From: Desulfobacteraceae bacterium
Lineage (GTDB): Bacteria; Desulfobacterota; Desulfobacteria; Desulfobacterales; ETH-SRB1
Length of the DNA: 33,963 bases
Assembly: GCA_014237365.1 (NCBI GenBank)
Contig: JABZFQ010000106.1
Span: 1 to 33,963 of the forward strand
Direction of reading: 5' to 3'
The notes under the pieces are model-generated. The model saw nothing but the letters and a program-made list of their open reading frames with translations, did not search any database and was not told the DNA's origin. This document shows, piece after piece, positions 1 to 33,963 of the stretch (position 1 is the stretch's first letter; every line of letters begins with the position of its first letter). The translations under genes were made by a program, and so were the position numbers.

Positions 1-227
1 AAACCATGATGCAGTGGGCAGCTTCTCGAATATGCGCAGGTAATCTATGCGCCTGATCATAGTAAGCGTATCCTAACAAAAATATCATCCGGATCGTTGC
101 TTCCATTTAAAACTTTTTTATGAAATATTGCCTGCCGATCTGCGTCCCCCGCACTATCGGGTCTGTCCAACATATAGTAGACTGCCTAATAGTCGTCTTA
201 TAATACGGCTAATCTACGTACGAAATT

Positions 228-257
228 GTTTTATACGACTGTTTGGTCGTATAAAAC
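228..257. repeat. Perfect 12-bp stem hairpin GTTTTATACGAC-TGTTTG-GTCGTATAAAAC
   Basis: Read directly; flanked by a second, weaker inverted pair (AGTCGTCT near 191 / AGACGACT near 275). Confidence 0.8.
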
Positions 258-442
258 GATCTATTTATGGATTAGACGACTTTTTTGCTTGATAAAATTT
301 TTGCTTTTAGTATTATATCAGTACGTTAACAAATGATCATATAAGGTAAATTTTCGCCTCAATAATTTTTATTTTTAACTTTTACGAGAGCTAAAGTCAA
401 CGAAATTATTATTCCGAAAACAATAAAGGAGAATGCTTAATT

Positions 443-724
443 GTGAACAATTCAAGGAAATCTCGTGCAAAACCAAAGCATTATGAGGAAAGAAAAGCCT
501 TTTATAGATCCGATACGAAGCAACCAAAGCTATTAGACCAGGTTCGAAACAGAATTCGGTGCAAACACTATAGTATTCGAACAGAGCAGGCTTATATCGA
601 ATGGATAAGGAAATTGATCTTTTACCATGGGAAACGACACCACGCCGAAATGACGATAGCGCTGAACTGTTACGTTTTGTTTTTTCCCAATTACAAATGT
701 TCTATTTTGGTTACACTCATATGA
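443..724 (+). pseudogene. Truncated integron-type/tyrosine integrase (N-terminal SAM-like domain only)
   Basis: KPKLLDQVRNRIRCKHYSIRTEQAYIEWIRKLIFYHGKRHHAEM resembles the IntI/XerC-like N-terminal domain. After ~GKRHHAEM the resemblance stops and there is no catalytic domain. GTG start with an AAGGAGA Shine-Dalgarno. Confidence 0.75.
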
Positions 725-834
725 ATTTATGATATACAGGATTTGCATTAACTCTGTTTTTTATAAAATCAAGTCAATCCTGTAATCCTGTCTGAAATAG
801 TTATTGTTTTTCGGGAGATGAGAGTAACTGCACC

Positions 835-1109
835 CAATTAATTTCACAAGGCCGGAAGGAGGAAGGCGTATTAGTTATACGTCGACGACTGATAAGGAAC
901 TGGGACGAAATAACTTCCCCAACTATGCATCACAGCTTCAGGCCACCTTTGCCCGATCTCAAATCACAAAAATATCAAAATAGATAGGCTATTCCATCAA
1001 CTTTTGTGATTTGAGATCGAACAAATTTGACCCAAATCTATGCGCCTACTTGGGGAAGTTATTTCGTCCCAGTTCCTAACACAGTGAAATTATTTATCTG
1101 AAAGTCTAT
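835..1109. repeat. Repeat family R2, left-truncated copy, interrupted by an R1 element
   Basis: AATTAATTTCACAAGG..GGAAGGAGGAAGGCGTATTAGTTATACGTCGACGA-TGATA before, and ACACAGTGAAATTATTTATCTGAAAGTCTATA after, match the uninterrupted copy at 12480-12586. Confidence 0.85.
895..1077. mobile_element. R1 MITE-like element copy 1 (183 bp, 26-bp perfect terminal inverted repeats)
   Basis: AGGAACTGGGACGAAATAACTTCCCC ... GGGGAAGTTATTTCGTCCCAGTTCCT; the empty site is visible in the R2 copy at 12480-12586. Confidence 0.85.
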
Positions 1110-2648
1110 AGGTTTAACTGAAGGAAAAAGAGAGTTATCTGTATGAGGGAGAAACTTAGCGGCACTGAATCTGTTCATAAATTCTTGATTTACGTTTAAC
1201 TCAAGATAGGTTATTTTGTCTCTGATATTATCAATTTCATTCAGGCAATCATTTGATCTAATTGCCATTGTTGCTCCGTCTAATGAACTGTTACCCAATG
1301 ATTTGTAGCTATCAACAGGCAAGTCGGGAAGCATTCCAATGGAAATGGCTGATTTGGGATTGATATAAGAACCAAAGGTGCCTGCCACATAAAATGTAGA
1401 AAGATCTTTAAGTGACATTCCTACCGAAGAAGTAATTGTTTCAAGTATTGTATACATTGCTGCCTTAGATCTTATCAGGCTGTCAAGATCTGCCTGGCTG
1501 ATTATAAGGTCTGACCCTGTTCCGGATTTGCTTGCAGGCACCACCACATAATATTTCATACCATCTTTATCTTTCAGCCTGTTCCTGCACATTGATGGCA
1601 CAAACTTGCCGCGGATGTCGATAATGCCGTAAAGAAAGAGACAGGCCGCAAGGTCTATAAGTCCTGATCCGCAGATTCCCCTCGGAGGCTCATCCTCTAT
1701 TGTATGAGCTTTAATGTTAAAAGTAACCGGATCAATTGTAATCCGATCGATAACTCCGGGACCAGCCACCATTCCCATCCTGGTTACACCACCTTCAAGA
1801 GCAGGGCCTGCCGCGCCGGCGCATGCTACAAGCCAATGTTTATTACCGAGCAAGACCTCTGCATTTGTCCCAACGTCAACTAAAATGGATACGTCTTCTT
1901 TTTTATCAATACCCGTGAAAAGAATACCTGCTATCAGGTCGCCTCCAAAGTAGCTGCCGACATTCGGGAATATAATAACTCTTGCAAGAGGATTAACATT
2001 AATGCCCAAAGCTTTCGCTTTAATAAGGCCGGGCTTGTTTACGACAGGAATATACGGTTCTCGTATTATCCAATATGGATTGAGCCCCATGAAAAGATGG
2101 GTCATAGCAGTATTACCTGCTACTGAAACAACGTATATATTATCCAGTTTAATATTGCATGAGCTGCACAATTTCTCAATCATTTGATTGAGGCCGTCTA
2201 TAATCAATTTGTTTATCTTTTTCAGCCCTTCATCCTGGCTAGCGTAATGTATTCTGGTTAATATGTCAGGCCCAACAGCTATTTGGGGGTTGTCAAAGGT
2301 ATGTTCGGCAAGAATTTGATCTGTTGAAATGTCTATGATGCGTAGAGCAACTTTTGTGGTACCTAAGTCAACAGCTATACCTGCAATGGGAGTTGTATCT
2401 GTTGAGCTGGTGATATCTGTAAGAATCCATCTTGTGCGGTCTTTTAAAAAGATACAGCGAACATTATAGTTCCACTTCCTGAGAAGATCCGGAAGTTGCC
2501 TTAATAAATAAAGATCAATATCAACAGCATTAGTCCTGAGATGAGATTTTATGGCTTTTATCAGCCGTTCAGCATCAGCGGTATTATCTTGTAAAGAGGG
2601 TGGGGTTAATGAAACACTTTTTATCAGACTATTATTATTTTCCGTCAT
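1059..2648 (-). CDS. ASKHA-domain protein, RACo-like (corrinoid protein reductive activase family), lacking the N-terminal 2Fe-2S domain
   Basis: GIAVDLGTTKVALRIIDI, VVSVAGNTAMTHLFMGLNP, DVGTNAEVLLG, GICGSGLIDLAA, VAGTFGSYINPKSAISIGMLPD motifs. The C-terminal ~17 residues are encoded by R2/R1 repeat sequence. Confidence 0.8.
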   Translation of the reverse strand: MTENNNSLIKSVSLTPPSLQDNTADAERLIKAIKSHLRTNAVDIDLYLLRQLPDLLRKWNYNVRCIFLKDRTRWILTDITSSTDTTPIAGIAVDLGTTKVALRIIDISTDQILAEHTFDNPQIAVGPDILTRIHYASQDEGLKKINKLIIDGLNQMIEKLCSSCNIKLDNIYVVSVAGNTAMTHLFMGLNPYWIIREPYIPVVNKPGLIKAKALGINVNPLARVIIFPNVGSYFGGDLIAGILFTGIDKKEDVSILVDVGTNAEVLLGNKHWLVACAGAAGPALEGGVTRMGMVAGPGVIDRITIDPVTFNIKAHTIEDEPPRGICGSGLIDLAACLFLYGIIDIRGKFVPSMCRNRLKDKDGMKYYVVVPASKSGTGSDLIISQADLDSLIRSKAAMYTILETITSSVGMSLKDLSTFYVAGTFGSYINPKSAISIGMLPDLPVDSYKSLGNSSLDGATMAIRSNDCLNEIDNIRDKITYLELNVNQEFMNRFSAAKFLPHTDNSLFPSVKPIDFQINNFTVLGTGTK

Positions 2649-2652
2649 TAAT

Positions 2653-3492
2653 TTATAAAACGAAACTCATGTCGCTAGTTACTGCGAGACATTTAAACTT
2701 ATGGTCTTTTTCAACTATGCTTTTCATACAATCTTTAACAATTTTATCCATTTCTCTATCAGTTCTTTCCTGATTAATATGAAAAAGTCCCAATCTTTTT
2801 ACTCCTGCTTTAGAAGCAAGATTAAGCACATCGGTATATGCCGAGTGGCCCCATTCAATAGATGTTTTATATTCATCAGATGTATATTCTGCATCATGAA
2901 TAAGCAGATCCGCGCCATAAGAGAATTCAAGATATTCTTTATACTCCAGACCTCCAGGATGGACAAAACCCAGTTCATTATCTGTAAGAAAAACAAAAGA
3001 TTTCCCGTCTTCAATGAATTTATATCCACTACCCCGGTTAGGATGACTGATAGGGATGGGCATTATTGTGATGGATCCTATTTCAAATTTTGTTTGACAT
3101 GCTTCTTCATAGGATATTTTTGCCCTTAAATCAGAATTCCCTACAGGAAAATAAGGCGGGGCCATAATTTTTGAAAGCATGTTTTTCACGAATTTACTGT
3201 GAAATGGACATTTGTGCATTCGGAATTCGGCATGTTTGGAATAAAGCGGTTTAAAAAAAGGTAAACCCATTATATGATCCCAGTGGGCATGCGTGAAGAT
3301 AATGTTATACTTATATAGACTTTCTTTTATTAACTGGTTCCCAAGTCTTCGAATTCCGGTGCCGGTATCAACGATAATTATATCGTTGCTTTTGCTTCTT
3401 ATTTCTAAGCAGGTTGTATCGCCACCGTATTTAACATAATCTTTTCCTGATACAGGGATGGAACCTCTTGATCCCCAGCATTTAATATACAT
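2653..3492 (-). CDS. MBL-fold metallo-hydrolase
   Basis: IIVDTGTGIRRLG and FTHAHWDHIMGLPFF (HxHxDH), later HDAEYT and GHS motifs. Confidence 0.85.
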   Translation of the reverse strand: MYIKCWGSRGSIPVSGKDYVKYGGDTTCLEIRSKSNDIIIVDTGTGIRRLGNQLIKESLYKYNIIFTHAHWDHIMGLPFFKPLYSKHAEFRMHKCPFHSKFVKNMLSKIMAPPYFPVGNSDLRAKISYEEACQTKFEIGSITIMPIPISHPNRGSGYKFIEDGKSFVFLTDNELGFVHPGGLEYKEYLEFSYGADLLIHDAEYTSDEYKTSIEWGHSAYTDVLNLASKAGVKRLGLFHINQERTDREMDKIVKDCMKSIVEKDHKFKCLAVTSDMSFVL

Positions 3493-3524
3493 TTTACCCC
3501 CTTATTAAGGGTATGAAGTTATAT

Positions 3525-4214
3525 CTATTTGTTTTGAGATATCTGGTCGATATCCCATTCTGACGGGTCAAGGAGAGTGTAGCCCATTTTCTTAAGTTTT
3601 CTTTTTACGTGACCCACCTTTTTTGTTAAAAGGTATGGGAAAATGGCTCTTTTGCCTTCATCCCAGTATCTGGCTACAAGCACACTGCCAAAAGAGATAT
3701 TCTCCTCGGTTATGGCATCAACAATTTTTTTCAACTGACCGATTTTTTCTTCTGCAATAATACATAATAGAGTTCCAGGTTCTCCTATACCCAGAACATT
3801 GATAAATGAGCGTAAAAGATCACGAGTAGAGACGATGCCTTTAATTCTACCTTGTTTATCTACAACAGGGAATGCTCCAACTTGTGTTTTCTGCATAAGT
3901 AGAAGGGTATCTTGAATTGTATATGACAAAGAAACAGTAAAGGGATCAATTCTCATGATATCTTTAATCTTAAACTCTAAAAGTTTTTCCCTTGTTTTTC
4001 CTGTATCGTAATCTTTTAATAGACTGCAGGGAAGAGCGCTTCTTATATCTCGATCCGAAACAATCCCTATAATACGATTATCCTTCCCTACTACCGGAAG
4101 ATGGCGTATATGGTGTTTGGTCATTTTATCTTTTGCTTCAAAAATATCAGCATCTTTGTTAATTGTGATGACCTCCCTGGTCATTGATTGGCTGACAAAC
4201 ATTTTATCCTCCAA
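3525..4214 (-). CDS. CBS-domain pair protein with C-terminal ACT-like region (AcuB-like)
   Basis: MTREVITINKDADIFEAKDKMTKHHIRHLPVVGKDNRIIGIVSDRDI and a second CBS repeat; lies next to a histone-deacetylase-like gene, as acuB/acuC do. Confidence 0.75.
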   Translation of the reverse strand: MEDKMFVSQSMTREVITINKDADIFEAKDKMTKHHIRHLPVVGKDNRIIGIVSDRDIRSALPCSLLKDYDTGKTREKLLEFKIKDIMRIDPFTVSLSYTIQDTLLLMQKTQVGAFPVVDKQGRIKGIVSTRDLLRSFINVLGIGEPGTLLCIIAEEKIGQLKKIVDAITEENISFGSVLVARYWDEGKRAIFPYLLTKKVGHVKRKLKKMGYTLLDPSEWDIDQISQNK

Positions 4215-4219
4215 ACAAC

Positions 4220-5170
4220 TTAACTATTTAATAGAATTTCAACATGATTTTTTGCCAGCTCCGGAAGGCGTTTAAGGGAATATCCTCCCTCCAGCACAGA
4301 AATTAATCTACCGTTAGAATAAGTACTTGCCATTTTGGCTATTTTTTCTATTATCCACGAAAAGCCTTCAGTTGATAACCGGATAGCTGACATATCATCA
4401 TCAACATGAGCATCAAAACCTGTAGATACAATAATAACTTCAGGCTTGAATGTTTCGAAGGCAGCGAAAAGATCCTTTTCTAAAAATTTTTTGTATTCAC
4501 TGTCTCCCTGGTCCGGCAATACGGGAGAGTTCAATGTAAATCCATAGCCTGGCCCTGATCCTTTTTCAAATTCTCGGCCGGTACCCGGGTATCCAAACGA
4601 GGGATGTTGATGAATTGAATAATAAAATACGGATGGATCTTGTTCAAAAATATGTTGAGTCCCATTACCATGATGGACATCAAAATCCACGATTCCGACC
4701 TTTTTTATATTCCATTCTTTTTGAAGATACCTTGCAGCAATTGCAACATTGTTGAAATAGCAAAACCCCATAGCTTTGTTAATTTCAGCGTGATGCCCTG
4801 GGGGCCTTACAGCACAGAAGGCATTATCAATTTTGTTTTTCATGATTAGATTTATTGTATCAAGGATGCCACCCACTGCAAGCAGGGCTGTATCATAAGT
4901 TTCAGAGCATATCTGATTATCCGGACTGTCGAATATCTTTTTTCCTGCAAGACAAGCATCTTTAAAGCGATCAATATAGTCTTTTTCATGCACAGTTTCT
5001 ATCCATTTAAGATCCGCAATGCTTGCGTTGATTAAGGTTAGCATGGAAAGAAGGTTTGCGTCTTTTATTCCGTTATAAATAGCTTCCAGCCTTGCAGGAA
5101 CCTCAGGATGGTATGGGCCTGTATCGTGAAGTAAATATTTTTCATCATATAAAAAGCCGGTTTTATTCAT
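4220..5170 (-). CDS. Histone deacetylase family protein (AcuC/HDAC-like)
   Basis: RPPGHHAEINKAMGFCYFNNVAIAARYL, GIVDFDVHHGNGTQHIF, STGFDAHVDD motifs. Confidence 0.92.
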   Translation of the reverse strand: MNKTGFLYDEKYLLHDTGPYHPEVPARLEAIYNGIKDANLLSMLTLINASIADLKWIETVHEKDYIDRFKDACLAGKKIFDSPDNQICSETYDTALLAVGGILDTINLIMKNKIDNAFCAVRPPGHHAEINKAMGFCYFNNVAIAARYLQKEWNIKKVGIVDFDVHHGNGTQHIFEQDPSVFYYSIHQHPSFGYPGTGREFEKGSGPGYGFTLNSPVLPDQGDSEYKKFLEKDLFAAFETFKPEVIIVSTGFDAHVDDDMSAIRLSTEGFSWIIEKIAKMASTYSNGRLISVLEGGYSLKRLPELAKNHVEILLNS

Positions 5171-5179
5171 AATTGTCTC

Positions 5180-5929
5180 TTAATTTAGGATAGTATTAAA
5201 TATTTCAAATGCTGCTTTAACAGCCTTATTGTCATTAGGCATTTTAATGGTTGGGATTCCATTTAAATCATATTCGTAAAGGGTACTATCATCAGGTATT
5301 GTTCCAGCGATTTCAATACCATTATTTTGAATCATATCGAATACAACTTCAGATGGTTTCTCCTTTACCTTATTAATAATCAGATAGCTTTTTGAAACCC
5401 CTATATTTAATTTATCTGCAAGTCGCTTAATTCTAATAGCTGTTTGAAGTCCTCGCCTTGATGTGTCGGAAACAATAAGCAGAACATCAACGTTTCTTGT
5501 TGTTAAACGACTGATATGCTCCATACCGGCCTCATTATCCATTACTATGTAAGGATAATTGCCTGTAAGCCGTTCAAGAAATCCTGTTAAAAGATTATTG
5601 GCAGCGCAGTAACAACCCGCTCCTTCAGGTTGTCCCATAACAATTAGATCATATCCTTCGGTTTCAACAATAGCTTGTTCCAGTTTCATTGACATAAAGA
5701 CATCTTTAGTCATACCGCTGGGGACTTTTCCTGTTTTCATTTCTTCACGGGCATTCCCAAGTGTATCTTTAACCTCAAGGCCAAGTACTTCATTTAGATT
5801 TGCATTTGAATCTGCATCTACAGCAAGTACAGGTTTTTTCCCCTTGATTACTAAATATTTTATCAGCATGCCGGCTATTGTAGTTTTGCCTGTACCTCCC
5901 TTTCCGGCCAGAGCAATTGAAAAAGGCAT
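5180..5929 (-). CDS. CooC/AcsF-like nickel-insertion ATPase (deviant Walker A, SIMIBI class)
   Basis: AGKGGTGKTTIAGMLIKYL; GQPEGAGCYCAANNLL (CxC motif of CooC-type proteins); MDNEAGMEHISRLTT. Confidence 0.85.
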   Translation of the reverse strand: MPFSIALAGKGGTGKTTIAGMLIKYLVIKGKKPVLAVDADSNANLNEVLGLEVKDTLGNAREEMKTGKVPSGMTKDVFMSMKLEQAIVETEGYDLIVMGQPEGAGCYCAANNLLTGFLERLTGNYPYIVMDNEAGMEHISRLTTRNVDVLLIVSDTSRRGLQTAIRIKRLADKLNIGVSKSYLIINKVKEKPSEVVFDMIQNNGIEIAGTIPDDSTLYEYDLNGIPTIKMPNDNKAVKAAFEIFNTILN

Positions 5930-5963
5930 ATAATAGTTATTTCTCCAAAGATATAAATGTTTA

Positions 5964-6200
5964 GTAACCGTTCACGGTTGTCGGTTTACAGTTTTTTCAA
6001 TGAACTATGCAACGATTGAAGCATTTTGGATCTTGATTTCAACTTTTGAATTAATTCTTTCGCATCTAAATCAGAAAATATATTAACCTCTCGTGAAATA
6101 TAAATCTGTGTTTTCAGCTCCGCAGCCGATCCCATAATTCTCTTCTGCTTGTTGTCTTTTTGAACCGTGAACTGTATACCCGGCAACCGTGAACGGCTAC
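5964..6200. repeat. R3 inverted-repeat element carrying a four-helix-bundle (23S rRNA IVS-like) gene fragment
   Basis: Left GTAACCGTTCACGGTTGTCGGTTTACAGTT is the imperfect reverse complement of right AACTGTATACCCGGCAACCGTGAACGGCTAC. Confidence 0.7.
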
Positions 6201-6243
6201 AATGTTTATTATAATAATTATGCCAGCTTAACAAAACAGTCAA
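5986..6243 (-). pseudogene. C-terminal fragment of a four-helix-bundle (S23/IVS-type) protein
   Basis: IMGSAAELKTQIYISREVNIFSDLDAKELIQKLKSRSKMLQSLHSSLKKL resembles the C-terminal half of this small protein family; the N-terminal half is absent. Confidence 0.6.
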
Positions 6244-6263
6244 GTATTTTAGGATAAATTAAA

Positions 6264-7934
6264 CTAAAGTATAGTGTAACCTGGGCCATCGCCACCCTCC
6301 GGGCATGTCCAGGTAATATTTCTGAACGGATCCTTGATCTCGCAAGTTTTGCAGTGAAGGCAGTTGGCTGGGTTAAGTTTAAGTCGTCTTTGAGAAGTCT
6401 TTTCGTCTACTTCAATTTCGTAAACATTACCTGGACAAAATTTGGTGCAGGGGCATTGATAATTTGTGTAGCATTGATTAACACATAAATTCTTATCATG
6501 AACTATAATGTGGCACGGCTGGTCCTCCCTGTGCATGGTTTTTGAAAGATAAACACCTGTAAGTTTATCTACATACAAGACACCATCAAAGACCTTTTTG
6601 TCCAAATTTTCCCCGGCATGCTCACCATTTTTTGCAATCCTTAATTTTTTGCAATCTTCTTCAATAGGCATATTATCATATATACCCCGTCCTTTTGTGA
6701 AATATTGAGCTCCAAGAAGTATAAATTTAAATAATCCGCTTTTCGAAAGAGCCTGTGAAAAATTTCTTCCTTCAAAAATTTCTTCCTTTGCCCAGCTTTT
6801 TTCAAATAATTCCTGATAATGACCGAGTGTCTTCTGAGTAAAGCTGTTCTTTTCAATAGATTCCATAATCGTTTCTGCAGCCAGCATTCCGGACTTCATA
6901 GATACATGGATTCCTTTAAGTCCTGGAGTATTATGGATTGAAGCGCAGGCCCCGACAAATACTCCGCCATCGACAGAGAGCACCGGCATTGTAAAATATC
7001 CTCCAGTAGGAACAGTCCTTGCGCCTTGTTCTATTACTTTACCATTTTTAATAATATTTGTCACAAAAGGGTGTAGCTTGAATTTTATGAATTCTTCGTA
7101 AGGATCAAGAATTGGATTGCTATATGATAGTGCGGTAAGATAACCTAAAGAAATTTTGTTGCCTTTCATTTCATAAATAAATCCACCACCCGGTGTATTA
7201 AGACCTAATGGATAGCCATAAGTATGAATATCGTTGCCTTTGCTGGTTGTGAAATAATTTTTTTCAGGAAGTTGTATAACTTCTTTAATCCCAGTTTCAA
7301 AAACCTGCGGCATCTTCCCGGAAAAAATATCATGCTTTTCCGCAATATCTCTGATAAGATTTCCCCTTGAACCTTCTCCAAAAACAGTAACTTTAGCCAG
7401 CAAATCAATTCCTGGTTCAAAATTGCCTTTTGGGGCATCGTCTTTTCCAAGTCCTTTATCACCTGTGCGAACTCCGGTTATTGTCTTTTGATCTAAGGCA
7501 TAAAGAATCTCTTTCCCTGCAAAACCCGGGAATATATTTACCCCAAGTTCTTCTGCTATGCTCGCAAGCCATTTTGCAAATTTAGATAGACTGATAATAA
7601 AGAAATTTTTGTTATGCATGTATCTTGGTACAATAGGTAGATGATAATATTTATTCTTTGTCAGGAAGTAAAATTCGTCACCCCTTACCGTTTTTTCAAT
7701 TGGACAGTCTCTTTGCAAAAAATCAGGTACAAGCTCTTTTAATGCAATGGGATTTAAAACAGCTCCGCTCAAAGCATTTGATCCTATATCCGATCCTTTT
7801 TCAATGAGAGCCACCTCGATATTTATATGTTTTTCTCTTGCAATCTGCATCAATCTTATTGCGCCTGCAAGATTTGCAGGGCCGCCTCCAACAAACAGCA
7901 CATCAAATTCGATCTTTTCACGTTCTGTGTTCAT
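6264..7934 (-). CDS. Electron transfer flavoprotein-ubiquinone oxidoreductase (ETF-QO)
   Basis: FDVLFVGGGPANLAGAIRL FAD motif; C-terminal 4Fe-4S motif NPANCLHCKTCEIKDPFRNITWTCPEGGDGPGY. Start placed at the internal ATG (MNTEREK) because the upstream ATG lies at the edge of a repeat. Confidence 0.92.
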   Translation of the reverse strand: MNTEREKIEFDVLFVGGGPANLAGAIRLMQIAREKHINIEVALIEKGSDIGSNALSGAVLNPIALKELVPDFLQRDCPIEKTVRGDEFYFLTKNKYYHLPIVPRYMHNKNFFIISLSKFAKWLASIAEELGVNIFPGFAGKEILYALDQKTITGVRTGDKGLGKDDAPKGNFEPGIDLLAKVTVFGEGSRGNLIRDIAEKHDIFSGKMPQVFETGIKEVIQLPEKNYFTTSKGNDIHTYGYPLGLNTPGGGFIYEMKGNKISLGYLTALSYSNPILDPYEEFIKFKLHPFVTNIIKNGKVIEQGARTVPTGGYFTMPVLSVDGGVFVGACASIHNTPGLKGIHVSMKSGMLAAETIMESIEKNSFTQKTLGHYQELFEKSWAKEEIFEGRNFSQALSKSGLFKFILLGAQYFTKGRGIYDNMPIEEDCKKLRIAKNGEHAGENLDKKVFDGVLYVDKLTGVYLSKTMHREDQPCHIIVHDKNLCVNQCYTNYQCPCTKFCPGNVYEIEVDEKTSQRRLKLNPANCLHCKTCEIKDPFRNITWTCPEGGDGPGYTIL

Positions 7935-7968
7935 TATTGCACCTTTGAAATTCGATATTTCATAACAT

Positions 7969-8058
7969 TTCACTGTTGTCGGTTCATGGTTTTTTCAATG
8001 AACTATGCAACGATTGAAGCATTTTGGATATTGATTTCAACTCTTTAATTAATTTTTT
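7969..8058. repeat. Second, partial copy of R3 (end of the four-helix-bundle fragment)
   Basis: TCAATGAACTATGCAACGATTGAAGCATTTTGGAT[A/C]TTGATTTCAACT is near identical to 5996-6050; the reverse strand reads ..KSISKMLQSLHSSLKKP*. Confidence 0.8.
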
Positions 8059-8059
8059 T

Positions 8060-8187
8060 GTTCGATCTCAAATCACAAAAATATCAAAATAGCTATGCTA
8101 TTCCATCAACTTTTGTGATTTGAGATCGAACAAATCTGACCCAAATATATGCGCCTACTTGTGGAAGTTATTTCATCCACGTTCCCA
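8060..8187. mobile_element. R1 copy 2, lacking the left arm
   Basis: TTCGATCTCAAATCACAAAAATATCAAAATAGCTATGCTATTCCATCAACTTTTGTGATTTGAGATCGAA..GCGCCTACTTGTGGAAGTTATTTCATCCACGTTCC. Confidence 0.8.
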
Positions 8188-8320
8188 AGCACTCTTTGTA
8201 AATAATATAAACATGTCAGCTCGTCAATAACATTGCTATAAAACTGTCAACCAAAAGAATTTAGCAATACATTGTTTAATTATTTATTGGTTGAAAATGT
8301 ACCTGTTTAAGAAAAAATCC

Positions 8321-8349
8321 TTGACACTTTTTGTGTTACCAAGTATAAG
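8321..8349 (+). promoter_or_regulatory. Sigma70-type promoter upstream of the Mrp operon
   Basis: TTGACA - 17 nt - TATAAG, ~75 nt before the first Mrp start codon. Confidence 0.6.
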
Positions 8350-8424
8350 CATACATCTTCGCGTTCACGATCGAAGAGAATAACTTTCTAAACTGATAAC
8401 AATATCAACAAGACAGGGTGTATT

Positions 8425-8904
8425 ATGAGATTAATAGCCACATTTATCATCCTTTTTGTTTTCTGGATGGTTATGGCAGGAAAGTTTGATTTATTTCATG
8501 CCTCACTCGGAGTTATTTCATGCCTGATTGTTACATTTTTATCCGGCGATCTCCTATTTAAAGAAAGCAGGAAAGGGAGAGGAAAAGAAGTTGTCCGTTT
8601 CATACTTTATATCCCCTGGTTAATATACCAGATTATACTTGCTAACCTTCATGTAGCACGCTTGGCATTAAGCCCAAGGATGTCTGAGCTCATTAATCCT
8701 CAGTTAATCAGATTCAAAGTAAATCTAAAATCAGATATTTCAAAAGTTACATTTGCAAACTCTATTACCCTTACCCCAGGAACTATTACAGCAGATATAG
8801 TGGGTGATGAATTCCACGTTCAGGGCTTGAGTCAGCCCGTTATAGATGATCTGTTGTCTGGCGAGATGGAACAAAGAGTTGCACATATTTATTCGGAGGA
8901 CTAA
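8425..8904 (+). CDS. mrpE: Monovalent cation/H+ antiporter subunit E
   Basis: MnhE/MrpE-like sequence (FDLFHASLGVISCLIV; NSITLTPGTITADI) and operon context. Confidence 0.88.
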   Translation: MRLIATFIILFVFWMVMAGKFDLFHASLGVISCLIVTFLSGDLLFKESRKGRGKEVVRFILYIPWLIYQIILANLHVARLALSPRMSELINPQLIRFKVNLKSDISKVTFANSITLTPGTITADIVGDEFHVQGLSQPVIDDLLSGEMEQRVAHIYSED

Positions 8905-8907
8905 AAG

Positions 8908-9219
8908 ATGGATAATTTCTTTTTGTTCAGCAGTGTAATATTATGCTTTTTAGCTCTGCTCTGTCTTTACAGGGTTGTTTTTGGACCCACTGTTATGGAC
9001 AGAATAATATCTGTTGGAGCTATTGGTAATAAAACTACTGCGACTCTTCTTTTTATGGGGATGATCTACGGCAGGGTGGAAATGTTTGTAGATATCGCTT
9101 TAGCTTATGCTTTACTGAATTTTATTGCAACACTTGGGGCAGCAAAATTCTTTAGGGTACGTAAAAGCATATTGCCTGGTTCAAAATACTTTCAGGAAAG
9201 AAAGAGGAGGATTTCATAA
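8908..9219 (+). CDS. mrpF: Monovalent cation/H+ antiporter subunit F
   Basis: LYRVVFGPTVMDRIISVGAIGNKT; multi-TM; operon context. Confidence 0.88.
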   Translation: MDNFFLFSSVILCFLALLCLYRVVFGPTVMDRIISVGAIGNKTTATLLFMGMIYGRVEMFVDIALAYALLNFIATLGAAKFFRVRKSILPGSKYFQERKRRIS

Positions 9220-9555
9220 ATGGAAATAGTAACCATAATTTTTGTTTTAGGCGGCCTTTTTTTCTTTTTTGCAGCAAGTATAGGGCTTCTGCGGTTTCCT
9301 GATTTTTATGCCAGGATGCATGCCACTGGCAAAGGTGACACCCTCGGAGGTTTTCTTATAATTTTAGGACTTGCTGTTTATAACCTTTTTCATGGTGGGC
9401 ATGGTGGTTTTGATCTGGCAAGTATACTGACATCTGTCAAAATAATTTTTATTGCCGTGTTCATCTTTCTGGCCAACCCTACAGCTACTCATGCAGTTTT
9501 CAAGGCTGGGCTTGATTCTGGTGTTGTGCCATGGACAAAGGAGGGCTCAAAATGA
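9220..9555 (+). CDS. mrpG: Monovalent cation/H+ antiporter subunit G
   Basis: GLLRFPDFYARMHATGKGDTLGGFLIILGL. Confidence 0.9.
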   Translation: MEIVTIIFVLGGLFFFFAASIGLLRFPDFYARMHATGKGDTLGGFLIILGLAVYNLFHGGHGGFDLASILTSVKIIFIAVFIFLANPTATHAVFKAGLDSGVVPWTKEGSK

Positions 9556-9797
9556 TTTGGCAGCTTGATCTTATATTGTTATTGCTTGTTCTTATAACGG
9601 GGATTGCTGCGCTCAGTGTTAGAGATCTTTTGAGTTCAGCTATTATCCTTGGTGCATACAGTTTTTTGATGTGCTTGCTCTGGACGGAGATGGGGGCTGT
9701 TGATGTCGCATTTACCGAGGCAACTGTTGGAGCCGGTGTAAGTACGGTATTTTTTGTTGCTGCAATATACCATACTACAAGGAGGACAAAAGATTGA
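9552..9797 (+). CDS. DUF4040/MbhD-like subunit (MrpA C-terminal-type module)
   Basis: SVRDLLSSAIILGAYSFLMCLLWTEMGAVDVAFTEATVGAGVSTVFFVAAI; ATG at 9552 follows GGAGG. The ORF track start at 9531 is also possible. Confidence 0.8.
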   Translation: MIWQLDLILLLLVLITGIAALSVRDLLSSAIILGAYSFLMCLLWTEMGAVDVAFTEATVGAGVSTVFFVAAIYHTTRRTKD

Positions 9798-10072
9798 GAC
9801 AGTTCTTAGGTTTTTTGGTTACAATGGTTACAGCGGCACTTCTTATTTACTCCACGCCTGAAATGCCCGGCTGGGGTGATCCGAATTCTCCTGCAAGTAC
9901 GCATGTCTCACCTAGATATATAGAGAAAGCAGATGAAGAAACACATACTCCCAACATTGTTACAGCGGTACTTGCTGACTATAGGGGATATGATACCATG
10001 GGAGAGACAATGGTTGTCTTTGTTGCAGGGATCGGATGCATAATGCTGCTCAGAAGGAGGCAACACAAGTGA
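9794..10072 (+). CDS. MbhE-like small membrane subunit
   Basis: TTG start overlapping the preceding stop; TPNIVTAVLADYRGYDTMGETMVVFVAGIG motif typical of the MrpA-C/MbhE-type module. Confidence 0.75.
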   Translation: MRQFLGFLVTMVTAALLIYSTPEMPGWGDPNSPASTHVSPRYIEKADEETHTPNIVTAVLADYRGYDTMGETMVVFVAGIGCIMLLRRRQHK

Positions 10073-10509
10073 TAAGAAGAAATGACGATTTAATTATTGA
10101 GACGTTGGCAAGACTGCTGATCCCTTTTATTCAGGCATTTGCACTGTATGTTCTTTTCCTTGGGCATTATAGTCCAGGGGGAGGTTTTCAGGGCGGAGTC
10201 CTTGTTGCAGCGAGTCTTATACTCCTTATTATTGCATTTGATTTGGAAAAAACGACAAAAAGATTTTCAGAAAAATTCAACGTTATTTGCAATGGTGGTG
10301 GTGTATTTATTTATGCAGGTATTGGTTTATTGTGCATTTTGCTTGGAGGGAATTTATTAGATTATAGTGTTCTTTCCAAAATATTACCGGTTGGACCAGA
10401 AGAAGCAAGAGCGCTCGGTATTTTAGGTGTAGAGATCGGTGTTGAAATTACGGTCGCAGCCTGTTTGGTATCAATCTTTATTGATCTTGCAGCAAATGGT
10501 GAAAATTAG
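10069..10509 (+). CDS. mrpB: Monovalent cation/H+ antiporter subunit B
   Basis: GTG start after AGGAGG, overlapping the preceding stop; LYVLFLGHYSPGGGFQGGVLVAASLILL. Confidence 0.88.
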   Translation: MIRRNDDLIIETLARLLIPFIQAFALYVLFLGHYSPGGGFQGGVLVAASLILLIIAFDLEKTTKRFSEKFNVICNGGGVFIYAGIGLLCILLGGNLLDYSVLSKILPVGPEEARALGILGVEIGVEITVAACLVSIFIDLAANGEN

Positions 10510-10523
10510 GAGGCAGTTGAATA

Positions 10524-10931
10524 ATGGATTTTATAATTGCCAAGTATAATTACTGGATTTATATCATTCTGATGATGATAGGGCTTTATGGAATGATAGC
10601 CAAAAACAACCTGGCTAAAAAAGTAGTGGGCATGACCTTGTTTCAGACATCCATAATCCTTTTTTTCATATCTACCAGCGTAAAGAGCGGAGGTGCCACT
10701 GTTCCCATTGTGATGGGTGATCCACATTTACATGGTCATGTAATACCCGGGACTGTTCATGCTATCCAGTATCTTAACCCTCTTCCCCATGTTCTTATGC
10801 TCACAGCTATTGTTGTTATGGTTGCAACATTTGGAATTGCAGTGGCATTGTTGATGCGGATTTACAAGAGATATGGAACACTTGAGGGGGATGAGATTGT
10901 TGAAATCAGGAAGCAAGAAACTGCTTCATAA
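10524..10931 (+). CDS. mrpC: Monovalent cation/H+ antiporter subunit C (NuoK-like)
   Basis: GLYGMIAKNNLAKKVVGMTLFQTSIILFF; PLPHVLMLTAIVVMVATFGIAVALL. Confidence 0.88.
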   Translation: MDFIIAKYNYWIYIILMMIGLYGMIAKNNLAKKVVGMTLFQTSIILFFISTSVKSGGATVPIVMGDPHLHGHVIPGTVHAIQYLNPLPHVLMLTAIVVMVATFGIAVALLMRIYKRYGTLEGDEIVEIRKQETAS

Positions 10932-10964
10932 ACACAAATAAAATATCTGAGATTGGAATAAAAA

Positions 10965-12458
10965 ATGAGTTCAAATTATCCTGCATTTATTATAATGGTG
11001 CCATTCGTATCGGCTTTGCTCATTTTTGTGATCGGTTGGTGGAATAAAAAGCTTAGCTGTGGTTTAGTTATAGCGGTACTTGCAGCAGTCTTTTTATTGT
11101 CGATCGGCATAATGAAGGATGTGATTGCCAACGGTACTATTCGTTACTGGCTCGGGGGCTGGGAGCCGCCCTGGGGTATAGAGTATGCTGTGGATTATCT
11201 GAACGCATTTATGCTGGTCATAATTTCGTTCGTTAGCCTTGTTGTAACTATTTACTCCAAAAAGAGTATAGAAAAAGAGATTCCAGATAAAATAGTTCCA
11301 TTTTACAGTCTTTATCTGCTTCTTATAACCGGATTGATGGGCATAGTTATAACTGGTGATCTGTTTAACGTTTTCGTATTTTTGGAAATCGCAGCTATAT
11401 CATGTTATGCCCTGATAGCAGTGGGAAGAAAAGGCGCTTCTTACTCATCATTCAAATATATTGTAATGGGTACGGTTGGCGCCTCATTTTACCTTCTTGG
11501 GGTTGGCTATATATATTTAGTCACTGGATCTCTGAACATGCTGGATGTGGCAGAGCTATTGCCCCCGCTCTACGATTCTAAGGTTGTACTGACGGCAGGG
11601 GTTTTTATGCTTGTGGGTATAGGATTAAAAATGGCTGTATATCCTTTACATGCCTGGGCACCTGGTGCATACTCAGATGCCCCTTCAGCAGTAAGTGCTC
11701 TTATAGCACCTTTGATGACAAAGGTTGCCGCCTATCTTATGATTAGAATCTTTTTTACCGTTTTTAAGCCATATTTCTTTGTGGACGTTATTCCTCTTGC
11801 AAGTATACTGACGTGGATTGCCGCTGTTTCAGTAATTGCCGGATCCATATATGCCATAGCGCAATCAGATTTAAAGAAAATGCTTTCATATTCAGTCGTA
11901 GCTCAGATTGGATACATAGCGCTGGGCATAGGATTGGCAAACAAAGCCGGGCTCACTGGAGCGGTTCTTCACATACTGAATGAGGCATTTACTAAAGGCT
12001 GTGTATTTATGGTGGCAGGGGCTATCATCTACAAGACAGGCTCCTGTAATATTGTTGGATTTAAAGATCTTTACAGGAAAATGCCGTTTACCATGTCGGC
12101 ATTTTTAATCGGTGCCTTTTCTATGGTAGGAATACCGCCGACATGTGGCTTTTTCAGCAAGCTGTATTTAATCATAGGATCAATTGATGCTAAACAGTGG
12201 ATTTTTGTGGCTGTGCTGTTAACGAGCAGTATTCTTAATGTTATTTACTTCTTCAGGGTCATAAAGATTGCAGCGTTTGAAGATGTAATTCCGGATTATT
12301 CAAGAACAACGCCCTATATAACATACAGGTTAGATGAAGTTCCATTAAGTATGCTTATACCTATACTGGTTATGGCTGCCGGAATACTGGTTTGTGGTAT
12401 TTTCAGTCCTGAGATAATTAATACAGTGATTCAACATATCATTCCGGCAAGTTTTTAA
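10965..12458 (+). CDS. mrpD: Proton-conducting membrane transporter (MrpD/NuoN-like)
   Basis: GDLFNVFVFLEIAAISCYALIAVG; KMAVYPLHAWAPGAYSDAPSAVSALIAPLMTKVAAYL. Confidence 0.88.
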   Translation: MSSNYPAFIIMVPFVSALLIFVIGWWNKKLSCGLVIAVLAAVFLLSIGIMKDVIANGTIRYWLGGWEPPWGIEYAVDYLNAFMLVIISFVSLVVTIYSKKSIEKEIPDKIVPFYSLYLLLITGLMGIVITGDLFNVFVFLEIAAISCYALIAVGRKGASYSSFKYIVMGTVGASFYLLGVGYIYLVTGSLNMLDVAELLPPLYDSKVVLTAGVFMLVGIGLKMAVYPLHAWAPGAYSDAPSAVSALIAPLMTKVAAYLMIRIFFTVFKPYFFVDVIPLASILTWIAAVSVIAGSIYAIAQSDLKKMLSYSVVAQIGYIALGIGLANKAGLTGAVLHILNEAFTKGCVFMVAGAIIYKTGSCNIVGFKDLYRKMPFTMSAFLIGAFSMVGIPPTCGFFSKLYLIIGSIDAKQWIFVAVLLTSSILNVIYFFRVIKIAAFEDVIPDYSRTTPYITYRLDEVPLSMLIPILVMAAGILVCGIFSPEIINTVIQHIIPASF

Positions 12459-12479
12459 CATGATGAAAATAGGGATGGT

Positions 12480-12586
12480 TATAGACTTTCAGATAATTAA
12501 TTTCACAAGGATAGAAGGAGGAAGGCGTATTAGTTATACGTCGACGATTGATAACGCAGTGAAATTATTTATCTGAAAGTCTATAT
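12480..12586. repeat. R2 intact element (~107 bp, 26-bp terminal inverted repeats, 25/26 matching)
   Basis: ATAGACTTTCAGATAATTAATTTCAC ... GTGAAATTATTTATCTGAAAGTCTAT with internal hairpin CGTAT-TAGTT-ATACG. Confidence 0.9.
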
Positions 12587-12616
12587 TACACATCATCTGT
12601 TTTAGGAGGTCGATAC

Positions 12617-14644
12617 GTGGATACGTTGCAACTCGCATGGTTGTGTATGATTTTTCCCTTTATAGGTGTAGTAATGATCGCTTTGATGGATCGGATCAAT
12701 CCTACCCTACGAAGCGCTGTAGCCGTATTATTCCCATTGCTGTCTGCTGCCGCCAGTCTAATGATATTGCCGAATTTGTTTCATCCCGAAGCATTGCCGC
12801 TGGAAAGTTCAATTATATGGTTTGAAGCACCAATACTAGTAGAATTTGGTGTGTTGGTAGATCCATTAAGCATTATTCTGGCCAATGTTGTTGCGATTGT
12901 AAGCAGCATTATAGCGGTTTATTCCCTTGGGTATATGGAGGGAGATCCTGGGAAAACCAGATTTTTGATGCTGGTTAATCTATTTGTTGGAAGTATGCTT
13001 TTACTCGTTCTTGTTAATAACTTATTGTTTCTTTTTATTGGATGGAAGCTGGTTGGTTTATGCAGCTATGCTTTGATCGGTTACTACTGGAGAGACGAGA
13101 AGAAGTACTGGATAGGTGGCCCCGCTCCGACTAAATTTACTACTCCATCGCATTGTGGTTTAAAAGCCCTGGTTGTTACAGGTTTGGGTGATATGCTGAT
13201 GCTGGGCGGTATTTTTATAGTATACTACTATGCAAAAACATTAAACATTATGGAGCTTTATACAACTGCATCTATCTGGATTCCTGAAATGGCAAAAACG
13301 CCGGGTATGATTATACTTGCAACCTGTTTGCTTCTGGCGGGTCCTATTGGGAAGTCGGCTCAGTTTCCATTTCATGAATGGCTTCCTGAAGCAATGGCAG
13401 GCCCGGGCCCTGTATCGGCTTTGATTCATGCCGCAACAATGGTCAAAAGCGGGGTTTATCTGGTCGCAAGGTTTATTCCAATTTTTTACTATGGATACTG
13501 GGTAGCAGGTGTGGAAGAAGCATCCATGTTTTTTACAATTGTAGCATGGGTTGGTGTAATTACAGCCTTTGTTGCCGCGACACAGGGACTGGTTGCACTT
13601 GAACTGAAAAAAGCGCTTGCATTTTCTACAGTCAGCCAGATCGGATACATGTGGGTTGGGCTGGGAATGGCTGGTTTAAGCCAGTCTGTTCTAGTCGGCG
13701 GTACAACATCCGGGATCTTTCATCTGGTAAGCCATGCAGTATTTAAAGCATGTCTGTTTTTATGTGCGGGTTCTGTGATACATGCTGCGCATTCAATTTA
13801 CATGAATGATATGGGGTCAATGAAGAAATATATGCCCATTACGTGGATTGCTATGTTGATTGCTGCTCTATGCTTGATGGGGCTTCCGCCTTTACCGGGT
13901 TTCTGGAGCAAAGATATGATTCTGCTCAAGGCCCTTGAAGCTCATCATATGCCAATATTTGTTCTTTCAATGTTAACTGTAGTACTGACAGCTTTTTATA
14001 CAACACGTATGGTAGGCATGATATTTTTCGGGCCGGAGAGCAAAAACCTACAACATATTAAAGATGAAGGCAAGCACCCTCATGAGGCATCTCCAACCAT
14101 GTGGGGTGCGTGTGCCGTGCTGGCAGCTCTTGTAGTTGTTCTTGGTCTGTTAGGCCCTAAGGTTGAACACATTATTCAGGAAGGATTTAGCACAAATTTG
14201 ACAGGCACATTAAATCTGCCGGTTATGCATGCTGAAGAACATCCATTCAATTATCATATTTTTGTCACCGTGCTTTCTGTAATGTCTATACTTTTAGGTG
14301 CCATACCAGCCTATATGATTTACATTACCAGAAAGTGGGATCCAAAGGCCATTATTGAAGCGAATCCTGTATTACAGTCCTTTCATCAGTTCTTCTGGAA
14401 TAGATGGTATATAGATGCTTTTTATTTAAAATTTTTCATGAACGGAACGCTTAAACTTGGAAATATTGTTGCTTTCAGGATTGAACAAGGTTTTGATAAT
14501 CTGGCACATACAAAAATTCCAGGATTTGTTGTCGATAGAATCCCGGCACTGTTTTTCCGACTGCAGACTGAGTCCGAGGATCTGGCATTTAATCTTGCAT
14601 ATATTCTAATAATTTTTATTGGTATTCTTTTTGCTGTACTATGA
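12617..14644 (+). CDS. NuoL-like proton-conducting transporter
   Basis: GTG start after GGAGG; FIGWKLVGLCSYALIGYYW; GKSAQFPFHEWLPEAMAGPGPVSALIHAATMVKSGVYLVAR. Confidence 0.9.
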   Translation: MDTLQLAWLCMIFPFIGVVMIALMDRINPTLRSAVAVLFPLLSAAASLMILPNLFHPEALPLESSIIWFEAPILVEFGVLVDPLSIILANVVAIVSSIIAVYSLGYMEGDPGKTRFLMLVNLFVGSMLLLVLVNNLLFLFIGWKLVGLCSYALIGYYWRDEKKYWIGGPAPTKFTTPSHCGLKALVVTGLGDMLMLGGIFIVYYYAKTLNIMELYTTASIWIPEMAKTPGMIILATCLLLAGPIGKSAQFPFHEWLPEAMAGPGPVSALIHAATMVKSGVYLVARFIPIFYYGYWVAGVEEASMFFTIVAWVGVITAFVAATQGLVALELKKALAFSTVSQIGYMWVGLGMAGLSQSVLVGGTTSGIFHLVSHAVFKACLFLCAGSVIHAAHSIYMNDMGSMKKYMPITWIAMLIAALCLMGLPPLPGFWSKDMILLKALEAHHMPIFVLSMLTVVLTAFYTTRMVGMIFFGPESKNLQHIKDEGKHPHEASPTMWGACAVLAALVVVLGLLGPKVEHIIQEGFSTNLTGTLNLPVMHAEEHPFNYHIFVTVLSVMSILLGAIPAYMIYITRKWDPKAIIEANPVLQSFHQFFWNRWYIDAFYLKFFMNGTLKLGNIVAFRIEQGFDNLAHTKIPGFVVDRIPALFFRLQTESEDLAFNLAYILIIFIGILFAVL

Positions 14645-14672
14645 TAAAACTTTATGACATTGCGGAGATAAA

Positions 14673-16190
14673 ATGATGTCTCATATTCTATTACAAATAG
14701 TAGTTGTTCCGGCTATTGCATCACTTGTCATTTTGCTGTTCAGGCAGCAATTAGGAAAAAATGCCGGCTGGCTGGCCGGATGCAGTCTTCTATATAGTAC
14801 GGGATTGCTTTTTTTAGCGTGTATCAAAGTTTATCATGGAGATGTAATTGTTGAAAATTATCCTTTCGTAAGTTCAGCAATTACATTTGACCTTCTTGGT
14901 GACGGCCTGAGTCTGCCTATTGCATTGATAATAAACATACTTTGTACAGCCCTTGCTTTTTATGCAATGCATTATGTGGAACACAGAATTGAGGCAATAT
15001 ATGGAGATGTAGATGAACGTACCTGGCGTAATCACTATACGCGATTTTACATTATGTTTTTAGGTTTCCCATTAGGTTTCATGGGGGTCTGTTTAGTCAC
15101 AAATCTCATTGCAATGTACTTTTTCCTTGAACTATTGCCAATTCCTCTTTATTTTATTATGGCGATGTTTGGGTATGTAGATAGAGTAAAAGTGGCCATG
15201 ATATGTCTTTTGTGGGCTATTATAGGCGCATCGTTTTTTATTGTAGCTGCAATAATGACATATTCTCAGATTGGAAGCTTTCATATATCGGATCTACCAG
15301 CCCTTGCCGGTAATCCAATGACTTTTTGGATTATTCTGTTTTTTCTGGTTGCCTTACTTGCAAAGATGGCTATAGTGCCGTTTCAGGTATGGATGCCGCA
15401 GGTTCATGCAGAACATCCAACCTGTATTGCGGGGTTGCTTGCCGTTTATGCAAATGTAGCGGCATATGTAATTGTCAGAATATTAGTTTTTCCTCTTCTT
15501 GATGATTTTAAGGTGTTTTCAATGCCGCTTTTGATACTGGGCCTTGCAACCATGGTATACGGCTCACTTCTTACAATGGCACAAACAGATGTTAAACGTT
15601 TTGCCGCTTGTTCAACAATAAGTCAGCTTGCGTATTCACTGCTTGGAATAGCTGCACTTACTATAACAAGTCTTGAAGGTGGAATGTTCTTCTTTTTAAG
15701 CCACATTATGGGTAAAACAATTCTATTTTCAACAGCAGGTATTCTTGTATATACCACTGGCATCAGGGATATGAGACAAATGGGCGGACTGGCGTCGAAG
15801 ATGCCAATAACTACTGCACTTTGGATTATGGGAGCCATGATGCTTTCAGGGTTCCCTCCAATGAGCAGTTTTCCTGGAGAATGGCTTCTTTTCACAGGTG
15901 TATTTCATACCGGCATAGAAATGATGCCCGGTGGTCTTATTATAGCCATAGTTGCGGCTACTGCAATTACATTGACGGTAGCTTATACATTCAGATCGGC
16001 AAAAATAATATTTTTCGGTAAAATGAATCCTGATCTTGAGCTTCATGGGCACGGAGAAATTAAGGATCCTCCAGCTATGATGTTGATTCCGCTATTGTTT
16101 ATTGCTGGTGTTTCAATAACATTAGGTCTTTTCCCAAAACTTATGCTGAACCTGTTTCACAATGTAATCGGAACGCTACCGCTCCCTTAA
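14673..16190 (+). CDS. NuoM/MrpD-like proton-conducting transporter
   Basis: ELLPIPLYFIMAMFG; KMAIVPFQVWMPQVHAEHPTCIAGLLAVYANVAAYVIVRI. Confidence 0.88.
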   Translation: MMSHILLQIVVVPAIASLVILLFRQQLGKNAGWLAGCSLLYSTGLLFLACIKVYHGDVIVENYPFVSSAITFDLLGDGLSLPIALIINILCTALAFYAMHYVEHRIEAIYGDVDERTWRNHYTRFYIMFLGFPLGFMGVCLVTNLIAMYFFLELLPIPLYFIMAMFGYVDRVKVAMICLLWAIIGASFFIVAAIMTYSQIGSFHISDLPALAGNPMTFWIILFFLVALLAKMAIVPFQVWMPQVHAEHPTCIAGLLAVYANVAAYVIVRILVFPLLDDFKVFSMPLLILGLATMVYGSLLTMAQTDVKRFAACSTISQLAYSLLGIAALTITSLEGGMFFFLSHIMGKTILFSTAGILVYTTGIRDMRQMGGLASKMPITTALWIMGAMMLSGFPPMSSFPGEWLLFTGVFHTGIEMMPGGLIIAIVAATAITLTVAYTFRSAKIIFFGKMNPDLELHGHGEIKDPPAMMLIPLLFIAGVSITLGLFPKLMLNLFHNVIGTLPLP

Positions 16191-16299
16191 AAGCAGTATT
16201 TTAACTTGATAGTATAGGAATTTCCATATATATTAAGGTTAATTCTTAATTTGCTCTAATCATTCGATTACAAGGATGTCCCTAAAAAAAACAATAGTA

Positions 16300-16332
16300 A
16301 GGAACGGGGACGAAATAACATCTCCGTTCCTA
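16300..16332. repeat. R1 copy 3, minimal internally deleted derivative (33 bp)
   Basis: AGGAACGGGGACGAAATAACATCTCCGTTCCT: both R1 ends with no core. Confidence 0.65.
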
Positions 16333-16493
16333 AGTAAAAATAACGTAATAGTTCACCACGGACTTTCACTGAATTATCAAAATATTCTTCTCAACATTCT
16401 GACGTATTAGCCCCAAAATTGATTAATAATCCCCCACTCTCATAATTTCAAAAAGTTCCGAAGATCGCATAAATACAAAAAAGAGGTGAAGAA

Positions 16494-16679
16494 ATGCAGA
16501 ATATAAAATGGGAAGTTAAAGACGATAAACTGATTATTGAGATAGATTTAACAAAAGAGTTTGGACCCTCAAAATCTGGCAAAACGATAACAGTCGCCAG
16601 TACACGTGGTAACCAGAATGTTGATGGCACTGATGTTATAATTGGATTGAACGTTTACAGATATCCAGAAAATGGATAG
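16494..16679 (+). CDS. Small hypothetical protein (61 aa)
   Basis: AGAGGTGAAGAA-ATG ribosome-binding context; no recognised family. Confidence 0.6.
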   Translation: MQNIKWEVKDDKLIIEIDLTKEFGPSKSGKTITVASTRGNQNVDGTDVIIGLNVYRYPENG

Positions 16680-16721
16680 CATTTACGGTTTAGCGAAATG
16701 ATTATCTAAAAGGAAACGGAA

Positions 16722-18527
16722 TTGTATAAAAACCTAAAAAATTTTTTAGATAATCTGGATAAAGCTGGAGAACTTAAATTCATAAGCCACAAGGTATCCC
16801 CTTGCCTTGAAATTAGTAAAATAACGGATCAGGAGTCAAAAAGTCCTCATGGCGGGAAAGCCCTTTTCTTTGAGCAAGTAGAGAGTTCTTCATTCCCGGT
16901 CGCAACCAATATATTCGGAAGTTCCCGAAGGATTTGCATGGCCCTTGGAGTAGACCATCTTGACAGACTAGGTGAAAAAATAAAAAAATATATAAATATT
17001 AATCCTCCAGGGAATTTAAAGGAGGCATTAAATATCATTCCAATGGCAATTAATGTAACTAAATTTTTCCCCAGATCCTGCAAATCAAAGATTCCCCCCT
17101 GCCAGGAGATTATTCATAAGGGTGGCGATGTTGACCTGTCGAAACTACCAGTGCTTCACTGCTGGCCCAAAGACGCTGCTCCATTTATCACTCTGCCAAT
17201 GGTATTTACAAAAAGTCTTGCTACGGGCAAACGTAATGTTGGAATGTACAGAATGCAGATTTTTGACAAAACTTCTACAGGCATGCACTGGCACATTCAC
17301 AAAGATGGCTCGCATTATTTTAATGAATACCGGAGCGAAGGCAAAAGAATGCCAGTTGCTGTAACCATAGGTGCTGATCCTGCTTCCATCTATGCAGCAA
17401 CAGCTCCAATGCCAAGAGGGGTGGATGAAATGCTGCTCGCAGGTTTCATTCGTCAGAAGCCTGTATTAATGACAAAATGCTTAACGATAGACATGGAAGT
17501 ACCTTCTGAAGCTGAATTTGTACTTGAGGGTTATGTTGATCCTGATGAGCTCAAGCTGGAAGGCCCATTCGGCGATCATACTGGTTACTATTCGCTTGCT
17601 GACTATTATCCGGTATTCCACGTTACTGCTGTAACTCATAGAAAAAATCCGATCTACAATGCTACACTTGTTGGCCGTCCGCCAATGGAAGACTGCTATC
17701 TTGCAAAGGCTACAGAACGTTTGTTCCTGCCGATGCTTCAGACAGTTATGCCTGAAATATGTGATTACTGGTTTCCGTGGGAGGGGGTTTTCCATAACAT
17801 AGTTATTATATCTATCGATAAAGAATTTTCGGGGCATGCACAGAAAATTATGAGCGGGCTCTGGGGACAGGGGCAGATGAGTTTTTGTAAAGCAATTGTT
17901 GTTGTCGACAAAAATATCAATCCTCAGAATCCAGGCCGAGTAATAGAAGAATTGGTGAGAAGACTCGATATTACTTCTGATATTACCCTGACAAAGGGTA
18001 TTTTGGATGTGCTTGACCACTCATCTCCCCTGCCAAATTTTGGGAACAAAATAGGCATTGATCTAACCACCAGATTCAAGGATGAACCGCCAAGAAACTA
18101 CAAAAAACGCATAAAAAAAACTTCTGCTGTTGATTTGCCAAGTGTAGCAATAAACAGGTTGCCTGGTTCTGTTAAGTGCAAATATCTGTTTCATAATATA
18201 TCGAAAAGAGAAAATTGCTTAAATAACATACTTGCGATTTCAGTGGAAAAGACAGAACAAAGAGGCGGGAAAGATTTTGCCATAATGTTCCTCGGAATGG
18301 ATGCACTTGATATGTTCAATATATTTATTCTTTTTGACAGGGAAATTGATCTTTCCGACAACTCTCTTATGCTGTGGAAGGTTTTCAACAATGTTGATCC
18401 GGGAAGAGATATGGTCTTTCAGGATGGCCGTGTTGTTATAGATGCATGCAAGAAGGGGATAATGGACGGTCATGAAAGAGAGTGGCCGGAGGATCTAACA
18501 TTTGACGTAACCGTCCACGTTCCTTAG
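16722..18527 (+). CDS. UbiD-family decarboxylase
   Basis: KGGDVDLSKLPVLHCWPKDAAPFITLPMVFTK; NVGMYRMQIFDKTSTGMHWHIHKDGSHYF; EGPFGDHTGYYSLADYYPVFHVTAVTHRKNPIY. Confidence 0.92.
   Translation: MYKNLKNFLDNLDKAGELKFISHKVSPCLEISKITDQESKSPHGGKALFFEQVESSSFPVATNIFGSSRRICMALGVDHLDRLGEKIKKYININPPGNLKEALNIIPMAINVTKFFPRSCKSKIPPCQEIIHKGGDVDLSKLPVLHCWPKDAAPFITLPMVFTKSLATGKRNVGMYRMQIFDKTSTGMHWHIHKDGSHYFNEYRSEGKRMPVAVTIGADPASIYAATAPMPRGVDEMLLAGFIRQKPVLMTKCLTIDMEVPSEAEFVLEGYVDPDELKLEGPFGDHTGYYSLADYYPVFHVTAVTHRKNPIYNATLVGRPPMEDCYLAKATERLFLPMLQTVMPEICDYWFPWEGVFHNIVIISIDKEFSGHAQKIMSGLWGQGQMSFCKAIVVVDKNINPQNPGRVIEELVRRLDITSDITLTKGILDVLDHSSPLPNFGNKIGIDLTTRFKDEPPRNYKKRIKKTSAVDLPSVAINRLPGSVKCKYLFHNISKRENCLNNILAISVEKTEQRGGKDFAIMFLGMDALDMFNIFILFDREIDLSDNSLMLWKVFNNVDPGRDMVFQDGRVVIDACKKGIMDGHEREWPEDLTFDVTVHVP
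18512..18525. repeat. Possible R1 terminal relic forming the last codons and stop of the UbiD gene
   Basis: CGTCCACGTTCCTTA matches the R1 right end of copy 5 (..TTCGTCCACGTTCCTTA). Confidence 0.45.
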
Positions 18528-18755
18528 TAGTGAAGTCTGTGGGCAAAACCAGAACGTGAAAGCGTAATGGAGGTCCGAAGCCAAACGGAACTTAGAATAC
18601 AAGCTCTGTATTGAGCCCCTAAAAATGTATAGTTGTGGACGTTGGATAAGCTTCCGAGAAAACGATAGCAAAAGCCGACGCTTTGCATGCAGCGGAAGGC
18701 AGCAGTCCTGATTGCGCTATGGCAAGTAATTAGCCCATCTTTTCGAATAAAAAAA
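18528..18755 (+). ncRNA. Putative structured RNA, possibly a group II intron domain-I-like remnant
   Basis: No ORF; GGTCCGAAGCCAAACGGAACTTAGAATACAAGCTCTGTATTGAGCCCC-like composition recalls bacterial group II intron 5' regions. By-eye impression only. Confidence 0.25.
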
Positions 18756-19041
18756 TAAAATCCTACAATTACAGCATGTTACTTTTTTAAAATCTTCATT
18801 ATGGCACTACTTTTGTTCATTTTTTTAGTTCCTTTAGATTCATTCATCTAATAGCCATAGTATGGTTGTTGCCTTTTCTGCTTTTGTCGTGACCTTTAGA
18901 ATATCCATAATAATAGTCATATGCACAGATCGATAAGAAAAGCAAGACTTTCTTTATTTTATGGCACTACATTAGAAAAATGAAAAAACATGTTTATAAT
19001 TTATTGTAATCATTGGGTTTCAATTTTTAAAAATTGTAAAA

Positions 19042-19062
19042 CAATGCTCATTATGAGCATTG
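19042..19062. repeat. Perfect hairpin CAATGCTCA-TTA-TGAGCATTG
   Basis: Read directly; another palindrome CAATTTTTAAAAATTG lies just upstream at 19021-19036. Confidence 0.7.
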
Positions 19063-19303
19063 GCTCATTAAAATGAAAAAGATGGGTTAGGACACCTTTT
19101 ATTGGTGCCTTTCTCAACCACCTTGAAAAAAATGGGGTAATAGTGCCCGTACTCGAAATGTTCGGTTAGCAGCAATCTATTCGTTTTTTAAGTATTGCCT
19201 TGCATGATCCATCTCATAGCTTATAGCTCATTGATACAGAGTGTATTGGCAATGCCGACAAAACGATATTCTCGAAAACTTATTGATTTTTTAACTCGGG
19301 ATG

Positions 19304-19448
19304 AGGTAGGCCCTACAAAACAGTGCAGGTGATCAAAAAGATGCTTGGCATACTCTGCAAACCCTTGATTCACGCATGAACTCATTCACAGTAACTGAGT
19401 GCTAACTGCTTGAAATTATTGACCTGCACTGTTTTGTAAGGACTACCT
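19304..19448. repeat. R4 inverted-repeat element (~145 bp)
   Basis: AGGTAGGCCCTACAAAACAGTGCAGGT ... ACCTGCACTGTTTTGTAAGGACTACCT (27-bp arms, few mismatches). Confidence 0.8.
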
Positions 19449-19536
19449 AAAACAGCCCTAATAAAATGTAAGCAAATTTTTTCATTTTTATCACCAGTGG
19501 GATTTTCTGATTTATTTTGTTCCGGTTTTTTAAAGC

Positions 19537-21123
19537 CTATACCCGCCCTATCCCGATGTTAAAGCTCAATATATTTTTGCCCTCTACCATACGTTTTTGC
19601 GGTGTGCTTACTTCACCCACCATCGTCTTAAGATCAAAAATTACCACGTATCCCTCATTTGCGCGCTCGGTTAAAAGGTATTTGCTGCACAGTTGATCAA
19701 TCGCCTTTTCAATTGTCCTGTCAAGGCTTGAACGATTTATCTTGGTCTCGACAATGTATTTATGGCTATGGTAGATCAAAAGAATATCCATTCTCCCCAG
19801 TCCGCTTGGCGCCTCGTAACGAAGTTCGCCCTTTCCCCCCTCTACAAACTGATACAACCAGGCGGTGAGCAGAAACTGTCCTGTTTTTTCATAAGGCTTT
19901 TTGTTTGTATAAAATGCACTTACGCCTATCTGCATAATATATTCCTCAAAATCAGCAAGGATGGCTTCCATGTTCAGAAGTCCGTCAGGTCTAAAGTAGC
20001 CCCGAACAGATACATCCACAATTGCCCCGGATTCCCGAAAAAAGGTCTTGGTGAACCTTCTTTTATAGATAGAGTTGCTTACTCTGATATTTTTCCCTTC
20101 TGCCCCGATCAAACCATGTGTCAAAAGAATGGATTGCTCCTCATCGCCAGGGATGTATTCAACCCCATCAAAAACAATGTTTATAAAAGTCTCTTTGTAT
20201 TGTTTGGCCTTTTCCGTGATATTATCAAAATGGCTGTTTTCTTCATAAAGAAGAATTTCGACAGCTTTTTCCACATCTTCAGCAGTGATCAGTTCTGTGG
20301 TTTCCGGCTTTATGTCAATAGTCAGAATGGTCCCAAGACGGTTTACCAGCCAGGGTTGTCCGGATGTTTCATCAAATACTTTTTTTACAGCTTCTTTCGT
20401 AAATGGCTGGTTTGTTTCTTCTGAATATTGAGTATAAAGATCATGGACATTTTTCAGGGTAAATGGAGGGAGTTTGACCTGATCTGCGATGTTAAAAGGG
20501 GAGACACCGCCTAGAATCAGTTTGGTGATATTGCGTATGCCCACCAAGCCAACGGAGTAAAGGGCTTTGTCAGTGCGCTTTTTGTATTTCTGATACAGAT
20601 CTCTTAGGGTGGCAAGAAAATTCTCCAGTTCATTGATCGGTATTCCGTCAAACTCGTCTATGAAAATAACGATTTTCTTGAATTCTATTATTCTGTTCAA
20701 TTCTTCAAACAATTCACAAAACGAGATATGATCAGTTATATTATGGGAATCCAGATACGCCCTTATGATATCCAGCTTTGGACAATTCACGGCGCCCAGC
20801 CTGTTTGTCAGTTGGCTGTAGAAATCCTTTTGAATCAGTTTGTAGAATATTTGTTTGTCAAGGTTTTTATGCCTTTGGAAACTCAGCATGATCGCCACAT
20901 AGGCAGGATCTTTTTCGAGTTTGTAACAAAAGCCCTCAAAAAAAGTGGTCTTTCCGCTCTGCCTGGGAGCAAATATGGAAAAGTACCTTCCCAAGTCAAC
21001 CATGGTCTTAATATCCTGGTTATCCATATTGGTGACATTTTCCAGGAAAACATAATAGGAAGCCTTTGGATCAACCACTCCTGATTTTTCAAAGATTCGT
21101 TTCGGTTTCTTGTAATATATCAT
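19537..21123 (-). CDS. AAA-like ATPase with C-terminal PD-(D/E)XK-like nuclease domain, paralog 1
   Basis: FSIFAPRQSGKTTFFEGF Walker A; KIVIFIDEFDGIP Walker B; C-terminal GRMDILLIYHSHKYIVETKI (D..ExK). Confidence 0.82.
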   Translation of the reverse strand: MIYYKKPKRIFEKSGVVDPKASYYVFLENVTNMDNQDIKTMVDLGRYFSIFAPRQSGKTTFFEGFCYKLEKDPAYVAIMLSFQRHKNLDKQIFYKLIQKDFYSQLTNRLGAVNCPKLDIIRAYLDSHNITDHISFCELFEELNRIIEFKKIVIFIDEFDGIPINELENFLATLRDLYQKYKKRTDKALYSVGLVGIRNITKLILGGVSPFNIADQVKLPPFTLKNVHDLYTQYSEETNQPFTKEAVKKVFDETSGQPWLVNRLGTILTIDIKPETTELITAEDVEKAVEILLYEENSHFDNITEKAKQYKETFINIVFDGVEYIPGDEEQSILLTHGLIGAEGKNIRVSNSIYKRRFTKTFFRESGAIVDVSVRGYFRPDGLLNMEAILADFEEYIMQIGVSAFYTNKKPYEKTGQFLLTAWLYQFVEGGKGELRYEAPSGLGRMDILLIYHSHKYIVETKINRSSLDRTIEKAIDQLCSKYLLTERANEGYVVIFDLKTMVGEVSTPQKRMVEGKNILSFNIGIGRV

Positions 21124-21225
21124 TGCTTTCCTTTTTTCCAGTTCTCAGGTTGTCTGTTCAAAAGGCCAAATAAGAGCATCATTTCACGGCCGACCTGTTG
21201 CATAAAAGGTGTTTTCAATCAAACC

Positions 21226-21244
21226 ATAGATTTTCAGATAAATA
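21226..21244. repeat. R2 terminal fragment
   Basis: ATAGATTTTCAGATAAATA matches the R2 end ATAGACTTTCAGATAAATA with one mismatch; ends where R5 begins. Confidence 0.5.
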
Positions 21245-21246
21245 GT

Positions 21247-21464
21247 TTGGCATCCTTCATTTACCAGTTTACACTTTTTTCGAAAAAGCGTGTATTATCG
21301 AATTGAATGCCGATATCGAAACTGGAAACTGGAAATTTGAAATTAGGTAACGCATCTACATTTTTGTATTTTTCCAATTTCCAATTTCTATTTTCAAATT
21401 TTACTGCCAAAACACAAGATCAACAAAGTGTAAACTACTTTTGACTTATCGTGAAGGATGCCAA
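21247..21464. repeat. R5 inverted-repeat element (~218 bp)
   Basis: TTGGCATCCTTCA..GTTTACACTTT ... AAAGTGTAAAC..TGAAGGATGCCAA. Confidence 0.75.
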
Positions 21465-21645
21465 GGAACAGGGACGAAATAACTTCCCTAAGTAGGCGCA
21501 TATATTTGGGTCAGATTTGTTCGATCTCAAATCACAAAAGTTGATGGAATAGCTGGCTATTTTGATATTTTTGGGATCTGAGATCAAACAAAGGCGGCCT
21601 GAAGCTGTGATGCATAGTTGTGGAAGTTGTTTCGTCCACGTTACT
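21464..21645. mobile_element. R1 copy 4 (inverted relative to copy 1), directly abutting R5
   Basis: AGGAACAGGGACGAAATAACTTCC..AGTAGGCGCATATATTTGGGTCAGATTTGTTCGATCTC ... GGCGGCCTGAAGCTGTGATGCATAGTTGTGGAAGTTGTTTCGTCCACGTTACT. Confidence 0.85.
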
Positions 21646-21711
21646 TATCATACAATCCATCTTTATCACCAGTGGGATTTTCTGTTTTATTTTGTTCCGG
21701 TTTTTTAAAGC

Positions 21712-23295
21712 CTATACCCGCCCTATCCCGATGTTAAAGCTCAATATATTTTTGCCCTCTACCATACGTTTTTGCGGTGTGCTAACTTCACCCACCATCG
21801 TCTTAAGATCAAAAATTACCACGTATCCCTCATTTGCGCGTTCGGTTAAAAGGTATTTGCTGCACAGTTGATCAATTGCTTTTTCAATTGTCCTGTCAAG
21901 GTTTGAACGATTTATCTTGGTCTCGATAATGTATTTATGGCCATGGTAGATTAAAAGAATATCCATTCTTCCAAGTCCGCTTGGCACCTCGTAACGAAGT
22001 TCGCCTTTCCCTCCCTCTACAAACTGATACAGCCAGGCACTGAGCAGAAACTGTCCTGTCTTCTCATAAGGCTTCTGGCTCTTATAAAAGGCATTTACAC
22101 CTATCTGCATAATATATTCTTCAAAATCAGAAAGGATGGCTTCCATGTTCAGAAGTCCGTCAGGTCTAAAGTAGCCTCGAACAGATACATCCACAATTGC
22201 CCCGGATTCCCGAAAAAAGGTCTTGGTGAACCTTTTTTTATAGATAGGATTGCTGACCCGAACTTTTTTCCCCTCTGCCTTGATCAAACCATGTGTCAAA
22301 AGAAGGGACTGCTCCTCTTCGCCAGGAATATATTCAACCCCATCAAAAACAATGTTTATAAAAGTCTCTTTGTATTGTTTTGCCTTTTCCGTGATATTAT
22401 CAAAATGGCTGTTTTCTTCGTACAAAAGAATTTCAACAGCTTTTTCCACATCTTCAGCAGTGATCGGATCTGTGGTTTCCGGTTTTATGTCAACCGTCAG
22501 AATAGTCCCAAGACGGTTTACCAGCCAGGGTTGCCCGGATGTTTCATTAAATACTTTTTTTACAGCTTCTTCCGTAAAGACCTGGTTTGTCTCTTCTGTG
22601 TATTGAGCATAAAGATCACGGACATTTTTCAGGGTAAATGGAGGAAGCTTGACCTGATCTGCGATGTTAAATGGAGATACACCACCTACAATCAGTTTGG
22701 TGATGTTGCGAATGCCAACCAGACCTATGGAGTAAAGGGCTTTGTCTGAACGTTTTTTATATTTCTGATACAGTTCCCTCAATGTGGTAAGAAAATTTTC
22801 CAGTTCATTGATCGGTATTCCGTCAAACTCATCTATGAAAATAACGATTTTTTTAAATTTTACCAGTTGATTTAGTTCTTCAAATAATTCGCGAAACCAG
22901 GTATGGTCGGAAATATTATGCGAATCCAGGTATGTCCTCACCGCATCAAGCCTTGGGCAATTCACATGCGTCAGCCTGCTTGCCAGTTGTTGGTAAAGAT
23001 CTTTTTGAATCAATTGGTAAAATCTTTGTGAATTGAGGTTTTTGTAATCCTGAAAGCTAAGAAGGATGGCCATGTAGGACGTATCCTTCTCCAGTCCATG
23101 ACAAAAGCTCTCAAAAAAAGTGGTCTTGCCGCTCTGCCTTGGGGCAAATATAGAAAAGTATCGTCCCAGGTCAACCATGGTTTTGATATCCTGGTTCTTG
23201 GTATTAACCACATTTTCCAACTCAATATGGTATGACATTTTCGGATCAACTGTCCCGGAGTCTTCAAACATCCGTTTTGGTTTTTTATAGCTCAT
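21712..23295 (-). CDS. AAA-like ATPase with C-terminal PD-(D/E)XK-like nuclease domain, paralog 2
   Basis: Near full-length similarity to the 19537-21123 product. Start set at MSYKKPKRMFED; the upstream extension in the ORF track has no counterpart in paralog 1. Confidence 0.82.
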   Translation of the reverse strand: MSYKKPKRMFEDSGTVDPKMSYHIELENVVNTKNQDIKTMVDLGRYFSIFAPRQSGKTTFFESFCHGLEKDTSYMAILLSFQDYKNLNSQRFYQLIQKDLYQQLASRLTHVNCPRLDAVRTYLDSHNISDHTWFRELFEELNQLVKFKKIVIFIDEFDGIPINELENFLTTLRELYQKYKKRSDKALYSIGLVGIRNITKLIVGGVSPFNIADQVKLPPFTLKNVRDLYAQYTEETNQVFTEEAVKKVFNETSGQPWLVNRLGTILTVDIKPETTDPITAEDVEKAVEILLYEENSHFDNITEKAKQYKETFINIVFDGVEYIPGEEEQSLLLTHGLIKAEGKKVRVSNPIYKKRFTKTFFRESGAIVDVSVRGYFRPDGLLNMEAILSDFEEYIMQIGVNAFYKSQKPYEKTGQFLLSAWLYQFVEGGKGELRYEVPSGLGRMDILLIYHGHKYIIETKINRSNLDRTIEKAIDQLCSKYLLTERANEGYVVIFDLKTMVGEVSTPQKRMVEGKNILSFNIGIGRV

Positions 23296-23525
23296 TACTA
23301 TTTTTCCTTTTGTAAGCGATAACCATTTTCCGTCGATTGCTGTAACAATTAATTCTTCTTGGCTATTTTGCTTCTTAAAGCCACAATTCCTTTCCTGCAA
23401 GCACACATAAACACACAGCGCCAGAACTCCATAGAGACATAAAACAATAACCAACACGATCTTCCATGGAAATGTGATAGCTCGACAGGATCAAGCCATT
23501 GGCAGTCAGATCAGTTCCGGTACTA

Positions 23526-23706
23526 AGGAACGTGGACGAATTAACTTCCCCAAGTAGGCGTACAGATTTGGGCCGCCTTTATTTGATCTCAAATCCCAAA
23601 AATATTGAAATAGCTCGCTATTCCTTCAACTTTTGTGATCTGAGATCAAACAAATTCGACCCAAATCTGTACGCCTACTTGGGGAAGTTAATTCGTCCAC
23701 GTTCCT
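23526..23706. mobile_element. R1 copy 5 (~181 bp, 47-bp perfect outer arms)
   Basis: AGGAACGTGGACGAATTAACTTCCCCAAGTAGGCGTACAGATTTGGG ... CCCAAATCTGTACGCCTACTTGGGGAAGTTAATTCGTCCACGTTCCT. Confidence 0.9.
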
Positions 23707-23727
23707 TAATACAGCTTCTCTCTAATC

Positions 23728-24372
23728 TTATTGTTCAATCACTTCCCATTGACCGTAAGAACCGCACCCATCACAGATCTCCTTTTTTTCGTCAAATTCT
23801 TTGGCGCAAACCAGGCATCTGAATCTTTTTGTTTCTTCTTCAGGTTCAAATTTTTCTTCAGAACTTGTTGTTTTAACGGTTTTTTCAGATGCCCCGGTCC
23901 TGAAATTCAGTTTGATTAAAAAGGGTTCTTTGCCTAAAAAGAGAAGATTGGAATCATTTAAACTCTGTTTTGGATTGAGCTTGCAATCAATTTTGGAAAT
24001 TCCTGTATAAGTGCCGTTCTTAGAATTTAAGTCCGTTATTTTATACTGGTTGTCAATAAATTCAATTGAACAATGAATGCCGCTTATTTGCGGAATTTTT
24101 CCCAAAACCTCAGAGCCGAAACTCTCCCTGCCTAAGATTATCTTGTCGGTATGAGGAATATGAATTGTTTCGTTCGTCTTCTGGTAAATGAGAGTAAGCC
24201 CATCCAAACCGGAATCTTCTTGAGTTTCAGTTTGATTATTGTTTGTATCAGAAATGTTCTGAATATCTATCTCTTCAAGGGAAGAAAAACAATTAGGACA
24301 GGTTTCCGGTCTTTCCGCCAAGTCTATAAACGTAATTTCCTCGCCACAGTAGTTGCAATTAATTCTGTACAT
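23728..24372 (-). CDS. FHA-domain protein with N- and C-terminal zinc ribbons
   Basis: INCNYCGEEI..ETCPNC; FHA core KIILGRESFG..ISGIHCSIEF..ITDLNSKNGTY; C-terminal CLVCAKEF..CDGCGSYGQW. Confidence 0.88.
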   Translation of the reverse strand: MYRINCNYCGEEITFIDLAERPETCPNCFSSLEEIDIQNISDTNNNQTETQEDSGLDGLTLIYQKTNETIHIPHTDKIILGRESFGSEVLGKIPQISGIHCSIEFIDNQYKITDLNSKNGTYTGISKIDCKLNPKQSLNDSNLLFLGKEPFLIKLNFRTGASEKTVKTTSSEEKFEPEEETKRFRCLVCAKEFDEKKEICDGCGSYGQWEVIEQ

Positions 24373-24989
24373 TATACATACACCATTTCAATCCCGAGTT
24401 TATTAAAATGATATTTAATTTTGTTTAGATCATTCTTCCGGGGAATGCCGGACATGAATACCTGATTGTCTTTTGAAACATTTATAGACCAGCGTTTAGA
24501 TGTGAAAAAGCCCTTTTGCAAAAAGAATCGTCCGTTTACAAATTTATATAGATTTTGATTAATGGAACCCCGTGCATTCCGGTTGGAATGTTTCTCCTGC
24601 ATATAACGTCCATCTAACAAGTAATCCAGATAGGTCATAAACAACTGATCCGGAAACTTTTTTGTCAACTCTTCCAGTGTATAACCGCTAAACGAATAAA
24701 TATTTAAATCTGTTTTCTTTTTGATAAAGGCGCTAAAAACGATCAGGGCTTGATACTGGTCAAACGGTTCGCCGCCGGAAATGGTTATACCGTCAAAACA
24801 GTCTTGAACTACAGATATCTGCTTAACCAGATATTCTATGTCAATTTCTTTTCCGTTTTGACTTGTCCATAATGAAGGACTAACGCAGCCTTTGCATTGT
24901 AAAGAACAGCCCTGTACCCAGATCCCGATTCGGGTTCCAGGACCAAGATTGTAAACAGGGTATTGAATACGATTCAGCTTCCAATACAT
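24372..24989 (-). CDS. Radical SAM protein, minimal NrdG/activase-like 4Fe-4S family
   Basis: GIWVQGCSLQCKGCVSPSLW (CX3CX2C) and ITISGGEPFDQ (GGEP); ~205 aa. Confidence 0.85.
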   Translation of the reverse strand: MYWKLNRIQYPVYNLGPGTRIGIWVQGCSLQCKGCVSPSLWTSQNGKEIDIEYLVKQISVVQDCFDGITISGGEPFDQYQALIVFSAFIKKKTDLNIYSFSGYTLEELTKKFPDQLFMTYLDYLLDGRYMQEKHSNRNARGSINQNLYKFVNGRFFLQKGFFTSKRWSINVSKDNQVFMSGIPRKNDLNKIKYHFNKLGIEMVYV

Positions 24990-26878
24990 TCAAAAGATAC
25001 CATATTGTTATTTGACTCATCGACAAAAATTCTAAATTGCAAATCTTCGGTCTTGTTTTGCTCGAACATAAAGTTGGTAATGCCATTCTTTATATAAGTT
25101 TCAACACGGTTATTGATGCCACGTCCACCGTTTATCAGGTTGTCTGCAATATAATGTTTTCTAAACTGTTCAACAAAGGTATCATCAAACTCAAAATGAC
25201 AATTTTTCTGTTTTATCAGATTTGTTTTAATTATATTCAGATTCATCAATAAGATGGACTTATCAACATCAGGGCGTATAAAGTCAAAAACAACAAAATT
25301 ATCGCCAAACCTGTTCAAAATCTCAGGTCTGTTCAGTTTGGCATTAAAAAAATTCTCTATCTCCGCCATGATATTTTCAGACATTTCTTCATAAGAATTT
25401 TCAAATTCAACATTGTGAATTCTCCTTCCATGCTCATCTTCTTTAAACAGCCCCAGATTGCTTGTAAATATAATAAGTGATTCTGAAAAATATATGGTTT
25501 CTCCCTTGCCGTCTGTAAGTCGGCCGTCATCTAGTATCTGAAGAAATTTGTCGAATACTCTGGGATGGGCTTTTTCTATCTCGTCAAACAATACTATTGA
25601 AAAAGGCTTTGCTTTCATTTGTGAGGTGAGTTGCCCGCCTTCTTCATATCCCACATATCCCGGCGGAGAACCGATAAGTTTAACATCAGAATTGCTGTCA
25701 TTGTATTCACTCATATCAAAGCGAAGTATGGCATCCTCGTCGTTGAAAATTAATTCCGCCAATGATTTGGCAAGCTCGGTTTTTCCGACACCGGTGGGGC
25801 CTGCAAAGAATAATACGCCCTTTGGTTTGTTTTTCTTATGTTTTTTCTGGTCAATTGTATGCAATCCCAACTTTGCCCGGCGAATAACTTCCACAGATTT
25901 TCTGATTGCAAGGTTCTGGCCTAAAACACGCTTATTAAGTTCCGCTTCCGCGTTATCAATTTTTGATTTTTCTAAATCTTCCCAAAAATTTTCTTTTGTG
26001 CCGTATTTAAACAAATCTGCAATCTGCTGGATATGATTGACATGTATTTTTTCCTGCATGGATATCGTAACCAGATTCTCTAATTCCTGATTGGCAAATC
26101 CGTCTGTTATATCAGAAAAAACAGTTGATATCTTTTTCACATCTATTGGCATTTCTTTCTGATAAAAACGTTCGGATTGAACATGGAAAAATCGATTACG
26201 TTCATCCTTGTTCGGCTTTAGCACTTCAATTCCTTTGGTCAAAGGATTTTCTAACAAGATCCAGACTGGAATATCACTCAATTTATCACAGATAAAAATG
26301 AGAATATTCCTCATGCCATTTTTATCCGGAAGAATTCGCGCCTCCTGCGCGGATTTTAATAATTTCAGAAAATGCCGCCGTTCTTCCTCTGCCAGTAAGT
26401 TGGGATCAGAAGAGAATCTTGAAGTATAATTAATAATGCCGACAGATAATTTCTGATTGTTGGAAACAAGAGATCGAAACAGGCTTAAGGTATCACTAAG
26501 ATTTTTTTCAATTTTGTCAATCTGTTTGGAACCAAAATGCGATTTAACATTTGCATTATTTTCACCGAGAAATTCAATCAAATTGTGTTTGGAGATTTCA
26601 GTATCAATCGATTCTATATCAAAGCCGTCAATGACATCATAATAGGCGATGATTTCGTATCCTTCGTTTTTAAGATAAAGTTTTAACAAGTAGCGGATAT
26701 CATTGAATCTTGCCCATCTTAGATCGTTAATGCTTTCCGTTTCGTGATAGTTTACAGGAAAATAGTAACAATCATAAACATTTCCATAAAGGTAAAACTG
26801 TGATTTTAAGGTCTGAAACCGTTTAAACTCCTGCATCCATCTCGGAAATATTTTGGCTGTATCTAATGGCATTTGCAA
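24974..26878 (-). CDS. ClpB/ClpV-like AAA+ ATPase with divergent N-terminal half
   Basis: FFAGPTGVGKTELAKSLAELIF (Walker A), GSPPGYVGYEEGGQLTSQMKAKPFSIVLFDEIEKAHPRVFDKFLQILDDGRLTDGKG (pore loop and Walker B), ESLIIFTSNLG (sensor 1). Confidence 0.9.
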   Translation of the reverse strand: MQMPLDTAKIFPRWMQEFKRFQTLKSQFYLYGNVYDCYYFPVNYHETESINDLRWARFNDIRYLLKLYLKNEGYEIIAYYDVIDGFDIESIDTEISKHNLIEFLGENNANVKSHFGSKQIDKIEKNLSDTLSLFRSLVSNNQKLSVGIINYTSRFSSDPNLLAEEERRHFLKLLKSAQEARILPDKNGMRNILIFICDKLSDIPVWILLENPLTKGIEVLKPNKDERNRFFHVQSERFYQKEMPIDVKKISTVFSDITDGFANQELENLVTISMQEKIHVNHIQQIADLFKYGTKENFWEDLEKSKIDNAEAELNKRVLGQNLAIRKSVEVIRRAKLGLHTIDQKKHKKNKPKGVLFFAGPTGVGKTELAKSLAELIFNDEDAILRFDMSEYNDSNSDVKLIGSPPGYVGYEEGGQLTSQMKAKPFSIVLFDEIEKAHPRVFDKFLQILDDGRLTDGKGETIYFSESLIIFTSNLGLFKEDEHGRRIHNVEFENSYEEMSENIMAEIENFFNAKLNRPEILNRFGDNFVVFDFIRPDVDKSILLMNLNIIKTNLIKQKNCHFEFDDTFVEQFRKHYIADNLINGGRGINNRVETYIKNGITNFMFEQNKTEDLQFRIFVDESNNNMVSFECIGS

Positions 26879-26883
26879 TATCC

Positions 26884-28434
26884 TTATTTTTTAAGATATT
26901 TTTTCTTTTCGATCTTCGTTTTTTCCTCTTTTCTTTCCCCTTTTTGGATAATTGAGTGATATTTTTGCGGTATTTGAATCAGCGCTTTTTCGGAAATCGG
27001 CATTTCTCTACTAAGATTGATTGCCAACCCCATTGAAGACAGCTCCTCTAATAGGGCTTTGAATTCATTGCAAGTCGTTTCCATCTCATCAAGTCTCTTT
27101 TCTTTCTGATCAATGCTGAGTTCTCTTTTGTTTTCCGCAATCACAAAATTATACAAGAATGATCCGTCCTTGTTGAATCTCAAATTCAAAAAATTTGACT
27201 GGTTCGGAATGTCAATCAAAAAATCGGATTCTTTCTCAAAATCAATTACTTGCATATCATGCAACACATTATAATTCAGTCTTTCCAAGCCTTGAACCAA
27301 TTGTGTCTTCACAAATTGCCGCTCATTTTCCTTGATAAAATCTTCTTGAATAATCTGCTCATTTTTCTTTCTCAAAACCGCAAACTTTGCCTGGAATTCC
27401 TCATATTCATACGGCTTTATTGTTTTTCTTTGGATCAAAGAAATGCCCAGCGCAAGCAGTTCTCCTTTTTCAGGCTGTAATTGGTCGTGAACCCGAATGT
27501 GGTTGATGCTTCCGATTGCTTTGTATACTTCAGATTTCCAATCATGGATTTTTTCCACTTTTTTGATATCATCAAATAATTCAATATAAAAATATTCATC
27601 TTTTAACGATTGACTCTGGATAAGTTTTTCTAATTGTGCCTGATATTCTTTACGACGCTGTGGATCGTTTATTTCGGATATGAACGCATTGATTGATTCT
27701 ATTCTTGTTTTGATATTTTTCCTTTTTCCTTCAAGATTGATTGATTTTGCAGCATTGGCACAAAAAGAGCCGATCATATTTTGTGGAGCAATATTTTTTG
27801 CAACCTTGTCGCTTGTTTTTATACGCACAGCATTAATGTCTGATTCGCACTTCTTAATATCTTTTTGCAGCTCTGATTTTTTCTCCGATTGAATACGATC
27901 AAAACCAAATTGAAATTCAGCCTTTCTAACTTTCACATTGATATTTTCAATTGATTCTTTGGCCTGGGAAAAAATTTCCGGATATTCATCCTGGATATAG
28001 GAACTTAGATAATGAAGAACCTGCAACTTGAAGGCTGTAAAATTATCTGTGGCATGCTGGTAATGTTTTTCATAGCCAACAAAGGCATGATAATCTTTCT
28101 GTTTGCCTGCAAATTCTACTTGTTCCTTCTGAAGAAGGTCTAAGAAAGATTTCAATTGATCACAAGTCTGTTTCAATTGACAATTATAGTTGTCGTACAG
28201 ATTCTGGTTTATTGTTCCAGTATGATTGATGCTAAAGGGAGCTAACAATTGATTGGCTCTGCTTTGGTTTGATTTTAGGAAGTCGCTGCAATCAAACTCA
28301 ATATTCCTGGCTTTGTCGCAAACACGTGCTTGTGCCAGACAATCCAGCAATGACTGAATTGTTGACTGTAACCGGAATATTTCCTTTAACTTTGGATTAA
28401 ATACATTTACCGAATAGCCCTTGGGACCGCTCAT
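26884..28434 (-). CDS. Coiled-coil protein of unknown function
   Basis: Long charged helical stretches; N-terminus MSGPKGYSVNVFNPKLKEIFRLQ; tightly spaced with the AAA+ gene. Confidence 0.75.
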   Translation of the reverse strand: MSGPKGYSVNVFNPKLKEIFRLQSTIQSLLDCLAQARVCDKARNIEFDCSDFLKSNQSRANQLLAPFSINHTGTINQNLYDNYNCQLKQTCDQLKSFLDLLQKEQVEFAGKQKDYHAFVGYEKHYQHATDNFTAFKLQVLHYLSSYIQDEYPEIFSQAKESIENINVKVRKAEFQFGFDRIQSEKKSELQKDIKKCESDINAVRIKTSDKVAKNIAPQNMIGSFCANAAKSINLEGKRKNIKTRIESINAFISEINDPQRRKEYQAQLEKLIQSQSLKDEYFYIELFDDIKKVEKIHDWKSEVYKAIGSINHIRVHDQLQPEKGELLALGISLIQRKTIKPYEYEEFQAKFAVLRKKNEQIIQEDFIKENERQFVKTQLVQGLERLNYNVLHDMQVIDFEKESDFLIDIPNQSNFLNLRFNKDGSFLYNFVIAENKRELSIDQKEKRLDEMETTCNEFKALLEELSSMGLAINLSREMPISEKALIQIPQKYHSIIQKGERKEEKTKIEKKKYLKK

Positions 28435-28530
28435 GTTATAATAAATCCTGCTGTGATCTATTCTCGACTTTGGTTATTGTTAAAAAAAATTGTAAACACA
28501 ATTCCCATTCACTGCCCTTACAAAAGGATT

Positions 28531-29622
28531 TTATCTGCTTCTTTTGACTTCCTGGACCAGTCTATCCCGAATATAACCCTCTTTACCTCTAATTTTGATA
28601 ACATACCAAACTTTATCTTTTGATATTATTTCAAACTGTTCTCCCTTTTTTACTACGCTAATAATTGAATACTTGGTAGAAGGCCCGGATCGAACATTGG
28701 CTGCGGTGATGTTGATGGTGGCGTAATTTTGCCTCTTATTAGTCCTAACTTTTTGTGCTGGATTTTGTTCGAGACCTGAATTTCCGGCTGAAGAAGCGCT
28801 TAGATTAATAAAAAAGGCAAGCGTAGCAATGAAGAAAATTGTTGAAAGCGCTATGGAAATACTTTTTAGATAAAATTTTTCCTCATTAAACTTGGCAAAA
28901 AATTCAACAATTGTAACTATAAGCAATATCATTCCTGGCATGAAATAGAAAATGGCAACAATTCCAACCAATACAGTTTCCATACCATCATCTGCTGTCC
29001 AATCACCAAACAGACTTATTATGCCAACAGGGATGAACAAGATTATTGAACCAGCAATAACAATAACAAATGTTACCACTGGACCTATTATCAAGAAAAT
29101 AGCAAGCAACCATATTAAAGCAGAACCTTTAATATCAACAAGATCACTCTTTTCCTCAGCATATCTACCAAAATAAAAAGTTGCGGCTGGAATAAAAGAG
29201 ATAAAAATAAGAAAGTTAATTCCATATGCAAAATTATCAGCCAATAGTTCAAGACTTGAAAAATTAATGTTAAAAGGCGTTATGTGCAGCAATATATTTT
29301 GTATCACATTGTTATCTTTTGAACCAAAAGCCATAAGTAGTAATATGAGCATTAGTACAGGCAAAAGAAAAGATACGGCTCCTATTGTGAATAGGAAACA
29401 TTTTTTAAAACCGCTTTTAACAAAACCTCTTGTATGCTCACTGAAATCAGATCGAACACTGTTCCTTGAATTTTCACCAATTGATTCCTCCTTAATGTTG
29501 TGCTTTGTCTCAATTTCTTTTATGAATTTGTTGTATATCTTTTTGGAAAAAGGGATGCTGCCTCTTGGTATAACAATGCTTTCTTCCTTCCCCAGTTGCG
29601 CAAGTGTATTGTTAACAGACAT
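28531..29622 (-). CDS. Multi-TM membrane protein with C-terminal bacterial SH3 domain
   Basis: Several hydrophobic segments; C-terminal INITAANVRSGPSTKYSIISVVKKGEQFEIISKDKVWYVIKIRGKEGYIRDRLV (SH3b). Confidence 0.82.
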   Translation of the reverse strand: MSVNNTLAQLGKEESIVIPRGSIPFSKKIYNKFIKEIETKHNIKEESIGENSRNSVRSDFSEHTRGFVKSGFKKCFLFTIGAVSFLLPVLMLILLLMAFGSKDNNVIQNILLHITPFNINFSSLELLADNFAYGINFLIFISFIPAATFYFGRYAEEKSDLVDIKGSALIWLLAIFLIIGPVVTFVIVIAGSIILFIPVGIISLFGDWTADDGMETVLVGIVAIFYFMPGMILLIVTIVEFFAKFNEEKFYLKSISIALSTIFFIATLAFFINLSASSAGNSGLEQNPAQKVRTNKRQNYATINITAANVRSGPSTKYSIISVVKKGEQFEIISKDKVWYVIKIRGKEGYIRDRLVQEVKRSR

Positions 29623-29623
29623 T

Positions 29624-31585
29624 TTAGAAAAAAAAATCTGTTAATGATTTCCCGAACTTATATTTAATTTGAATATCTTTGGGGGATTTTTTCAAATCAA
29701 ACAAAACATCAGATATTTGAATTTGGCTTTTGATATTTTTGTTGAAAATCGAATATAAAAATTCATCGTATGATAAATTTACATAATTGGAATAATTGTT
29801 TGATTTGAAAAATACCTCTTTTTCTAATTTAAGATACTTGTTCCCATACAAGTTCTTATTCCTGGCAAAAAATAAACCTATATCTTCAACAGTATTGTAT
29901 TCCTTGTTTTCCAGATCCTTAAATACCCTCTTTGCATCAAAGGCATAGAAAAGACTTATTAATTTACTGTCATTTAACCCATCATAAAAATCGCAAACAT
30001 AATCATCAAAATCCAGCCTGGGTGAAATGGATAATGCAGATGATATTTTTTCAATAATACTTTGAACAAGAACTTTTTGTTGTCCTTGTGTTACCGCTTC
30101 AATCTGTCTTAATGTAAATTCAAGCTGGAATATGTAGAATTTGATTTTTTCAAGCGGTGTTATTTTCCAGATATCATCCAGGTGGCTTATAAATCTTTCG
30201 GTTAATTCATCAATCTTTTCTTCCGTCCAGAAGTCATATGTTTTCATATCAATCTGGATGGGTCTTTCCGGCGTAAAGTATCTTAATACAGATTGCTTTA
30301 AGAAGCCTTCTCCATCCTGCTGATAGTTCCTGACCATCTTATCAAATATTTTCTTTCTTCCCAAATCCTGAATATCAGATACCCACCTCAGCAACAAACC
30401 ATAGCCTTCTTTATCCTCAATTAAATCCATATGCCAATCAATATTGTTTTCAATATAGTCAATCAACTCTTCTGTAGTCCTGATAGTTGCTTTGCCAAGC
30501 TTTATAGGCTGTATCGCTGCTTCCGCTTTACTCTTATATTTGATCTCAATATCTTCTCCACTTAGCCATCCTTTAACTTCATTTTCTCCCCAGCGGGACC
30601 CGATATCGTGCAGCGTTAGACCTGCGATCAGATCATTTATTTCAGCGTATTTTGGGTTAAAATCAATGATCGGTTTTTTGGCAAATTGTCTTTCGATTAT
30701 TTTATGCAGGCTGTCACGATTTACTAACTCAGGGTAAATCAGGTGCAAGAGGATCATGCCGAATGAATAGTAATCATTTTTTTCAGAAACAATGCCCCGC
30801 GGCTGTTCCGGAGCCAGATAGAAATTCGTTCCTTTTGTTGTGGAAGTATGCGTAAGCCGTTTTTCCGAAGTCTCTTCGAAAGTCTTTGCAGAGCCATAAT
30901 CTCCGATAATCAGGTCACTCTGCTCTTTGTCAAGATAGAGAATGTTCTCGGGTTTAAGGTCGCAATGGTATATTTTATGGTCATGAAGCGTTCTTATGCC
31001 CTTAAAAATTTCCTGAATAACATTTAATTTCAAAAATTCTATTGTATATTTCTTGCGTATATCGGTTACTGATATCAAATTTGAACCTTCAGCAAACTCA
31101 CTGATTTCATAGCAGAATTTGTTTCGGTACTTACTGGTTCCCGTCCCGAAATCATAAAGCCTGAGAATATCCGGATCGCTAATCGCTTTAATTCGCCTCA
31201 ATGCTTCAGGGTTTGGCTCATCTTTCGGATTCGTAAATTGATAATAGAGTTTTAGGGCAAACGGCTTGCCCTGACTGTTTTTTATCTTATAAATAATTGC
31301 TTCACCGGTCTGGTTTTCAGCGCAAATAATATCTGTAATTTCATATTCTTTGTCATTCAGTTCTATTACATCGCCAACCGCAAGACCGTGAGCAATTGTT
31401 TTATCAATCAATTCTGTTTCTTCAGATTCATAACCAACAGTTTTATCCGCTATTCGAACTTCTTCTTCATATGTTTGAGTTTTGGCTGTTTCATTTTCGT
31501 AACCCACTGTTTTGTTGGAAGCATCGTTTTTGTCGCTGGAATACGGCATGGTTTTCGAAATACTATTTGTTGTATGATCTGTCAT
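29624..31585 (-). CDS. Hanks-type Ser/Thr protein kinase
   Basis: FALKLYYQF; IYHCDLKPENILYL; LIIGDYGSAK; TTKGTNFYLAPEQPRG; DYYSFGMILLHLI. Confidence 0.92.
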   Translation of the reverse strand: MTDHTTNSISKTMPYSSDKNDASNKTVGYENETAKTQTYEEEVRIADKTVGYESEETELIDKTIAHGLAVGDVIELNDKEYEITDIICAENQTGEAIIYKIKNSQGKPFALKLYYQFTNPKDEPNPEALRRIKAISDPDILRLYDFGTGTSKYRNKFCYEISEFAEGSNLISVTDIRKKYTIEFLKLNVIQEIFKGIRTLHDHKIYHCDLKPENILYLDKEQSDLIIGDYGSAKTFEETSEKRLTHTSTTKGTNFYLAPEQPRGIVSEKNDYYSFGMILLHLIYPELVNRDSLHKIIERQFAKKPIIDFNPKYAEINDLIAGLTLHDIGSRWGENEVKGWLSGEDIEIKYKSKAEAAIQPIKLGKATIRTTEELIDYIENNIDWHMDLIEDKEGYGLLLRWVSDIQDLGRKKIFDKMVRNYQQDGEGFLKQSVLRYFTPERPIQIDMKTYDFWTEEKIDELTERFISHLDDIWKITPLEKIKFYIFQLEFTLRQIEAVTQGQQKVLVQSIIEKISSALSISPRLDFDDYVCDFYDGLNDSKLISLFYAFDAKRVFKDLENKEYNTVEDIGLFFARNKNLYGNKYLKLEKEVFFKSNNYSNYVNLSYDEFLYSIFNKNIKSQIQISDVLFDLKKSPKDIQIKYKFGKSLTDFFF

Positions 31586-31612
31586 CGCCTTACCCTTTCA
31601 TGCTCTTGCGGC

Positions 31613-32332
31613 CTAATCTATCACTTCAATCAAAACAGAGCCCAGATTGTCTTCCGCTCCCGTGTCCAAAGCTTTTTGTAAAATAAACTGTGCCTTATCT
31701 ATTAACGGCTTTGAATTGGACAATATTGCTTTAACCTGTTTAATGGTTAGTGATTTAAATAAACCATCGGAAGTCAATAATAAGATGTCTCCAATCAATA
31801 TGTTTCTTAGAACTGTATCAAAATCGAGACAAAGATTATCAGTCTTTCCGCCAAAATAACTGGTGATAGGGCTGTTGTCTTCAAAAGAATCGAGCACCTG
31901 GTCTTCAGTCAGCTTTATCATTGTATTGTTGCGGAAAACAAATGCCTGCGAATCACCGGCATTAACAACCTGAAACTTGTCTTTTTGAACTATTATTCCG
32001 ACAAGCGTGGTTCCGGTTCCATGATAATCCGGATTGGATCGTCCAAAAGTGATTAATTCGGTATTGATTGACTTCAGGATCTTTGACAAATTCTCTTTAA
32101 CGTATTTATCTTCTTTCTTTATTTTTTCCCTGAGTTGTTCAAGGATAAATTGCGCTGCAAATTCGCCGGAAGGACAGCCGCCGATTCCATCTGCAACAAA
32201 ACAAAAACAATCTTCAGCTTCCGATACACAATGAATCCCCTCATCATAAATAGAGTCTTGAATTAATACTCGATCCTGATTAATTTTTCTTTGAGTTCCT
32301 GCATGTAAAAATGCGGCTATATTATATTTCAA
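31613..32332 (-). CDS. PP2C-family Ser/Thr phosphatase
   Basis: HAGTQRKINQDRVLI; FCFVADGIGGCPSGEFAAQFI; VVNAGDSQAFVFRN; LLLTSDGLFKSL; AEDNLGSVLIEV. Confidence 0.92.
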   Translation of the reverse strand: MKYNIAAFLHAGTQRKINQDRVLIQDSIYDEGIHCVSEAEDCFCFVADGIGGCPSGEFAAQFILEQLREKIKKEDKYVKENLSKILKSINTELITFGRSNPDYHGTGTTLVGIIVQKDKFQVVNAGDSQAFVFRNNTMIKLTEDQVLDSFEDNSPITSYFGGKTDNLCLDFDTVLRNILIGDILLLTSDGLFKSLTIKQVKAILSNSKPLIDKAQFILQKALDTGAEDNLGSVLIEVID

Positions 32333-32411
32333 GGTTTCACCTGCCCGCGCATATCATTTTTGTTGGTTTGGACTCAATCCATTCCCAAGGGAACTCATCT
32401 CAAGCCTAAAA

Positions 32412-32434
32412 TAAGATATTAAGCTTATATCTTA
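32412..32434. repeat. Perfect hairpin TAAGATAT-TAAGCTT-ATATCTTA in the gap upstream of the PP2C gene
   Basis: Read directly; no adjacent T-run, so a terminator role is unproven. Confidence 0.6.
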
Positions 32435-32527
32435 TGGCAGATCTGCTGGCTATGACCTAGCGCAAAAGGCTATGTTTTCTATATTTAACTAAAACTCAAC
32501 CGGTTTGAATGCCGTATGTATAACTCT

Positions 32528-33001
32528 TTAAGACAACGATCCGGGTTTCTTCTGGCAAAGACTGACAATTGCCTGGATTGGTATCATCAACAGAGCAAAT
32601 GGCAGCCTGAAGCAAACGCCCATAATGAAACCAAAAGCCGCTCCAAGGCATCCACCGCTTTCTCCCTTTTTTTCAGAATCCTCAAATATATTACCTCCAA
32701 TTTCTATCCCGGTGCGAAACACTCCCTTCATTTGCCTTCCCATATAAGTTCCGGGAGCTACGTACCAAGACGATCCACAAACAGGATGGCTGAGTTTGCC
32801 CAGGAAATGCCATTTGAATGCCCCGGCAGCGTTGCAATTGGGGCATGCACCGGTTACAAGCTTATCTAAGGCATACGAAAGAGTTTTGGCATTGCCTTCT
32901 TCTTCCAATCTTTTCTTGAATTCCTTAATGGTATCCGCAGATACAAAATCATTCTTGTCACAATAGGCATACACTTCTCTCTGAGTTGCTGTGAGTCCCA
33001 T
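32528..33001 (-). CDS. Small zinc-ribbon/transmembrane hypothetical protein (157 aa)
   Basis: Start chosen at MGLTATQREVYAYCDKN, preceded by GGAGGCGACTT; CPNCNAAGAF and hydrophobic C-terminus GGCLGAAFGFIMGVCFRLPFALLMIPIQAIVSL. Confidence 0.65.
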   Translation of the reverse strand: MGLTATQREVYAYCDKNDFVSADTIKEFKKRLEEEGNAKTLSYALDKLVTGACPNCNAAGAFKWHFLGKLSHPVCGSSWYVAPGTYMGRQMKGVFRTGIEIGGNIFEDSEKKGESGGCLGAAFGFIMGVCFRLPFALLMIPIQAIVSLCQKKPGSLS

Positions 33002-33017
33002 AAGTCGCCTCCTTATT

Positions 33018-33293
33018 TTAACTCTTAAACAAGCCGTGTCCTGCAAGAACCAACACCTTGGATTTACCTGCAGGAATAATTGCAACCTCTTTTCTTGATT
33101 CAAGCTGTTCAGCAAGAAATTTTGGCATATCGGAATCAGCGTTGTCAAAATCCTGATGGTTGCCTTTCATCATCATATCCATATTTATTGAATCGACATC
33201 GTTTTCTGATCTAAACAACTTTAACCTGTTTGGATATTTATTTTCCAGTTGCTCAATTTTACTTATATTTTCCTTAATTGCAGTTGCGCGCAT
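33018..33293 (-). CDS. Hypothetical protein (91 aa)
   Basis: ORF with AGGAGG upstream (AATAGGAGGAAAAATC-ATG); no recognised family. Confidence 0.55.
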   Translation of the reverse strand: MRATAIKENISKIEQLENKYPNRLKLFRSENDVDSINMDMMMKGNHQDFDNADSDMPKFLAEQLESRKEVAIIPAGKSKVLVLAGHGLFKS

Positions 33294-33567
33294 GATTTTT
33301 CCTCCTATTACTGTCCAGAAGTTTCTCAGATTAAAAACTACCTGACGTAAATTTTCTCACTTAAGGGCGATTTCGAAAACCCGCAAAATCAGCAGCTACT
33401 TCCACCGCAGTCCTTGCAAATGCTTTTCCCCATAGTCATGGAAATTATACACAACAAAAAACTATTGAAAAATGCCTTTTGAGTCTTCCTCTCACTATTT
33501 GGACAACTTTAATAATCAGCCATAAATATATTCTTCATTAACAAAAACTGTGCAACGAATCAGTTTA

Positions 33568-33723
33568 TTATTTAAGAGAATAGGATTTACATTTTGGGCA
33601 CTGTTTTTTCCCAGGTCCAGCATGGTCATAGCAAAACCATAATCCACATTTTGGACAGTACTTAACTCCGTTGTAACTGGAATCGGTTTTTTTCCCGCAA
33701 ATTGCGCAAGTCACTTTAGCCAT
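33568..33723 (-). CDS. Small zinc-finger protein (51 aa), absent from the supplied ORF track
   Basis: Manual translation MAKVTCAICGKKTDSSYNGVKYCPKCGLWFCYDHAGPGKKQCPKCKSYSLK*; strong GAGGAGG Shine-Dalgarno upstream. Confidence 0.75.
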   Translation of the reverse strand: MAKVTCAICGKKTDSSYNGVKYCPKCGLWFCYDHAGPGKKQCPKCKSYSLK

Positions 33724-33963
33724 GATTTACCTCCTCATTTTAAAGTTTTCTATCAATTCAGACTTTCTTTTAGCCATGAATTCTGTATTGGAAGTTCCGT
33801 TTCCATTATTTCATTCGAGTGTAACCAAAATTGAACATCTATCTATTTAATTTGTAACTTCTCAATAAATGAAGGCTTCAGGTGATGAAATTTGAAAATG
33901 GATGACTGTCTGAGCGCCCTTAGTGAGTCTTAAGAAAAAACATCGCATCCCCCAGTCACGTCA

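Follow-up and report, generated by a model that had tools for sequence, protein, structure and literature searches.

Docking of a forkhead-associated (FHA) domain protein on the phosphorylated tail of a protein kinase is already known from PknG-GarA and MST2-SLMAP. In Mycobacterium and Corynebacterium, autophosphorylated N-terminal threonines of PknG anchor GarA or OdhI through their FHA domain, and these two proteins contain a phosphorylatable Thr motif of their own (PMC8546545). In the Hippo pathway, the linker of the MST2 kinase carries seven pTM sites, three of which bind the FHA domain of SLMAP, and the phosphatase PP2A is recruited (PMC5663475). The four-repeat TQXF array of MDC1 has an aromatic +3 residue that RNF8 and Pellino recognize through their FHA domains, and RNF8 prefers Tyr or Phe at this position (PMC11884936, PMC4037201). 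Among single FHA proteins, Sulfolobus ArnA is reported to act with a kinase and a phosphatase (abstracts of PMC12852372 and PMC7472852), and in Bdellovibrio DgcB the FHA domain recognizes a phospho-Thr motif within the tail of the same protein (PMC6733907).

We analyzed a stretch of 33,963 nucleotides from a Desulfobacteraceae bacterium (contig JABZFQ010000106.1, the window hereafter) that encodes a Ser/Thr kinase with an array of Thr motifs in its N-terminal tail together with an FHA protein. What is new here is a regular, locus-specific variant of such a motif, with a putative docking role. As in PknG-GarA/OdhI, a predicted disordered extension with several threonines precedes the kinase domain and a candidate FHA partner is at hand. 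The PknG extension, however, is described as poorly conserved, whereas the window-type motif is regular and locus-specific, and PknG carries TPR and (in mycobacteria) rubredoxin domains, whereas the window motif occurs in a cluster with genes for AAA+, PP2C and FHA/zinc-ribbon proteins. We rejected assignment of the window kinase to the PknG family proper: Pfam returned only kinase families and no PknG model was among the NCBIfam matches. The MST1/2-SLMAP-STRIPAK system resembles the proposed arrangement in that several TM motifs within a disordered stretch are autophosphorylated and then bound by an FHA protein that recruits a phosphatase (PMC5663475), but it is eukaryotic, its linker follows the kinase domain, and its consensus is E/D-G-pT-M-x-R/K. 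Its phosphatase is PP2A, brought in via SLMAP, whereas the window PP2C is a separate protein and a candidate eraser. The MDC1 array likewise consists of four Thr motifs with an aromatic +3 residue, but it is written on a scaffold by another kinase (ATM), whereas autophosphorylation is proposed for the window array. ArnA shares the order of a zinc-binding N-terminus followed by an FHA domain and differs in its partner, the vWA protein ArnB.

A kinase with four KTxxY motifs in its N-terminal tail

The minus strand of the window encodes, in this order, a PP2C-type phosphatase, the kinase, a membrane SH3 protein, an MSGPK-type protein, a ClpB-like AAA+ ATPase, an NrdG-like radical SAM protein and the FHA protein (Table 1). 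Several of these genes abut or overlap.

Table 1. Features of the window operon and of the kinase tail.
Feature	Position	Strand	Evidence
PP2C-type phosphatase, TTG start uncertain, 27 bp upstream of kinase	31613..32332	-	PP2C_2 3.8e-10
Ser/Thr protein kinase, 653 aa, ATG start	29624..31585	-	Pkinase 2.8e-25 at 98-300
Motif 1 KTMPY, residues 11-15 (Thr 12)	31541..31555	-	
Motif 2 KTVGY, residues 25-29 (Thr 26)	31499..31513	-	
Motif 3 KTQTY, residues 35-39 (Thr 36)	31469..31483	-	
Motif 4 KTVGY, residues 48-52 (Thr 49)	31430..31444	-	
KTIAH, residues 62-66 (Thr 63), tail/kinase junction element	31388..31402	-	ortholog alignment
Membrane protein, C-terminal SH3_3	28531..29622	-	SH3_3 3.4e-12
MSGPKGYSV... 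protein, 516 aa, no Pfam family	26884..28434	-	also in other family A loci
ClpB-like AAA+ ATPase, own N-terminal region	24974..26878	-	AAA_2 1.8e-50
NrdG-like radical SAM protein	24372..24989	-	Fer4_12 1.8e-30
FHA protein	23728..24372	-	FHA 3.1e-8

The kinase is composed of a disordered N-terminal tail (residues 1-63), a Pkinase domain from about residue 98 and a specific C-terminal region. In the AF2 model, residues 1-63 have pLDDT values below 50 with a folded kinase behind them, and Foldseek returns the kinase fold; a predicted disordered tail with several threonines ahead of the kinase domain is the arrangement of the PknG-GarA type. The catalytic residues K112, HCD209LKPEN214 (H207/D209) and D229YG (D229/G231) are present and are kept across family members. 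With catalytic Lys, HxD and DxG in place, the protein is predicted to be an active Hanks-type Ser/Thr kinase.

The sequence-only reading had described five K-T-x-x-[Y/H] motifs in residues 11-66 of the tail (31555-31388, minus strand), with threonines at 12, 26, 36, 49 and 63. The ORF translation agrees with all five stretches and their positions, but the orthologs do not bear out five units of equal standing. At the site of KTIAH, alignment of the relatives gives RTQVH, KESIH, KTISH, KGTVH, KETIH, DAKDVH, SKLH and RTIAH. Because the orthologs keep the His and not the Thr, we place KTIAH at the edge of the kinase domain as a separate junction element, and the array is reduced to the four KTxxY members. 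Shuffling the kinase tail (70 residues) 200,000 times never produced four KTxxY motifs. A recent DNA duplication is not the source of the repeats: the motif units have 9-18 of 27 nt in common in pairwise comparisons and use the Thr codons ACC, ACA and ACT.

The array is conserved in orthologs of the window kinase

Among 144 related genomes there was no ortholog of the window kinase, just generic kinases at about 23-42% identity. A scan of genome contigs identified nine orthologous loci from several phyla with 40-55% identity to the window kinase, here called family A (bin labels Spirochaetes, Bacteroidetes, Marinifilum, Algoriphagus, Chlorobiota, Bacteroidales and Heimdallarchaeota). Further members were found on an Aristaeella plasmid (L033) and in two more genomes. 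The ortholog tails contain the motif sets KTQSY/KTQTY/KTIGY, RTIPY/KTIAY, KTKPY/ETITY/ETERY, KTQLY/KTGIY/KTEVY, KTKTY/KTSIY, KTKIY/KTGLY, ITGAY/KTSAY/KTSAY and MTQKY/MTQQY.

We pooled 11 KTxxY-class ortholog tails, excluding the window, and compared them with 5000 shuffles. Thr-x-x-Tyr was observed 27 times, whereas the shuffles averaged 3.1 and never exceeded 11, and [KR]T..[YH] 24 times as compared to 0.8 expected, the effective number being below 11 tails because some are close paralogs from bin G528. Every tail tyrosine (27/27) is located at Thr+3. The serine equivalents S..[YH] (Ser-x-x-Tyr, Ser-x-x-His) were absent from the same 11 tails, and the spacings T.Y, T...Y and TY were not enriched in them. 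While the tails vary in length and in their linkers, the Thr and the Tyr at +3 are retained.

Retention of the array as a short linear motif, the check named in the sequence-only reading, was thus observed in all KTxxY-class orthologs whose tail could be read. The further expectation that the motif is kept wherever the FHA gene is kept holds for the KTxxY-class orthologs and fails at two loci that do have an FHA gene: the Algoriphagus kinase (L038) has four PTTGIS repeats and no KTxxY, and the Aristaeella L033 kinases have TxxN repeats (RTVIN, TTIN, TTIN; KTIFN, ETVLN, ETIIN). Since both combine other Thr repeats with an FHA gene, the repeated-Thr design is wider than KTxxY. Thr-motif repetition at p<0.01 was detected in 11/18 kinases with an operon FHA and in 0/18 unrelated kinases, the latter being a small control set of mixed architecture. 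The tail units are near-identical tandem copies in some relatives (L038, L095 and L096).

The sporadic occurrence of the operon across phyla suggests transfer. Two loci in the archaeal bin labelled Heimdallarchaeota (L034 and L109) contain family A genes with a kinase 55-56% identical to that of the window, which probably reflects bacterial contamination or a recent transfer. The Chlorobiota bin G528 (L040, L042, L076) encodes several array kinases, in tandem or dispersed; some have WD40-like C-terminal repeats, and one adjoins a protein with three FGE-sulfatase stretches. Pseudokinase paralogs in L066 (7993-11433) and L067 (3326-6685) are devoid of the HxD Asp and of DFG, and have neither an array nor a linked FHA gene.

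The FHA protein is the putative reader of the array

The window FHA protein contains N-terminal zinc-ribbon-like Cys pairs, an FHA domain (residues 60-157), a disordered linker and C-terminal Cys pairs. Residues G81, R82, S97, H100 and N119 are invariant among 16-17 FHA proteins. With an FHA fold and the Gly, Arg, Ser, His and Asn of the pThr pocket, the protein is predicted to be a phosphothreonine reader. The AF2 model (mean pLDDT 86.8) matches the folds of ArnA (the best match), MDC1, FhaA, GarA and OdhI as well as pThr-peptide complexes such as 3unn. A search of the PDB by sequence with the FHA profile also gave ArnA among the best matches and matched RNF8 (2pie). Before S97 the window FHA reads P-Q-I, where the hydrophobic +3 pocket of RNF8 has Ile/Met/Leu, a correspondence that is too ambiguous on its own. 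The sequences are also too few and too ambiguous for covariation between the +3 pocket and the motif.

The linkage of FHA gene and array kinase in one cluster, noted earlier for the window, recurs on the same contig in L037, L038, L097 and L033. In the MAGs G523 and G951, the FHA gene is found in family A cluster fragments on other contigs. In two draft bins, G525 and G529, the kinase of the latter being frameshifted, the array is present and no matching FHA gene was found at 1e-6. An FHA gene and a PP2C gene are recurrent members of both operon families that we identified.

A second operon family pairs other kinase motifs with FHA proteins

In Bacteroidota and Spirochaetota, kinases with a weaker match lie in a second operon family, family B, that consists of a kinase, a multi-AAA+ protein, an FHA/zinc-ribbon protein and a PP2C (L068, L069, L070, L072, L073, L095, L096, L098-L103 and L135-L137). 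The multi-AAA+ protein has 840-1400 aa, and that of L068 contains four stretches assigned by Pfam to AAA and AAA_lid_6; the PP2C is present in most loci and an extra zinc-ribbon protein in many. The family B kinase tails carry the motifs DKTVR or EKTIR, GTQRP, DKTLKP, DSTQRLD, KTESFELN and TGTVIID.

Family B FHA proteins usually contain one copy of the motif of their own kinase, either at the very end or in the linker. These copies read DKTVRI, DATVRV, EKTVRI and EKTIRV, with less exact versions DSGTARI, SSTLRGS, STAKPT, GTAAFDLN, VTMAFNP and STVIVET. Kinase and FHA motifs from the same locus match better than mismatched pairs (permutation p=0.00005, or p=0.002 when the KTVR type is reduced to a single representative), p-values that serve as guides because the scoring and the windows were chosen post hoc and the KTVR-type FHA proteins are interrelated. 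The motif forms the C-terminal end of 7/8 KTVR-type FHA proteins, as compared to 0/61 other ORFs from six of these loci. As a forward test, we read the kinase tails of four genomes before their FHA proteins. The FHA C-termini were DKTIRL in G595, DRTVRL in G1511 and EKTVRL in G1507; no motif copy was found in G1462, and the prospective FHA protein without the motif is that of L137.

The copy of the kinase motif in the FHA proteins of most family B loci is a possible counterpart of the phosphorylatable Thr motif of GarA/OdhI (PMC8546545). In this self-motif, family B resembles GarA, OdhI and DgcB, in which the FHA domain binds to a Thr motif on the same polypeptide chain (PMC6733907); DgcB differs in being a GGDEF fusion with a single motif. 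In family A, neither the window FHA protein nor the others contain a clear TxxY copy of their kinase motif (kinase-FHA match p=0.06, n=5), and no convincing KTxxY copies were found in the other operon proteins.

Proposed mechanism and alternatives

The best reading of the tail is that it probably acts as an autophosphorylated multivalent docking array for the operon FHA protein. The kinase would autophosphorylate the four KTxxY threonines of the disordered tail, acting on its own chain or on that of another kinase molecule, and the FHA/zinc-ribbon protein would bind the tail phosphothreonines, with the Tyr at +3 being read. The FHA protein would then be held at the kinase with its cargo, for which the AAA+ ATPase, the MSGPK protein and the radical SAM protein are candidates, and the operon PP2C would strip the tail phosphates and so reset the array. 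In family B, the kinase may dock the FHA protein and phosphorylate its motif copy, whereupon the FHA domain would bind itself or a neighbor, in a PknG-GarA-like manner; we propose this dock-then-release route because the FHA protein carries the copy in its tail or linker. We infer phosphorylation, binding, release and reset from the precedents of PknG-GarA and MST2-SLMAP. The sequence-only reading had also suggested an autophosphorylated tail that recruits FHA and is reset by PP2C, and it keeps its conserved array and FHA linkage while its five motifs do not stand as equal units.

The motif could instead be the preferred substrate of the kinase. The tail autophosphorylation sites would then regulate the kinase, as a pseudosubstrate or charge switch, the copy in family B FHA proteins would be a substrate site, and FHA docking on the tail would not be the main use. 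Units that are alike within one protein and a motif shared with the family B FHA fit a common writer as well as a common reader. Four to seven copies are more than a substrate site requires, however, and the family A array persists although the family A FHA is without a copy. Moreover, FHA is the only phosphothreonine reader recognized in the operon and is recurrent in both families, and the strictly kept Tyr lies at Thr+3, the position read by FHA domains (PMC4037201), so that we consider the substrate explanation unlikely. Use of the array by another phosphothreonine reader, such as an FHA protein from a different locus, or by several readers one after another is less probable still: FHA is present in the operon of all complete array loci of both families, with the exception of G951 (family A, cluster over two contigs), and the family B FHA shares the motif of its own kinase. 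This is despite array-bearing bins without a matching FHA on the same contig and the precedent of multi-site arrays such as MDC1 TQXF that serve more than one FHA protein (PMC11884936).

That the repeats arose by tandem duplication within a disordered tail and have no function is very improbable, and is strongly disfavored because the Thr-to-Tyr spacing is fixed. Low-complexity disordered tails do expand easily, and the units of L038, L095 and L096 are near-identical, but the window units have diverged at the nucleotide level and use different codons, the Thr and the Tyr at +3 are kept while linkers changed in orthologs at 40-56% identity across phyla, and such repeats occur in none of the 18 control kinases.

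Extending the docking array to both families, we tentatively suggest that at least two kinds of operon might use private phospho-addresses: each kinase would have an array of its own motif, which the partner FHA reads and often carries. Motif and reader would change together between loci, limiting cross-talk of parallel copies and passing the FHA protein from the kinase tail to self-assembly. The analysis yields a sequence-level prediction of kinase-FHA pairing in uncharacterized bacterial operons in which motif, reader and eraser occur together. If true, these operons would represent, in compact bacterial form, what the MST2-SLMAP and MDC1-RNF8 arrays are in eukaryotes and would offer natural motif-reader pairs for studying FHA choice at +2 and +3. 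The analysis also singles out two operon families of kinase, FHA/zinc-ribbon, PP2C and AAA+ genes, and we found no earlier description of these operons or arrays in the open-access literature.

Other genes of the window operon

The window PP2C matches NF033484 (1.7e-36), below the curated cut-off of that model. The AAA+ ATPase matches TIGR03346 (4.9e-76) in its C-terminal half only, and the radical SAM protein matches TIGR02491 (1.4e-30), again below the cut-off. NrdG-like radical SAM proteins recur in phospho-signaling operons, in the window as well as in L033 (13536-14144) and L111 (1970-2587), and neither a ribonucleotide reductase nor a glycyl radical enzyme could be recognized in the operon with the NrdG-like protein. 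The MSGPK... family comprises proteins of about 430-520 aa with no Pfam family where tested, in the window, L033 (11636-12928), L037 (12150-13685) and L097 (926-2476), and is linked to the kinase/AAA+/radical SAM/FHA operon. With the MSGPK protein as query, a search within the phylum returned one weak match in an unrelated-looking locus.

A defense-type use of the operon is possible. PADLOC gave partial matches over the kinase, PP2C and AAA domains, with no full-length match to anti-phage system proteins, and identity with a known anti-phage system was rejected since these matches are at the domain level only. In the survey of conflict systems by Kaur et al. 2020 (PMC7159879), the passages retrieved do not describe the window gene set. 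Directly downstream of the FHA gene lie two tandem paralogs (19537-21123 and 21712-23457, minus strand) with AAA_35/ATPase_2 and a C-terminal PD-(D/E)XK-like domain, and more copies of these AAA_35/PD-(D/E)XK-like paralogs are located on contig C313 of G000 (L118).
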